Assembly (NCBI GenBank): GCA_024275115.1
Contig: JAJRZT010000029.1
Coordinates: forward strand, 1 to 64,000
Source: Gammaproteobacteria bacterium
GTDB taxonomy: Bacteria > Pseudomonadota > Gammaproteobacteria > UBA6429 > Thiohalophilaceae
Reading direction: 5' to 3'
DNA length: 64,000 bases
Shown here: positions 1 through 64,000 of the stretch, one piece after another
How the letters are laid out: the number at the start of each line of letters is the position of its first letter
Numbering within the stretch: position 1 is the first letter of the stretch
Notes under the pieces: generated by a model
What the model was told of the DNA's origin: nothing
The model's input: only the letters and a program-made list of their open reading frames with translations
Databases searched by the model: none
Translations under genes and position numbers: made by a program

Positions 1-1
1 A

Positions 2-146
2 TTGATCTTTCAGGTGTTAGGCTGATTTTGAGATAATTTTTGTCCTGACAAGGCATTTTTTGCGTATCAATGCACTCCATTGATAGTAAAAAATAACGCA
101 GGCAGGGCGAAAATTAGCCCAAATCAGACAATAGATGAAAGATCAA
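2..146. repeat. intergenic element with 11-bp terminal inverted repeats
   Basis: TTGATCTTTCA at 2-12 and its exact complement TGAAAGATCAA at 136-146 bracket a gene-free stretch. An inner palindrome TATCAATG (65-72) / CATTGATA (78-85) lies near the centre. It sits just past the 3' end of the nuclease gene. This could be a small non-autonomous repeat or a structured 3' end. The left edge touches the window boundary, so its true extent is unknown. Confidence 0.4.
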
Positions 147-152
147 CAGCCC

Positions 153-965
153 CTAAAGCCCGCTGATCATTTTTGGATGGCGCAGCTGCATATAGAGTTC
201 TTTTTTTCTTTCATAAATCCAGCCACGCACAAAAAGCGTTTTATCTTTTAAGTCTTCCTGTTTTAAGTTTTTCAAATCCAGACTTTTAAAATACCTAAAA
301 TCTTTACGCTTTATTCGCAAAGTAAATTTTGGTGCTAACTGTAACCAGACAGATCCCTTGCTTTTACCAACACGGATTACATTACCTCTTACAAACGTAA
401 AGCCGGTATTCTTTAACTTTAATTGTGAAGCCGGAATAACTTTAAACGTATTAGCCGACCAGATATTCTTTGCTTTTTTCCGCGCCTGTTGCTCCAGCCG
501 GAAATAACAATTAATTAAAGCCGTATTGGGTGGTACAACAATGGCACTGGCTAATCCCTGCTTAACTAACATTGCATTAAGGTTGCGCCCATCGCTTAAA
601 AACATATGCGCCAGCAGTCGCCCGTAGCGATCTTTCTTTTGCTGGCCAAATTTTAAATGGATTTTTTTATTAGCAGTTAACTGCCTTTTAAGGTACCGCT
701 TAGCTGCTAAAGCATAAGCCTCTGTTTTTTTGGGATAACGCGCTAACTCAGGTGCATTAATACCTATCAGTCTTACTTTTCTTTTATCCGCTAATGTAAT
801 GCTGTCGCCATCCACAACCTTTGCCACAGTTGCTGTCGTGTCATAAGCCTGAACGCCGCATTCAGCCGCAACAGCCTTGCCCGCAATAAAACCCAGAATA
901 AAAACAGGGCCGGCAATAAAAAAGGCACTCAATTTGAGCACCTTTTTTAAAGAATAAAATCGCAC
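153..965 (-). CDS. secreted thermonuclease (SNase-like) family protein
   Basis: About 270 aa. A basic N-terminus is followed by a hydrophobic signal or anchor segment ending near AVAAEC. The staphylococcal nuclease fold follows: VDGDS (metal-binding Asp), VRLIGINAPE (catalytic Arg and Glu) and KDRYGRLLA (second catalytic Arg). The residue matching Asp40 of the staphylococcal enzyme is Asn here (INAPE). About 100 residues after the nuclease domain look beta-rich and may form a second OB-like domain. An ATG at 1031 would overlap rpmE by about 60 bp, so I prefer the GTG at 965, four bases after the rpmE stop, which also leaves a normal signal peptide. Expected role: nucleic acid cleavage in the periplasm or outside the cell. 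Substrate is unproven. Confidence 0.8.
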   Translation of the reverse strand: MRFYSLKKVLKLSAFFIAGPVFILGFIAGKAVAAECGVQAYDTTATVAKVVDGDSITLADKRKVRLIGINAPELARYPKKTEAYALAAKRYLKRQLTANKKIHLKFGQQKKDRYGRLLAHMFLSDGRNLNAMLVKQGLASAIVVPPNTALINCYFRLEQQARKKAKNIWSANTFKVIPASQLKLKNTGFTFVRGNVIRVGKSKGSVWLQLAPKFTLRIKRKDFRYFKSLDLKNLKQEDLKDKTLFVRGWIYERKKELYMQLRHPKMISGL

Positions 966-969
966 GATC

Positions 970-1182
970 TTATTTTGATGACATACCGTATTTTTGACGG
1001 AACTTGTCAACTCGGCCGGCTGTATCAACAATTTTTTGCTTACCTGTATAAAAAGGATGACAGCTGGAGCAAACTTCGATGCTCAACGCGTCTTTACCAA
1101 CCGTTGAACCGGTCTGGAATGTATTGCCGCAACTGCAAGTAACCGTTACGTCAGAATATTTTGGATGGATATCAGCTTTCAT
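970..1182 (-). CDS. rpmE: 50S ribosomal protein L31
   Basis: This 70-aa protein has the typical length and start (MKADIHPKY) of bacterial L31. Cys16, Cys18, Cys38 and Cys41 form the CxC...CxxC zinc site, so it is the zinc-containing (C+) form rather than the zinc-free paralogue used in zinc starvation. The C-terminal [17 protein letters not shown] segment is characteristic. It is the first gene of a tight pair with the downstream nuclease, whose likely GTG start lies four bases beyond this stop codon. That pairing is unusual for a ribosomal protein gene. Confidence 0.97.
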
Positions 1183-1320
1183 TTTTGTTGCCTCATTAAT
1201 TTAAGTCGTATCGCCACTGAAACTAAAATTTTATGTTCAGCACCATACTAAAAACAGTCGGCAATAATACGTAAAAGTACCACCGACAGCAAGCGCAATC
1301 GGCCAAAATTAGGGGATTAA

Positions 1321-1704
1321 TTAACTTCTGGCAAATGCCGCGCGATTAAAGGGTAAAACCGTTGCCGTCCGGCGAGTTCGCAGAGGCTTACGGCCTTCCA
1401 CCATGCCAGCTAAGTCTTTGTACATTGAACCGAGCTCATCAAATGATTTCCACATCATTTCAGATATTGCAATGGTCGCAGCCAGTGGATTCGCCGCCCG
1501 TTCACGCACTTTATCAATACGCCATTGGAGGCAGCGTAAACGCTCACGGTGTTTTGCAGGCACACTATTAATATAGGCTGCAATGCGCTCAGCACGACAA
1601 GATTCAAAATTTCCTGGGCTGTCTCGCCAAAGTGCCATCCAGGTCTCAAAATCCAGTTTATTTAATTTTTCTTCTTTTTGATTCTCAATCATTTTCGGTA
1701 CCAA
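1321..1704 (-). CDS. DUF3135-family protein
   Basis: 127 aa, soluble, charged and mostly helical. The pattern of LDFETWMALWRDSPGNFE, then an Arg-rich RLRCLQWRIDKVR segment, then NPLAATIAISEMMWKSFDEL matches the gammaproteobacterial DUF3135 family as I remember it. No function is established for the family. The C-terminal tail (RTRRTATVLPFNR) is basic and probably disordered. A start at Met5 (MIENQ) is also possible. It is a single gene between rho and rpmE. Confidence 0.75.
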   Translation of the reverse strand: MVPKMIENQKEEKLNKLDFETWMALWRDSPGNFESCRAERIAAYINSVPAKHRERLRCLQWRIDKVRERAANPLAATIAISEMMWKSFDELGSMYKDLAGMVEGRKPLRTRRTATVLPFNRAAFARS

Positions 1705-2049
1705 CTTTTACACCTTAAATAACATTCCCAACGAATCAGTTTATCCCCAATAACGATATAATTCGTAAGCTTACTTAAATATAAGAATATTGCGTGAGCA
1801 ATGGGGCTTTGTCAAAAGGCTTAGCGCCTATTTTTAATCCTTTATATAGGGAAAATACGCTATCAAATTGATTTATATGGTTTTTTCAAAACAAACAAAA
1901 ATAATATTATTTTGCTTGTATTTTTAAATAGCGTATAGGAAGGAGGGGGTAAAACCTGATTTCACTACTTACAGCCCGTTATTATACGGGCTACATTTTG
2001 TGTGGATAGTTGTATCAGGGCTATTTTTGCTTTGGTATTTTTTTCGCCA
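1705..2049. other. rho-DUF3135 intergenic region, AT-rich, with dyads
   Basis: No gene is visible in these 345 bases. ATACGCTAT (1855-1863) and its complement ATAGCGTAT (1928-1936) enclose an AT-rich stretch that contains the palindrome AAAATAATATTATTTT. Nearer rho, AGCCCGT (1973-1979) / ACGGGCT (1986-1992) forms a seven-pair stem. It could help end rho transcription, although no T-run follows it on the minus strand. Confidence 0.4.
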
Positions 2050-3312
2050 CTACTTTTTTCGCTTCATCGAATCAAAAAACTCAGCATTGGTTTTACTGGC
2101 TTTAAGCTTATCAAAGATAAATTCCATTGCCGCCACTTCATCCATTTCGTGCACCACTTTGCGCAAAATCCACATCATTTGCAGTTCGTCTGGTTTGGTT
2201 AACAGCTCTTCGCGGCGGGTGCCTGAGCGGTTGATGTTGATTGCAGGGAAAATACGTTTTTCGGCGATCTTACGATCCAGATGCACTTCCATATTACCGG
2301 TGCCTTTAAATTCTTCGTAAATCACGTCGTCCATACGCGAACCGGTTTCAACCAACGCAGTAGCCAAAATGGTGAGTGAGCCACCTTCCTCAATATTACG
2401 TGCCGCACCAAAGAAACGCTTGGGGCGTTGCAGCGCATTGGCATCCACACCACCGGTTAACACCTTACCAGAAGAAGGAATAACGGTATTGTAAGCCCGC
2501 GCTAAACGGGTAATGGAATCGAGCAAAATCACCACATCTTTTTTATGCTCCACTAAACGCTTGGCTTTTTCGATAACCATTTCGGCCACTTGCACATGAC
2601 GACTGGCAGGTTCGTCAAAGGTACTCGATACCACTTCGCCTTTAACCGAGCGTGACATTTCGGTCACTTCTTCAGGGCGCTCATCAATCAGCAACACGAT
2701 AAGATGGCATTCAGGATGATTAATCGAAATCGAATGTGCAATATCATGCAACATCATTGTTTTACCGGCTTTGGGTGGCGACACAATCAAGCCCCGTTGG
2801 CCTTTACCAATGGGTGCGGCTAAATCAATAACACGTGCAGTAATATCTTCAGTACTGCCATTACCCATTTCCATAATTAAACGTTCGTTGGGGTGCAGCG
2901 GTGTTAAGTTTTCAAACAGGACTTTTCGGCGACTGTTTTCAGGTGAGTCAAAATTAATTTCACTTACTTTCAATAGTGCAAAATAGCGTTCGCCGTCTTT
3001 AGGAGGGCGAATTTTCCCGGCAACGGTATCGCCGGTTCGCAAGCTAAAGCGTCGAATTTGGCTGGGTGAAACATAAATATCATCCGGGCCTGCTAAATAA
3101 GAGCTTTCTGCCGAACGTAAGAACCCAAAACCATCCTGCAGTATTTCCAGCACACCATCACCGTGGATATCTTCCCCCTTCTTTGCATGTGCTTTAAGAA
3201 TGGAAAAAATAATGTCTTGCTTGCGGGAACGTGCGGTTCCTTCAACACCATTTTCGGCGGCAATTTTAATCAGATCAGGAACAGGGGTTTTTTTTAATTC
3301 GGTTAAATTCAT
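2050..3312 (-). CDS. rho: transcription termination factor Rho
   Basis: At 420 aa this is essentially the E. coli length (419). Order of domains: N-terminal helical domain ([18 protein letters not shown]), the RNA-binding cold-shock-like domain with GFGFLRS around residue 60, then the hexameric ATPase with Walker A PPKAGKT near residue 180, the [13 protein letters not shown] segment and [11 protein letters not shown]. The protein is an RNA-dependent ATP-driven translocase that ends transcription. It lies downstream of trxA with rhlB divergent, the classic gammaproteobacterial arrangement. The 350-bp upstream gap may carry a leader for autoregulation, but I cannot identify one. Confidence 0.98.
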
Positions 3313-3581
3313 AACAAAAGGGTCTTTTATTGGATGGTTGATATAATTGATTAATCTTTATTAAAGAATAACGCGACAAAAATGCGCAATTATATTTGGG
3401 TTAATTAAGATTTAGAGTGTAATTATTGGGCGTTGCTTGTTTTTAAGTGGGAATAATAAAGTTAGGGCTTAATATCTGAGTGTTTGTGCTTAATGCATTT
3501 TAGGTATTATCAAAGACAAAAGGCAATGAACTTCAGAATAAAGCGTCATTGTTTGATAAAAGTAACACTAAATGAATGATT

Positions 3582-3658
3582 CGTCCAGTTCCCACCTCAA
3601 ATTAATCCCAAATAAATCCCAAATAAATTCAGGTTTAATTTGAGTTGGGAACAGGACG
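3582..3658. repeat. 24-bp imperfect inverted repeat downstream of trxA
   Basis: The arms at 3582-3605 and 3635-3658 are complementary at 22 of 24 positions (start CGTCCAGTTCCCACC, end TTGGGAACAGGACG). The loop holds tandem AATAAATCCC units. It ends 11 bases from the trxA stop. It lacks the T-run of an intrinsic terminator in either direction, so it may be a dispersed palindromic repeat, or a structured 3' end for trxA. The rest of the rho-trxA gap (3313-3669) shows no gene. Confidence 0.6.
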
Positions 3659-3669
3659 TAAGTAGAAAC

Positions 3670-3996
3670 TTAAAGGTTGCTGTCGATAAAAGCAGTCAAC
3701 TGTGATTTAGAAACAGCGCCCACTTTAGTTGCTTCGACATTACCGCCTTTAAAAATCATTAGGGTCGGGATACCACGAATACCAAATTTTGGTGGTGTAT
3801 TTGGATTTTCATCGATATTTAGTTTGGCTACTTTGAGTTTGCCGTCATATTCTTCGGCAATTTCATCTAAAATCGGTGCTATCATTTTGCATGGCCCACA
3901 CCAGTCAGCCCAGTAATCCACAAGGACGGGGCCTTCTGCATTGACTACCTCAGCCTCAAAGGTATCATCGGTGACGTAGTTTATCTTATCGCTCAA
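3670..3996 (-). CDS. trxA: thioredoxin 1
   Basis: 108 aa, the standard length. The redox site is WCGPC at residues 32-36 and the cis-Pro loop is GIPT. The N-terminus [11 protein letters not shown] resembles E. coli TrxA closely. The start codon is TTG (3994-3996), fixed by GGAG eight bases upstream and by the match to known N-termini. The protein is a general cytoplasmic disulfide reductant recycled by thioredoxin reductase. It lies between rho and the divergent rhlB, conserved synteny in this class. Confidence 0.97.
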
Positions 3997-4199
3997 GATT
4001 TATTCTCCTTAGTAAAGGGGCAAAAATAAATTGCGCCCCCTGATATGGCAAATTTAGCAAAGCTGGCTTTGCTTGAACAGCCTTTTTCTTTATTTGATTC
4101 TACAACAATTACGTTAATAATTATATTTGAGCGCAACAGCCGTTGCATTGCAAGCCCCAAAGAGGATTTTAAGCCTTGATTTTGTTATGCTATGCCGCT

Positions 4200-5462
4200 A
4201 TGACAAAAAAACACTTAACGAATACCACCTTTGCCAGCCTGAATCTCGACCCAAATTTACTCAAAGGGATTGAAACAACCGGCTTTACTCACTGTACTCC
4301 CATCCAAGCCGGCGCCATTCCCATTGCGATGGCCGGTAAAGACGTTGCGGGGCAAGCACAAACCGGTACAGGCAAAAGTGCCGCCTTTCTGGTGCCGATG
4401 TTTCAGCAATTAATAGAAAGTAACTGTGACAAATCCAACCCCAACCCAAAAGCCTTTATCCTTGCGCCAACCCGCGAGCTGGCACAGCAAATTTATAATG
4501 ACGCCGAAAAAATCGGCCAGTTTACCGGTCTGCGTCTGGCGGTAGTGTACGGCGGCACGGGCTATGATTCACAACGCAAAACACTCGAAGACGGCGTGGA
4601 CGTACTGATTGGCACCGTGGGGCGTTTAATCGATTATTTCAAGCAACATATCTATAACTTAAAGTCGATTCAGGTGATGATTCTTGATGAGGCAGACCGC
4701 ATGTTTGACCTTGGCTTTATCGACGATATTCGCTACTTATTCCGCCGTATGCCGGCACCTAAAGATCGCCTCAGCATGTTGTTCTCAGCCACTCTGTCGC
4801 ACCGTGTTTCTGAGCTCGCTTACGACCATATGAATGAACCAGAGCGCGTTGAAATTGCAGCGGATCAAGTCACTGCCGACCAGATAAACCAGATGATCTA
4901 CTACCCGGCCAATGATGAAAAAATCCCATTGCTATTAGGTTTGTTTAAATCACACCATATTGAACGCGCCGTAATTTTTTGTAATACCAAACGCGCCACC
5001 GAAAAAGTCTCGGCTTTTTTTGCGGGCAATGGTTATGAAGTGGCGCTTTTGTCTGGCGATGTGCCGCAAAAGAAACGCCTTAGTTTATTACAACGGTTTA
5101 CTGATGGCGAACTGAACATTATGGTTGCTACCGATGTGGCCGCGCGCGGTTTGCATATCCCCGCAGTAAGCCACGTCATTAATTATGATTTGCCGAATGA
5201 TGCCGAAGACTATGTCCACCGCATTGGCCGAACCGCACGCGCTGGTGCATCGGGCGAGGCGATTAGTTTTGCCTGTGAAGATTCGGTGTTTTCATTGCCC
5301 GCCATTGAAGAATATATTGACAGTAAAATTCCGGTTTTATCCATTACCGCCGATTTACTGGTTAAACCCAAAGCACCTATTTTCCCACCCAGAAAGAAAG
5401 GCCCGCCGCATCATAATAGAAACAACGGCAATCGAAATAACCGTAAAAGAAATTATCGGTAA
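4200..5462 (+). CDS. rhlB: ATP-dependent RNA helicase RhlB
   Basis: About 420 aa. DEAD-box motifs in order: Q motif (FTHCTPIQ), motif I AQTGTGKS, PTRELAQQ, DEAD in LDEADRMFDLGF, SAT in LFSATL, then the C-terminal RecA domain ending HRIGRTARAG. The tail is basic and Asn/Arg-rich. MTKKHLT at the N-terminus matches RhlB, so I use the ATG at 4200 rather than a TTG at 4176. No clear Shine-Dalgarno precedes either. RhlB unwinds RNA in the RNase E degradosome. Its position divergent from trxA-rho supports RhlB over other DEAD-box paralogues. Confidence 0.93.
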   Translation: MTKKHLTNTTFASLNLDPNLLKGIETTGFTHCTPIQAGAIPIAMAGKDVAGQAQTGTGKSAAFLVPMFQQLIESNCDKSNPNPKAFILAPTRELAQQIYNDAEKIGQFTGLRLAVVYGGTGYDSQRKTLEDGVDVLIGTVGRLIDYFKQHIYNLKSIQVMILDEADRMFDLGFIDDIRYLFRRMPAPKDRLSMLFSATLSHRVSELAYDHMNEPERVEIAADQVTADQINQMIYYPANDEKIPLLLGLFKSHHIERAVIFCNTKRATEKVSAFFAGNGYEVALLSGDVPQKKRLSLLQRFTDGELNIMVATDVAARGLHIPAVSHVINYDLPNDAEDYVHRIGRTARAGASGEAISFACEDSVFSLPAIEEYIDSKIPVLSITADLLVKPKAPIFPPRKKGPPHHNRNNGNRNNRKRNYR

Positions 5463-5501
5463 AAACTAAAGCCCTAACTATTTTGTAAGAGTCGATTAAT
5501 A

Positions 5502-5897
5502 ATGACAATCCAGGCGAGCATTTCCTACGGCGAATTTCTTGATAAGCTGACTATTTTAGAAATAAAAAAAGAACGCATTCAAGACAAAGGTAAACTGCTA
5601 AATATACAAAACGAATTAGACAGCGTCATCGCCGCATGGCAGAACTGCCCTGCATCCAAAATCGATATTAAAACCGAACTCGCTGCCCTAAAAGCCATTA
5701 ATGAAAAACTCTGGGTAATTGAAGACGATATTCGCGACAAAGAGCGCCAACAATGTTTTGATCAGGGCTTTATTGACCTGGCCCGTAGCGTGTATTTTGA
5801 AAACGACACCCGCGCTAAAATTAAAAAAGACATTAACTTGAAACTCGGCTCGGATTTAATCGAAGAAAAGTCTTACGCGGACTATAAAACGACCTGA
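5502..5897 (+). CDS. DUF6165-family protein
   Basis: 131 aa, soluble and mainly helical. The opening ISYGEFLDKLTILEIKKERI is the hallmark of the family I know as DUF6165; its relatives often occur near glycosyltransferase or cell-surface genes. No catalytic motif is evident and no function is known. It lies 39 bp after rhlB, so it may be co-transcribed. It converges with hipA with only 11 bp between the stop codons and no visible terminator. Confidence 0.7.
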   Translation: MTIQASISYGEFLDKLTILEIKKERIQDKGKLLNIQNELDSVIAAWQNCPASKIDIKTELAALKAINEKLWVIEDDIRDKERQQCFDQGFIDLARSVYFENDTRAKIKKDINLKLGSDLIEEKSYADYKTT

Positions 5898-5908
5898 CAC
5901 CAACAAAC

Positions 5909-7306
5909 TCAATTACATTTTCCCGTTAAAATATCGCGCTCGGCCTTTACGGTATTAATCAGTAAGGTTTTATTTTTCTCTGGCACATTGTCCAATGCGT
6001 CTATTTTAAAAACATAGTCTTTGGTTTTTTCGGCAAACTCATCAAGTAAATCAGTCGCTTGTTTTTTAGTGTATTGATACGCTTCACCCAACTTAATTAT
6101 ATTTTCGCGCAAACCACCCACCTTATTGTCGAAAACAAGGGGAACGGCAAAACGGGTATTATGCCGTGACCAGGCGCGCATTGGTGCGGGGTCGTAAACC
6201 GGCGCCAACTGAACCTGTTCTGCACCACCAAGAAAAGACAGATTTTCTAAATGTAAATCGCCATTGCCGGTAAAAAGGGCTACCAGTAAACGTTTATATA
6301 ATTCCTGCAAGGTGGCGCGCACATCTAAATTCGCCACCTTGCCGATACGTGCAATACGATAAGCCAGCTCTTCCAGATCGGTGTCGGCATTGCTTTGAAA
6401 ATATTTATCGCCAATGGCTAACACCGAGTAAAACGATTCCATCGGGATGGGATAACCTTGCTCTGAGCGGTCAAAGCGTTTAACCGCCAACACCCGCATG
6501 CCATCAATTTCAGATAACCAGCATTGTGGTACTTCAAAGCCCAGTTGCCGATGCAGTTCAAGGCAATGCGCTTCAAGCGCCAATACACCTTCGTAACCGA
6601 TGGGTTCTATTTTAAGAATAACATCGACATACTTTACCCCATCAACTTCAGCGGTACCGGGGCTGGCAAATTCACCCTGCCAGAGCGGGCTATCGGGTAT
6701 CGCCACCAGTATTTTCGGGATCATACCGCCCACCGACGGCGTGGGGCCAAAGGCATCGAGTAGCTCGGCCGAGTCAATGTCATACACGGTATTTTGAATT
6801 TCGGCCTGAATTTGCTTCCAGTAAGCTGAACGCGAGGTGAGCAAGTGGCGTTGCTCAGAATCATTGTAATAATGCTCGGCAATGCGATCATCACGAAAAA
6901 CATCTAAATGGCCAATGCCGTTATGCGCTGACAAGAGTAAAATTTCCCAGTCGGTATCCAGTCCTGGCTTCGGGGGCGAGTTACTTTTTTCTAACAGGCG
7001 GGTATAAAGTCGGCGTTGAATATTATTTTCATTGCGCGCCGGTAACATGCTCATTAAACGCGGGTACAGCGGAATACTGTCTTTGGCCGCATAGGTCACC
7101 TGCTCGGTTTTATATTGCTGCGGCGGTGCGAGCAGCGACACCCCGCCAGCAAGCTGCTTGTCGCTGACACTTGCGTTGTAATCGATAAACTCACGGGTAT
7201 AGCTAAAACGGGTTTGTTGTGGGGTGGCAATTAAATCCACCATCTTTAGCGGCCCGTCTTTGGTACGCGTCCAGATAACCGCGTGCTTGTCGCTGCTAAT
7301 GGCCAT
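5909..7306 (-). CDS. hipA: HipA-family serine/threonine kinase toxin
   Basis: 465 aa, close to E. coli HipA (440). The N-terminal half carries the HipA N1-type region. SVGGMIPK (191-198) matches the glycine-rich ATP loop. NGDLHLEN (348-355) gives the catalytic Asp350 and metal-binding Asn355, and LAPVYD supplies the second metal ligand Asp372, so the kinase appears intact. In studied members HipA phosphorylates an aminoacyl-tRNA synthetase (GltX) and halts translation; the target here is inferred. It starts on the base after the hipB stop codon, antitoxin first, as in known hipBA operons. Confidence 0.88.
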   Translation of the reverse strand: MAISSDKHAVIWTRTKDGPLKMVDLIATPQQTRFSYTREFIDYNASVSDKQLAGGVSLLAPPQQYKTEQVTYAAKDSIPLYPRLMSMLPARNENNIQRRLYTRLLEKSNSPPKPGLDTDWEILLLSAHNGIGHLDVFRDDRIAEHYYNDSEQRHLLTSRSAYWKQIQAEIQNTVYDIDSAELLDAFGPTPSVGGMIPKILVAIPDSPLWQGEFASPGTAEVDGVKYVDVILKIEPIGYEGVLALEAHCLELHRQLGFEVPQCWLSEIDGMRVLAVKRFDRSEQGYPIPMESFYSVLAIGDKYFQSNADTDLEELAYRIARIGKVANLDVRATLQELYKRLLVALFTGNGDLHLENLSFLGGAEQVQLAPVYDPAPMRAWSRHNTRFAVPLVFDNKVGGLRENIIKLGEAYQYTKKQATDLLDEFAEKTKDYVFKIDALDNVPEKNKTLLINTVKAERDILTGKCN

Positions 7307-7567
7307 CTAAAAAAACTCACCCTTGCGAATGGTTTCCAGCGCATCATCGTCTGGCACAAACGCCAGCCGCAACCCGACTAAGCGCCCCAGTGCATCGAGC
7401 GTGGCAAAATCCGCATTTTTACGCCCTTTTATGCGCGACAAGGTTTCTGCTGACACCGGTAACCGCTTTGCCATGGTTTTAGCGTCCATGCCCTGCTCCG
7501 TGCCACGCTGCAACACCTCGTTTAATAAAGCCTCAAAGGCAGCTTGTTGTTCTGGTTTTGGCTTCAT
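7307..7567 (-). CDS. hipB: HipB-like helix-turn-helix antitoxin
   Basis: 86 aa. An Xre-type HTH spans roughly residues 28-66 (MAKRLPVSAETLSRIKGRK then FATLDALGRLVGL). The short acidic C-terminus (PDDDALETIRKGEFF) could contact the toxin. The gene immediately precedes hipA, with its TAG stop abutting the hipA ATG. HipB-type proteins neutralise HipA and repress their own promoter. A compact IR just upstream, AATTGA/TCAATT at 7581-7600, is a candidate operator. Confidence 0.85.
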   Translation of the reverse strand: MKPKPEQQAAFEALLNEVLQRGTEQGMDAKTMAKRLPVSAETLSRIKGRKNADFATLDALGRLVGLRLAFVPDDDALETIRKGEFF

Positions 7568-7580
7568 ATTCAGCTCTGTT

Positions 7581-7600
7581 AATTGACTATATTATCAATT
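7581..7600. promoter_or_regulatory. candidate HipB operator
   Basis: AATTGA (7581-7586) and TCAATT (7595-7600) form an inverted repeat with an 8-base spacer, 14 bp upstream of the hipB ATG. The size and place fit autoregulation by an Xre-type antitoxin. The assignment rests only on position and symmetry. Confidence 0.35.
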
Positions 7601-7681
7601 ATAGCTGGTTTTTATTCATTTTATATAGTAATTAACTAAAAGATCAATAGTCTATCAGTTTGAAAAAGCTATAAAGGCACA

Positions 7682-7770
7682 GGGCAAGACCTGACCCCCG
7701 TGGTTGTTATGACCCCCGTGGTTGTTATATTGGGATATTCGTGAGGATTCGTCAGGACCTGACCCTCAAT
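7682..7770. repeat. REP-like repeats: GGCAAGACCTGACCCCC copies and an 18-bp tandem duplication
   Basis: GGCAAGACCTGACCCCCGTGG lies at 7683-7703 with an inverted partner at 8911-8930. GACCCCCGTGGTTGTTAT occurs twice head-to-tail (7693-7710 and 7711-7728), and a diverged copy, CAGGACCTGACCCTCAAT, lies at 7753-7770. From memory, such GGGTCAGGTCTTGCC sequences accompany REP-associated tyrosine transposases (RAYT, Y1 family) in gammaproteobacteria. No transposase gene is present here. The hipB-to-7877 gap holds no other gene. Confidence 0.65.
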
Positions 7771-7876
7771 ATTTTCTATTCATTATCGGTATTTGTTGTT
7801 AAAATAAGGGGTTATATAAAATAGTTTGATTGACAAGTGATCTGGGTGATATACACTAATTAGGGGATTCTGCCAT

Positions 7877-8305
7877 ATGGCGAAGGGAAGGGGTAGAACT
7901 CGAAAGAACTTAAAAGAGAGAGAGACCAATGCAGCAGATGTTGTAATACGGCTGATAGATGCGTTGTATGATTTGGCTCAAACAGGGAATCTTATTGGGC
8001 TAATATTGTTTGGGTTTATTGTTTGGGTATTTTACGTCACATATAAATTATCGGAAACGGTATTAGAAGGTTTTCTAGGTAATGTAGGTAATTTTATTTT
8101 AAGTGAAGGTTTTTACATATGGCCTCTCACCAGTGCTTTAGTGATTAGCCTCGTTGCTAATTTTTTACAAGCAAAAGTGTACCGTTCGCATATTCAAGAT
8201 TTATCGGAACACCGAAAAATTCTTGTGCATGGATTGGAAAGTGGAGAGTTAAAAACACTTGAAAATCATAATAGTTCGAATTTTGACATAAAGAATAACG
8301 ACTAG
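7877..8305 (+). CDS. small membrane protein of unknown function (first of a pair)
   Basis: 142 aa. The N-terminal 25 residues are very basic (MAKGRGRTRKNLKERE). Two hydrophobic segments follow, about residues 40-58 (NLIGLILFGFIVWVFYV) and 78-96 (FYIWPLTSALVISLVANF), then a soluble tail. I do not recognise the family. The gene is noticeably AT-rich compared with the housekeeping genes, suggesting transfer. It lies 25 bp before a second membrane-protein gene, and both are framed by REP-like repeats next to hipBA, so the two probably act together. Confidence 0.6.
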   Translation: MAKGRGRTRKNLKERETNAADVVIRLIDALYDLAQTGNLIGLILFGFIVWVFYVTYKLSETVLEGFLGNVGNFILSEGFYIWPLTSALVISLVANFLQAKVYRSHIQDLSEHRKILVHGLESGELKTLENHNSSNFDIKNND

Positions 8306-8330
8306 ATAAAGACTTTAAGGAGGTATATGT

Positions 8331-8900
8331 ATGATGTTATTGAATATATTAATTTTGACTATCTCTGCATGGATTATCCTTGTTGTTAACTATAAGTTTA
8401 TTCAACCTGCACTAAAAAATAGGCAAAGGTTCAAACTTTATAAACTTAGAGATGAACTTTCTATTTTAGCTATGAAGGGTATTCTAGACGAGCACTCTGA
8501 GAGTTATTTGACATTAATTGGCATTCAGAACTCTGCTATTAGTGTGAGTAGCTCATTCAAAGTCACTGATTATCTGAGATTTCTATTGCATTTACAAAGA
8601 GATAAAAGCCTTAAGAAAAAGTTATTATCGACGATGGATAACCTTAGTAAAAGTGATAACGCTGAATATTGTCGAATTGCTAAAGACTCGTTTGATGTGA
8701 TGCATACACTTATGTACCGTGATACACGAATATTAAGGTATGCACTTTTTCCTGTTCTAGTTCTTTTAAGTAGCTTATTAGTGTTGGTTAGGTGTACTGT
8801 TCCTAAAGAACAAATAAATAGAAAAAAACATATTATTAAAGAGATTGATGATAATTTAGATGGATTTAGTAACGAGTTTGGAAAAGGGTGTGTCGCATAG
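8331..8900 (+). CDS. membrane protein of unknown function (second of a pair)
   Basis: 189 aa. Transmembrane segment near residues 3-22 (LNILILTISAWIILVVNY), a charged helical middle, and a second membrane segment near 137-155 (LRYALFPVLVLLSSLLVLV), then a polar tail. A strong AAGGAGG six bases before ATGATG fixes the start. Very AT-rich, like its upstream partner. The topology (two membrane helices with a soluble middle) fits a sensor or effector anchor, but no known domain is visible. The 3' end is followed within 10 bases by an inverted REP-like repeat. Confidence 0.6.
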   Translation: MMLLNILILTISAWIILVVNYKFIQPALKNRQRFKLYKLRDELSILAMKGILDEHSESYLTLIGIQNSAISVSSSFKVTDYLRFLLHLQRDKSLKKKLLSTMDNLSKSDNAEYCRIAKDSFDVMHTLMYRDTRILRYALFPVLVLLSSLLVLVRCTVPKEQINRKKHIIKEIDDNLDGFSNEFGKGCVA

Positions 8901-8909
8901 AAAATAGCA

Positions 8910-9053
8910 CCCACGGGGTCAGGTCTTGCCTTTTGCCTTTAAGCGGTACCGCTGTCCACAAAGGCTTATTCTTTTACCTTTTGAGCATACTAACCTTGCC
9001 TGATTATGAATAGCCGCCATTACAAAGTCAAAAGGCAAGACCTGACCCCCAAT
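8910..9053. repeat. inverted pair of REP-like repeats
   Basis: CCACGGGGTCAGGTCTTGCC (8911-8930, continuing into TTTTGCC) is the inverted partner of the copy at 7683. CAAAAGGCAAGACCTGACCC at 9029-9048 is complementary to 8917-8936, giving a 20-bp hairpin-forming pair about 90 bases apart. This is the usual arrangement of RAYT-mobilised palindromes. 8901-9159 contains no gene apart from these copies. Confidence 0.65.
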
Positions 9054-9159
9054 AAAACTTGAACCTCCCGATTTTTTCAGGTATTAGATTGATCTAGCTC
9101 AAAAACATTAATTAAATATAAGCTATATTATTATATTCTAATGCGTTTGGAGCAGATTT

Positions 9160-9411
9160 ATGAAAATATTGAATGAGAACAAGGCCTTACGGATTCGCCG
9201 CATTCTACGCCTTAATATACTAACAGCATTTATTGTGCTTATTGTTGCTATATATATGATTATTACTGGAGAATATGCGTCACTACAGGAACGCCAATCT
9301 GCGGACTCGTTCTATAATATATTAGTGACAGGAAGCATTCTGTATATGGCGCTAGTCTGGATATCTTGTGTTATGAGTAAGCCCTTCTGGTTTCCCAAAA
9401 AGCCTGACTAA
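9160..9411 (+). CDS. small two-helix membrane protein, unknown function
   Basis: 83 aa. Basic N-terminus (NKALRIRRILRLN), then hydrophobic segments at about residues 19-37 (LTAFIVLIVAIYMIITG) and 54-72 (ILVTGSILYMALVWISCVM), ending FWFPKKPD. GGAG lies seven bases upstream of the ATG. I recognise no family. Codon use and basic flanks of the helices look real, but the shortness keeps confidence moderate. Confidence 0.5.
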   Translation: MKILNENKALRIRRILRLNILTAFIVLIVAIYMIITGEYASLQERQSADSFYNILVTGSILYMALVWISCVMSKPFWFPKKPD

Positions 9412-9697
9412 TCATGATGATAAACCCGCTGTGCTAATTATAAACGTGGCTAAATTGTTGCCGACAATATCGTTGGCACCCGGAGTTCTAGCACTGCCTA
9501 CAGCCAAATGTATATCGGGTTTCTGATAGCATCCGATACGACAATGGTACTGCTGCTGGCTCCGCTAGCGCCCCTCCTCTACATCGCTAACACGAACCAC
9601 TTTTGCAAATTTCAGTAAATTGGCCTGGCCTTTGCAAGTTCATATAAACCAAGCTAGGCTTTATCCATTCATAACCACTTAATATAGTTAAACTTTA

Positions 9698-11029
9698 ATG
9701 TCCGATAAAAACAAAGACTTTTTGCAGCGCTCCCTCGATTACCACGCCAAACCCGTTGCAGGCAAAATTGCCACCGCCATTACCAAGCCCTGCGCCAGCC
9801 AGGAAGACTTGTCGATGGCTTATACACCAGGCGTGGCAGAACCTGTTCGAGCGATTGCTGAAGATGCGAGCTTAGCCTATAAGTATACGGGCAAGGGCAA
9901 CCTGGTGGCGGTGATTACCGATGGCACGGCGGTACTCGGTTTAGGCAATGTTGGCGCACTGGCCGGTAAACCGGTGATGGAAGGCAAGGGGGTTTTGTTT
10001 AAGAAGTTTGCCGATATTGATGTATTCGATATTGAAGTGAACGCGCCCTCGACCGAAGCCTTTATCGATACCGTGGCCAATATTGCGGATACGTTTGGGG
10101 GCATTAATCTGGAAGATATTGCCGCACCGGCCTGTTTTGAAATTGAAAAAGCGCTGAAGAAACGTCTTGATATTCCGGTTTTCCATGACGATCAGCACGG
10201 TACCGCCATTATTATCGCCGCCGGGCTTTTGAACGCATTACAAATACAGGGCAAAACACTCGAAACATCCAAAATTGTTTGTCTGGGTGCGGGTTCCGCG
10301 GCCATTGCATCAATGAACCTGCTAATAAAGCTGGGCGCCGATCCTGCCTTGCTTCATATGCTGGACCGTAAAGGTGTTATTCATAGCGAACGTGACGACT
10401 TAAACGAGTACAAGCAAAAGTTTGCTATTCAGACCGATGCTCGCACGCTCGATGATGCCATCACCGCAGCCGATATTTTTGTGGGGGTTTCCGGCCCTGA
10501 ACTGTTGTCGGCTGAACAGGTTCAGAAAATGGCCGCTAAACCCATCGTGTTTGCATTATCGAATCCTGAACCTGAAATACTGCCTGAACTGGCTAAGGCA
10601 GTAAGAAGCGACATTATTATGGCCACCGGGCGCAGCGACTTCCCCAACCAGATTAATAATGTACTCGGCTTCCCGTTTATTTTTCGTGGGGCACTGGATG
10701 TACACGCCACCACGATTAACAGTGAAATGGAAATAGCTGCCGCGTATGCCCTGGCCAAGCTGGCACAAACGCCGGCACCGGCTGAGGTGCTACTCGCCTA
10801 CCAAACCCAACAGCTGGATTTTGGAATGGACTACATTATTCCAAAACCGTTTGACCCTCGCCTGAAGAGCTACATTTCGTCTGCGGTAGCACGCGCGGCC
10901 GTTGACAGTGGTGTAGCTCGAAAACCTTACCCGTCACATTACCCCGATAGTGAGGACTCACAAACTGAGCAGCAATTATTTAATGAGTCACAATCTTTAT
11001 TCAAAAAACTGCGCGGACTTTTTAAATAA
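9698..11029 (+). CDS. maeB: malic enzyme (oxaloacetate-decarboxylating malate dehydrogenase)
   Basis: 443 aa. It converts malate to pyruvate and CO2 with NAD(P)+. Visible signatures: AYTPGVAEP (active-site Tyr), [13 protein letters not shown] (74-86), the metal-binding DDQHGTA (164-170) and the nucleotide loop GAGSAA (197-202). The protein stops after the malic enzyme domains, so it lacks the phosphotransacetylase-like C-terminal domain of E. coli MaeB (759 aa). Cofactor preference cannot be read confidently from sequence. The 286 bp upstream (9412-9697) show no gene. Confidence 0.93.
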
Positions 11030-11036
11030 AAAACAA

Positions 11037-11642
11037 TTAACCACGAAGAAGTTGTTCTAGCGTTTTAATATCCGCACGCTGCATTGGCTTGCCATCCACT
11101 GAACTCAATGGCGCATGATGTAAGCCACTGCTCGGGAAAATAATAATATGCACCGGCACTTCTTCGGCTAAAAAGGCAAAGGCGGGGTAATATTCATATT
11201 CGTCTGCCTTGATATGAAAGCGTTTTTGTTCTTCATCATAGGGAATATGCTTGTCCAGCAAAAAAACCGCCAGTTCTTCCGATGTTTCGGCAAATAAGTG
11301 CAAATAGATGGCGGAATTAATATCTGCTGTCCCGTTTAAAACACTGCCCACTAAACGTGGGCTAAACTTTTCAAAAAACCGCATCGCGTCCAGCGCAACT
11401 TCCCTTAATTTTTTTAACTGCTCAGGTTGGCTATCGGCACGAAAAATATGCTGGTGGGTCACTAGCGCTTGCTGGATTTCCTTGTTTGAAGGCAGATTAG
11501 TCGACTCGATGGCACCAAATTGACTAACGGCTTTATTTTTTGCCAGTTGAAAATCCTGACTGCCTGTTTCGGCCATGTATTCTGCAGCAAGTTGTGCCAG
11601 CCGCTCACGTACTTGCCAGCCTTTATTTTTACGCTGTGGCAC
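11037..11642 (-). CDS. conserved protein, possible nucleotidyltransferase-fold
   Basis: 201 aa, soluble. The N-terminal helical part (RERLAQLAAEYMAE...KNKAVSQFGA) resembles proteins commonly found in gammaproteobacteria. The middle LVGSVLNGTADINSAIYLHLF resembles the G-S-x-x-x-G-T-A core of nucleotidyltransferases, but the DxD metal residues are replaced (INSAIY), so catalysis is doubtful. The C-terminus (FPSSGLHHAPLSSVDGKPMQRAD) is highly patterned and probably conserved. It lies 30 bp downstream of the PBP1A gene on the same strand. Confidence 0.6.
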   Translation of the reverse strand: MPQRKNKGWQVRERLAQLAAEYMAETGSQDFQLAKNKAVSQFGAIESTNLPSNKEIQQALVTHQHIFRADSQPEQLKKLREVALDAMRFFEKFSPRLVGSVLNGTADINSAIYLHLFAETSEELAVFLLDKHIPYDEEQKRFHIKADEYEYYPAFAFLAEEVPVHIIIFPSSGLHHAPLSSVDGKPMQRADIKTLEQLLRG

Positions 11643-11672
11643 TCTGTCTGCCCTCGCCCGTCATTCGCTAAC

Positions 11673-14303
11673 TTAAAAAAGTTGTTCCGTTATATCGCCT
11701 GCACCATCCGTGTTGCCCTGGCGACTATGGCCGATGGAAGCATCACTGGGCACCTGATCTTCCTTAAAATACTCAAACATGGTGTCGGTACTTTCAGGCG
11801 TGGCCGACAGGCCGGTATTTTTATCAATACGCACGGAAACAATACTGGCGGGCTGCTCTAATGGTATTTCAGGTATTCCTTTTAAGGCTTGCCCCATATA
11901 AGCCGTCCACATCGGTAAAGCAGCAATGGCACCGGTTTCGCGGCTCCCAAGTGAACGCGGGTTATCAAAACCAACCCAGGTAATCGTCACCACGTTACGG
12001 TTAAAGCCAGCAAACCAGGCATCACGTTGGTCATTGGTGGTGCCGGTTTTGCCGGCCAAATCTTTTCGACCCAGCGCCAGCGCACGCCGCCCGGTACCAT
12101 AGCGTACAACATCCCGCATCATGGTATTCATTAAGAAAGTCGTTGGTGCACTCAACACTCTAGGGGCAACCTTGACTTGTTGTGGACCGGTTTGCTCAAT
12201 AAAGATAACTTCAGTACTCGCCGCTACGTTGTTCTCAGCTAAAGCTGTATTCATTTGTGGTGCAGGCTCTTTTGCTTTATCAGCAACGACTGGCGCCGCT
12301 TTTTCAGCAGGTGGGTTCCCGGCCGCAGAAATTTCATTGGTGGCATGACCTAAAGATTTAAGCCTTGCTTCCTGCTCCACGAGTTTTGCCGCTTCACGTT
12401 CCTGCTCCAGTTTAAGTTTGGCCTCCATTTCTTCCACGCACTTAACACACACTTCAGAGCGCTGTTCCAGCATCATGACTTTTTTATCTGAACCCAGGAT
12501 ATAGTCAATAAAATAAGGTTGAACCTTAAAGCCACCATTGGCAAAAACATTAAAACCGTCGGCTAACTCTAAAGGCGTAATCGCACCACTGCCTAACGCT
12601 AAAGAAAGATCTCGCGGCAAACTGGAACGCTTAAAACCAAACCGTGTGACATAACGCACTGCGTAGCCAATACCAATATCACGCAGCAGACGAATTGACA
12701 CCAGGTTACGTGACTTGATAAGCGCCGTGCGCAAACGTGTTTCGCCATACCATTTGCCAGTGTAATTTTCAGGCCGCCAGGTATCTTCCAGACCCGGCGC
12801 ATCGAATACCACCGGCGCATCATTAATAATACTGGCCGCGGTAAAACCTTTGTCGAGTGCCGCACTGTATATAAAGGGTTTAAAGCTTGAACCCGGTTGG
12901 CGCTTTGCCTGAATAACTCGATTAAATTTACTCTGGTAAAAGTCAAAACCGCCGACCAGCGACTGAATGGCACCATCATCTGGGTTAAGCGATACCAGCG
13001 CACCACTAACAATTGGCACCTGAGCCAGGTAAGAGCAACCTTTTTTAGCCGCCACAACATAAATGACATCGCCAGCTTTCAGGATCTGACTGGCTTTATC
13101 CAGCTTCGGCCCCATATTAAATTCATCAATATAGCGACGCGCCCATTCAAGTTGTGGCCAGTCCATAAAGACCACGTTACCGTCCTCGGTATAGGCATAA
13201 GCTGATTTTTCTTCAATCTGAAAAACAATGGCTGGAACCAGATCACCCTGAGAGGGTTGCTCAGCTAAAACGCTGTCCCAATATTCTTCATCATTTTCAA
13301 ATTCAAAATTAAAGAGCTCAACATGCCCGATGGTGCCGCGATACCCGTGTCGCCGGTCATAATTGTGCAAGGCCAGCCGTAATGCTTTATTGGCAGCAAC
13401 CTGTAATTTTGAATCAACCGTTGTATAAACCTGATAACCGGCGGTATAAATTTTATTACCATAACGCTTTAATAATTCGCTACGCACCATTTCGGCAAGA
13501 TAAAGAGCTTCAACTTCCAGGTTTTGCCCGTGAACAGTCGCATCATCAACTACCGCAAAAGCATCATCGTACTCAAGCTGGGTAATAAAATTTAAATCCC
13601 GCATGCGCCCTAATACATAATCGCGCCGCAATAAAGCACGCGAGGGGTTCACTATCGGGTTATAACGCGATGGAGCCTTTGGCAAGCCAACGATCATTGC
13701 AATTTCAGGTAAGTTCAGCTCATCAATACTTTTGCCATAATAAACCTGAGCCGCAGCCGCCACACCATAGGCACGCTTGCCAAAATAAATTTTATTTAAG
13801 TAAAGCTCGAGGATTTCCTGCTTGGTCAGCTCTTCTTCAATTTTAAAGGCAAGAAAAATCTCATTAAATTTCCGTAGGAATGTTTTTTCGCGTGACAGGA
13901 AAAAATTCCGTGCCACCTGCATGGTAATGGTGCTGCCGCCCTGCGCACGTTCACCGGTGCGGATTAAATGCAGGGCTGCGCGCAATATACCTTTATAGTC
14001 GACACCAGGGTGCTCAAAGAACCGATCATCTTCTGCAGCTATCAGTGCTTTTACCAGCGTATCGGGGAATTCCTGATAACGCAGTGGAGTACGTTTCATC
14101 TCACCAAATTCAGCGAGTAACAGGCCGTCTTTAGTGTAAATACGCAGTGGCACCTTAAGCTGAACATCTTTCAATGTATCAATATCCGGCAAATCAGGGG
14201 TTATATAGGCATAGATCCCCAAAAAGCCCAGCCCAGCCAGTAAACTCAGGCTAAAAAGGCTCGCTAATCCGTAGATTGTTATTTTTTTTATGACAGGATT
14301 CAC
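11673..14303 (-). CDS. mrcA: penicillin-binding protein 1A, bifunctional peptidoglycan synthase
   Basis: 876 aa. One N-terminal membrane anchor (about 10-32), then the GT51 glycosyltransferase with EDDRFFEHPG (catalytic Glu91) and GGSTITMQ (122-129). The transpeptidase has SSFK (nucleophile Ser472), SRN (531-533) and KTGTT (752-756), all intact. Between the last two is an insertion of roughly 100 residues (about 612-710) with CVKC, a charged coiled-coil stretch and an Ala/Pro-rich linker. It polymerises glycan and cross-links peptides in the periplasm. Divergent from pilM, the arrangement seen in Pseudomonas (ponA/pilM). Confidence 0.96.
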   Translation of the reverse strand: MNPVIKKITIYGLASLFSLSLLAGLGFLGIYAYITPDLPDIDTLKDVQLKVPLRIYTKDGLLLAEFGEMKRTPLRYQEFPDTLVKALIAAEDDRFFEHPGVDYKGILRAALHLIRTGERAQGGSTITMQVARNFFLSREKTFLRKFNEIFLAFKIEEELTKQEILELYLNKIYFGKRAYGVAAAAQVYYGKSIDELNLPEIAMIVGLPKAPSRYNPIVNPSRALLRRDYVLGRMRDLNFITQLEYDDAFAVVDDATVHGQNLEVEALYLAEMVRSELLKRYGNKIYTAGYQVYTTVDSKLQVAANKALRLALHNYDRRHGYRGTIGHVELFNFEFENDEEYWDSVLAEQPSQGDLVPAIVFQIEEKSAYAYTEDGNVVFMDWPQLEWARRYIDEFNMGPKLDKASQILKAGDVIYVVAAKKGCSYLAQVPIVSGALVSLNPDDGAIQSLVGGFDFYQSKFNRVIQAKRQPGSSFKPFIYSAALDKGFTAASIINDAPVVFDAPGLEDTWRPENYTGKWYGETRLRTALIKSRNLVSIRLLRDIGIGYAVRYVTRFGFKRSSLPRDLSLALGSGAITPLELADGFNVFANGGFKVQPYFIDYILGSDKKVMMLEQRSEVCVKCVEEMEAKLKLEQEREAAKLVEQEARLKSLGHATNEISAAGNPPAEKAAPVVADKAKEPAPQMNTALAENNVAASTEVIFIEQTGPQQVKVAPRVLSAPTTFLMNTMMRDVVRYGTGRRALALGRKDLAGKTGTTNDQRDAWFAGFNRNVVTITWVGFDNPRSLGSRETGAIAALPMWTAYMGQALKGIPEIPLEQPASIVSVRIDKNTGLSATPESTDTMFEYFKEDQVPSDASIGHSRQGNTDGAGDITEQLF

Positions 14304-14430
14304 ACTAACAGGAAAATATTATCGCAATTTTATCAAATAAGCATAGAAGTATGCACTAATCCTAAAGTATATCGCTTTGATGCAGATAACACTACGAAGG
14401 ATTTGTAATTAACTATTATTTGACCTATAG

Positions 14431-14459
14431 TTGACTCAGGTACTTAAAGTAGTTATACA
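14431..14459 (+). promoter_or_regulatory. sigma-70 promoter for pilMNOPQ
   Basis: TTGACT (14431-14436), a 17-base spacer and TATACA (14454-14459) make a near-consensus promoter about 50 bp upstream of pilM, in the gap shared with the divergent PBP1A gene. Confidence 0.65.
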
Positions 14460-14516
14460 TATAGTTCGTGTAACTACCGAATTAACAACAAATTATACTT
14501 AAAAAATTATAGGCAT

Positions 14517-15587
14517 ATGGGCTTTAGCGACTTATTTAAACCAAAAACACCCCCGGTTATCGGGCTTGACATCAGTTCAACTGCGGTCAAGTTACTCGAA
14601 TTAGGGCGTAGTGGTGACAAAATACGCGTAGAAAGCTACGCGGTTGAGCCCCTGCCTGCAAACTCGGTTATCGAAAAAAATATATCCGATGTTGAAGCGG
14701 TAGGTGATGCTATCAAGCGTGCCATGAAGCGCTCGGGCACCCGCTGTAAGCATGCGGCTGCAGCCGTCGCCGGTTCAGCCGTTATAACAAAAACCATCTC
14801 CATGCCGTCGAATCTAACCGATGATGAAATGGAACAGGACATTCAGAACGAAGCGGATCAATATATTCCCTACCCTTTAGAAGAAGTTAACCTGGACTTC
14901 GAAGTACTGGGTCAATCAGAAAACGATCCCGACCGAGTTGAAGTACTGCTTGCCGCATCACGAAGTGAAAACGTAGACGTACGCGTTGCCGCCATTGAAT
15001 TAGCCGGTTTAAAAGCCCGCGTGATGGACGTGGAAGCCTACGCCATGGAAAATGTTTTCCAGATGTTAGCGCCCACCATGCCAGACCAGGGCATTGACCA
15101 GACCATTGCTATTATTGATGTCGGCGCCACCATGACCACACTTAATGTGTTACATGACTTAAAAACCATTTACACCCGTGAACAAGTCTTTGGTGGCAAA
15201 CAGCTCACCGAAGAAATTCAACGCCGCTACGGTTTGTCTTATGAAGAAGCCGGCATGGCAAAACGACAGGGCGGCCTACCCGACAACTATGTGCCAGAAG
15301 TACTGGAACCGTTTAAAGAAGCCATGACGCAGCAAGTCAGCCGCTCTTTGCAATTCTTCTTTTCATCGAGCCAATACGGCAATGTTGACCATATTATACT
15401 GGCGGGCGGTAGCGCCATGTTACCCGGCATTGACGAAATGATTGCCAATAAACTGGGCGTACATACGTCCGTTGCCAACCCCTTTACCAATATGACGGTT
15501 GCTTCGCGTGTCAAAGCGCAAAGCCTCAGCAATGATGCATCATCGCTGGTTATCGCATGTGGCCTGGCGATGAGGACGTTTGACTAA
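14517..15587 (+). CDS. pilM: type IV pilus assembly protein PilM
   Basis: 356 aa, cytoplasmic actin-like ATP-binding protein. GLDISSTAVKLLEL is the phosphate-1 loop, AIIDVGATMTTLNV the second phosphate motif and ILAGGSAMLPGI the adenosine motif. PilM binds the cytoplasmic N-terminus of PilN and links the alignment complex to the motor. First gene of pilMNOPQ; pilN starts on the next base after its stop. Only a weak AGG ribosome site precedes the ATG. Confidence 0.96.
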   Translation: MGFSDLFKPKTPPVIGLDISSTAVKLLELGRSGDKIRVESYAVEPLPANSVIEKNISDVEAVGDAIKRAMKRSGTRCKHAAAAVAGSAVITKTISMPSNLTDDEMEQDIQNEADQYIPYPLEEVNLDFEVLGQSENDPDRVEVLLAASRSENVDVRVAAIELAGLKARVMDVEAYAMENVFQMLAPTMPDQGIDQTIAIIDVGATMTTLNVLHDLKTIYTREQVFGGKQLTEEIQRRYGLSYEEAGMAKRQGGLPDNYVPEVLEPFKEAMTQQVSRSLQFFFSSSQYGNVDHIILAGGSAMLPGIDEMIANKLGVHTSVANPFTNMTVASRVKAQSLSNDASSLVIACGLAMRTFD

Positions 15588-16160
15588 ATGGCACATATAA
15601 ACCTCTTACCCTGGCGCGAAGAGCAGCGCAAAGAGCAGCAACGCCAGTTTCTGACAATGTTAGGCCTGTCTGTTGTTTTAATGATACTCATTATTGCCGC
15701 TATTCACCTGCAATACGCAAGAGCGCTGAACGTACAGGATTCACGCAATAGTTTTTTGCAGACCACGATTACCGAAGTTGAAGCACAAATTGCTGAAATC
15801 ACTAAACTGGAAAAAGATAAGCAACGCCTGCTCAACCGGATTGAACGAATCCAGAAACTACAAAGTAACCGTCCGGAAATTGTGCATTTATTTGACGATC
15901 TGGTGCGCGTTCTACCTGAAGGTGTCTACCTGACCAGCTTTACCCAAAAAGGTAAAACTCTGGTTCTTGAAGGTAAAGCACAGTCGAACGCACGCGTTTC
16001 GGCCTTAATGCGCGGCATTGATAAATCCAAGTGGATGACAAAACCTGTACTGGATGTTATTCAGAAAGACAACAATAAAGACTCAAGAGATCGTAACTTT
16101 AAACTGCAAGCCACCCAATATTCTGCTATTGCCGAAGATAATAAGGCGGCGAAACGATGA
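15588..16160 (+). CDS. pilN: type IV pilus assembly protein PilN
   Basis: 190 aa. The N-terminus MAHINLLPWREEQRK contains the INLLPWR motif that PilM grips. A membrane helix follows at about residues 22-40 (FLTMLGLSVVLMILIIAA), then a periplasmic coiled coil (TEVEAQIAEITKLEKDKQRLL) and a ferredoxin-like domain. It forms inner-membrane heterodimers with PilO. Zero-gap junction with pilM and an ATGA four-base overlap with pilO show translational coupling. Confidence 0.96.
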   Translation: MAHINLLPWREEQRKEQQRQFLTMLGLSVVLMILIIAAIHLQYARALNVQDSRNSFLQTTITEVEAQIAEITKLEKDKQRLLNRIERIQKLQSNRPEIVHLFDDLVRVLPEGVYLTSFTQKGKTLVLEGKAQSNARVSALMRGIDKSKWMTKPVLDVIQKDNNKDSRDRNFKLQATQYSAIAEDNKAAKR

Positions 16161-16801
16161 AAGACATTAATATAGATTTTAATGATCTCGATATTAATAA
16201 TATCGGCTCCTGGCCAACGCCGGTTAAAGCCATTATTATCGTTATTGCCTGCGCTGCAACATTAGCCGCCGGCTACTTTCTGGATGTTAAAAATCAGCAA
16301 AATGCACTTGAACGTGCAGAAAGACAGGAAATGACGCTTAAGCAGGATTTTGAAGCCAAGCAGGCAAAAGCCATTAATCTTGAAGCCTATCGCCAGCAAA
16401 TGAGTGAAATGAAAGAATCATTTGGTGCAATGTTACGCCAACTTCCCAGCAAAACAGAAGTTGAAAATTTACTGGTCGATATTTCACAAACCGGCCTGGC
16501 CAGCGGTATTCAATTTAAATTATTTAAACCTGAAAAAGAACAATTTACCGAATTTTATGCGGAGCTACCGATTAAAATATCAATGACCGGCAGCTATCAT
16601 CAATTTGGTAGTTTCGTGAGTGGCATTGCCGCTTTACCACGAATAGTGACCCTGGAAAATATTGTTATCAAAGGGGGCAACAAGGATGGCGGCTCTGCTT
16701 TAACTATGGATCTCACGGCAAAAACATACCGTTACCTGGATGAAGACGAAGTCTCGGAACAACGCCGAAAAGATCAGAAGAAACGAAAAGGTCGCCGTTA
16801 A
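16157..16801 (+). CDS. pilO: type IV pilus assembly protein PilO
   Basis: 214 aa. A short acidic cytoplasmic start (MKDINIDFNDLDINNIG) leads to a membrane helix at about 23-43 (PVKAIIIVIACAATLAAGYF). A coiled coil and periplasmic ferredoxin-like domain follow, with LRQLPSKTEVENLLVDIS near the middle, typical of PilO. The C-terminus is basic. It partners PilN and contacts the lipoprotein PilP. It overlaps pilN by four bases and is followed by pilP after 15 bp. Confidence 0.96.
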   Translation: MKDINIDFNDLDINNIGSWPTPVKAIIIVIACAATLAAGYFLDVKNQQNALERAERQEMTLKQDFEAKQAKAINLEAYRQQMSEMKESFGAMLRQLPSKTEVENLLVDISQTGLASGIQFKLFKPEKEQFTEFYAELPIKISMTGSYHQFGSFVSGIAALPRIVTLENIVIKGGNKDGGSALTMDLTAKTYRYLDEDEVSEQRRKDQKKRKGRR

Positions 16802-16816
16802 TTCGGGTAGTTAGTT

Positions 16817-17398
16817 ATGATTTTAAAGAAAAAACAATTACCAAAACAAAGCCTAAAGCCTCTTTCGGGTAACCGCTATTCTTTAACAATTCGATTATTG
16901 CCGCTAATCGGTGCAGTCTTTTTAAGCGGTTGTAGTGGTTCACAGCATGGCGATCTGGAAAGTTATGTTGCCGATGTGAAAAGTCGGCAAAAAAGCAAGA
17001 TCCCGGAACTACCACAAGTTAAAACCTACCCACCCTTTAGTTATTCGGCATTTGATGTGCGTGACCCCTTTATGCCATTACTGGATGAGGAAACTTTCGC
17101 TAGTGATACTAAAGAAGACAGTGGCTTAAAACCAAAAACAGATCGTAAACCTGAACCTCTGGAAAGCTTCCCTCTGGATACGCTCACATTTGTAGGGCAT
17201 TTAGAAAAACAGGGGACCCGCTGGGGGCTGGTTGCCGCACCCGACAAATCAATTTACAAAGTTCAGGTGGGCGGCTACATGGGTAAAAACTTTGGTAAAA
17301 TCATCAAAATTACTGAAACTAAAATTTTATTACGCGAAATCATTTCCGACGGTTCGGATGGTTGGCTAGACCGCGAAGCTTCACTGGCTTTATCATAA
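16817..17398 (+). CDS. pilP: type IV pilus assembly lipoprotein PilP
   Basis: 193 aa. An extended basic N-terminus precedes the signal helix and lipobox LSGC, so Cys39 should be lipidated after signal peptidase II cleavage. The linker contains YSAFDVRDPFMP, a PilP signature. The C-terminal beta domain begins near LDTLTFVGHLEKQGTRWGLV and binds the N-domains of the PilQ secretin, joining PilNO to the outer membrane. Next gene pilQ starts 24 bp later. Confidence 0.95.
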   Translation: MILKKKQLPKQSLKPLSGNRYSLTIRLLPLIGAVFLSGCSGSQHGDLESYVADVKSRQKSKIPELPQVKTYPPFSYSAFDVRDPFMPLLDEETFASDTKEDSGLKPKTDRKPEPLESFPLDTLTFVGHLEKQGTRWGLVAAPDKSIYKVQVGGYMGKNFGKIIKITETKILLREIISDGSDGWLDREASLALS

Positions 17399-17422
17399 TA
17401 AGCTTCGAACAGGAGAAGAAAG

Positions 17423-19558
17423 ATGTGCAATCAAACAGAATCACTTATCACATCGGTGAAACAACATCGTTTTAAACTGCTTACGGCTTTGTTATTTTTA
17501 CTGGGCTCATCGTCAGCCGTTGCCAACAGTTTAAAAGACATTTATTTTAACGCTCTCCCAGGAGAACGCGTAGAAATACAACTCAGTATGACCGAAGCCG
17601 CCGCACTTCCAAATACTTTTACTATCGATCAACCTGCACGTATTGCGCTGGATTTCCCTAATACAAATGTAGCACTCGATAAAAAAACACATGAAATCAA
17701 TATTGGTATCGCCCGTTCACTAACCGCTGTCGAAGCCGGTGGCCGTACCCGCGTTGTTATTAATTTGGCTAAACTCACCGAATACAACACCACCGTAGAA
17801 GGTAATAATGTCTTTATCATCATTGGTGCCAGCGGCAAAAAGCAACACGGCTCGTTTAATAAACCGGTTTTAAGTAAACGCGGAACCATTGAAAATATTA
17901 CCAACATTGATTTCCGCCGTGGAAGCAAAGGTGAAGGCCGTGTTGTTATTAACCTAACCGATCCCAACACACCCGTTGACATTGTTAAACGCGGAACGAA
18001 GGTATTGGTTACAATTAAAAATAACAAGCTGCCCACAAAGCTTGAACGCCGCCTGGATGTGATTGACTTTGCAACACCGGTACAAACTGTCGATGCATTC
18101 AATCAGGGCGCCGATACAAAAATTATTATTACTTCTGCAGGCAAATATGAGCACCTGGCTTATCAAACAAATAATTTGTTAACCATCGATGTGAAAAAAG
18201 AAGTCAAGCTATCGGAAGACGAAGCTAAGAAAAAGCGTAAAAACTACGTTTACAGCGGTGAACGCCTGTCTTTAAACTTCCAGAACATTGAAGTCCGAGC
18301 CGTACTCCAGCTGATTGCAGACTTTACAGGCATTAACATGGTTACCAGTGACACCGTTGACGGTGAACTCACTTTACGCTTAAAAAATGTTCCATGGGAT
18401 CAGGCACTTGATATTATTCTGAAAACAAAAGGCTTAGACAAACGCCAAAACGGCAATGTAATGCTTATTGCGCCAGCAGAAGAAATGGCACAGCGGGATA
18501 AAATTGAGCTCGAAGCTCGCAAGAGTATTCAGGAGCTAGCACCCATTATTACAGAAACAATACAGGTAAATTACTCCAGTGCTATCGACTTTGTTAAGCT
18601 CATTTATGGACGAACGGCTGGTGCTAGTGCTGGCGGCGGCAGTGGTAGCAGTAAAAAATCAGGCTATCTATCACCTCGTGGCCGCGCATCTTTCGACAAA
18701 AGATCCAATAAACTGATTATTTTTGATATTCAGGAAAAAGTGGATTCAATCCTTGCCATGATAAAAGAACTGGATATACCGAATCGCCAGGTTTTAATTG
18801 AATCACGAATTGTCATAGCCGGTACCACCTTCGGCAAAGAGCTCGGTGTACGTTTTGGCTTTAACCGCGGCACATCCGCCAATACCGGGCAGCCTAATGA
18901 AGTAGGTATTGGTATATCTAATACGGTAACAAATGCCGATAGTGTACGCCAGGGCACACAACCAGCAGCAGCCAATCGGCTAAATGTAAATCTGCCATCA
19001 CCTTCTGCTTTCGGTACCGTTGCACTGGCACTGGCACGGCTACCATTTGGTACCTTGCTTGACCTGGAGCTGTCTGCCGCACAGGCTGAAGGCCGCTCGG
19101 AAACGGTATCTGCACCACGGTTAATCACCGCAAACAATAACAAAGCCTATATTCAACAAGGTTTTGAAGTACCATACCAGTCAGCCGCTGCATCCGGTGC
19201 AACCTCTATCGAATTTAAAGAGGCAACACTAAAGCTTGAAGTCACACCGCAAATTACACCAGACGATAATATCATCATGCAATTACTGGTGAAAAAAGAT
19301 CGCCCTGATTTCTCTCAGCCCGGCCCACCGATTCAAAAGCGTGAAGTAAAAACACGAGTACGGGTAAGAAATGGCGAAACCATTGTGCTCGGCGGTATTT
19401 ATGAACACACCTCCACTAACAATCTTGAAAAAGTGCCTTTCTTTGGTGACTTACCACTTGTTGGTGTCTTATTCAGGAGACAGGCTGAAAGCAATGACAA
19501 GTCAGAATTACTTATTTTTGTTACACCTAAAATCATCAGTGATAATTTAACGCTTTAA
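17423..19558 (+). CDS. pilQ: type IV pilus secretin PilQ
   Basis: 711 aa, with signal peptide (LLTALLFLLGSSSAVANS). Two AMIN peptidoglycan-binding domains occupy roughly residues 35-135 and 150-255. The secretin N0/STN domain follows (LNFQNIEVRAVLQLIADFTG), then an N1 domain with a Gly/Ser-rich loop (AGGGSGSSKKSG) and the secretin barrel with VLGGIYEH and VPFFGDLPLVGVLF. It forms the outer-membrane pore for the pilus. AGGAGAAG lies just upstream of the start. A strong terminator follows. Confidence 0.97.
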   Translation: MCNQTESLITSVKQHRFKLLTALLFLLGSSSAVANSLKDIYFNALPGERVEIQLSMTEAAALPNTFTIDQPARIALDFPNTNVALDKKTHEINIGIARSLTAVEAGGRTRVVINLAKLTEYNTTVEGNNVFIIIGASGKKQHGSFNKPVLSKRGTIENITNIDFRRGSKGEGRVVINLTDPNTPVDIVKRGTKVLVTIKNNKLPTKLERRLDVIDFATPVQTVDAFNQGADTKIIITSAGKYEHLAYQTNNLLTIDVKKEVKLSEDEAKKKRKNYVYSGERLSLNFQNIEVRAVLQLIADFTGINMVTSDTVDGELTLRLKNVPWDQALDIILKTKGLDKRQNGNVMLIAPAEEMAQRDKIELEARKSIQELAPIITETIQVNYSSAIDFVKLIYGRTAGASAGGGSGSSKKSGYLSPRGRASFDKRSNKLIIFDIQEKVDSILAMIKELDIPNRQVLIESRIVIAGTTFGKELGVRFGFNRGTSANTGQPNEVGIGISNTVTNADSVRQGTQPAAANRLNVNLPSPSAFGTVALALARLPFGTLLDLELSAAQAEGRSETVSAPRLITANNNKAYIQQGFEVPYQSAAASGATSIEFKEATLKLEVTPQITPDDNIIMQLLVKKDRPDFSQPGPPIQKREVKTRVRVRNGETIVLGGIYEHTSTNNLEKVPFFGDLPLVGVLFRRQAESNDKSELLIFVTPKIISDNLTL

Positions 19559-19574
19559 AAAATCGCACTGTATA

Positions 19575-19605
19575 AAAAAGGGGCATTAGGAATGCCCCTT
19601 TTTTT
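19575..19605 (+). terminator. Rho-independent terminator after pilQ
   Basis: GGGGCATT (19580-19587), loop AGG and AATGCCCC (19591-19598) form an eight-pair stem followed by seven T's. It lies 17 bp after the pilQ stop and closes the pil operon. Confidence 0.92.
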
Positions 19606-19724
19606 CGCCTGATAAAAATTGGATCTTTTGCGTAACGCACTGTGTAAACAATTTATACAGATAACAAACTTTTATCTTAACTAAAAGCTGATATGCTTAA
19701 ACTTTATTCTTAAGCTCGCAAAAT

Positions 19725-20246
19725 ATGCCTTACACTCAAAATATCATTCTCGTCGGCCCAATGGGCTCAGGTAAAACCACCATTGGCCGGCAACTCGCTA
19801 AACAATTAAACATGTCATTTTTTGACAGCGACCATGAAATCGAGGCTAAAACGGGGGCGAATATTCCACTTATTTTCGAGCTGGAAGGCGAACAGGGCTT
19901 TCGCAAACGTGAAACAGCAATGCTGGATGAACTAAGTCAAAAAAATAATACTGTTTTAGCAACCGGTGGTGGTGCAGTGTTGGCACTTGAAAACCGAAAA
20001 ATGTTACGCCAGCGCGGCATCATTATTTACCTGTCGGCAACCATGGAGCAACTATGGGAACGCACCCGCATGGATAAAAACCGCCCTTTATTACAAACTG
20101 AAAATCCTCGCGAAAAAATTGCAGCGCTGCTGGAACAACGCGACCCACTCTATAAAGAAATAGCCGATATTATTATTGATACGGGCACAGGCAATGTAAA
20201 ATCGACCCTTAAACAAATCATCACACAATTAAACCGAACTAGCTGA
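19725..20246 (+). CDS. aroK: shikimate kinase
   Basis: 173 aa. It phosphorylates shikimate with ATP in the aromatic amino acid pathway. P-loop GPMGSGKTTIG near residues 11-21, shikimate-binding FFDSDHEIE, GFRKRE and TGGGAV, and the lid RTRMDKNRPLL are all present. The order pilQ-aroK-aroB is conserved in gammaproteobacteria. The terminator after pilQ implies that aroK has its own promoter in the 120-bp gap. Confidence 0.96.
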   Translation: MPYTQNIILVGPMGSGKTTIGRQLAKQLNMSFFDSDHEIEAKTGANIPLIFELEGEQGFRKRETAMLDELSQKNNTVLATGGGAVLALENRKMLRQRGIIIYLSATMEQLWERTRMDKNRPLLQTENPREKIAALLEQRDPLYKEIADIIIDTGTGNVKSTLKQIITQLNRTS

Positions 20247-20343
20247 AACCCCTGCCTTTTAAAGGGTGTTAATCGTTTTAGATTTAAGTTAATGCCTTAT
20301 TTAACGTATAATTAAACCTATATAAGAAACGTAAAATATACCA

Positions 20344-21432
20344 ATGAAAACACTCACCGTTGACCTAGGCGAACGAAGTTACCCTATCCATATTGGGGCG
20401 AACTTGCTGTCTCAAAAAGAGTTAGTCACCCCTTATGTTAACGGTACTCAGGTGATGATAGTCAGTAATGATGTTGTTGCGCCATTGTATCTGCAACAGG
20501 CAAAAGCTTTATTTACTGATTTTCAGTGTCATACAGTTATCTTACCCGATGGCGAGCAACATAAAACATTAACTGACCTTAACCTTATTTATGACGCACT
20601 GCTGTCCAACCACTTTGACCGTTACTGCACCTTGGTTGCATTAGGTGGCGGCGTTGTCGGTGATATGACGGGTTTTGCAGCCGCAAGTTACCAACGCGGG
20701 GTAAATTTTATTCAAATACCCACTACCCTGCTGGCACAGGTTGACTCATCAGTGGGGGGTAAAACAGGGGTAAATCACCCGCTTGGTAAAAATATGATTG
20801 GTGCTTTTCATCAGCCCAGTTGTGTGTTGGCCGATATTAATACGCTGAATACGCTCGAAGATAACCAGCTAAGTGCCGGGCTGGCCGAAGTGATTAAGTA
20901 CGGCTTAATTCGTTTACCTGAATTCCTCGGCTGGCTCGAACAGAATATGAATAAACTGCTGGCGCGCGACCCGGCGGCATTAAGTTACGCCATTGAAGTC
21001 TCCTGTCAGTGCAAAGCCGAAGTGGTTGCCGCGGATGAAAGAGAAAGCGGTGTTCGTGCCTTACTCAATCTTGGCCATACTTTTGGTCACGCAATTGAGT
21101 CTGGTGCTGGCTATGGCAACTGGTTGCACGGCGAAGCAGTCGGCATTGGTATGCTAATGGCAGCGGATTTGTCTATGCGTGAAAACTGGATAAGCGAACA
21201 AGACGTGCAACGCGTTAAAACAATTATTGAAGCGGCAAAACTGCCGGTGCAATTACCTGCGATAATGACTTACGATGTCTTTATGGACTTAATGCGTGTC
21301 GATAAAAAAGTACGCGATGGAAAAATAAACTTTGTGCTTTATGATGCGCTTGGCGATGCCAAGGTCACTCACGATTTTAAAACGGATAACTTACGCCAGA
21401 CGATTGAGCACTTTCAACCGGCATCGAAATAA
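20344..21432 (+). CDS. aroB: 3-dehydroquinate synthase
   Basis: 362 aa. It converts DAHP to 3-dehydroquinate using NAD+ and a divalent metal. Signatures: [22 protein letters not shown] (NAD binding), [29 protein letters not shown], and the metal-binding [11 protein letters not shown] and LHGEAVG. Full length and intact. A TATAAT at 20307-20312, with only a weak -35 box, lies 30 bp upstream, so it may have its own promoter in addition to readthrough from aroK. Confidence 0.97.
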
Positions 21433-21465
21433 TAGCACCGAAACACTCAAATAAGGGAACCCACC

Positions 21466-22614
21466 ATGCAACTCGCACCTTATGCAGCGCAACAATCCAG
21501 CTCCCGAGGTCGCCGTTTTGCCGAGGAGTCGCCTCAGTATCGCAGTGACTACCAGCGCGACCGTGATCGTATTATCCATTCTTCGGCCTTCCGCCGTTTA
21601 GAATATAAAACCCAGGTTTTTGTTAACCACGAGGGCGATATGTTCCGCACTCGCTTAACCCACTCCATTGAAGTAGCCCAACTCAGCCGCAGCATTGCGC
21701 GTATTTTAGAACTCAATGAAGACTTAAGTGAAACTATCGCACTGGCACATGACTTAGGCCATACCCCTTTCGGCCATGCCGGACAGGATGCCCTTAATGC
21801 CTGCATGAAAGACTATGGTGGCTTCGAGCATAATTTACAATCATTACGCACCGTCGACAAACTTGAACAAAGCTATGCCGACTTTATCGGTTTAAACCTG
21901 ACCTTTGAATCCCGCGAAGGGATTTTAAAGCACTGCTCGATTAAAAATGCCAGGCAACTCGGTGATGTGGGCGAACGTTTTCTGAATAAAAAACAGGCCA
22001 GTCTTGAAGCACAAACCGTTAATCTCGCCGATGAAATTGCCTATAATAATCATGATGTGGATGATGGCTTGCGTTCCGGGCTTATCGACATTGAACAGCT
22101 ACTTGAGATCCGCCTGTTTAAAGAACAGTTTGATGTGGTCAGCAAACAGTATCCTGACTTAAAGGATCGCCGCCGTATTCACGAAATTATCCGCCGAATG
22201 ATAAACCGGCAGGTCGTCGATCTTATCGACACCACACGGACAAACCTGGGCAAAGCCCTGCCCGACTCCATTGACAGTGTTCGCAACCACACCAGTGAGC
22301 TCGCACATTTCAGCCCCGAAATGCAGGAAATGAATCTGCAACTGAAGCGATTTTTACGCACACAAATGTATGCGCATTACCGGGTTCACCGCATGTCCGC
22401 AAAAGCTGCCCATATCATTCAGCAATTATTCAACGCCTTTCTCAATGATCCAAAGCTGTTAAACCCCAAGTACCAGCAAATTGTCAGCCAAAAAGAGCAA
22501 AAAAATGCTGAACTCGGCAAAGCACGCGCCGTCGCCGATTATATTGCAGGAATGACCGACCGCTATGCGATTGCAGAATATGAAAAGATTTTTAATCCGG
22601 CAGAATTAACCTAA
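21466..22614 (+). CDS. dGTPase-like HD-domain triphosphohydrolase
   Basis: 382 aa. The HD site is visible as [10 protein letters not shown], then [14 protein letters not shown]-terminal [22 protein letters not shown] is typical of the dGTPase-like subgroup. It is expected to split deoxynucleoside triphosphates to nucleoside plus triphosphate; the preferred dNTP cannot be read from sequence. AGGGAACCCACC precedes the start. It sits 33 bp after aroB and two genes before damX, a common gammaproteobacterial order. An unusual palindromic element starts right at its stop codon. Confidence 0.9.
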
Positions 22615-22615
22615 G

Positions 22616-22821
22616 TAACCTGAACTCGGGATAAGAGAAACAAGTCATTAAAACCCACCAACGCGAGGGCAGTAAGCCGGGATTATCCAATAAAGACCGT
22701 CTGCCGCAAGGACGCGGCAGTCGAGTCGCCATGGATGGCATGTTTTGCGTGTCTTTATTGGATAATCCCGGCTTACTGTCCGGTGAATAACCTCTAAATG
22801 CCTTATCCCGAGTTCAGGTTA
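22616..22821. repeat. 206-bp element with nested perfect inverted repeats
   Basis: Outer arms TAACCTGAACTCGGGATAAG (22616-22635) and its exact complement (22802-22821) are 20 bp. Inside, 28-bp perfect arms lie at 22670-22697 and 22751-22778. The core holds CTGCCGC/GCGGCAG and GCCATGGATGGC (22728-22739). TAAG occurs at both edges, which could be a target duplication. It fits between the dGTPase stop and the WGR gene. No transposase is encoded. It looks like a MITE or REP-type palindrome; a structured RNA is also possible. Confidence 0.85.
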
Positions 22822-22935
22822 AGTAGCAACAAAACAACCTAAAAACAAATAGATACCAATGATTTAGTATTATACTATGCTATATTATTAAATATAATTA
22901 ATGAATGTTCACTTGCAACATTCGGTTAAAATAAC

Positions 22936-23217
22936 ATGCGTATTTATATGCAAATACAACAAAAGGAACAGCAGCCCCGCTACTACCAATTGTTACTGCA
23001 ACAGGATTTACTTGATGGCTGGACATTGGTACGGGAATGGGGAAAACAAGGCTCAAGTGGGCGAGTCAAGCGGGATCACTTCCCCTGCAAAAATGATGCG
23101 CTCATTGCTTTAGAACGTGTCCGCGATGCACAATTAAGTCGGGGCTTTCGGGTTGTCTTTATCCAGGGTGTCGACAATAATGACAATAACAGACCTCACT
23201 GGATTCTTAATGGCTAA
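22936..23217 (+). CDS. WGR-domain protein
   Basis: 93 aa (89 if Met5 is used). The entire protein is a WGR domain: RYYQLLLQQDLLDGWTLVREWGK with the Trp-Gly-Lys version of the Trp-Gly-Arg signature, then GSSGRVKRDHF and a C-terminal helix. In other proteins WGR domains bind nucleic acid or act beside PARP and DNA-repair modules; here it stands alone. Its stop codon overlaps the start of the DamX-like gene by eight bases, so the two are translationally coupled. The functional link is unknown. Confidence 0.8.
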   Translation: MRIYMQIQQKEQQPRYYQLLLQQDLLDGWTLVREWGKQGSSGRVKRDHFPCKNDALIALERVRDAQLSRGFRVVFIQGVDNNDNNRPHWILNG

Positions 23218-25468
23218 TTACGACGCCGATCAACTCAAACGTCTTGAACCCGCCTATCTTCGGCAATACGGTTTAAATGAAGCACCGTTCTCAACCCAGC
23301 ATGACGATAATTTTTTATACCTCGATGCTGAACGACATCAGCGTCTTGAAATGTTGTCGCACCTCACTCAATACAGCAACCTATTATTAATTGTTACCGG
23401 TGAGCGTGGCATCGGCAAAACCAGCTTACTGCGCCGCTTCTGCAACAACGCAGATGATTCATGGTATCTATGCGAAGTGCATGCACACACCATGATGGAT
23501 GCCGATTCCATGTTAACGGATATTGCCCGTGGTTTTGGGTTAAATGGCATACCCAATGATCCATCCGCCGTACAGGAAATTGTGTTTGAACATTTAAAAG
23601 CATTACAGAATGACGATTTAGTCCCCATACTGCTTATTGACGATGCCCATGAGCTTCCCAAAGACGCACTTGAAACACTGTTTTATTTTGCCGACATTGA
23701 AGCCGCGCAAGGCCACTTATTACGGATTATTTTATTCTGTGAACCACAAATCGATATCATGCTGGAATCCCCCTCGATTCGTCCATTAAGAGAACGCATC
23801 ACCCATACGTTGGAACTGAATCCACTCGATGAAGACCAAACCGCCGAATTTATAAAACACCGCATGGCAGTTGCCGGCTTCGAAGGTGTATCACCCTTTA
23901 CACCCAAAGTGATACAAAAGATCCATAAAATTGCCCGCGGTATTCCATCTCATATTTGCGAGTTAGCACATTTACACCTCGACGATGCGGCCAGCCTGAA
24001 TCATAAAATTAACCCTGTTGATTTAACAGAAAATACTGTCCCTGATTCGAAAAATCAATTTAGTGCAGAAGACTTAGGCTTCAAACCCGATGACGAAAAA
24101 CCCATTAATTATAATGCAGCGGCATTCAGCGCTCGCCACATCGTTTTTATTGCCATCGTTGCTATCGTTTCGATTATTGTTTTCACTATGCAAGACACTA
24201 TTAACGAAGCAGTTGCTCCAAAAGATGATTCACTCTCTACCGTCAATCGTAATTTGCCGTCCGCAATATCTTCTACAAAAAAAGAACCCACACCATTATT
24301 GGCTGAGCAAAATAAATCTAAGGAAATTACATTAAAAGCACCCACACAACCCCCTGCACCAGAATTAGAGGATGAAGCCTCATCACAAAACAGCAATCCA
24401 CTAACAGCAACACCAGAGCAGCAAACAACTCTGGCAAACAACGTGATGCCACAACCAGAACCAGCCAACTATGTGCTCGATACGGTTTCACCTAGCCCGG
24501 TTATTGGCAGCAATAAACCACAAACAATAACAATAAAAGGCAGTGGTTTTAAAAGTGGCGCTAAACCACCGGCAGTATGGATTAGCTGGACAGGTAAAAC
24601 AAAAGCATTAAAAAAACATCAATATAAAATTGTTGATGACAACAATATCGAACTGACTATCACTGTCGGAACAACAGCCGACAAATGGTCTGCACAATTA
24701 AAACAAAACAACACTGAGTCGAACCGTCTCAGCTTTAATGTTGTAAAGCCAAAAGCAAAACCCGCTACTATCACTGCAGTCGCCGGGATGAACGATGAGC
24801 GCTGGATATTGGATCAGGAACCCAACAACTTCACTCTACAACTATTCGGCACACAGAATAAGAACAGCATTAAGAAATTTACAAAGGCCAACAAGCTAAG
24901 CGACAAGGTTGCAGTGTACCAAACGCTGCACAAAGGTAAGCCCTGGTATGCATTAATCTACGGCAGTTACGCGACAAAAGAAGCAGCGCAACGCATTAAA
25001 AAGAAAATTGCAAACTCAAAAGTAAAACCCTGGTTACGTCGTTTTGACAGTGTGCAGGCTAAAATTAATACTGAAAAAATAGATAGCAAACCGGCTAAGC
25101 CTAAAATAAAATTACAAACAGCTAAAGCACCCGCCGCCATTATCACCAACCCACCTCTTACGGAAGTAAAAGACTCTGCTGCATGGCTATGGAGTCAGGA
25201 TCCAAGACACTACACCTTGCAATTACTCGGCGGGCGAAACGATAAAAATATTCAACAGTTTATACATAAATATAAACTAAAAGATAAAGCGGTTTATTTT
25301 CACACCCGCCACAACCAACGTGACTGGTATGCGCTGGTTTATGGTAGTTACACTAACCGTAGTGAAGCTTTGCAAGCCATCAAAAAACTTCCTGCAGCAT
25401 TACAAAAAACCTCTCCATGGGCACGTAGTTTTGCAAGTATCCATAAAGATCTGGATCAATCACAATAG
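23210..25468 (+). CDS. damX: DamX-like cell-division protein: AAA ATPase with two SPOR domains
   Basis: 752 aa from the ATG at 23210. The cytoplasmic ExeA-type AAA domain has Walker A GERGIGKTS (64-72) and Walker B LLIDDAHEL (141-149). A single membrane helix lies at about 310-327, then a Pro/Thr-rich periplasmic linker, an IPT/TIG-like domain (about 422-512) and two SPOR domains (about 540-612 and 667-742). SPOR domains bind denuded septal peptidoglycan. Position after aroB supports DamX. E. coli DamX has one SPOR domain, so the repeat and the TIG insert are notable. An upstream start at 23153 would overlap the WGR gene further and is unlikely. Confidence 0.88.
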   Translation: MANYDADQLKRLEPAYLRQYGLNEAPFSTQHDDNFLYLDAERHQRLEMLSHLTQYSNLLLIVTGERGIGKTSLLRRFCNNADDSWYLCEVHAHTMMDADSMLTDIARGFGLNGIPNDPSAVQEIVFEHLKALQNDDLVPILLIDDAHELPKDALETLFYFADIEAAQGHLLRIILFCEPQIDIMLESPSIRPLRERITHTLELNPLDEDQTAEFIKHRMAVAGFEGVSPFTPKVIQKIHKIARGIPSHICELAHLHLDDAASLNHKINPVDLTENTVPDSKNQFSAEDLGFKPDDEKPINYNAAAFSARHIVFIAIVAIVSIIVFTMQDTINEAVAPKDDSLSTVNRNLPSAISSTKKEPTPLLAEQNKSKEITLKAPTQPPAPELEDEASSQNSNPLTATPEQQTTLANNVMPQPEPANYVLDTVSPSPVIGSNKPQTITIKGSGFKSGAKPPAVWISWTGKTKALKKHQYKIVDDNNIELTITVGTTADKWSAQLKQNNTESNRLSFNVVKPKAKPATITAVAGMNDERWILDQEPNNFTLQLFGTQNKNSIKKFTKANKLSDKVAVYQTLHKGKPWYALIYGSYATKEAAQRIKKKIANSKVKPWLRRFDSVQAKINTEKIDSKPAKPKIKLQTAKAPAAIITNPPLTEVKDSAAWLWSQDPRHYTLQLLGGRNDKNIQQFIHKYKLKDKAVYFHTRHNQRDWYALVYGSYTNRSEALQAIKKLPAALQKTSPWARSFASIHKDLDQSQ

Positions 25469-25480
25469 AAAGTATATAAA

Positions 25481-27352
25481 TTACTTAACTTTAAACGTTG
25501 CCGTGATCGCCTCCAGATTGACCGCCAGCTCTTTCAATTCCAGACTATTTTTTGCTGTCGCCCTGGTTCCATTACTGGTCTCAAGTGTTGCATCATTAAT
25601 ACTAACAACACTTTGATTAATGTCCTGTGCAACTGTGCTTTGTTCTTCCGCTGCGGCCGCTATTTGCATATTCATATCCGTTATTAACTTAACCGCCGAC
25701 TGAATATCAGTTAAAGCCTCTCCTGCCTGGCTTGCCTGTTCAACACTGGCCTGTGCTTCTGCCTTACTTTTATCCATCACTTCTACCGCTGCACGTGTAC
25801 CACTTTGCAAGCGCTCAATCATAGAATTAATTTCTTCTGTGGATTGTTGAGTACGATTAGCCAGAGTCCGAACTTCATCAGCAACGACAGCAAATCCACG
25901 CCCTTGTTCACCTGCTCTAGCGGCTTCTATTGCCGCATTCAAAGCGAGTAAATTCGTTTGTTCCGCAATATTTTTAATAACATCAATAACAGAACTAATT
26001 TGAGCACTATCATCTTCCAGACCCTGAATAACCTGGCTGGCCTGTTCAACTTCACCTGCCAGACTATTGATGACCGATATGGTTTGGGTAACAACAGCAT
26101 AACCACTTTCTGTTGCTTTGCTGGCATTGTTAGCCTGTTCAGAGGCATTGGATGCACTCTGAGCGACTTCCGTTACTGTCGCCGCCATTTCATTAATCGC
26201 CGTGGCCAATTGCTCGGTTTCAATTTGTTGCCGTTCCATTGCATGTGTCGTTGTTTCTGAAATTTCAGACAGATCATCGGCTGAACTCGAAACAGAATGT
26301 GCATCACTCTGTATTGATGTCACTTGATCGCGCAAAGACTCTATCCAGCTGCGTAAGCTTGCTGCAAGCACATACGTTTCCTTTAACCCGGATTGTTTTA
26401 TCTCAACGGTTAAATCACCTTTGGCACAACGATCCATTCCTGCCATCACATCAGAAATAGGGGTAAACAAATATCTTTTTAATACAATAAAAGCACCCAG
26501 AATACCCAGAATAATAGCAATAACAAAAGCAACAATAATCAGGGTTTGTGTGTTGGCCATGCTTGCATATAATGCAGAAACATCTTCAAGAGCCGTTAAT
26601 TCCAGAAGGTTCTCATCTCCTTTATAATCTTTTAGAATATACCTGACTAACAGGGCATCACTGCTTGCAACCTCATCCCAATCTTTGCTTTTATACAATA
26701 TCGTTTCATTTTTAGATATTAAAAGCGGCGCCTTTAACATTTCCTCTACATTTTTTAAGTTATGTGCTGGCTCCAGTACAATTTCAATATAACCTGCCAG
26801 ACGTAAGCCTCCAACAGGGGCAAGTACTGAATAGGCTGGGCCCTTATTCGACCCCCATGTGCCGCCAATTGTTTTGAGCCTTTGTGCACCTTTTCTGCTC
26901 GCTGCTAACTGGTATAGAAAGTCAGGTAGTTGTTGCCTTAAACCAGCCTGCCCTTCCTGACTTTGCACCAGAAAAGATAATTTTTTATCATACAAACGTA
27001 ACTGCCTGACAACTAAAAGGCCGGAAGTCACATAACGCTGATGAAATTGTTCATTTAGATAACGGACTAATTCAGCTTTTACATCAGCACTGTGATCTTT
27101 TGTATAGGACTTAAATGATTTTCTAAATTCAGATTCTCGGGTGATACCATCAAGCATATCCATTGCCATTTGTTGCATACCGCGTAGCTCTTCCTCAACC
27201 GCCACTTCAACAACACGTGTTAAGGTCTGGGACTGTGAACTCAGTGCCGCATCACGAAACTTCATCGTTGACACGACAGTGAGTAAAATAGAGACCAGCC
27301 CCAGTAAACCTAAAACACCACCGACAAAAAGTTTAATTGAAATTTTATTCAT
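25481..27352 (-). CDS. methyl-accepting chemotaxis protein
   Basis: 623 aa using the ATG at 27352, which has GAAGG seven bases upstream. First membrane helix at about residues 7-30, a periplasmic sensor of about 240 residues that could be a double Cache-like fold, second helix ([22 protein letters not shown]), HAMP, then the signalling coiled coil with the conserved tip [20 protein letters not shown]. It relays an unknown stimulus to CheA/CheW. No CheB/CheR-tethering pentapeptide is visible at the C-terminus. It converges with damX with 12 bp between stops. Confidence 0.93.
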
Positions 27353-27413
27353 TGCTGACCTTCTATTCATTCATAACTATTTTGCTGGTCCATCTTGTAC
27401 AAAATGTATTAGC

Positions 27414-27842
27414 TTATTTTACAATTGGCATGCCTTTTTGAGTCCACTCCTCCCAGCCACCACGAAACCAGTAAATATTTTTATAACCCCACCCCAATGC
27501 CATTTTGGCTGACTTCACACTTCGGCCACATTTAACACCATTGCAATAAATAACAACGGGGGTCATCTTATCAGGTACCGCTTTTTTAAAAGTCGCTTCG
27601 GTTGTATCAACATCCGGTAAACTAATCGCACCCTCAATATGTCCACCACTCCGATCTTTTTCAATGCGGGCATCGATAATAACCAGGTTGTCATACTTCT
27701 CGTATAAAGCAGGAATATCTTCTGCCGTCACCTTGGTAGTACCTGGGATATTATCCGGCGTGTCCGCCGCGCTTGCGAAAACAATGGAAGATGAAAATGA
27801 AAAAACCAAAAATGCTAAAACTGAACTAAAAAACATACTCAT
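27414..27842 (-). CDS. periplasmic rhodanese-like protein
   Basis: About 142 aa from the ATG at 27842, set by GAGGG seven bases upstream. A signal peptide (FFSSVLAFLVFSFSSSIVFASA) directs export. One rhodanese domain follows, with IIDARIEKDRSGGHIEGA and the active loop YCNGVKCGRS. The loop is longer than the usual six residues and has two Cys, so the sulfur chemistry may differ from thiosulfate transfer. It lies 61 bp upstream of the chemotaxis receptor gene on the same strand; a link is possible but unproven. Confidence 0.85.
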   Translation of the reverse strand: MSMFFSSVLAFLVFSFSSSIVFASAADTPDNIPGTTKVTAEDIPALYEKYDNLVIIDARIEKDRSGGHIEGAISLPDVDTTEATFKKAVPDKMTPVVIYCNGVKCGRSVKSAKMALGWGYKNIYWFRGGWEEWTQKGMPIVK

Positions 27843-28060
27843 GAAACGGCCCTCATAATAAATAGTATTTGTAAGTAAACTATCTATCGGCTTGACACAC
27901 AAAAACTGAAGGTAAATTGCTTATTTTTCACCATTCCAGTGCAAATAAATATTTACCCCCTAAACATTTCCCAGTTAAATTTTTGGATGTAAACACCTGC
28001 AAGTCACCCTTAAGCCAGGGCAATCATCGTAAAGATACCCACCATCGAAGGAAGCTAAAA

Positions 28061-28738
28061 TCAGTTTTTACTTAATTGCTCGTATACAAAACCATGCAAG
28101 ACCAGCCGATCTTTCTCTTCAACAAAGCGAAATTCCAACCCATAAATATAAACCGTCTTATCACCCCTTTCTTCAGTTTCAACACGACGTATCGTTGCTA
28201 ATATTTGCAAGTACTGCTCAACCCCACCAACGGTTAATTTTGCTGACATACTAATGTCATCAGCCACTTCACCAATAGCTTCATTGGTTGATAATTTAGC
28301 ACCACCGGTACTAATATCCGTTAATTTAGCCGATACAGAATCGTCACTGTTTTTATCTGGATCACCTGTTTGCACTGAAACGATGAGTTCAACATTTACT
28401 CGTTGCGCATTTCTCACCACAACCGACTCTACTTTCTTCGGATAAGATAAATGCATATACGGATAGGGGCTTGCTTTACCCTCTAAAACGGTTACATTAA
28501 AAGCATAAACCGTTTGCACAGAAAACAGTCGAACAATAAAGATTTGCCCTTTTACAACCCGAATTAAATCACCGTTCAAACGTGGCATCGTAACAAGAAT
28601 ACTCTTAGCGTCACGATAGCCAATCAGTTTCACAAAAATACGCTCATCTGAATTGCTTGAAGGATCCTGAAGTTGAATACTTTCACCAATATTTACTTTT
28701 ATTTCATTAAAATTTATAGACATTTTGGTTGCTACCAT
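28061..28738 (-). CDS. PilZ-domain c-di-GMP receptor, YcgR-like
   Basis: 225 aa. The N-terminal half is a YcgR-N/PilZN-like beta domain. The PilZ domain carries RNAQR (the RxxxR motif) and DISTGGAKLS (D-x-S-x-x-G), so c-di-GMP binding looks intact. Such proteins brake motility or act on pili when c-di-GMP rises. Here that fits with a chemotaxis receptor nearby, the pil operon and two GGDEF-EAL proteins in the window. Met6 is an alternative start. Confidence 0.87.
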   Translation of the reverse strand: MVATKMSINFNEIKVNIGESIQLQDPSSNSDERIFVKLIGYRDAKSILVTMPRLNGDLIRVVKGQIFIVRLFSVQTVYAFNVTVLEGKASPYPYMHLSYPKKVESVVVRNAQRVNVELIVSVQTGDPDKNSDDSVSAKLTDISTGGAKLSTNEAIGEVADDISMSAKLTVGGVEQYLQILATIRRVETEERGDKTVYIYGLEFRFVEEKDRLVLHGFVYEQLSKN

Positions 28739-28920
28739 TCTCCATAATAAAAAGCTTGTCTATAATCTTATCGGCATTCTTTTATTTTTTTTTAGTAAAT
28801 CCAGCCTCTATACAGGTATTAACTTCGATGCATAAGCAGTTAATGCTCAATCCCCGCTATATTGATATAAGCAACTGAAATATAAGGTTATTTTCTGCGA
28901 AAAATGAGCTGCTACAGGCA

Positions 28921-28949
28921 TTGAAGCAAGTCCGCTGGGGTTGTATACT
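28921..28949 (+). promoter_or_regulatory. sigma-70 promoter for gltBD
   Basis: TTGAAG (28921-28926), 17-base spacer, TATACT (28944-28949). Transcription would begin near 28956, leaving an untranslated leader of about 118 bases before the gltB ATG at 29075. The gap from the PilZ gene (28739-29074) holds no gene otherwise. Confidence 0.6.
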
Positions 28950-29074
28950 GCGGAGCCATTTTGTCTCCTGATAGCGAGTCTTCCCTGGAACACACTCCCA
29001 AGCCAGGACAAACGGGCGTAACCAGCCTATTTGGCTCTAATTTATTGATTTTTAACAGTTTAAATGTAAATCCT

Positions 29075-32000
29075 ATGAAGTTAACCGGCCTTTATAACCC
29101 TAAATTTGAACGCGATAATTGTGGCTTTGGCCTGATTGCGCATATGGATGGCAAAGCCAGCCACTGGCTGCTCGACACCGCCATTATCGCCCTTGCACGC
29201 CTGACTCACCGCGGTGCGATTGCTGCTGACGGCAAAACCGGTGATGGCTGTGGTTTATTGCTTAAAAAACCGGATAGCTTCTTGCGCGCCCAGGCCAAAG
29301 AACTGGGTTTTACGCTTAAAGACAATTACGCCGTTGGTATGGTATTTTTAAGCACCGACTTCGATAAGGCGCAAACCGCACGCGATACCTTATTTAAAGA
29401 ATGCCGCACCGAGGGGCTGGACGTCCAGGGCTGGCGTACCGTGCCCACCGATTACTCAGCCTGTGGTGAAGAAGCCTTAAAATCAGTACCCACCATTGAA
29501 CAAGTCTTTATTAATCCTGCTGACAACATGAGTGATGCCGACTTTGAACGCCACTTATATATAGCACGCCGCCGAACTGAAAAAGCCATCGAGCCCAACG
29601 ATGACGTCTTTTATGTTCCCAGCCTGTCATCGCATGTTATTTCATATAAAGGTTTAGTCATGCCTGAAAACCTGCCGGTTTTCTATCAGGACTTAAACAA
29701 CAAGGCAATGGAATCCGCCACCGCGGTTTTCCACCAGCGTTTTTCAACTAATACCTGGCCACAATGGCGGCTGGCGCAACCGTTCCGTTATTTGGCACAT
29801 AACGGTGAAATTAATACCGTACAAGGTAACCGCAACTGGTCGGTGGCACGCGGGCATAAATTTGAAACACCAAAATTACCCATGGAAGATATTCGTCCAC
29901 TGGTTTCACTCACCGGTTCCGACTCAAACAGCTTAGACAATATGCTCGAAGCCTTGATCGCTGGCGGCTTAAGTATGTTCCATGCCATGCGCTTATTGAT
30001 TCCGCCTGCCTGGCAAAATGTCGAAGTAATGGATCCGGACTTACGTGCCTTTTATGAATACAGTTCCATGCATATGGAACCGTGGGATGGCCCCGCGGGC
30101 ATAGTGATGACGGATGGCCGCTATGCGGCCTGTAGTGTTGACCGGAATGGCCTGCGCCCAACCCGCTGGGTGATCACCAAAGATCGCCACATTACACTGG
30201 CCTCTGAAATTGGCGTATACGATTACGAACCCGATCAAGTGGTACGCAAAGGCCGCTTAAAACCCGGTGAAATGATTGCCGTCGACACCGAGACCGGTGA
30301 ATTGCTGTTGCCGGCAATAATCGACGAACAATTAAAAACACGCCAGCCTTACAAACAATGGATGCGTGAACACGCCGTTCGTTTAAATTATAAACTCGAC
30401 GAAGAATGTGCCATTGCCGCCATTGATAAACAAACATTACAAACGTATCAGAAAATGTTTCAGGTAAGTTTTGAGGAACGCGATCAGGTTATTCGTGTGC
30501 TGGCCGAAGCAGGACAGGAAGCCATTGGCTCAATGGGCGATGACACCCCGTTCCCAGTTTTATCCAGACAAGTGCGTTCGCTGTACGACAATTTCCGTCA
30601 GCAGTTTGCCCAAGTCACCAACCCACCGATTGATCCCATCCGAGAGCAGGTGGTGATGTCACTTGAAACCTGCTTTGGCCCTGAGTGCAATATGTTTATC
30701 GAGGCGCCCACCCATGCACAACGCCTGCGTGTGAGCACGCCAATTCTTTCGGCCAGTAAGTTCAAACAATTACTCAGCATGGAAGAAAAAAGCAACCAGT
30801 ATGCGCATACCCATATTTCACTCAATCGTCCGCATGCGACTGAGTTAAAACAAGCCATTATTCAAATTTGTAACGAAGCCGTTGCCGCCATTAAAGCTGG
30901 CAAGGTTATTTTAGTCTTAAGCGACAGTGATATTACCGAAGGCAGTCGCCCGGTGCATGCGCTACTCGCCACCGGCGCAGTACACCACCGACTGATTGCA
31001 GAAGGTTTACGTTGCGATGCCAATATTGTGGTTGAAACCGCAACCGCACGCGACCCACACCACTTTGCTGCGTTAATTGGTTATGGTGCAACGGCCATTT
31101 ACCCTTACCTTGCTTATGAAGTGATCCGTGATTTAATTTCCAGTGGTGAAATTAAAACAAAAGACGCCTGCAAGCTTGATGTCAATTACCGTAAAGGCAT
31201 TAACAAAGGCCTGTTTAAAATTACCTCGAAGATGGGTATCTCTACCATTTCAAGTTACCGCGGCTCACAACTGTTTGAATGCGTGGGTCTGCAATCGGAT
31301 GTGGTTGATCTTTGCTTTAAAGGCACCACCAATCGTATGGAAGGTGCCAGCTTTGCCGACCTCGATAGTGACCAAATGCAATTAAATAAACTCGCATGGA
31401 ACCCGCGTAAAAATATTGGTCAGGGTGGCCTGCTAAAATTTGTCCACGGTGGCGAAGACCATGCGTATAACCCAGACGTTATCCAGTCCTTGCAAGTGGC
31501 GGTTAAATCCGGCAACTATGACGACTACCGCGTTTATGCCGATCAAATTAATAACCGAGCACCAATTGCGTTACGCGATTTACTCAGTGTTAATACTAAC
31601 AACTGCAATGCCATTTCGATTGACGAAGTCGAGCTGATGAAAGACATTGTTAAACGCTTCGATAGCGCGGCAATGTCACTCGGTGCCTTGTCTCCCGAAG
31701 CCCACGAAACATTGGCTGAAGCGATGAACCAGTTAGGCGGCCGTTCCAACTCCGGTGAAGGTGGTGAAGACAAAAAACGCTATGGCACCATCAAGCGTTC
31801 TAAAATAAAACAAGTGGCTTCTGGCCGCTTTGGTGTAACGCCGGAATACTTACGCAGTGCCGAAGTCATGCAAATTAAAGTCGCACAAGGTGCCAAGCCC
31901 GGTGAAGGTGGACAACTACCCGGGGATAAAGTAAACGAACTAATTGCCGAACTGCGTTTTTGCAAACCCGGCGTTTCATTAATTTCACCCCCACCGCATC

Positions 32001-33532
32001 ACGATATTTATTCTATCGAAGATTTAGCGCAACTTATTTTTGACTTGAAAGAAGTCAACCCCAATGGCCTGGTTTCCGTAAAACTGGTTGCAGAAGCCGG
32101 TGTTGGCACTATTGCCGCTGGTGTTGCAAAAGCTTATGCCGACTTGATTACGATTTCAGGCTATGACGGCGGCACTGCTGCATCACCACTTGCATCTGTT
32201 AAATATGCTGGCAGTCCCTGGGAGCTTGGTTTATCTGAAACCCACCAAATCCTACGCGCCAATGACTTGCGCAGTAAAATTCGTTTACAAACAGACGGCG
32301 GTTTAAAAACCGGCCTCGATGTTGTTAAAGCCGCTATTCTCGGTGCAGAAAGTTTTGGTTTTGGTACCGGCCCAATGGTCGCAATGGGTTGTAAGTACCT
32401 GCGTATCTGCCACTTAAATAATTGCGCCACCGGTGTCGCCACACAGGATAATGTTTTACGTTTAAAGCATTACCACGGCGAAGTGGAATGGGTGATGAAC
32501 TACTTCCGCTTTATTACACAAGAAGTACGTGAAATTCTTGCTAGCCTGGGCTTGAAAAAACTCACCGACCTTATTGGCCGCACTGATTTACTGGAAACAA
32601 TTAAAGGCGACACCGCACGCCAGCAACAACTCGATTACTCGGCTATTTTGTCGGATGCTGGCGTGGATAAAGCTAAGCCGCAATTCTGCTTAGAAGCTAA
32701 AAATGTGCCGTTTGATAAAGCTGAACTAGCTCATAAAATGGTGACCGATATGGCCGATGCGATTAAAAACAAAAGTGGTGGTGAATTCCATTACGATGTT
32801 TTAAATATCCACCGCTCCATTGGCGCGCGAATCTCTGGTGAAATTGCCGCAGCACATGGTGACGCAGGGATGGAAAACAATCCCATTACTTTACGACTAA
32901 CCGGTACTGTTGGTCAGAGCCTGGGAGTATGGAATGCAGGTGGTTTAAATATTTATTTACAGGGCGATGCTAACGACTACGTTGGCAAAGGCATGGCGGG
33001 CGGCAAACTGGTACTGACTGTTCCAAAAGTGAGCAGCTTTGACCCGGCAGAAACGCCTATCATGGGGAATACCTGTTTATACGGTGCCACTGGCGGTAAA
33101 CTGTTTGCTTCCGGCTTGGCTGGCGAACGTTTTGGTGTTCGCAACTCCGGTTGCCATGCCGTCGTCGAAGGCATTGGTGACCACGGTTGTGAATATATGA
33201 CTGGCGGACTCATCACCGTACTCGGCCCAACCGGCTTAAACTTTGGTGCAGGCATGACCGGTGGTTTCGCCTATGTTTACGACCCCGAAAATCAGTTTGC
33301 TAACCGCAATAATCACGACGTAGATATTCAACGCATTGCCGCTGAGAGCATGGAAGATTACCGCTGTCACTTACAAGATGTGATTACAGAGTTTGTGACT
33401 GAAACAAACAGCAAACGCGGACAATATATTTTAGATAACTTTAGCGATACGCTGGGTGACTTCTGGTTAATCAAACCTAAAGCTCTGAGTCTGGAATCTT
33501 TACTTGAAGACTTACAACATGCAGCCGCATAA
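29075..33532 (+). CDS. gltB: glutamate synthase (NADPH) large subunit
   Basis: About 1485 aa. The class II glutaminase begins at Cys16 ([11 protein letters not shown]), exposed by removing a short propeptide. The FMN synthase domain with the 3Fe-4S ligands C-x5-C-x4-C ([12 protein letters not shown]) follows, then the C-terminal Gly-rich beta-helix ([14 protein letters not shown]). It makes two glutamates from glutamine and 2-oxoglutarate. The frame is open back to 28961, but that falls at the predicted transcription start, and the ATG at 29075 matches GltB N-termini. No obvious Shine-Dalgarno precedes it. gltD follows after 21 bp. Confidence 0.97.
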
Positions 33533-34960
<1,428 letters not shown>

Positions 34961-34971
34961 AAAAGACATTA

Positions 34972-35056
34972 ACCACAACGGACACGAAGTACACAATGAA
35001 AAACTAGATTTACACTAAGTTAATGCCTTCGTAGTGTACTTCGTGTACATTGTGGT
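34972..35056. repeat. 23-bp inverted repeat of the ACCACAA..ACACGAAG type
   Basis: ACCACAACGGACACGAAGTACAC (34972-34994, quoted in two parts: ACCACAACGG then ACACGAAGTACAC) pairs with 35034-35056 at all but two or three positions. It occupies most of the gltD-hemE gap. Similar ACCACAA-n-GACACGAAG palindromes are dispersed in many bacterial genomes, from memory. It may also act as a transcript-end hairpin. Confidence 0.65.
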
Positions 35057-35101
35057 AAAAAATTAAAAAACCAGCAATGGATTCAAGTAAGATAAAATAT
35101 T

Positions 35102-36166
35102 ATGACAACCCTCAAAAATGATCGTTTTTTAAAAGCCCTACTCGGCGAACCTGTCGACATAACACCAGTATGGATGATGCGCCAGGCCGGTCGTTATCTT
35201 CCTGAGTATCGTGCGACTCGAGCTAAAGCCGGTAACTTTTTAAAGTTATGTAAAACCCCTGAACTTGCAACCGAAGTCACCATCCAGCCACTGGAACGTT
35301 TTGATCTGGATGCGGCTATTTTATTTTCTGATATCTTAACCATTCCCGATGCAATGGGCTTAGGTCTTTATTTTTCTGAAGGTGAAGGCCCGCGTTTTGA
35401 ACGCCCCATTCAGAATGAAGCGGATATTAAGAACCTTATCGTTCCAGCAATGGATAAAGACTTAGGTTATGTAATGGATGCCGTTAGCATGATCCATCGT
35501 GAACTCGATGGGCGCGTTCCTTTAATTGGTTTTTCAGGCAGCCCCTGGACATTAGCAACGTATATGGTTGAAGGTGGTAGCAGTAAAGACTTTTCAAAAG
35601 TAAAAGGCATGCTGTACGAAAACCCAAAAGCAATGCACATGTTATTAGATAAAGTAGCCGACTGTGTTATTGATTATCTTAATGCGCAAATCAGTAATGG
35701 CGCACAAGCCGTGATGATATTTGACACCTGGGGCGGTGCGCTCACTACCCGTGACTATAAAGAATTTTCTCTGCATTATATGGAAAAAATTATAAGTAGA
35801 TTAACGCGCGAAAATGCAGGCCGAAAAGTACCCATTACCATTTTCAGTAAAGGCGGTTGCCAGTGGCTAGAAGCACAGGCGCAATCCGGTGCGGATTGCA
35901 TTGGTCTCGACTGGACTATTGATATTGGGCTTGCACGTAAGCGAGTAGGCGATAAAGTAGCTCTGCAAGGTAATATGGACCCCTCTGTTTTATATGCCGC
36001 AGCTGACCGTATTCGTGAAGAAGTGGCTTTTATTCTTGATAGCTTTGGTAAAGGCAATGGCCATGTGTTTAACCTTGGGCATGGCATTCACCAGCATGTG
36101 AACCCGGATAATGCAAAAGTATTGATTGATGCGGTGCATGAACTCAGTAAGCCTTATCATACTTAA
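35102..36166 (+). CDS. hemE: uroporphyrinogen decarboxylase
   Basis: 354 aa, standard length. It decarboxylates uroporphyrinogen III to coproporphyrinogen III in haem synthesis, without a cofactor. [16 protein letters not shown] is the signature active-site segment; [12 protein letters not shown] (the essential Asp) and the C-terminal [14 protein letters not shown] are also intact. The DUF2797 gene begins eight bases after its stop, so the two are probably co-transcribed. Confidence 0.97.
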
Positions 36167-36174
36167 ATTGAATA

Positions 36175-36999
36175 ATGAAATACACCGGCCACCTCCGTAA
36201 AATGACCACCGAGCACACATCACCTGTGCGTTATCAAATTCCCATCGATGATCAGCTTATCCCGATTTCTAATCTCATCGGTAAAGAAATCACCTTCAAA
36301 TACCTCGGTGATATTCATTGCATTGCCTGTGGCAAAAAAACCAAAAAAAGTTTTAGTCAGGGCTATTGCTTCCCTTGTATGCGCTCACTTGCTGAATGTG
36401 ATGTTTGCATGATTAGTCCAGAAAAATGTCACTATGCTGAAGGCACTTGCCGCAACGAAACCTGGGGACAGCAACATTGTTTTATTGAGCATTACGTTTA
36501 CCTTGCCAATTCATCCGGCTTAAAGGTAGGAATCACCCGTGAAACAAATGTACCTTATCGCTGGATGGATCAAGGTGCAGCAGCGGCATTGCCTATCTAC
36601 AAAACAAAAAACCGTTTGCTTTGTGGTTTAGTCGAAGCCAGTTTTAAGAAACAGGTCAATGATAAAACTTCATGGCAACGAATGCTAAAGGGCAAGCCTG
36701 ACGACATTGACCTTATCCAACGGCGCGATGAACTCTTTGTCACCTTTGAAGAAGACATTGCAGCGATTAAAAAAATATACGGTGATGATGCTGTCACCGA
36801 GCTAACCCGCCAGCAACCTCTGGAATTCCACTTTCCAGTTAAAAACTACCCTGAAAAAGTAAAATCACTCAATTTTGATAAAACGCCAGAAATAACAGGC
36901 GTATTAAAGGGTATCAAGGCACAATACCTGATCCTTGGTAGCGGTGTGCTAAATATTCGAAAATTTGCCGGTTATCGTGTTGAGTTTACTGCAAATTAA
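36175..36999 (+). CDS. DUF2797 family protein
   Basis: 274 aa. An N-terminal cysteine-rich part (CIAC...CFPC...CDVC...C...C) should bind zinc. It is followed by VYLANSSGLKVGITRETNVPYRWMDQGA, which resembles the core of a GIY-YIG-like fold as seen across DUF2797. Function is unknown and nuclease activity is unproven. An internal Met10 could be the start, but the first ATG keeps the eight-base gap to hemE. Confidence 0.78.
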   Translation: MKYTGHLRKMTTEHTSPVRYQIPIDDQLIPISNLIGKEITFKYLGDIHCIACGKKTKKSFSQGYCFPCMRSLAECDVCMISPEKCHYAEGTCRNETWGQQHCFIEHYVYLANSSGLKVGITRETNVPYRWMDQGAAAALPIYKTKNRLLCGLVEASFKKQVNDKTSWQRMLKGKPDDIDLIQRRDELFVTFEEDIAAIKKIYGDDAVTELTRQQPLEFHFPVKNYPEKVKSLNFDKTPEITGVLKGIKAQYLILGSGVLNIRKFAGYRVEFTAN

Positions 37000-37153
37000 T
37001 GCCATTGTTCCCTTATAAAGTGGTTAAAAAGTCAGCATAAAACTCACTATGTCCTTGTAACTTGTTGATTATAAACTAGTATTACAAAGACTACTTTACA
37101 AAATATCACCAAATACTCATACAGAGCAGACTTCAAAACCATTAGTGTATTAA

Positions 37154-39670
37154 ATGCAAATATTCTCCTTAAAAAGCTTTCGAACCCGCTACCTGCTCGT
37201 CGCTGTAAGCACCATTATTTCAACTTTTATCTTTATCAGTTTTGTTGAACATTATATTAGTACATCCAGCAAAGCCGGCCTCAATAACATAGAACAGCGA
37301 CTTGCTATCACACAGTTAAAAACACGCTTACATACACACAGCCAAACCTCGGTGCGGTTATTAAACCTTTATTTATTTAGCCCCACACGGAATTACCGCA
37401 CTGAGTTTTTCAAGCAACTTGAAGCGTCGCAAAAGCTGGCGGGCTCGTTGCAAGAAAATCCATGGATACGCACACAGCATCTTGAGACAGATATAAAAAA
37501 ATTAAATAAGCTGCTGGTTCAATTAAAGGATAGATCCAACAGGCTGATGAAAATACGCCTGGATGGCGAAAAGATGTATCCGGCAATGCGCCTTGCAAGT
37601 GGTGAGATGCTTAATACGACCAACACCATTATTAGTCTGTTAAATACCGCGCTATTTGAACTTGATATAGATGATAAATCGCGTACTAAAATATATGTGG
37701 ACATCATGGACTTACGTGATAAATGGCGGCGTACCGTTAATGCCTATCGCTTATATCTTGTTAATCGTCTTAGTTCATTAACCGAATCTCGGCTACCTGC
37801 TCAGTCAACTGATGTCAGAGTTTTTCATACTGCATTTAAAGAAAAAATTACCGCTATTAGAAAAAGGGCTGATTTAGAGCACCTGGGTATTGATACCGTG
37901 CATGCATTAACTCAAATTCCATCTCATATCAATGACTGGTTAAGTGCTTTTAATGAAGTGGATAATATTAATATGACAGGTGCATGGCGAGGCGATATGC
38001 CCATTATACTCAATGATATTTACCCGCTCTTCGATCAGGTTTATTACATAATCAACACCATTGAAAATAAAATAAATGCAGCATCCATACTGGATGTTAA
38101 AGAGCAATACCAGGCGAGTTATGATATTTCACTGACACTTTGGGGAATTCAAATATTACTCATTATCCTGATTACTGGTGGCTATTTTATTATCGACTAT
38201 TCATTACTAAAACCATTATCAAAACTATCATCAATGTTACATAAAAATGTTGATATGAATATCGATATTTTCCTGCCCAACACCCAAACCAAAGAAATAG
38301 CAGACTTTGTAAAAGCTTACCAGCATATGCAAAATCAAATTCACTTGCGGCAGGAAAAACTTGAGCACATTGCGATGCATGATGAGCTTACTAATTTGCC
38401 TAACCGTTCATTACTCATAGACAGAATGACACTCGCAATATCAAATGCACAAAGATTTAAAAATAACTTTGCAGTAATTATACTGGATCTTGACCGATTC
38501 AAGGAAGTCAACGATACCCTGGGGCATCTGATCGGTGATAACATCCTTCAGCAGGTTGCACAACGACTGTCTAAATTGTTACGCGATACTGATACGGTTG
38601 CACGTATGGGTGGCGATGAATTTGCTATCCTGCTAAGTAATGTTGATGAGCAAGTAATAACCGACATCGCCAATAAAATATCGAATGCTATTGAGGAAGT
38701 TTATAATGTACAGGAGCATAGTCTTTATTTAGGTGCAAGCCTTGGTATTTCTATTTATCCGCAACACGGGTTAACAACCGAAGTATTACTTAAACATGCC
38801 GATGTTGCCATGTATATGGCCAAAAGATCCGACATAAATTATGTCATCTATAAACCTGAAAATGATGAGCATAATATTAAACAGCTTTCCCTGTTATCTG
38901 ACCTGCGACAGGCTATTGACCTGAAACAACTACACCTTGTGTATCAACCTATTTATACAACGTTAACAAACAATATTATTGGTTACGAGGCTCTTATCCG
39001 CTGGCAGCACCCCAGGTATGGCCTGATTATGCCTGACAATTTTATTCTACTTGCAGAACAAACCGGGCTGATAAAGAAAATTACTCTATGGGTTATCGAT
39101 ATGGCGCTGAAGAACTTTTCCTCATGGCCCATAAAACATGATGAGGCCTATATCTCCATTAATGTCACTGCATGGGACTTACAGGATCAGTTGTTTTTTA
39201 CCCATATAAAGAAATCACTTAAAAAGTTTAATGTAAAACCTGAGTCTCTTATGCTTGAACTGTCTGAACGATCGATGATGACAGACAGCACCCGTATAGA
39301 AATATCATTGGATAATCTAAAAACATTGGGTATACGTATATCCATTGATGATTTTGGTACTGGTTTCTCTTCATTATCAATACTTAAACAACTGCCAGTG
39401 TCTATTCTAAAAATAGATAAGTCTTTCGTTCAAAAAATGGCTACGATAAAAAACGACACATTAATTGTTCATTCCATTATTGATCTCGCACATAATCTTG
39501 AACTTAAAGTAATAGCCGAAGGTGTTGAGGATACCAAGAGCCGAGACTTGCTGAAAAAATTTAACTGTGATTATTGCCAGGGGTATTTATTTAGCACACC
39601 ACTGAATGAGGAGCAGCTCTTGTCTTTGCTCGAAGTTATTAACTCAACAGGGAGTACACGCACGCTGTAA
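37154..39670 (+). CDS. membrane GGDEF-EAL protein (c-di-GMP metabolism)
   Basis: 838 aa. Membrane helix at about 13-32, a periplasmic sensor of roughly 300 residues, a second helix near 330-350 (LTLWGIQILLIILITGGYF) and a HAMP-like linker. The GGDEF domain is canonical (RMGGDEFAILLS) and the EAL domain keeps EALIRW, DDFGTG, KIDKSF and AEGVED. Both making and breaking c-di-GMP are therefore possible; which dominates cannot be told. It stands alone, in a convergent arrangement with the outer-membrane gene at 39699. Confidence 0.92.
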   Translation: MQIFSLKSFRTRYLLVAVSTIISTFIFISFVEHYISTSSKAGLNNIEQRLAITQLKTRLHTHSQTSVRLLNLYLFSPTRNYRTEFFKQLEASQKLAGSLQENPWIRTQHLETDIKKLNKLLVQLKDRSNRLMKIRLDGEKMYPAMRLASGEMLNTTNTIISLLNTALFELDIDDKSRTKIYVDIMDLRDKWRRTVNAYRLYLVNRLSSLTESRLPAQSTDVRVFHTAFKEKITAIRKRADLEHLGIDTVHALTQIPSHINDWLSAFNEVDNINMTGAWRGDMPIILNDIYPLFDQVYYIINTIENKINAASILDVKEQYQASYDISLTLWGIQILLIILITGGYFIIDYSLLKPLSKLSSMLHKNVDMNIDIFLPNTQTKEIADFVKAYQHMQNQIHLRQEKLEHIAMHDELTNLPNRSLLIDRMTLAISNAQRFKNNFAVIILDLDRFKEVNDTLGHLIGDNILQQVAQRLSKLLRDTDTVARMGGDEFAILLSNVDEQVITDIANKISNAIEEVYNVQEHSLYLGASLGISIYPQHGLTTEVLLKHADVAMYMAKRSDINYVIYKPENDEHNIKQLSLLSDLRQAIDLKQLHLVYQPIYTTLTNNIIGYEALIRWQHPRYGLIMPDNFILLAEQTGLIKKITLWVIDMALKNFSSWPIKHDEAYISINVTAWDLQDQLFFTHIKKSLKKFNVKPESLMLELSERSMMTDSTRIEISLDNLKTLGIRISIDDFGTGFSSLSILKQLPVSILKIDKSFVQKMATIKNDTLIVHSIIDLAHNLELKVIAEGVEDTKSRDLLKKFNCDYCQGYLFSTPLNEEQLLSLLEVINSTGSTRTL

Positions 39671-39698
39671 AAGTTAAACAGAAGTTTATTATAAGAAA

Positions 39699-40901
39699 CT
39701 AAAAATAATAACTGAGCTCCACCTGTATATAATCATCCTTTAAATAGGCATACAATATATCATTAACCGGTATGCTGATGTACTGACGTGCCTCAATAAC
39801 TATCTTGAAATTTTCACTCAAGCGCCGGCTTGCCTCAATAAAGTAAAGCGTGCTATCGAGTTCTATATCTTTAATAATACCAACCAGAGCTTCACTACTT
39901 TGTTCATCGTTTAAATTAAAACGCATCCCGAACATAACATCATTCTGAAACGGGCTTGCTATGGTTACTCCACGATCATCATAGAGATATTCAATAACCA
40001 GACCAATATCAGTAGCCTCCCCTATCACAGAGTAAAAGGTATATTCGAGTCCTCCTGTTAGTGCTGTAAAATTTGAGGCGCCTGAACCACCAATCCCATC
40101 AAGGTGAATAGCTTCCAGCTTCCATAGCCAGTTATTAAACGTTGCCTGAACATCAAGGCCAATCTGTTCAATTAAATCATAATAGGGATTAAAAACTGTA
40201 TCACCTGAAGAATTTATTCCAACAATAAATCGAGGCGTTCTGCTTGTGCCATTGAAATAACTTAAACCAATATCCCATTCATCAATACTGTGCGCCCAGC
40301 GCAATGCATAGTCGATGTGCTTTTCTTTATCGACTGATTCATAGAAAGTTGTTGTTGTGTCAACATAAGGCTGGCTCCGTAAACGGCCTTTTTTTCCCAC
40401 AAAGGTTCTTTCACGAAAATAAGGCAGTATAAAAGCATCAAAGGTCCCTATGTCTGTTATATAGGAAAGGTTCACCATTGGCTGCCCAAGCTTGTCTTCT
40501 CCATCCGGGTTTTCAACCGTATCAGTCTGATTGATAATATCGACCAGATGTTGAGCTTCCGTTACCCCCCAAAAAACCTTGCGGATACCCACTCGCCATT
40601 CCAGGTCATCCTGTACTTTTACCCAGGTCAGTTCACGTATATCAGCATGACTACGCTGATTGTCAGTTTGATCCAAACGCATAAAAGGAACAAAGGTAAA
40701 ACTATCCTTACCTGTTTCTGACTCATAATAAAATTCTGGTTGAAAAAAAACTGAACTGCTATTACCTTTCTGACCAGAAAAAGCCGCCGTTTCAGTAAAG
40801 ATACGTGACTCTATCCCGAGCTGCCCTGACCACTCAGCAGCATAAATGAGCTGAACCGTGATCAGGTAGAAAAAAAGTACACATTTAAGTCTATTAAACA
40901 T
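39699..40901 (-). CDS. predicted outer-membrane beta-barrel protein of the MMPL operon
   Basis: 400 aa with a signal peptide (LFFYLITVQLIYAAEW). Alternating aromatic/polar strands and a C-terminal Phe (VELSYYF) are typical of an outer-membrane barrel. I do not recognise a named family. It is the last gene of tetR-MMPL-LolA-like-OMP, 14 bp behind the LolA-like gene, so it probably supplies the outer-membrane step or receptor for the same substrate. Confidence 0.72.
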   Translation of the reverse strand: MFNRLKCVLFFYLITVQLIYAAEWSGQLGIESRIFTETAAFSGQKGNSSSVFFQPEFYYESETGKDSFTFVPFMRLDQTDNQRSHADIRELTWVKVQDDLEWRVGIRKVFWGVTEAQHLVDIINQTDTVENPDGEDKLGQPMVNLSYITDIGTFDAFILPYFRERTFVGKKGRLRSQPYVDTTTTFYESVDKEKHIDYALRWAHSIDEWDIGLSYFNGTSRTPRFIVGINSSGDTVFNPYYDLIEQIGLDVQATFNNWLWKLEAIHLDGIGGSGASNFTALTGGLEYTFYSVIGEATDIGLVIEYLYDDRGVTIASPFQNDVMFGMRFNLNDEQSSEALVGIIKDIELDSTLYFIEASRRLSENFKIVIEARQYISIPVNDILYAYLKDDYIQVELSYYF

Positions 40902-40915
40902 ACCAGAACTAAATA

Positions 40916-41695
40916 TTATCGGGCACGCTTTAATGCGTTACGATTAAAGTCCCTATCTTTTAAACCCGTCCTAAATTTATACTCCAGAAATTCAAGGCTG
41001 GTACTTTTACCTGTAATATGATTTTGCATATCCATACGGCCTGCACGCCAGTATTTATTTAGATACTGGTTGTACTGACTGTAAAGCAGTGTTTTTAACA
41101 AGCTGTTCTTGCGATCATAAAATTCCGTTTTTAATGGCTGGTAGCGTTCTTTATCAATCCAGTTAATCAGACGCGTATAACCCGATTTATTGTACTGCGG
41201 TATTGCCTCTACAACAAACGTATCACGGCCATTAATCTTTTCATCTCGTAGGTACTTATACTTGTATTTTCCGACCTCCTGAGACGAGATATCTTCATAG
41301 GAAAATTCGCTCCCCAAAAAAGGACCGGATTTATTTGATGATGAAATTCGTTTAACCCTTTTTAAGGCCGGTAAGTATATCCATTGCTCATCCGGCCGGA
41401 GTGCATGTGTAAAACTTAAGAAGGCTGTACCTTTAATATCTTTTGGTGAATCAAATACAATTAAGGTTTTATCGCCATCACCGTCTACTTCCAGTGTTTT
41501 ATTTCTATTCTCCCGTCGTGACTCCTGTCCAAAGCGATTTTTTAGTGTCATCACTAACTTTGCCTGCTGGTCACCCCAGCCGGTATCACGTTTATCGGCT
41601 TCAACAGCAATCGCCAATCCCTTTTCTTCAGCTGTTTCTGCTATAACATTAAAACTCACAATAAACAAACCTAGAATAATTAAATATATTTTCAT
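40916..41695 (-). CDS. LolA-like outer-membrane lipoprotein-sorting family protein
   Basis: 259 aa, signal peptide (IYLIILGLFIVSFNVIAETA). The periplasmic domain has WIYLPALKRVKRISSSNKSGPFLGSEFSYEDIS (shown in part as LPALKRVKRISS and FLGSEFSYEDIS), typical of the DUF4292/LolA-like proteins encoded beside RND/MMPL permeases. The fold is a half-barrel suited to shuttling a lipid or lipidated molecule. Its ATG overlaps the permease stop by four bases (ATGA), so the two are coupled. Confidence 0.85.
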   Translation of the reverse strand: MKIYLIILGLFIVSFNVIAETAEEKGLAIAVEADKRDTGWGDQQAKLVMTLKNRFGQESRRENRNKTLEVDGDGDKTLIVFDSPKDIKGTAFLSFTHALRPDEQWIYLPALKRVKRISSSNKSGPFLGSEFSYEDISSQEVGKYKYKYLRDEKINGRDTFVVEAIPQYNKSGYTRLINWIDKERYQPLKTEFYDRKNSLLKTLLYSQYNQYLNKYWRAGRMDMQNHITGKSTSLEFLEYKFRTGLKDRDFNRNALKRAR

Positions 41696-44172
41696 TTTCC
41701 TTTTCCTTTTCCATCGAACTTGATTAACAGTGCAGGTAAAAATAAAAGATCAGCCGCCAGTGCAAATACAATAACAATTGCTGTTAACAAACCCATACCG
41801 GCATTTAACTCAAAACTTGACTGTGCGATAACTGAAAACCCCGCGACCAGTATGATAGATGTTGTGATTAACGCCCTGCCCACATGCGTGAAAGCATAGC
41901 GAACCGCATCTTCCGCACCCAAACCTTTTTCGCGACGGGCACGTAAGTATTTGCTTAAAAGGTGTACCGTATCATCAACAACAATACCCAGGGTCATCCC
42001 TGTTACAACTGACAGGGCCAGCCCGACTTCACCTACCATAATGCCCCACAAGCCAAAACCCATTGCTGCAGGAACCAGATTAGGTAATAAACTGATAAAG
42101 CCAATCTTGAATGAGCGTAAGGCAAAAATAAGTATCATCGATATAAGGAATAAGGCTACCGTTGTACCACTAAGCATGCTGACAATATTCCGTTTGCCAA
42201 TATGCGCAAACATCACTGTCGGACCACTGCCGTCTGATTGGGTAATGTACTTTGTATTTTCTTGCAACCATTTTTGTGCACGGTTTTCCAAAGCTATAAT
42301 TTCATTACTTGAAATTGTTTTCAGTGTAACCGTCATACGTGTTGCTGATTTGTCTACATTAATCTGGTTATTCAAGTCCAGGCCATACGGTAATGACATC
42401 TCATACAATAACAGGTATTGTGCTGACAACTCCCTGTTCTGCGGTATTCGATACCAGTCCTGATTGTCACCATGCATGTTTTTGTTCAGCCGCTTCATAA
42501 TATCGGTAAACACATTCACATGTATGGCTTCCGGTTGCTGGCGATACCAGTCTGAAAAGGCAGCTACTTCTTTTTGGTATTCGGGATTACTCACACCACC
42601 GGATTCACCTGAAGCCAATGAGTAGTCAATAATATATAAACCCGTTAAATTCTTTATCATATAATCTGAATTCGCACGAAAAGTGACCGACTCATCAAAA
42701 TATTCAACAAACACATCATTTAATTCATTTCTGGGTAAAAATGAAATAAGAACGATAATGACACCCCCCATACCAAACATTAGCCGCTTACGGTTACGCA
42801 CAACGAAATCACCCAGACGCTCCATCAGTTGGTCCTTGTCCGTATCAACCTGTTTTACTTTAACCGGTAATAGTGAAATTACTGCAGGCAAAAAAGTAAC
42901 ACTAAGAATAAAGGAAGCAACCACACCAAAAGCAACAAAATTACCTAAATGCTGAAAGGGTGGCGCATCTGAAAAGTTCATTGAGAGAAAGCCAATCGCC
43001 GTCGTTATACTGGCTAAAAATACCGGTTGCAAGTTTATCCGTAAACTTTCAATAATCGCTGCATTTTTTTCCTTGCCTACACGCATATCATGCAAAAATG
43101 TCACTAGTATGTGTACACAGTTTGCAATTGCAACCGTTAGAATAATTGTTGGTGCCGACATTGATGGTGGCGTCAATGGAAAACCAACATAGCCACCGAT
43201 CCCCATTGCGGCCATAATTGAAAATATAATAATCAGGAAAGTAGTAGCTGTACCCGGTAGTAAGCGCATAAAGAGCAAGTACCATGCAAAGGGTAAAGCG
43301 ATGACAATATAGCTAAGCGGTTTATATATTGCCTCCGGTACAAGATGAACTCCTTTTGTAAAATAACTGGCAACAATAAAAATAGTTGCGGCTAATGCGC
43401 CAAACAAAACCAGCAAGCTATACCATGGTTTGGATAAATCTCTTATCAAAATACCAAGAATAATAATCATAAGAATAAAACTGGGGAGTATAAGCTTCTG
43501 CATATCCTGTTGCGATGCCTCAGAAAATGCGTTATTCATTAGTACCATACCATTCAGGCGTACCTCGATATCTGGGTAACGCTGATTAAAATCGTTCATG
43601 ATCTCACGCGCCTTCACCACAACCATAGGAACTTCTTTGGTCTCATTTTTCCCTGGTAGCTGTATGGTGGCATTAACACCGGTAACGGCCGCTGTCCTGG
43701 ATATCAGCCTGTTCTTTAAAACAGGTTCATTCAGTGCAATTTCTTTTATTTTTTTAATATCACTGGCTGATAGTTTTTCTGCATCTTCCACCAGGTTTTG
43801 AACTGTAAGGTCATCCCCTTCAGCCGAGGTATACTGGAAATTTGTAATCGAATCAACTCGAATGGAAAAAGGCAGTTGCCAGGCCTGCTCTGTTAGCTCT
43901 TCAATAACGGCCAGTGTTTTATTGGTAAAAACATCACCATTTTTTGGTGTCACAATAAAAATAACATTGTCGTTTTTTGTGTACATTCTCTCTAAAGCAT
44001 CAAATGCTTTTAGCTGCGGGTTTTCTTCGCTAAAAAATACCCGATAGTTATTTGTAAAACTTAAAAATTGCCCCCCACTTGCAGCCATCAGCACAGCAAA
44101 AAAACAGGCAAGAATAACCAGCCAGCGATAGCGTAAAATCCATTGTCCATAATTTGCTTCAAAATTTTTCAT
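41692..44172 (-). CDS. MMPL/RND-superfamily transporter
   Basis: 826 aa with two repeats of six membrane helices. Each repeat has a helix (about 15-35 and 465-480), a large periplasmic loop and a five-helix bundle. The second bundle carries GMTLGIVVDDTVHLLSKYLRA, a hallmark of the family. Unlike HAE-type drug pumps there is no membrane-fusion partner; instead a LolA-like carrier and a barrel protein follow. Hence I infer lipid or hydrophobic-molecule export to the outer membrane, substrate unknown. Confidence 0.9.
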   Translation of the reverse strand: MKNFEANYGQWILRYRWLVILACFFAVLMAASGGQFLSFTNNYRVFFSEENPQLKAFDALERMYTKNDNVIFIVTPKNGDVFTNKTLAVIEELTEQAWQLPFSIRVDSITNFQYTSAEGDDLTVQNLVEDAEKLSASDIKKIKEIALNEPVLKNRLISRTAAVTGVNATIQLPGKNETKEVPMVVVKAREIMNDFNQRYPDIEVRLNGMVLMNNAFSEASQQDMQKLILPSFILMIIILGILIRDLSKPWYSLLVLFGALAATIFIVASYFTKGVHLVPEAIYKPLSYIVIALPFAWYLLFMRLLPGTATTFLIIIFSIMAAMGIGGYVGFPLTPPSMSAPTIILTVAIANCVHILVTFLHDMRVGKEKNAAIIESLRINLQPVFLASITTAIGFLSMNFSDAPPFQHLGNFVAFGVVASFILSVTFLPAVISLLPVKVKQVDTDKDQLMERLGDFVVRNRKRLMFGMGGVIIVLISFLPRNELNDVFVEYFDESVTFRANSDYMIKNLTGLYIIDYSLASGESGGVSNPEYQKEVAAFSDWYRQQPEAIHVNVFTDIMKRLNKNMHGDNQDWYRIPQNRELSAQYLLLYEMSLPYGLDLNNQINVDKSATRMTVTLKTISSNEIIALENRAQKWLQENTKYITQSDGSGPTVMFAHIGKRNIVSMLSGTTVALFLISMILIFALRSFKIGFISLLPNLVPAAMGFGLWGIMVGEVGLALSVVTGMTLGIVVDDTVHLLSKYLRARREKGLGAEDAVRYAFTHVGRALITTSIILVAGFSVIAQSSFELNAGMGLLTAIVIVFALAADLLFLPALLIKFDGKGKGK

Positions 44173-44206
44173 TTTATCTCCTGGCTTTTTTGTCCCTGAA
44201 TTCGGT

Positions 44207-44794
44207 TTATCTTTTTCGCAAACCCATTAGCAACAGTTCAACTAAATCACGAGCTATCGTTTCAAGTTGTTCTTTTGTAAACAATGGTAAAAAAATGGGC
44301 ACTTCAAATAAGGTAAAACTGCTGTGTATCGCACACGCCGCTTTCGCAACATCCGCAACATTGAATTCACCTGACATGTTCCCTTGCTCTATAATTTCTG
44401 CTATCAATTCACACTGCTCATCCAGTTTGGACAAAACAATATCTTTACGATTATGAGTAACCGTCGCAATCAATTCATTAATCTTTGGCTCATTTTCCGC
44501 CCGCTCAAAAGTGTAACGAATATCTTCCAGTACAAATGCCAGCAATTTTTCACCTGCACTCAAATCGTGCCGTTTGGTAACTGCACTCAAATATTCGCCT
44601 CGCTCACCCAAACATCGCTCACAGCAGGCCGCTGCAATATCTTGCTTACTTTTGAAAAATCGATACAGATTTGCAGCCGACATGTTTAAATCATCGGCAA
44701 TTTCCGCCATGGTCGTTTTGTTGTAACCCGCCTCACGGAATCGGCGTTCAGATGTCTCTATAATTTCGGCACGTTTTAAGTCGGATTTCTGCAT
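44207..44794 (-). CDS. TetR-family transcriptional regulator
   Basis: 195 aa. The helix-turn-helix is TMAEIADDLNMSAANLYRFFKSK (in two parts: TMAEIADDLNM and SAANLYRFFKSK), then a helical ligand domain with three Cys (CCERC) near residue 57. It is first in its operon, 34 bp ahead of the MMPL transporter, and probably represses it. A perfect palindrome 48 bp upstream is a likely operator. The inducer is unknown, most likely the transported substrate. Confidence 0.9.
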   Translation of the reverse strand: MQKSDLKRAEIIETSERRFREAGYNKTTMAEIADDLNMSAANLYRFFKSKQDIAAACCERCLGERGEYLSAVTKRHDLSAGEKLLAFVLEDIRYTFERAENEPKINELIATVTHNRKDIVLSKLDEQCELIAEIIEQGNMSGEFNVADVAKAACAIHSSFTLFEVPIFLPLFTKEQLETIARDLVELLLMGLRKR

Positions 44795-44842
44795 TTTTCT
44801 GGTACTGGTGATGTATGTTTGCTATTTCTAGCAGCTAATTTG

Positions 44843-44864
44843 TGAATATTCAATAAAATATTCA
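44843..44864. promoter_or_regulatory. candidate TetR operator
   Basis: TGAATATT (44843-44850) and AATATTCA (44857-44864) form a perfect 8-bp inverted repeat with a six-base spacer, in the gap shared by tetR and the divergent rhodanese gene. Size and place suit a TetR-type dimer. Confidence 0.45.
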
Positions 44865-44908
44865 TTATTCATAAAAAATACTTGAATATAAGCTATCGCT
44901 AATATAGT

Positions 44909-45262
44909 ATGCGACAACTATTTCACTCATATTTTGGAAAAAAGATGCAACCACTTGTGCAAGAAATTCAACCGGCTGAGCTGGATCCACAAAATCAGGA
45001 TTTTCAGATTATCGATGTCCGTGAAATACCTGAAATAGCGGCCGGTAAAATTGAAAATGCCTACCCAATGCCACTGGCAAGCATCCCAATGCGACTATCA
45101 GAATTCAGTAGCGATAAAAAAATTATTATGGTTTGCCGCAGCGGCGCACGCTCTGCACAGGCATGCATGTTTTTGCAGCAAAAGGGCTTTGATAATGTGT
45201 ACAACCTTCGCGGCGGTATGATTGGCTGGGTACGGGCAGAGAAACCCTTAACAGCAGGTTAA
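44909..45262 (+). CDS. cytoplasmic rhodanese-domain protein
   Basis: 117 aa (105 if the ATG at 44945, preceded by GGAAAAAAG, is used). Single rhodanese domain: IIDVREIPEIAAGKIENA, then the active loop CRSGARSAQ with its Cys, then NLRGGMIGW. No signal peptide. It could carry sulfur in thiol transfer; the partner is unknown. It diverges from tetR, so the palindrome between them could also affect this gene. Confidence 0.87.
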   Translation: MRQLFHSYFGKKMQPLVQEIQPAELDPQNQDFQIIDVREIPEIAAGKIENAYPMPLASIPMRLSEFSSDKKIIMVCRSGARSAQACMFLQQKGFDNVYNLRGGMIGWVRAEKPLTAG

Positions 45263-45285
45263 GAGTTAGCCGTTAATATTCCGAT

Positions 45286-45660
45286 TTACCAACTACCATG
45301 AAGGTGTTTGTTAATTTCCTGTAAACCTTCAAAACTGGACAGCATCACTTCAACTGGCGCACAGTCATTAAAATTATAACTGGGGGTTGTTACCCACAAA
45401 TTCCCCAGAGTGCTATTGCCCGGAAATACCAACTTCAATCCTTTATTAATTGAAATAATTTCAAAGGCACGGCGCATAAATTCATCTTCATCAGGAAAGG
45501 CCTTACCATTTTTTATTTTAGTTAACTCACGTGCTTTTGTACCCGCAGGCAAGCCGACTAGTATTACCTGCAACTCTAAAGCAATTTTCCAGTCATTTAA
45601 AATCTGAAAAATGCTGCGAACTAAATCTTTTCTTTGTTCCGGATCATCATAAATTAACAT
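45286..45660 (-). CDS. MbcA/ParS/Xre-like antitoxin-type protein without a toxin partner
   Basis: 124 aa. The C-terminal third reads TLGNLWVTTPSYNFNDCAPVEVML and then EGLQEINKHL, which resembles the toxin-binding region of the MbcA/ParS/Xre (DUF2384) antitoxins, where N-x-x-P-x-x-x-F-x-x-x-x-P-x-E is typical. The N-terminal part is helical and has no obvious HTH. The usual partner, an RES-domain toxin, is not next to it. The assignment is by pattern only. Confidence 0.5.
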   Translation of the reverse strand: MLIYDDPEQRKDLVRSIFQILNDWKIALELQVILVGLPAGTKARELTKIKNGKAFPDEDEFMRRAFEIISINKGLKLVFPGNSTLGNLWVTTPSYNFNDCAPVEVMLSSFEGLQEINKHLHGSW

Positions 45661-45672
45661 TAAATCTAAATT

Positions 45673-45772
45673 CCCCGTCCGCTTGCGGCGGGCACAAAAC
45701 CGTTGGGGTTTCCAAAGGGGAGAAGCGGAGCTCTCCCCTTTGGTCGTCAGCGGGGTGCATACCCCGTTGACG
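45673..45772. repeat. cluster of three GC-rich hairpins
   Basis: Three stems in 100 bases: a short one around 45673-45693 (CCCGTCCGC/GCGGCGGG), a perfect 12-bp one CCAAAGGGGAGA (45712-45723) / TCTCCCCTTTGG (45732-45743), and CGTCAGCGGGGT/ACCCCGTTGACG (45745-45772). The GC content is much higher than the surroundings. It lies downstream of the thioredoxin-like gene. It could be a dispersed palindromic repeat or a small structured RNA; no T-run follows. Confidence 0.65.
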
Positions 45773-45789
45773 ATATATAATTGATTTCT

Positions 45790-46875
45790 TTATTTTTTTT
45801 TGTCCGAGTCATGTTCGCTCTTATAGTTCCAAATATCAATTGTCTTACCCTGTTCTCTGAAGTGCTCGGCTCGCGCAGCTAAATAACGTTGAAAGCTGGG
45901 TTGCTTTTTATAGTCACCGTCCAGTACATAGCTAAACATGCCCTGAGTATGAAATACTTTAAAAAAGGCTTCTGAGCGTATTATTTCCTTTCCTTGTCTG
46001 TTAAAAATAATCAGGGTCGGCGCATATTTTACGTCGAGTGACTTCGCCCATAATTTTGCCGTGGTTTGGCTACCATCGGGAATAGTCAGTGTTTTATTCG
46101 ACCACATATCTAACTGTGCAACGTCGAACTGTTTAATAATATTTCGGGTGTATTTATCCGTTAGTACTTTTTTGTGTAAAACATCACAATCGGGGCAATG
46201 CTTTTGTTCAAAAAAAACGGCAAAGGGTTTGCTTCTTTGCTTATTATTACCCTTTTGGCCTTTAACCGCCAGATTAATCGGCTCGTCCATAAAGAAATCT
46301 TCTTTATTTAAACCACCTGATTTCCCCGGTGGCAGATTTGCTTTAACATAAGCACGGTAAGAGATGGTTTTTTCTTTATGCTTAAGTACATAATCCAGGG
46401 CAACATTAAAACGTCTTGGCGGGATATAACCATTTAAGCGGAGTATTATTTTACCCTGCTCATTAAAAAATAAAACGGTGGGCGTAAACTGTACTTTTAG
46501 TTTTTCAGAAATTGTTTTTTCAGTATAGCTTTTACCATCAGTAAAGGTAACCTCACGATCACCCCACATATTTATTGCAACAACATCAAAATTTTTCCGT
46601 ACTTTTTGCTCAATTTCTTTTTGTGATAAATTACGTTCAACCAGTGCATTACAATAAGGGCAACCCGACTGGGTAAAAACAATCATTAAACGCTTACCGG
46701 TTTTTTCTGCATCCTTTATATCTTCATTAAAGTCCAGAAAACCTTGTTTAAACCAACTGGGGTATTCAGTATGCATTGCGCCCCGATACTCGCCCAATTT
46801 TTCTGCCGCAAGCACATTAAATGCGCTCATCAATAAAGTCAGAAAAAATAGTATTTTTAATTGTATTTGGTTCAT
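45790..46875 (-). CDS. periplasmic protein with two thioredoxin-like domains
   Basis: About 361 aa from the ATG at 46875, chosen for GGGGGG just upstream and a proper signal peptide (LFFLTLLMSAFNVLAAEK). Two tandem thioredoxin-fold domains have redox sites CPYC and CPDC; each is followed by a FTPTVLFF or YAPTLIIF strand with the cis-Pro. Resembles SoxW/DsbC-like proteins that act on disulfides in the periplasm. Substrate unknown. Divergent from the DUF938 gene. Confidence 0.82.
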   Translation of the reverse strand: MNQIQLKILFFLTLLMSAFNVLAAEKLGEYRGAMHTEYPSWFKQGFLDFNEDIKDAEKTGKRLMIVFTQSGCPYCNALVERNLSQKEIEQKVRKNFDVVAINMWGDREVTFTDGKSYTEKTISEKLKVQFTPTVLFFNEQGKIILRLNGYIPPRRFNVALDYVLKHKEKTISYRAYVKANLPPGKSGGLNKEDFFMDEPINLAVKGQKGNNKQRSKPFAVFFEQKHCPDCDVLHKKVLTDKYTRNIIKQFDVAQLDMWSNKTLTIPDGSQTTAKLWAKSLDVKYAPTLIIFNRQGKEIIRSEAFFKVFHTQGMFSYVLDGDYKKQPSFQRYLAARAEHFREQGKTIDIWNYKSEHDSDKKK

Positions 46876-46997
46876 TATTCCCCCCAGAATATTTCGTAAT
46901 AATATGCATGTTAGTCTGTTTATTGGCGTTTTTGTTGCATTTAATTGAAAATATTTATGCACTTGCCAGCCCTGCTTATTTCCACAATAATGCGGCA

Positions 46998-47618
46998 ATG
47001 AAAAATAAGCCTTTTTCCGAGTCCTGCGAGCAAAACAAAGAACCGATATTATCCATTATAAAACAATGCTTTACCACGCCGGGGGCGACTATTTTGGAAA
47101 TTGGCAGTGGCACAGGGCAACATGCCAGCTATTTCCCTCAATTTCTGGATAAATTATTCTGGCAACCCAGCGATACCGCTGAAAACCAGTCAGGTATAAA
47201 AGCATGGTGCGCCGATGCACAGCTTGGCAATGTACACCCACCCCTAACGCTGGATGTTAAGCAGGAAAAATGGCCTATCGAATCCTGTGACTATATTTTC
47301 TCGGCTAATACCGTGCATATTATGGGATGGAGTGAGGTAGAAGCAATGTTTGCAGGGATCCGCAAAGTACTAAAACCAAAAGGTATTTTCTGCCTCTACG
47401 GGCCTTTTAACTACAACAAGCACTACACCAGCCCGAGCAATACACAATTTGACCAGTGGTTAAAATCCCGTGATCCTGAAAGTGGTATCCGTGATTTTGA
47501 AGCACTGTGCTCTCTTGCCCAGATCCGCTCACAATATCCACCACTAAAACTTGTAAACGATCATAAAATGCCAGCCAATAATCGAGTTCTAGTATTTCAA
47601 AGCGGTAAGGCTGAATAA
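46998..47618 (+). CDS. DUF938 SAM-dependent methyltransferase
   Basis: About 206 aa. The SAM-binding loop is ILEIGSGTGQHASYF; WQPSD, SANTVHIMGW and YGPFNYNKHYTSPSN are strongly characteristic of DUF938. The frame is open to 46821, but that part overlaps the divergent thioredoxin-like gene and encodes an artificial hydrophobic stretch, so the ATG at 46998 is used. Substrate unknown. Confidence 0.87.
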   Translation: MKNKPFSESCEQNKEPILSIIKQCFTTPGATILEIGSGTGQHASYFPQFLDKLFWQPSDTAENQSGIKAWCADAQLGNVHPPLTLDVKQEKWPIESCDYIFSANTVHIMGWSEVEAMFAGIRKVLKPKGIFCLYGPFNYNKHYTSPSNTQFDQWLKSRDPESGIRDFEALCSLAQIRSQYPPLKLVNDHKMPANNRVLVFQSGKAE

Positions 47619-47636
47619 TTCATCTATAATTAATTT

Positions 47637-48107
47637 ATGTCACTGTCACAAGCAAAAAATTCATCTGCCAATGTTCAACTCGATCCATTTTATGAAAAAT
47701 TTAAAGGCAGCTTTACCAGTTGCATGCGTTGGGATGACCTCACTGTTTTATGGGAGACACTAAAACAGCATGCTAATTTGAATTGGTATATTTACGCCAT
47801 CGGTGAACCCGTACCGGACTCTCCCGCCAGCAAAAAAGAGCTGATACTTTTTATAACTGAAATGGATAAGCTGCTACACATTGAACACGGCGAAGATTAT
47901 TGCGGTATTGTTTATGCCGATAACAAGAATGCACCCACCTTTATAAAAATATATGATCCCAATAATCTTGGAGTAAGCTGTGGGTTTAGTCATAACCCTC
48001 CCTTGCCAGGCTGGGTATTGTCGGTTATTCCGCCAAAGCCATTAGAAGACAAAAGCGTATTAAGCCAACAACGCAAACGCTGGTGGCAGCGATTATGGAA
48101 CAAATAA
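47637..48107 (+). CDS. conserved protein of unknown function
   Basis: 156 aa, soluble. It contains DDLTVLWETLKQH, NWYIYAIGEPVP, EDYCGIVYADN and IYDPNNLGVSCGFSHNPPLPGWVLS, a patterned ending that suggests an evolutionarily maintained protein. The C-terminus is basic and Trp-rich (RKRWWQRLWNK). I recognise no named domain. It follows the DUF938 gene by 18 bp, so it is probably co-transcribed. Confidence 0.6.
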   Translation: MSLSQAKNSSANVQLDPFYEKFKGSFTSCMRWDDLTVLWETLKQHANLNWYIYAIGEPVPDSPASKKELILFITEMDKLLHIEHGEDYCGIVYADNKNAPTFIKIYDPNNLGVSCGFSHNPPLPGWVLSVIPPKPLEDKSVLSQQRKRWWQRLWNK

Positions 48108-48170
48108 CGGCTGTTTTTGCCACTTACCCTATAGTTAAAACGGACAGCTTTACTTTTACAAACATTACAA

Positions 48171-49346
48171 CTAAATATTCTGCCCCTTAACCAGCACCTG
48201 ACTCAAAGCCTGATTGGCATGGTTCATTAACCTGTATTGCAATCGCATAAAAAGGCGGCGTATTATCGCGTGGGTGTACTCCATGGCGTAAACCGTATTT
48301 TGGCTATAACCTAACATCAACATCATCTTATTCAGTAAATGCACCACCGAGGTCGATATTGATTGTGCCAGATCGATTCCTTTTTTTAAGATATACGCCA
48401 TTTTATCCATTAAGGTTAACGCCGAGCCAAAGGTATTGGAGATGCCCCAGCCCACCTTGTTGACGCATTTTTTTAAAACATACACAATGGCATCGTTTAG
48501 CCACTCGATATTTGAAAGGGTAAACGCAACCACGGTGTTTTGTTTTAACCAGTTTTCAATCGCGCCGTTTGAGTGCGTGTTGGGTCTTGAGCCGATTGCC
48601 TTCCAGGAACGGTTTTGTACCGACTGGATATAACGATCCATACTGTGGTAAGTCTTCCAGGGGATTATCCCGGGCGAAGGTAGGTAATAATCGCGGCCTT
48701 TATCCGGTGTATGGATAAAAGGCCAGCTAGGAACAAACGGCACAATATCGGTTCGGTGATAGGCGCGAAATATACGCTGCTGGCCCAGGCGTTGGGTGCA
48801 ACTATTGGCAAAGCCCATCAAGCCTACGCGTGGGCTACCAAAGGTATATAAATACGGTGTGGAATAGGATTTGGCTATCCACTCTGCACAAACGGTTGCA
48901 ACCGCACCGCCCAAACTATGGCCAATACAATGAACACTATGAATATTTTGTGATCGCGCATAGTTCATAAAGGCCTGAAGTTTAGGCTTCATGGTATTAA
49001 ACGTGGTGTTAAAGCCATCGTGCACCGGATAACCGCAAGCTGAACTCGACACACCGGCATTCAGGTTAGTGAGCCAGTCCGCTAAAAATTTAGTGCCACG
49101 AAACAGGATAAAGGCATGGCCTTTAAGGTGACCTTGTCCGATTAGGGTAAAACCAAAGGCAGTACGGCATTTAATGATGCCTGGGCCGCCGGTTTTGCCT
49201 TTAAGGAGATTTTGCTGGTTAAAGGCAAAAGAGCCTTTATAATCAAAATCTAATTGCCGAATAGCTGACGCTAATGAACTACTATCGACGATCTTATAAA
49301 CATCCCTCGCAAGGGTTGCAGCAAAACCAGGGGTAATTTCATTCAT
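48171..49346 (-). CDS. class 3 lipase, possible effector-type phospholipase
   Basis: 391 aa, no signal peptide. Alpha/beta hydrolase of the lipase-3 group: oxyanion region ILFRGT, nucleophile Ser144 in GHSLGG, Asp200 in HRTDIVPFVP and His234 in YHSMDRY, so the triad is intact. The C-terminal 150 residues are helical and hydrophobic, suited to membrane contact. It is preceded by two DUF6795-like genes and the remains of two other lipases of the same family. This suggests a toxin-like lipase, perhaps delivered by a secretion system elsewhere; no type VI genes are in the window. Confidence 0.85.
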   Translation of the reverse strand: MNEITPGFAATLARDVYKIVDSSSLASAIRQLDFDYKGSFAFNQQNLLKGKTGGPGIIKCRTAFGFTLIGQGHLKGHAFILFRGTKFLADWLTNLNAGVSSSACGYPVHDGFNTTFNTMKPKLQAFMNYARSQNIHSVHCIGHSLGGAVATVCAEWIAKSYSTPYLYTFGSPRVGLMGFANSCTQRLGQQRIFRAYHRTDIVPFVPSWPFIHTPDKGRDYYLPSPGIIPWKTYHSMDRYIQSVQNRSWKAIGSRPNTHSNGAIENWLKQNTVVAFTLSNIEWLNDAIVYVLKKCVNKVGWGISNTFGSALTLMDKMAYILKKGIDLAQSISTSVVHLLNKMMLMLGYSQNTVYAMEYTHAIIRRLFMRLQYRLMNHANQALSQVLVKGQNI

Positions 49347-49393
49347 ATTATTTCCTTGTCGTGTATTTATCCTGGACTAAATATGTAAATGAT

Positions 49394-49921
49394 TTAATCT
49401 TCCATATCAGACTCAAATACTTTGTTCATATCAAAGGGAGGGTCAGGTTCAACATCCCAGGTGCATAAGGTAAAAAATTTCGATCCATCAACCGAGATAT
49501 ATTTATCATCAATTTCCAGTTGGCATTGCACAACAAGTGGCTTGCCGCGTGACTCAGCATTTTCTTCGGGTTTCCATTTGACTCCCGACCAAAGCTTATA
49601 CTTTTTCCCTTTGTATTCCACCATAATTGTCTGCGATGCCACAAATTCCATTGGTAAGAATTTGGCAATGGAGCGTTCATACATCGGAGGGAATGCAAAA
49701 TAGCCGTTTTCATCTGTGGTTGTTTCGTCCTGATGGGTACGTTCTTTTTCCCCTGTTCGAATTAATCGGGCATGGGCAACCGGCTGACCATTCAAGGTAA
49801 TAACACCCGAGATAGCCGAAAAGATACACAGTTTACCTATGTCTGTTAAAGCCACCGCTGCACCTCCAAATAGCAACAAGAGTGTAAAAAGTAGCATAAG
49901 CCGTACACTTTTTTTTATCAC
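49394..49921 (-). CDS. DUF6795-like membrane-anchored protein, copy 1
   Basis: About 175 aa from the GTG at 49921, aligned with the start of its paralogue; the frame is open to 49963. One N-terminal hydrophobic helix (LMLLFTLLLLFGGAAVAL) would place the rest in the periplasm. The body is a carboxypeptidase-regulatory-like beta domain (ISGVITLNGQPVAHARLIRTG, given in parts: ISGVITLNGQ and AHARLIRTG). It lies 47 bp upstream of the intact lipase. About nine in ten core residues equal those of copy 2. An immunity or adaptor role for the lipase is an inference. Confidence 0.75.
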   Translation of the reverse strand: MIKKSVRLMLLFTLLLLFGGAAVALTDIGKLCIFSAISGVITLNGQPVAHARLIRTGEKERTHQDETTTDENGYFAFPPMYERSIAKFLPMEFVASQTIMVEYKGKKYKLWSGVKWKPEENAESRGKPLVVQCQLEIDDKYISVDGSKFFTLCTWDVEPDPPFDMNKVFESDMED

Positions 49922-50085
49922 CAGCCTCTGCCCATCCCCATTTTTGTTATATACATTACACAATACAGGTTAATAAAGAGTGAACAGCATAACAAAGAAC
50001 CGTTTAAAAAAAAGCAGTAAACAATGTGATGTAACGCTCAACTTCTATTTATGATTTTAATGGTTGCTTATTATTTGTTCATTTT

Positions 50086-50208
50086 TTACGTTAGTCGTTT
50101 GTGTTTCCTGTTAAGATAAATATAAGCATCTTCTAGAGAGCTGTAATTTACCAGTGCATAAACATCATTTGCCAATATAGAACTGATGGTTGGGTTTAAA
50201 GAAGGCAT
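50086..50208 (-). pseudogene. N-terminal remnant of a second class 3 lipase
   Basis: ATG at 50208 with AAGGAG ten bases upstream opens a 40-codon frame beginning MPSLNPTISSILANDVY. It aligns without gaps to the start of the intact lipase (MNEITPGFAATLARDVY), with about 12 of the first 28 residues equal, including LA.DVY and SSL. The frame ends at a TAA and the catalytic domain is gone. It lies directly downstream of DUF6795-like copy 2, where a partner lipase would be expected. Confidence 0.7.
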
Positions 50209-50237
50209 ATTAATTCTCTCCTTGAAAATTTAGGCCA

Positions 50238-50756
50238 TTACGTTTCAGGCTCAAAAGGGTTACTCATATCTATAGGTGGATCAGGTTCTGCATCCCATGT
50301 ACACATACTAATGATAGGTGTTGAATTTACCTCTTTTAAATCTCTTTCTTGATTTAAATCACACTGAACAATAAGCGGTTTACCACGCGACTCTGTGTTT
50401 TCTTCCGGCTTACGTTTTACTCCAGACCACAACTTATATGTTTGGCCTTTGTATTCCACCATAATTGTCTGCGATGCCACAAATTCCATCGGCAAATATT
50501 TAGCAATACTTCGTTCATACATGGCTGGAAATTCAAAGTAGCCCTTTTCATCCGTGGTCGTTTCATCCTGATGGGTTCGTTCTTTTTCCCCTGTCCGAAT
50601 TAATCGGGCATGAGCAACCGGCTGGCCATTCAGTGTTATCACCCCCGATATAGCAGAAAAGATACACAGTTTACCTATGTCTGTTAAACCCACCACCGTG
50701 CCTCCAGATAGCAACAAGAGTATAAAAAGTAAAATAAGCCGCAAACCTTTTTCCAT
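50238..50756 (-). CDS. DUF6795-like membrane-anchored protein, copy 2
   Basis: 172 aa. N-terminal helix (LILLFILLLLSGGTVVGL) and the same beta domain as copy 1, with nearly identical DNA across the core. Differences concentrate near the C-terminus, between two conserved Cys: copy 2 has DLNQERDLKEVNSTPIISM where copy 1 has QLEIDDKYISVDGSKFFTL; the sequence then rejoins at CTWD.EPDPP.DM. The lipase gene that should follow survives only as a 40-codon stump, so this copy is now orphaned. Confidence 0.75.
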   Translation of the reverse strand: MEKGLRLILLFILLLLSGGTVVGLTDIGKLCIFSAISGVITLNGQPVAHARLIRTGEKERTHQDETTTDEKGYFEFPAMYERSIAKYLPMEFVASQTIMVEYKGQTYKLWSGVKRKPEENTESRGKPLIVQCDLNQERDLKEVNSTPIISMCTWDAEPDPPIDMSNPFEPET

Positions 50757-50957
50757 AGCAATCCGCTACCCACCAAGTTCTTCGTTATGTTGATTGCGCG
50801 ATACATTGATTTACACTGACCTGAACAGGCTTATTTTAACCCGACTTATAAAAAATAATACCCAGCATACCAAAGAACCGCCTGAGAGCAAGCTGCAATA
50901 AATGTGATTGAATCCTCAATTCCAGTTTATGGTTTCAATTTATTGTCTATTATTTGT

Positions 50958-51073
50958 TCATTCCGTCTTTAATTTGAGTAGCACGGTATTAAAACCATCA
51001 TGCAACGGCTGGCCATACGCCGAACTTAAAACATCGGCATGCCGTTCCTCCCACTATAAGTTAATAAAAAATT
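50958..51073 (-). pseudogene. internal fragment of a third class 3 lipase
   Basis: Read on the minus strand, 51041-50985 encodes HADVLSSAYGQPLHDGFNT. It matches residues 96-114 of the intact lipase (NAGVSSSACGYPVHDGFNT) at 13 of 19 positions in one ungapped frame. A stop codon interrupts the reading just upstream and a TGA ends it at 50958. Neither start nor catalytic Ser remains. It is the relic of a further lipase unit upstream of DUF6795-like copy 2. The rest of the gap 50757-51117 shows no gene. Confidence 0.65.
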
Positions 51074-51117
51074 CAACAATGACTCGTAAAAATATTTTAG
51101 TCTAAGTTAGGGTAACC

Positions 51118-51873
51118 CTAACTTTTTTTAAAAAACTTGCTTCTGTATTTTATTTTTTTCTTTAATTCACGTTGTTTTATTGCTGCGGCATTCTCAAAAT
51201 TAAACTGCATCGTTTTTAGTTGTAACTCTTTTTTGCTGAAAACACCAATGGCATTTTCATATTGCTCTAGCGTTAAACGCAGAACGGATTTAAATTGATT
51301 AAATAATTTTTTATAGACAAGTAAGGCGCTGTTCTTTATTTCATTATTGTCAGCAAAATTAATAATAAGCAAGCCATCATCAGACAGACTGTTTAACAAA
51401 ACAGACGACCATTTTTTATTCACCTTGATGACGCGGTCAGCATTGCCGTCCTGATGGCCAAACAAATCATCAATGATTAAATCAAATTTTTTTCCCTTGT
51501 AGTTTTCAAGCCACTGAATCGCATCGGATTCTATTAGCTTAATTGAAGGGTGCTTTACTGAAAAATATTTCTTTGCGACAAATAAATGCACGGGGTTTAA
51601 CTCAATACCTGTAATACTTTCTGGCTTAAGGTAATGTTGCAGTTGATTTATAACCGTGCCACCACCGACACCCAACACGAGTACACGTTGAATTTTATTT
51701 TCCGGGTAAGCAAAAGCAGGCAGCGTTAACAAATCCCAGATACCCCCCTGCATCACTTTATTGGGGTTATACTGACTATGAAAAACATTATTCGTATACA
51801 GGCGACAGGTTGCGCCCGCTGTTCTCACTTCATAGTGACAGCCATTTATTTTTTTTGACCATTTAATGGCCAT
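51118..51873 (-). CDS. spermidine-synthase-like methyltransferase-fold protein
   Basis: 251 aa. The Rossmann motif VLGVGGGTVINQL, acidic strand end GIELNP and DLIIDDLFG follow the pattern of spermidine synthase-like proteins. It lacks the long N-terminal beta domain and the conserved GGGDGG loop of true aminopropyltransferases. It is therefore probably a related SAM-dependent enzyme of unknown substrate. The C-terminus is strikingly basic (KQRELKKKIKYRSKFFKKS). Confidence 0.72.
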   Translation of the reverse strand: MAIKWSKKINGCHYEVRTAGATCRLYTNNVFHSQYNPNKVMQGGIWDLLTLPAFAYPENKIQRVLVLGVGGGTVINQLQHYLKPESITGIELNPVHLFVAKKYFSVKHPSIKLIESDAIQWLENYKGKKFDLIIDDLFGHQDGNADRVIKVNKKWSSVLLNSLSDDGLLIINFADNNEIKNSALLVYKKLFNQFKSVLRLTLEQYENAIGVFSKKELQLKTMQFNFENAAAIKQRELKKKIKYRSKFFKKS

Positions 51874-51903
51874 GTCTAATTCCAGTCTTACTATTTGGTT
51901 TTA

Positions 51904-51929
51904 ATAAAAAAGGCGCTTAACACGCCTTT
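51904..51929 (-). terminator. Rho-independent terminator of slyD
   Basis: Read on the minus strand, AAAGGCG - seven-base loop - CGCCTTT is followed by further T's (A-run at 51904-51910 on the plus strand). It begins seven bases after the slyD stop. Confidence 0.85.
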
Positions 51930-51935
51930 ATTTAT

Positions 51936-52418
51936 TCAATGAGTGTGGCCATCTGGCCCATGCACATGCCCATGTGAAATTTCTTCTTCACTGGCATCAC
52001 GAATATCAATAATCGACACATCAAAATTCAGGTTCACACCCGCAAGTGGATGGTTACCATCAATCGTAATATTATCCCCTTCAATGGCGGCAACGGTAAT
52101 CATTATCGGCTGCCCATCGGGCCCTTCGGCATGAAATTGCGAACCCACTTCAAGTTCGTCATCCGACTCAAACATTTCTTTACCCACAACCTGCAGCATT
52201 TCATCGTTACGTTCGCCATAGCCCTCATCAGGTAAAACTTTTACATTTAATGTATCACCAACGACTTTCCCAGTGAGTGCATTTTCCAAGCCGGCAATGA
52301 TATTATCGGCTCCATGCAAATAAGCAAAGCTGCCGTCACTTGACTGGTCTAAAACCTCACCGTCATCTGTGGTAAGTGTATAATTCATTACTACTATTTT
52401 TTTATCTTCAATTTGCAT
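51936..52418 (-). CDS. slyD: FKBP-type peptidyl-prolyl isomerase SlyD
   Basis: About 160 aa from the ATG at 52418, which has AGGA six bases upstream and matches SlyD starts (MQIEDKKIVVMNYTLT). FKBP part: SFAYLHGADNIIAGLENAL; then the insert-in-flap chaperone domain (residues about 70-130). The C-terminus is His-rich (SHGHVHGPDGHTH) but shorter than in E. coli, so nickel binding may be weaker. It assists protein folding and metal-enzyme maturation in the cytoplasm. Upstream in-frame codons overlap the promoter region and are not used. Confidence 0.94.
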   Translation of the reverse strand: MQIEDKKIVVMNYTLTTDDGEVLDQSSDGSFAYLHGADNIIAGLENALTGKVVGDTLNVKVLPDEGYGERNDEMLQVVGKEMFESDDELEVGSQFHAEGPDGQPIMITVAAIEGDNITIDGNHPLAGVNLNFDVSIIDIRDASEEEISHGHVHGPDGHTH

Positions 52419-52571
52419 ATTCTGTCCTGTTCTTTTAGCTGTCAAAATTTGGCATAAAAGCCTTCCTGGAACGGCTATTTTATCACGAATTGGCGACTTT
52501 CTTGTATAGAATAAGCTGCATTTATTCACTAAGCTTATACCTACATACAGGGAAAAGATGTCAAATTGATA

Positions 52572-53555
52572 ATGAACAGACTCATACCACACTGCTATAG
52601 CCAGCGAATGCTTAATCCGTTTCGTGGTGTAATGAATGTGATCGATACCGGTGATGCCGATGCCGTATCAACTGATGGTAAAGTCTATCTGCGTGATAAC
52701 AATTTACAAAATATTGCCAATGATGGCGATATGAATATCGAAGTACCGGATATACGCTTTGGTATATGGTCAGCAGAGAATGGGCTCAAGCGTTGCCCGC
52801 TACTCAATACAATGGACTATGATGCTATACAAACCACAGGGCTGGCCTTGCTCAATATAGTTAAACACCATGCGAAAGAAGTACCATTTAATCTGGCCGA
52901 CCAGTATGAACTCTGGCTGCTCGACAAACATATGGACTTGCCACTGGCACTGTTACACAGCGAATGTTTTAAATCTGAACTCGGTGAGCCTGAATATAGA
53001 CCATGGACATCGGGGATGCTATGTCGTGAAAGTTTCCAGTCAAAATATTTAGTCGAAAACAATCCTGACCATCATTCAAGTAACCACGCACAGTGGCTAA
53101 CCGAACAAATCAATGCCGCAGCGGGGAACCAACCTCAAGTACAATGGTTTTTACGTGATAAAGATCGCAATGGAGTTGGTTTAAAATGCTCATGCGCCAA
53201 TAACAAACTTGAAGGCCGAACCCTGCCCAAATATATTTTCCCGAAACTGTTAATTAACCGCCACTGGGTGAATCAACCCATTAATACCTTTGTAAAGGAT
53301 TACCTCGGCTGGCATTCGCCGTGGTTACTATTGTTACAACATTTTGGTGATGCAACACGCGCTTTTCTGGAAACAATGGCTTGCCAACAACAAGCACTAA
53401 CCGTTGACGCACAACAACAACTCTACCCCAAAATTATAAATCAACACGTTATAAAGGCTGCTCGAGTCGAAGCCACAATGCGAAAAGCACAAGGGGAAGT
53501 TTCATCGCATCAGCGTAATATTGATATGACCTACCTGGCCGCTGATTATTTTTAA
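52572..53555 (+). CDS. conserved hypothetical protein
   Basis: About 327 aa, soluble, no signal peptide. Patterned stretches include NPFRGVMNVIDTGDADAVS, YELWLLDKHMDLPLALLHS and CSCANNKLEGRTLPKY. Two Cys lie close together (LKCSCANN). No family is recognised and no catalytic motif stands out. The ATG at 52572 is preferred over a TTG two codons earlier. It diverges from slyD and converges with arsJ. The N-terminal third, rich in DTGDADAVSTDG, may be beta-structured. Confidence 0.6.
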   Translation: MNRLIPHCYSQRMLNPFRGVMNVIDTGDADAVSTDGKVYLRDNNLQNIANDGDMNIEVPDIRFGIWSAENGLKRCPLLNTMDYDAIQTTGLALLNIVKHHAKEVPFNLADQYELWLLDKHMDLPLALLHSECFKSELGEPEYRPWTSGMLCRESFQSKYLVENNPDHHSSNHAQWLTEQINAAAGNQPQVQWFLRDKDRNGVGLKCSCANNKLEGRTLPKYIFPKLLINRHWVNQPINTFVKDYLGWHSPWLLLLQHFGDATRAFLETMACQQQALTVDAQQQLYPKIINQHVIKAARVEATMRKAQGEVSSHQRNIDMTYLAADYF

Positions 53556-53587
53556 ATAAATTTAAGAGGCTGTTAACCTTTCAGATA

Positions 53588-54796
53588 TTAGGCTGGCTCC
53601 GCAACTAAACGAGTAGAAAACACCCCCGCCAGTAAAATGAAAACCGTTGATATAAGCAAGCACCCTACTAGACCTTGTGTTTGGTATACCCAACCTGACA
53701 GTACCGTTCCGGTTAATCTGCCAGCGGCATTGGCCATATAATAAAAACCAACATTCAATGCAACCTTGTCTTTGTCTGACCAGGCAACAATTAAATAAGA
53801 ATGCACCGCCGAGTTAATGGCAAACACAAAACCAAAAGCAATAAGCCCACCGATTAAAACAAACTCTGCCTGAAACCCAACGTATAAAGCAGTGGCAATA
53901 CCTACAGGAAAAATAGCCAGAATAAAAGACCAATGCATGGCTGTGTTGCCATCGGGGCCTTTACCGCGATGACTTTTTCGTAATAATCCAGGTGCACTGG
54001 CCTGCACTGCACCATAACCGATAACCCATACTGCCAGAAAACTACCAACGTTTATAAATGACCAATTCAAAACAGAATAGAGATACACCGGTAGCGCCAC
54101 TACAAACCAGACATCGCGTGCACCGAACAGGAAAAAACGTGCAATCGACAAGCGGTTGATAGCCGCTGTTTTTGAAAATATCCGACTAAATTTCTGCTTT
54201 TCTTTTGACTTACCCAGACCTGACGGCAACATAAACAGGCAAGTTAATAACACCAGGAACAAACTAGCCGCTAAAACCGTGAGCGCTCCTCTAAACTCGA
54301 ATAGCTGCAATAACAATGCACCAATAAAAAAACCAACACCTTTTAAGGCATTTTTTGAGCCTGTTAAAATAGCAACCCAACGAAATAAAACAGTATCTTT
54401 GTTAGCATGATTATCCGGCACCAGTTTTTTTACACTGGCCTTAGCCGACATTTTATTCAAATCTTTTGCAATACCAGATAATGCTTGCGCCAACATCACA
54501 TAGCCAACAGACAGCCACGCTTCCGGCACCATCAGCATCGCAAGTGCAACAACCTGAATGGCCATCCCAATATGCATTGTTAAATTCAGGCCAATACGTG
54601 AGCCTAACCAGCCACCCACCAGATTAGTGACAATACCAAAAAATTCATAGAACAAAAATAGCATGGCCACTTCAAAGGGGGAGTAGCCCAGCAAGTGAAA
54701 GTATAAAACCACCAGCATCCGTAAGGCGCCATCGGTAATGGTAAAAGCCCAGTAACCTCCGGTAATAATTAAATAGTTTTTCAGATGGGTATTCAC
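53588..54796 (-). CDS. arsJ: ArsJ, MFS exporter of 1-arseno-3-phosphoglycerate
   Basis: About 402 aa from the GTG at 54796 (MNTHLKNYLIITGGYWAFTITDGALRM in part: YLIITGGYWAFTITDGALRM), 17 bases past the GAPDH stop. The frame is open to 54871 inside the GAPDH gene, but the GTG matches ArsJ N-termini. Twelve membrane helices are expected. TDGALRMLV and GYSPFEVAMLFLFYEFFG are ArsJ-like. It expels the unstable arsenate ester made by the paired GAPDH, removing arsenate from the cell. No strong ribosome site precedes the start. Confidence 0.88.
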   Translation of the reverse strand: MNTHLKNYLIITGGYWAFTITDGALRMLVVLYFHLLGYSPFEVAMLFLFYEFFGIVTNLVGGWLGSRIGLNLTMHIGMAIQVVALAMLMVPEAWLSVGYVMLAQALSGIAKDLNKMSAKASVKKLVPDNHANKDTVLFRWVAILTGSKNALKGVGFFIGALLLQLFEFRGALTVLAASLFLVLLTCLFMLPSGLGKSKEKQKFSRIFSKTAAINRLSIARFFLFGARDVWFVVALPVYLYSVLNWSFINVGSFLAVWVIGYGAVQASAPGLLRKSHRGKGPDGNTAMHWSFILAIFPVGIATALYVGFQAEFVLIGGLIAFGFVFAINSAVHSYLIVAWSDKDKVALNVGFYYMANAAGRLTGTVLSGWVYQTQGLVGCLLISTVFILLAGVFSTRLVAEPA

Positions 54797-54813
54797 GCTG
54801 GTATGAGCAACAA

Positions 54814-55821
54814 TTACATGTCTTCTGTAATAAAAGCGGCCAGTTCCATCATCCGGTTCACATAGCCCCATTCATTGTCATACCAGGCATATATTTTCAC
54901 TTGTGTATCGTTCACAACCATTGTTGACAAGGCATCAATAATGCTGGAACGTGGATCATTCACATAATCAACTGATACCAGTGGTCGCTCTTCATAACCC
55001 AATATCCCTTTTAATTCATTTTCAGATGCACGCTTAAACAAGGCATTAATTTCTTCTGCGGTTGTTTTACGTTTTGCTTCAAAAACAAAATCGGTTAATG
55101 AAGCATTGAGCAACGGTATACGTACTGCATGGCCGTTTAGCTTTCCTTTTAATTCAGGGAATATTTTAGTTATCGCTTTTGCAGAACCGGTTGAAGTAGG
55201 AATAAGAGATTGCCCGCAAGCACGAGCACGGCGTAAATCTTTATGGCCTTTGTCGACAATAGTCTGGGTGTTGGTAATATCATGAATGGTCGTCATGCAG
55301 CCATGTTTGATACCGACCGTATCCATCATTACTTTAATAAAAGGTGCCAGGCAATTTGTTGTGCAGGATGCGGCAGTAATTATATTATGCTGCTTTGCAT
55401 TATATTCATGCTGATTAATACCGTAGACAATATTAATCGCCGGTGCAGGCACAGGAGCTGAAACCAGTACTTTTTTAACACCTTGTTCAAAGTAAAATTT
55501 CAATGTGGCTTCAGTTTTAAACTGACCACTGCATTCAATAACCATATCAATATTCATTGCGGCCCAGTCAATGTCTGCTGGATTTGTCTCAGTGCTATAA
55601 CCCACCGCTTTGCCACCCACATATATCATCGCCTCACCCGCTGATATATTTTTATCCCAACGTCCATGCACAGAGTCAAACTCCAGCAAGTGTGCCATCG
55701 CATAGCTGTCAGCGGCTATTTCATTAATATGCACAATCTCATAAGCCGGGTTATCCCAGCCGGCACGAAAGCCAAGCCGCCCCATGCGGCCGAAACCATT
55801 AATGGCGACACGTATAGTCAT
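54814..55821 (-). CDS. glyceraldehyde-3-phosphate dehydrogenase of the ars operon
   Basis: 335 aa. NAD-binding [15 protein letters not shown], catalytic Cys in [11 protein letters not shown] and WYDNEWGY are intact. In arsJ operons this enzyme uses arsenate in place of phosphate to give 1-arseno-3-phosphoglycerate, which ArsJ exports. The setting between arsR and arsJ makes that role much more likely than central glycolysis. GGAAATG-type spacing precedes the start. Confidence 0.92.
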
Positions 55822-55863
55822 TTCCTTACCTTGTATTAATTTGAAATTATTTGAATAAAACCA

Positions 55864-56217
55864 CTAGGCACAACAGGCGGCATCAGGACGGTTCGGCATG
55901 TTTTCCAGCGCCTGGCGGTCACTGAAAAAGGGTTGCCGCAGCCGATTGGCCTCAACGGTGACAGTGAGTACCTCACTCGCCCAAACAACTAATTCGGGGT
56001 GGATACGGTAATACATCCATTGCCCTGCACGGCGCGTTTCAACCAGACCATCGGCACGCAGTAAGGCAAGGTGACGGGAAATCATCGGTTGCGATAAATT
56101 CAGTGCATGGATTAATTCACAAACACAAAGCTCACCTTGTGCTTGCAATAAAGTAAGTACTCGCAAACGTATTTCATTGGCAAGTGCAGAAAAGAGGGTG
56201 TGGGTATCAATATTCAT
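55864..56217 (-). CDS. arsR: ArsR-family metalloregulator
   Basis: 117 aa from the ATG at 56217. The HTH is LSQPMISRHLALLRADGLV and the arsenite site is ELCVCEL (Cys31, Cys33). The C-terminus ends ACCA, adding two Cys. It should repress the ars operon until As(III) binds. An in-frame ATG at 56256 lies inside the presumed operator, so the shorter start is preferred even though GGAG directly abuts it. First gene of arsR-GAPDH-arsJ. Confidence 0.92.
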   Translation of the reverse strand: MNIDTHTLFSALANEIRLRVLTLLQAQGELCVCELIHALNLSQPMISRHLALLRADGLVETRRAGQWMYYRIHPELVVWASEVLTVTVEANRLRQPFFSDRQALENMPNRPDAACCA

Positions 56218-56230
56218 CTCCTTAATATAC

Positions 56231-56269
56231 GATATAACATATATATGGTCAAGCATATATAACGATATC
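56231..56269. promoter_or_regulatory. ArsR operator in the arsR-merR gap
   Basis: GATATAACATATATATG (56231-56247) and CATATATAACGATATC (56254-56269) make an AT-rich imperfect palindrome 14 bp from the arsR ATG, the usual place for ArsR binding. Confidence 0.5.
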
Positions 56270-56331
56270 AGGAACTATTAGCAGAAATATCCGTCTGTAG
56301 ATAACAACAGAATATTTAGCAGGAACCTGTC

Positions 56332-56733
56332 ATGACAAAACCACGCACCATCGGCCAGCTTGCCCGTCAGGCCGGCGTTAATATTGAGACCATCCGTTAT
56401 TACCAACGTCTGGGAATTATTAGCGAGCCGCCGAAACCGGAACAAGGCTACCGCGTTTACCCGCATGAAAGTGTCGAACGTATTTTATTTATCCGGCGCG
56501 CAAAACAACTGGGCTTTAGCTTAAAAGAAATTGCGGAATTACTGGCACTTGGAGACGGCCACTGCGATGACGTGCGACTACACGCGGAAAATAAACAGGC
56601 GCAGATCAATAAACAAATTCGAGACTTGCAAAATTTGCAGCAAACACTCGATAAATTAATTAAAACCTGCCAGCAGAAAGAAAATAATACGCGCTGCCCG
56701 ATTGTGGCATCATTGAGTGGTTTACATTCTTAA
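56332..56733 (+). CDS. merR: MerR, mercury-responsive regulator
   Basis: 133 aa. The winged HTH starts TIGQLARQAGVNIETIRYYQRLG, a MerR signature (quoted: IGQLARQAGVNIETIRYYQR). Cys78, Cys113 and Cys122 have the same 35- and 9-residue spacings as the three Hg-binding Cys of Tn501 MerR, and CPIVASL follows the last one, as in MerR. It diverges from the ars operon. Its likely target is the mer promoter in front of merT, 3.3 kb away, rather than an adjacent operon. Confidence 0.9.
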   Translation: MTKPRTIGQLARQAGVNIETIRYYQRLGIISEPPKPEQGYRVYPHESVERILFIRRAKQLGFSLKEIAELLALGDGHCDDVRLHAENKQAQINKQIRDLQNLQQTLDKLIKTCQQKENNTRCPIVASLSGLHS

Positions 56734-56849
56734 ATTAACCACCGTTATGTATAAGCTTTCTTTTCTGATTTATAGATTATTACTGAGAAAGATTGCTTCG
56801 CTATCGCCAGAGTCTCTGTTGCCCCTGGCAAAGACAAAAAATGAAAAAC

Positions 56850-59726
56850 TCACTGAACTTGTTGCGCATGTTTAACCTGCATATCATGCTCATGCAACCA
56901 GTTTATAAAATCACTGGCAGATAATGGCTTCGAAAAATAATAACCCTGAAAAACTTCACAGCCCAACTCAATCAATATTTTTCGTTGCACTTCAGTTTCA
57001 ACGCCTTCGGCAATAATCCCCAGGTTCATATGCTTGCCCATATCGATAATAGTTTCAACCAGTGGATGGTCATTGCTTTCTGTTAGCTCACTGATAAAGG
57101 CTCGATCTATTTTAAGGATTTGCATTGGCATATCTTTTAAATAAGCCAGAGACGAATAGCCCGTACCAAAATCGTCAAGTGCCACCTGAATCCCGGCCGC
57201 ACGAAGTTTTGACAATTTATCACGCGTATCGCCAACATCTTTTAGTAGCGCTGTTTCAGTTAGTTCCAGTACAATTTGGTCAGGGCGCAAATGGTAATCA
57301 GCCAGGGCATTAATCACACTCACAACAAACCCCGGGGCCGCAAATTGCCATGCACTAACATTAATAGAAATATGGCCAGCAAAAGAAATATTATTATTTT
57401 GCCAGTCTTTATACTGACGACAAGCTTCATGAAAAACCCAATGGCCAATCGCATGTATTAAACCCGTTTCTTCTGCAATAGGAATAAAACGATCCGGTGA
57501 TACCTGCCCTAGCTTTGAATGCTTCCAGCGTAGCAATGCTTCCACACCAATAAGTTGCCCGCTAATATTAAGTTGTGGCTGATAATGCAATGTTAGCTCA
57601 TTTTTTTCAATCGCATGGCGCAGGCCTCTTTCTATTTTTAAGCGCTCATCCGCACGTTGCTGCATTGCAGGCTGATAATACTGAATAAGCCCCCTGCCTT
57701 TATTTTTTGCCTGATATAAGGCCATATCGGCACGCCGCATAATATCAACCTCGGTTTTCCCCTGTTGTGGAAACAAAACAATCCCAACGCTGGCACCAAT
57801 ATTTAATATACGATTATCCAGCTTAAAGGGCTCACAAAGTGCATTGACAATTTTCTCTGCAATATAACCGGCAAGCTCTTCTAGTGACTCTTCTTGTTTC
57901 CGACTGATAATCACTACAAATTCATCTCCACCAATTCTTGCAACAAAATCCTGCTCACCAACCGTTGTCCCTAAACGTTCAGCCACCAATTTTAAAACAT
58001 GATCGCCAACATCATGACTTAAAGCATCATTAATTGTTTTAAAGTGATCCAGATCGATTAACAACATCGCCCCGGCCAGTGGCGTTTCTTTTAGTTGATC
58101 CAATAAGTTAATAATATATTCATGCAATGCAGCACGATTTGACAGACCCGTTAAATAATCATTAAATGCCAAACGGCGAATGTTTGCCTCTGCTTTAACG
58201 CGATCAAGCTCAGCGCCTGCGCGAGCCGCAAATATTTCTAACACCGACGTTAATCTTGCAACATCATTCATCGGTTTAGTGTCCATCACAACCATTAAGC
58301 CAATGGCAATATTATTAGAGTCAAACAAGGGTGAGCCGATATAACTGGCCAGCTCCATATCCTTCAGCATAATATCTTTTGGAAATAAGTCCTGTACCTT
58401 ATTTGGGTAAGAACAGGTTTTCTGACCGACTACGTTTTCACAGGGCGTGTTGTCTAAATGGTAACTGAAGTTATCAACAATATGACCATCAGCAGACAGG
58501 GAAATAATATTAACCTGCCTTTTATTTTTATCATCCAGAACACCAATATAAGCATGCTTTGCATCAAACAATTTACTAAGCTGAACCACCATCTGTCCAT
58601 AAATCTGGCCACCCGGCTGCCCTGAGACACCTCGCGCAATACTATGCAATGCTTCATCTGCTCGCCGACGTGCCGTAATATCTGTAGATATGCCACAAAC
58701 TGCATAGGCTTTATTATGGTTATCAAATAATGGGAACTTAATTGTATGATAAGTACGCTGAATCTCCTCTGAATATTTTACCTGCTCATCAAATTCAACT
58801 ACCTTCTCCTGCTCAAACACCTGTCGATCATTTTCCCTTAAAGTGTCGGCTGTTTGCTTGTCAAACATACTGTAATCGGTGTTACCCAGCATCTCGATAT
58901 TTTTTGTATTAAATAATATTTCATATTCACGGTTAACCATTAAATACTTACCATTGATATCCTTCATATAAACAACAGCCGGCACATGGTCAATGATCGA
59001 TGAAATACGTTGTATACGCTGCCGAAATTCCTGATGCAGGGCAATACCAACTACCAGAATAAGAGAAGGGAAACCAAATTGCGCCAAAGGAATAAAGTCC
59101 AGAAGCCCCATACGTACTAACAATGTTTGACCAATAAAGATGCTGCACATCAATACGCCTAAAAACAACATTAAACCCTGGTGATGCTGGCCATTGCGAT
59201 ATTGGCAAATTGCAGCATAAAAAGAATAACCTAATTGCGATAACAAACTCGACCACAACAAAAGGCCAAAAAAATTCATCTTATTAACAGTATGCGCAAC
59301 GATTTGTTCCCCCCAGGGCAGGGTTACCGTTGTAATTTCAGGAAGCGTATCAAAGAACTCACCATAAGGCAGGAGAGTATTGGGTATAAGCTGGAAAAAA
59401 GAATATAAACTGACTAACCACACCAGTGCTCGTATGCCAACACCCGTATAGCTATAAACAAACCAGCTCCAGAACGTAAAGGTAAGCAGAGCAAAGCTTG
59501 CACGCCATCGATAAGCTTCCACATAATCCTGCTGCGTCTCTGCCTGATAGGCAAAAAGTTCAGCGGCCATAAAGCCGACTATAAAAAAGCTCATCAAGCT
59601 AAAAAACAAATGAAGATTTTTACGTGCCTGGTGTTGCCGGGTATGAAAATGATGCAGTAAAAAATGGACACCTGCATACAGGCTAACACCTATCAGTGCC
59701 GCAATAAGCCAACTTAATATAGGCAT
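56850..59726 (-). CDS. multi-sensor GGDEF-EAL protein (7TM-PAS-GAF)
   Basis: 958 aa. About seven membrane helices span residues 1-225. A PAS domain (about 240-350, IDHVPAVVYMKDINGKYLMVN), a GAF domain (about 365-500), GGDEF (RIGGDEFVVIIS) and EAL (EALLRW, DDFGTGYSSLAYL, KIDRAF, AEGVET) follow, all with intact motifs. It can in principle both make and degrade c-di-GMP. The gene sits between merR and merTP on the opposite strand and may be an insertion that split a mer locus. Confidence 0.92.
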   Translation of the reverse strand: MPILSWLIAALIGVSLYAGVHFLLHHFHTRQHQARKNLHLFFSLMSFFIVGFMAAELFAYQAETQQDYVEAYRWRASFALLTFTFWSWFVYSYTGVGIRALVWLVSLYSFFQLIPNTLLPYGEFFDTLPEITTVTLPWGEQIVAHTVNKMNFFGLLLWSSLLSQLGYSFYAAICQYRNGQHHQGLMLFLGVLMCSIFIGQTLLVRMGLLDFIPLAQFGFPSLILVVGIALHQEFRQRIQRISSIIDHVPAVVYMKDINGKYLMVNREYEILFNTKNIEMLGNTDYSMFDKQTADTLRENDRQVFEQEKVVEFDEQVKYSEEIQRTYHTIKFPLFDNHNKAYAVCGISTDITARRRADEALHSIARGVSGQPGGQIYGQMVVQLSKLFDAKHAYIGVLDDKNKRQVNIISLSADGHIVDNFSYHLDNTPCENVVGQKTCSYPNKVQDLFPKDIMLKDMELASYIGSPLFDSNNIAIGLMVVMDTKPMNDVARLTSVLEIFAARAGAELDRVKAEANIRRLAFNDYLTGLSNRAALHEYIINLLDQLKETPLAGAMLLIDLDHFKTINDALSHDVGDHVLKLVAERLGTTVGEQDFVARIGGDEFVVIISRKQEESLEELAGYIAEKIVNALCEPFKLDNRILNIGASVGIVLFPQQGKTEVDIMRRADMALYQAKNKGRGLIQYYQPAMQQRADERLKIERGLRHAIEKNELTLHYQPQLNISGQLIGVEALLRWKHSKLGQVSPDRFIPIAEETGLIHAIGHWVFHEACRQYKDWQNNNISFAGHISINVSAWQFAAPGFVVSVINALADYHLRPDQIVLELTETALLKDVGDTRDKLSKLRAAGIQVALDDFGTGYSSLAYLKDMPMQILKIDRAFISELTESNDHPLVETIIDMGKHMNLGIIAEGVETEVQRKILIELGCEVFQGYYFSKPLSASDFINWLHEHDMQVKHAQQVQ

Positions 59727-59843
59727 GCCGGACGACTATCTCCATAATCCATCGTGTCATTTAAGATTAGCAGTCTTTTCACCATTATTAAAAGAAAATC
59801 ATGGATTTAAGCGCCCGGAAATGAATTATAATTAGAATGAAAA

Positions 59844-59948
59844 TATCGCCATATTCCTGAGTTTGGTTGTCGCTTTACCGCTAAAATTCCTTATAAAGCT
59901 GCTCAGATAATTAAAGTGGCCAATCAAGCACTACCACAACACCTTTAA
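59844..59948 (+). pseudogene. possible coding remnant upstream of merT
   Basis: One frame reads YRHIPEFGCRFTAKIPYKAA, then continues open for 14 residues to a TAA. The composition is protein-like and no start codon is present. I cannot name the parent gene and it may be chance. The remainder of 59727-60028 shows nothing I recognise. Confidence 0.25.
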
Positions 59949-60028
59949 CCTTAATAACCCGTTGTTTTTAAGTGGCTTTTATCACAAACTAAGGCTCACG
60001 CATAAATTGGCTCATGTTCAAATCCTGC

Positions 60029-60060
60029 TTGACTCTGTACACAGGTACAGTTTGTAAACT
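60029..60060 (+). promoter_or_regulatory. mer promoter-operator
   Basis: TTGACT (60029-60034) and TAAACT (60055-60060) are separated by 20 bases, longer than the usual 17. CTGTAC (60035-60040) ... GTACAG (60045-60050) is the dyad in that spacer. Stretched spacers with GTAC dyads are the hallmark of MerR-activated promoters. It lies 32 bp upstream of merT. Confidence 0.8.
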
Positions 60061-60091
60061 TAAACTAAGTGAAAAAACTGGAGCACTGAAA

Positions 60092-60451
60092 ATGGCTGAA
60101 CCATCTGCTACAAAAAATACTGGCAGCATTGTAGCTGCCTCGTTAGCGGCAATCGGGGCTTCTGTTTGCTGCGTTGGGCCACTAGTCTTATTAGCCATGG
60201 GCATAGGCGGCACCTGGATCAGCACTCTGACCGCACTTGAGCCTTATCGACCTGTTTTTATTGGCATTACATTGCTATTTTTATTTATGGTGTTTCGTAA
60301 GCTTTATATTTTACCACGCCAGTGTGCGCCAGACGATGCCTGCGCCCTGCCTGGCACTTTACGTAACCAGCGTATTATTTTCTGGCTCGTTTCAATCGTC
60401 CTTATTGCATTACTGGCTTTCCCATACTATGGCTTAATCTTTTTTGAATAA
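60092..60451 (+). CDS. merT: mercuric ion transporter MerT
   Basis: About 119 aa from the ATG at 60092 (GGAG nine bases upstream). Three membrane helices. The Hg-binding pair Cys26-Cys27 is in the first helix (SVCCVGPL), and a second pair (Cys78, Cys84) lies in the loop after the second helix. It takes Hg(II) from MerP and moves it to the cytoplasm. The mer operator lies immediately upstream and merP follows after 17 bp. Confidence 0.93.
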   Translation: MAEPSATKNTGSIVAASLAAIGASVCCVGPLVLLAMGIGGTWISTLTALEPYRPVFIGITLLFLFMVFRKLYILPRQCAPDDACALPGTLRNQRIIFWLVSIVLIALLAFPYYGLIFFE

Positions 60452-60468
60452 TTAAATGGAGAATAACA

Positions 60469-60765
60469 ATGTTTAAAAAAATATTATTATCAGGCCTTGT
60501 CGCACTTGCCTTAATTAGCAGCAGTTTTTTTGCCTACGCGGCAGAAAGTAGAACCGTAACACTGGATGTACCAGGTATGACTTGTAAGTTTTGCCCCATT
60601 ACTATTCGCAAAGCCTTAAAAAAAGTAGCCGGTGTCGTTGATGCCAGGGCAGATTATGATAGCAAAACAGCCACAGTTACTTTCGACCCGGATAAAACAA
60701 ATGCTGAAGCACTGATGAAGGCCACAGCCAATGCAGGTTATCCATCAACTCTAAAAAACAAATAA
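60469..60765 (+). CDS. merP: periplasmic mercury-binding protein MerP
   Basis: 98 aa with a signal peptide (LLSGLVALALISSSFFAYAA). The mature part is one heavy-metal-associated domain with GMTCKFCP (Cys39, Cys42). It binds periplasmic Hg(II) and hands it to MerT. GGAG precedes the start. No merA or merC follows; the next gene is on the other strand, so the fate of imported mercury is not encoded here. Confidence 0.93.
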   Translation: MFKKILLSGLVALALISSSFFAYAAESRTVTLDVPGMTCKFCPITIRKALKKVAGVVDARADYDSKTATVTFDPDKTNAEALMKATANAGYPSTLKNK

Positions 60766-60775
60766 TCTGTCATAT

Positions 60776-62359
60776 TTAATTCCAGCGTGCCGGGTCAGCC
60801 GTATCCCATGCATCTTTCCATTGCGCAGGCATCCGGTCTTCTGACAACAAACAATCACATTCTATACAGGGGTATAACTGCGCATAAGTTTTAATGTCGG
60901 GGCCGTTAATGCGGCGTAAAATATGATGTGGCCGAGCCGCCTCCGGATCCTTTAAGCCCGCACTGGAAAGCAATTCCAGTAACGCATGTATTGTTGTTTC
61001 ATGATACTGCGCAACACGCTGTGCTTTACCTTTAACATTTAATTGTTTATAGCGTGCAGGGTTTTGTGTTGCAACACCCGTGGGGCACATATTAGTATTG
61101 CAATAGCGAGACTGAATACAGCCCAACGCAAACATCATCCCACGTGCTGAATTAATCATATCCGCACCCAACGCTAACATGCGTAGCATATGAAATGCCG
61201 ATATTGCCTTACCTGCGGCGATAATACGAATATGTTTTCGAACACCAATGCCCAATAGCGCGCTATGCACAAAAGAAAGGCCATCACGCATCGGTGTGCC
61301 CACTGAGTTGGTCAGCTCAATGGGTGCTGCACCCGTACCCCCTTCACTGCCATCCACCGTGATAAAATCAGGGTAAATTCCGGTAACCAGCATCGCCTTA
61401 CAAATAGCCAAAAACTCGGACTTAATCCCAATACAAAGTTTAAAACCAACCGGCTTGCCTCCGGATAGCTTACGCAGCAGCGCAACAAATTCAAGTAAGC
61501 CTGTCGGTGACGAAAAAGCGCTGTGCCCCGGTGGGGATATAACATCCTGCCCCATCGGCACATCACGAATAGCGGCAATCTCTTCAGTTAGCTTGGCCGC
61601 TGGTAAAATCCCCCCATGACCCGGCTTGGCACCTTGCGATAATTTAATTTCGATCATTTTAATCTGATCCAGTGCTGCTTTTTCCGCAAAAGCCTGGGGA
61701 TTAAAAGAACCATTATGATTGCGACAACCAAAATAACCAGTACCTATTTGCCAGATCAAATCCCCTCCCGGCTCACGATGGTAAAGGCTGATCCCTCCTT
61801 CACCGGTGTTATGTGCAAAGCCACCAATATATGCACCCTGGTTAAGCGCAAGGATGGCATTGCGACTCAAAGCACCAAAGCTCATTGCTGAAATATTTAA
61901 GTGTGATGCAGCATAAGGTTTTGTACATTGCGGGCCACCAACCTGTACTCTTGGTTCTTTTTCCGCCACCGGTGCTGGCGATAAAGAGGGGTTAATCCAC
62001 TCAGAACCGGGGCGATAAACATCAAATAGCGTACCAAAAGGCCGTGTATCACGCGCACCTTTGGATCGCTGATAAACCAGTGAACGAAACTCACGATTGA
62101 CTGGCTGGCCATTGGTATCGGTTTCTACAAAGTACTGCTGAATTTCGGGACGAATGGATTCAAACAAATACCGCAACCGCCCAATGACTGGGTAAATACG
62201 CGGGATGGTGTGTTTTTGCTGTGTAATATCATACAAGCCTAATAAAATAAAAGGCGCAACAATAAAAGCAACCCACCAACCGCCTGGCCAGATAAAAATA
62301 AGCCCGGAAATTAAAATAATGAGCACCACAGAGATAAAAAAGAACAGACGCCGAACCAT
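60776..62359 (-). CDS. membrane-anchored FMN-binding glutamate synthase-like protein
   Basis: 527 aa. Two N-terminal membrane helices (about 4-24 and 28-45), then a stand-alone glutamate-synthase FMN domain: FNPQAFAEKA, KLSQGAKPGHGG, ISPPGHSAF, DGSEGGTGAAP, and a C-x5-C-x4-C iron-sulfur motif (CIQSRYCNTNMC) followed by PTGVATQNP. There is no glutaminase domain, so it cannot use glutamine the way GltB does. The physiological reaction of this family is uncertain. It converges with merP. Confidence 0.88.
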   Translation of the reverse strand: MVRRLFFFISVVLIILISGLIFIWPGGWWVAFIVAPFILLGLYDITQQKHTIPRIYPVIGRLRYLFESIRPEIQQYFVETDTNGQPVNREFRSLVYQRSKGARDTRPFGTLFDVYRPGSEWINPSLSPAPVAEKEPRVQVGGPQCTKPYAASHLNISAMSFGALSRNAILALNQGAYIGGFAHNTGEGGISLYHREPGGDLIWQIGTGYFGCRNHNGSFNPQAFAEKAALDQIKMIEIKLSQGAKPGHGGILPAAKLTEEIAAIRDVPMGQDVISPPGHSAFSSPTGLLEFVALLRKLSGGKPVGFKLCIGIKSEFLAICKAMLVTGIYPDFITVDGSEGGTGAAPIELTNSVGTPMRDGLSFVHSALLGIGVRKHIRIIAAGKAISAFHMLRMLALGADMINSARGMMFALGCIQSRYCNTNMCPTGVATQNPARYKQLNVKGKAQRVAQYHETTIHALLELLSSAGLKDPEAARPHHILRRINGPDIKTYAQLYPCIECDCLLSEDRMPAQWKDAWDTADPARWN

Positions 62360-62565
62360 ACTCTTAAAATTCCTTATTATTTTTTTTATTAAATAACAAT
62401 GTTTGGAAAGGTCAAACTAACATAAGTTCACTCACGATATGAAACTATAAGTCTAACTTATGTTTATTTTCTCTTTATTCACCCTATACTTTAAATGTAC
62501 TTTAATTTTTTCATCCATATAACAACAATGAATTACTTTTTCTGTATTAACGTAGAGCTAAATAT

Positions 62566-63552
62566 ATGCCTGACGATTCAAACAAGAATATAAAGCTATC
62601 TATACCCAAACCACCGCACCCAATTAACCGCCAGCAAAAATTACCCTGGCAGTTTTGCAAAGCAGTAACCGATGACGCTAAAGCCGACGAACGTATCCAG
62701 AAAATAATGAAAGATCCGGCTTATCGTCAGGCCGACAGGGATGCTGATTTTTTACGCCTCAATGAAGCGCGAGGCGCACGGCTGCAAATTGATTACATCA
62801 AACCCGAACTATTGCTGGAAGAACAGGGTATAGAACATACTATTGTCGTTTTTGGCAGCACCCGAATTCCCGAACCCGCTGAAGCGACAAGAAAAGTCGA
62901 CAAACTTCAGAAAATGATACAAGACCATCCTGATGCGCTATCGGTACAGCAACAACTCACAGTGGCTAAACGCATTCTTGATAAAAGTCAGTACTACCAG
63001 ATAGCACGTGACTTCGGTCGTCTGGTCGGTGAATCAGGTAAATCAGCCTGCGACTGCCGTGTTGTACTGATGACCGGTGGTGGCCCCGGCATTATGGAAG
63101 CAGCAAACAGAGGCGCCTGGGATGTGGGCGCAAAAACAGTGGGCTTGAATATTACCCTGCCCCATGAACAATACCCTAACCCTTACATCACACCCGGCTT
63201 ATGCTTTCGTTTCCATTACTTTGCGTTACGCAAACTGCATTTTTTATTACGCGCAAAAGCACTGGTTGCCTTTCCCGGTGGCTATGGAACGCTGGATGAG
63301 CTTTTTGAAACATTAACCCTGGTGCAAACACGAAAAATTAAACCCCTGCCTGTCGTACTTGTCGGCAAAGCCTACTGGCAACGCGCCATTGATTTTGACT
63401 TTCTTGTTGCTGAAGGTGTCATCGATGCAGAAGATCGTGAACTGTTCTGGTATGCAGAAACAGCACAGGAAGCCTGGGACGGTATCCAGCACTGGCATAT
63501 CGCTAACGGTATCCCTTTATTTACTGAATGCAAAATAACAGAGCCGGGTTAA
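62566..63552 (+). CDS. LOG-family protein (TIGR00730-type Rossmann fold)
   Basis: 328 aa. MTGGGPGIMEAANRGAWDVG and PGGYGTLDELFETLTLVQT contain the GGGxGxM and PGGxGTxxE motifs of the lysine-decarboxylase-like LOG family. Members cleave nucleoside monophosphates to a base and ribose 5-phosphate; the substrate here is unknown. The N-terminal 85 residues, with IVVFGSTRIPEPAE at the fold start, are longer than in the short LOG type. Alone on this strand; a strong GGAG is not visible before the ATG. Confidence 0.88.
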   Translation: MPDDSNKNIKLSIPKPPHPINRQQKLPWQFCKAVTDDAKADERIQKIMKDPAYRQADRDADFLRLNEARGARLQIDYIKPELLLEEQGIEHTIVVFGSTRIPEPAEATRKVDKLQKMIQDHPDALSVQQQLTVAKRILDKSQYYQIARDFGRLVGESGKSACDCRVVLMTGGGPGIMEAANRGAWDVGAKTVGLNITLPHEQYPNPYITPGLCFRFHYFALRKLHFLLRAKALVAFPGGYGTLDELFETLTLVQTRKIKPLPVVLVGKAYWQRAIDFDFLVAEGVIDAEDRELFWYAETAQEAWDGIQHWHIANGIPLFTECKITEPG

Positions 63553-63638
63553 TATCAAATGCTCTGGATCAATAAAAAATTCACTTTATAAGCTAAAATG
63601 TTATGTATAAGCAAAATAATTCCTAAAAGGAGAGCTCC

Positions 63639-64000
63639 ATGAGAAAATCCCGCGACCCTATCCAGGCACTTGGTGAAGCCTATGAATTATTGCTTGAAAA
63701 AACACTGGATGAGTTACATATTGATGACCGGCGCAAAAAAAATATCGAAGATACGATTCACAAAGTCTCCAAAGATATTCCACAATTAAAAAATCTGGAT
63801 GATACTCTGTTAAGACAGGTTCAGGATGCTGTGCACCGGGATCTACATTCAGCCGGGCAACATTTTTCAGAAACAACGCAGGAAGTAAAAGACTGGCTGG
63901 GTTTTGAGCTACAATTAGTCGAAGGCAGCTTACTGGATTTGCTGCCTAAAATCGCCGACCAAACCACCGTTGAACTACTGGAATGGAAACAGGATCAAGC
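63639..64000 (+). CDS. DUF1451-type zinc-ribbon protein (3' truncated by window)
   Basis: A start with AAAAGGAG six bases upstream opens a frame (MRKSRDPIQALGEAYELLLEK) that runs to the window end without a stop, at least 120 codons. It is helical and charged. The part QDAVHRDLHSAGQHFSETTQ, followed by EVKDWLGFELQLVE and TTVELLEWK, resembles the N-terminal region of DUF1451 proteins, which end in a zinc ribbon. That ribbon would be beyond the window. Confidence 0.7.
   Translation, partial: MRKSRDPIQALGEAYELLLEKTLDELHIDDRRKKNIEDTIHKVSKDIPQLKNLDDTLLRQVQDAVHRDLHSAGQHFSETTQEVKDWLGFELQLVEGSLLDLLPKIADQTTVELLEWKQDQ

Follow-up and report, generated by a model that had tools for sequence, protein, structure and literature searches.

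A mobile palindrome beside dgt and the two-hairpin core that it carries

Why is a long and almost perfect palindrome kept in the intergenic space behind dgt? The question was addressed for the window, that is, the whole analyzed stretch of 64,000 nucleotides of gammaproteobacterial DNA. The preliminary description of this sequence had reported two concentric inverted repeats between the dGTPase-like gene and the next one, and explained them by recent mobility or by strong selection for a structure. Both repeats are present, with perfect stretches of 20 bp in the outer and 28 bp in the inner one, and the results given below speak for both parts of the explanation.

The palindrome, its copies and its candidate mobilizer

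The outer repeat is formed by the 20-mer TAACCTGAACTCGGGATAAG (positions 22616–22635 and 22802–22821), which may be extended to 25 nt at 92%. The inner arms are 31 nt long at 97%, including the 28-nt perfect stretch, and enclose the small palindrome GCCATGGATGGC (22728–22739). The stop codon of dgt, TAA, occupies positions 22612–22614, and a putative WGR-type gene lies downstream of the palindrome. When folded as DNA, the palindrome region has z = −12.6, with none of 200 shuffles equally stable; the z values for RNA folds are −12.9 (plus strand) and −13.7 (minus strand). The sole ORF of at least 25 aa that is situated mostly within the element has 49 aa, and no Rfam family reached its gathering score in a scan of the whole window (1–64000). 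The features are listed in Table 1.

Table 1. Coordinates of the mobile element and its parts in the window
Feature	Positions	Strand	Basis
Left target-site duplication TAAGTA	22612–22617	.	Sequence; empty site in L318
Complete element, 202 bp (plus is the GGA strand)	22618–22819	+	Sequence, copy search, duplications
Left terminal inverted repeat ACCTGAACTCGGGATAAG	22618–22635	+	Repeat comparison
P1 long stem, left inner arm	22667–22697	+	Inverted-repeat search, fold
Core, 73 nt	22688–22760	+	Match of covariance model R1, 102.4 bits (this copy is among the six used to build R1)
Hairpin H1, CTGCCGC-AAGGAC-GCGGCAG	22701–22720	+	ANGGAN hexaloop 22708–22713
Conserved linker TCGAG	22721–22725	+	Alignment of model-found matches
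Hairpin H2, GCC-ATGGAT-GGC	22728–22739	+	ANGGAN hexaloop 22731–22736
3' junction ATGTTTTGCGT, GCG conserved	22740–22750	+	Alignment of model-found matches
P1 long stem, right inner arm	22751–22781	+	Inverted-repeat search, fold
Right terminal inverted repeat	22802–22819	−	Repeat comparison
Right target-site duplication TAAGTA	22820–22825	.	Sequence

The element is almost certainly a MITE, a non-autonomous mobile element: it is 202 bp long, has 18-bp ends and many copies, is flanked by a duplication, and an orthologous site is empty. Its mobility is well supported. A DNA search of the assembly that contains the window (G000; 2.5 Mb, 83% complete) found the family in 21 distinct places, reverse-strand matches of the same places being uncounted, and both ends are kept in 15 of these copies. 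Among the 13 two-ended copies with both flanks readable, the 6-bp duplication is exact in eight, has one mismatch in four and two mismatches in one; the chance of an exact 6-bp match is 0.00035. The TAAG seen at each edge, previously suspected to be a target-site duplication, proved to be part of a longer one, TAAGTA, whose left copy supplies with its first three bases the stop codon of dgt. The duplicated targets are mostly TANNTA. For 16 of the 21 places the distance to ORFs was recorded, and in 11 of these 16 copies an ORF 3' end lies at most 13 nt from the element end; where the target supplies TAA or TAG, these bases can double as the stop codon, as at dgt.

The sequence of the locus without the element is found in a genome of the same genus, G002 (L318), and the site is also empty in the more diverged L319 and L320; G001 and G004 have no element at the dgt locus. 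A single copy kept at the same locus in distant species, which would speak against a mobile repeat, is thus not what is observed here. The search for the element in three same-genus genomes gave no match.

Five of the 21 copies (in contigs C12, C86, C110, C68 and C82) are located at contig ends, so that more copies have probably been lost in assembly gaps. A phage or a plasmid as the vector was rejected, since the element had no match in plasmid and phage records, and the core and the end pattern had no exact match in viral contigs.

The ends of the element point to an IS982-type transposase as its probable mobilizer. The relative G018 contains a 1,012-bp unit (L036, 510–1521) with the same 20-bp end at one edge and, at the opposite edge, a 20-bp end with four mismatches. 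This unit encodes a broken transposase of the IS982 family (NF033520, 133.1 bits with the cut-off of 130). As in IS982-derived MITEs, terminal repeats are common to the window element and the IS982-family element of G018; compared by eye, the likeness is restricted to the terminal repeat, the cargo of the window element being the two-hairpin core. The transposase protein was found in one of the 30 genomes searched (G018 alone, 11 matches); G020, which also carries the end, is outside this set. No IS982 transposase like that of G018 had a match in G000, which is 83% complete. The claim of IS982 derivation was lowered on this account, yet it is still allowed, since non-autonomous elements can outlive their transposase. 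Elsewhere in G018 (L032, 1603–2903) a truncated IS982-like ORF precedes a 343-aa putative transposase-like ORF.

The core beyond the element

The covariance model R1 was built from six copies of the window's own genome. With this model, the 73-nt core was found in 57 of 369 genomes of the class; at most 13 candidates were scored per genome and many genomes reached that number. In a sample of the phylum, 8 of 299 genomes matched, all eight being Gammaproteobacteria. A degenerate pattern retrieved at least 120 stretches from Xanthomonas, Stenotrophomonas, Shewanella, Alteromonas, Microbulbifer, Nitrococcus and others.

The core usually lies between long arms that differ among genomes yet are complementary. 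Three own copies (L013, L017 and L019) have inner arms unlike the others and still self-complementary. Loci L030 and L031 from relatives are matched in the core only, the arms being unrelated; in L031 they are about 27 bp long and perfect. In G009, arms and ends that do not resemble those of the window element are common to nine of the 11 fetched copies, and two have arms of their own; therefore the core was amplified as part of at least two kinds of unit. The inner palindrome is more than MITE filler, and a selected two-hairpin structure is very likely shared across Gammaproteobacteria, which the preliminary description had not noticed.

Two of the 12 scorable own copies (L014 and L016) carry the core in reversed orientation with respect to the outer spacers, which indicates that the inner arms recombine.

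When applied to 100 of the 103 loci from outside the window's genome (all except L094, L098 and L099), R1 produced 106 matches. Loop conservation is quoted from this model-found set rather than from the regular expression or pattern sets, because the former fixes the GGA of H1, and the pattern behind the 120 stretches fixes A and GGA. The H1 loop has the form C-A-N-G-G-A-Y, with A in 104 and GGA in all 106 matches, and the H2 loop the form C-A-N-G-G-A, with C conserved in 106, A in 105, GG in 105 and the last A in 106; N is variable in both. The stem pairs of H1 vary on both sides, and the linker CGAG and the 3' GCG are kept in 103–106 of the 106 matches. The commonest H2 is TACAGGGATGTA. In 195 of 211 copies, and also in the window, a distance of 23 nt separates the starts of the two GGA.

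Strand of folding and gene context

The covariation score of the core is 0.497 compared to 0.135 in shuffles, and none of 500 shuffles scored as high. In the alignment of the 106 matches (A5), gaps displace the pairs of H2 and the columns of the inner P1, whose paired fractions are low for this reason (54.8% for helix 3, with two P1 pairs mostly unpaired). Mismatches in the arms were counted on the GGA strand at arm positions 5–31 in 213 copies, that is, the regular expression set (GGA required in H1) from all loci collected by then. There were 246 G·U pairs versus 53 A·C, with 207 other mismatches and 4,778 Watson–Crick pairs; the two mismatch kinds, G·U and A·C, are scored alike by the arm alignment. 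After grouping by arm similarity into 77 clusters, 45 had more G·U, 12 more A·C, and 20 were tied (p = 1.3e−5). The excess is seen in each gene context (G·U to A·C 26:10 in sense, 65:17 in antisense, 53:8 in convergent and 18:6 in divergent orientation). Hence folding of the GGA strand is selected, either as RNA or as single-stranded DNA, since the wobble test fits both alike. Together with the covariation, this strand-specific excess substantiates the earlier claim of strong selection for a structure.

Orientation could be assigned for 158 of the 213 copies, using crude calls of ORFs of at least 100 aa and setting aside 24 copies with short flanks, 8 without a neighbor and 23 with distant neighbors. 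Of these, 47 lie between convergent and 16 between divergent genes. Between tandem genes the GGA strand is antisense (62 copies) more often than sense (33 copies; p = 0.004), which does not fit a simple 3'UTR role, and the median distance to the adjacent gene 3' end is 32–40 nt. Promoter asymmetry was sought in 201 copies and none was found, the upstream score being higher in 101 and lower in 88 (p = 0.20); a dedicated sRNA promoter was rejected on these grounds. Of 201 copies, 20 have a run of at least four T behind the hairpin on the complementary strand and 4 have one on the GGA strand, and an intrinsic terminator on the GGA strand was likewise rejected.

The T runs of the complementary strand, the proximity to gene 3' ends in tandem contexts with the GGA strand more often antisense, and the ORF ends within 13 nt of the element in G000 would be expected if the complementary strand acted as a terminator or as an mRNA-stabilizing 3' hairpin, as was proposed for other bacterial MITEs and REPs. 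Transcripts in Yersinia of Ysr224, a multi-copy sRNA whose model gives matches below the cut-off to two related cores, are in line with such a role, as far as the accessible text of the source goes (PMC12112432). We nevertheless consider it unlikely: even where the GGA strand is antisense, it is the one that the wobble pairs favor (65 vs 17), and a terminator has no need of conserved loops or of a conserved junction.

Another reading is that the GGA strand folds as DNA, to be recognized by a single-strand transposase or recombinase like those of REP-RAYT or attC. Integron attC sites are recognized by a recombinase acting on single strands, and G·T wobbles are tolerated in DNA hairpins too. The G·U asymmetry, which persists whatever the gene context and also where the strand is antisense to both neighbors, the absence of a promoter signal and the many genomes with high copy number all agree with this possibility. 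Still, we give it a slim chance, given that no dedicated enzyme was found (the search was not systematic), the loops agree with ANGGAN, for which an RNA-binding protein is specific, and the G000 copies have DDE-transposon-type ends with 6-bp duplications. Harder still to accept is an ordinary selfish IS982-type MITE whose palindrome is kept by arm conversion or template switching and whose GGA loops are functionless in the host: the ends, the duplications, the empty site and the recombining arms conform to it, but the three- to fivefold excess of G·U over A·C on one strand, the conservation of loops and junction across genera with unrelated arms, and the same core without these ends elsewhere are left unexplained.

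Candidate ligand and known systems

The loops of the core resemble sites of the CsrA family. According to the accessible part of one review, the loop bound by RsmE is ANGGAN, the CsrA SELEX site is RUACARGGAUGU, a CsrA dimer bridges sites 10–63 nt apart, and most SELEX hairpins have four or fewer pairs (PMC7652899). The core has the corresponding ANGGAN hexaloops in hairpins, and its 23-nt GGA spacing falls within this range; the strong 7-bp stem of H1 speaks against the CsrA reading when set beside the four or fewer pairs of most SELEX hairpins. We estimate the prospects of a CsrA-family ligand as about even, because the loop, the closing pair and the spacing match an independently known specificity, with transcription still presumed and the orientation awkward.

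No csrA was found in the 83%-complete assembly G000, but the gene occurs in 34 of 40 relatives. In the class, 52 of 57 core-bearing and 260 of 312 other genomes have csrA (p = 0.16), two of the five core-bearing genomes counted as lacking it being so classified by their absence among the matches listed. Among genomes at least 90% complete the respective counts are 45 of 46 and 234 of 267 (p = 0.04). The co-occurrence of csrA and the core is weak.

The closest Rfam family is TwoAYGGAY (RF01731), proposed in 2014 to sequester CsrA, as stated in the available portion of that paper (PMC4333381). The window copy scores 37.7 bits with the gathering cut-off of 43, on the same strand, and none of the 14 own matches exceeds the cut-off; locus L081 from a relative passes it (47.4 vs 43 bits). 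Of the 16 named loci from other genera that were examined, none had a TwoAYGGAY match at the cut-off. TwoAYGGAY and the core have in common a long closing stem that surrounds two hairpins with A-N-GGA-Y loops, on the same strand. The window core differs in being dispersed, multi-copy and MITE-borne. As regards the A-Y-GGA-Y terminal loops of TwoAYGGAY, the window has AAGGAC and AUGGAU, and N may be any base within the family of the core. The sponge sRNAs of the Csr/Rsm systems (CsrB, RsmY, RsmZ) also have ANGGAN hexaloop hairpins, more than one per RNA, while the core has two putative sites, a long closing stem, many dispersed copies and no promoter found.

The explanation that we propose, and for which we see the arguments as evenly balanced, is that an RNA module able to bind CsrA/RsmA was captured by an IS982-type MITE, which would add dual sites near gene 3' ends. 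As its ends, its duplications and the empty site show, the MITE with its IS982-type ends inserts at TANNTA sequences, which are often stop codons, and duplicates 6 bp. Its cargo belongs to the structured family, in which a junction with two short ANGGAN hairpins on one strand is closed by the long P1 stem; this stem would present and stabilize the core. If the GGA strand is transcribed, its two loops may each occupy one face of a single CsrA/RsmA dimer, in the manner of the Csr/Rsm sponge RNAs; every transcribed copy would then titrate CsrA, and each insertion would add a dual CsrA site close to a gene 3' end.

A broader reading, which we regard as doubtful, is that the core forms a major and largely uncatalogued CsrA-binding family, captured repeatedly by unrelated amplifying units (with IS982-type ends here, with others in G009), and that it disperses dual-site decoys whose copy number helps to set free CsrA. 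No report of the core as a mobile CsrA-binding family was found in the accessible text of the open-access literature. In most of the loci examined, the repeat scores under the thresholds that present RNA family models use. Should the CsrA reading be correct, an abundant repeat of Gammaproteobacteria would be a reservoir of global-regulator sites, transposition could rewire CsrA, and the decade-old proposal of CsrA binding by TwoAYGGAY would become directly testable. Should its CsrA part be wrong, a strand-specific, covarying, high-copy structure with a conserved loop and junction still needs a ligand.

Several other candidates were rejected. CGTC-tagged REPs have a stem of 8–9 bp, a loop of 4–5 nt, A-T first pairs and a CCA tail in the available description (PMC3733652), as opposed to the 7-bp stem, 6-nt loop and TCGAG tail of the core. 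Xanthomonas sX9 occurs elsewhere in two loci and differs in sequence by eye, and the Rfam matches to MIR856 and uc_338 are far below the cut-off, on a long hairpin.

The remaining comparisons rest on descriptions in the accessible parts of the papers. YPAL/RU-2 of Yersinia is an intergenic mobile palindrome of about 168 bp with empty sites; unlike the window element, it has duplications of 3 to 26 bp and internal inverted repeats (PMC2229807). Pae-1 of Pseudomonas aeruginosa, a multi-copy intergenic family of 84 nt, resembles the core by description in its paired adjacent stem-loops (PMC2267715). The two CsrA-related sRNAs of Alcanivorax, with five or more GGA motifs each, apparently differ from the window core (PMC9788540). 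The Ysr224 model matches the related cores of L031 and L101 on the complementary strand with 27.3 and 32.3 bits, far below the cut-off of 70. In L031 (1401–1532) this match is opposite to the GGA loops, so that either the strand of Ysr224 was misassigned or both strands are transcribed.
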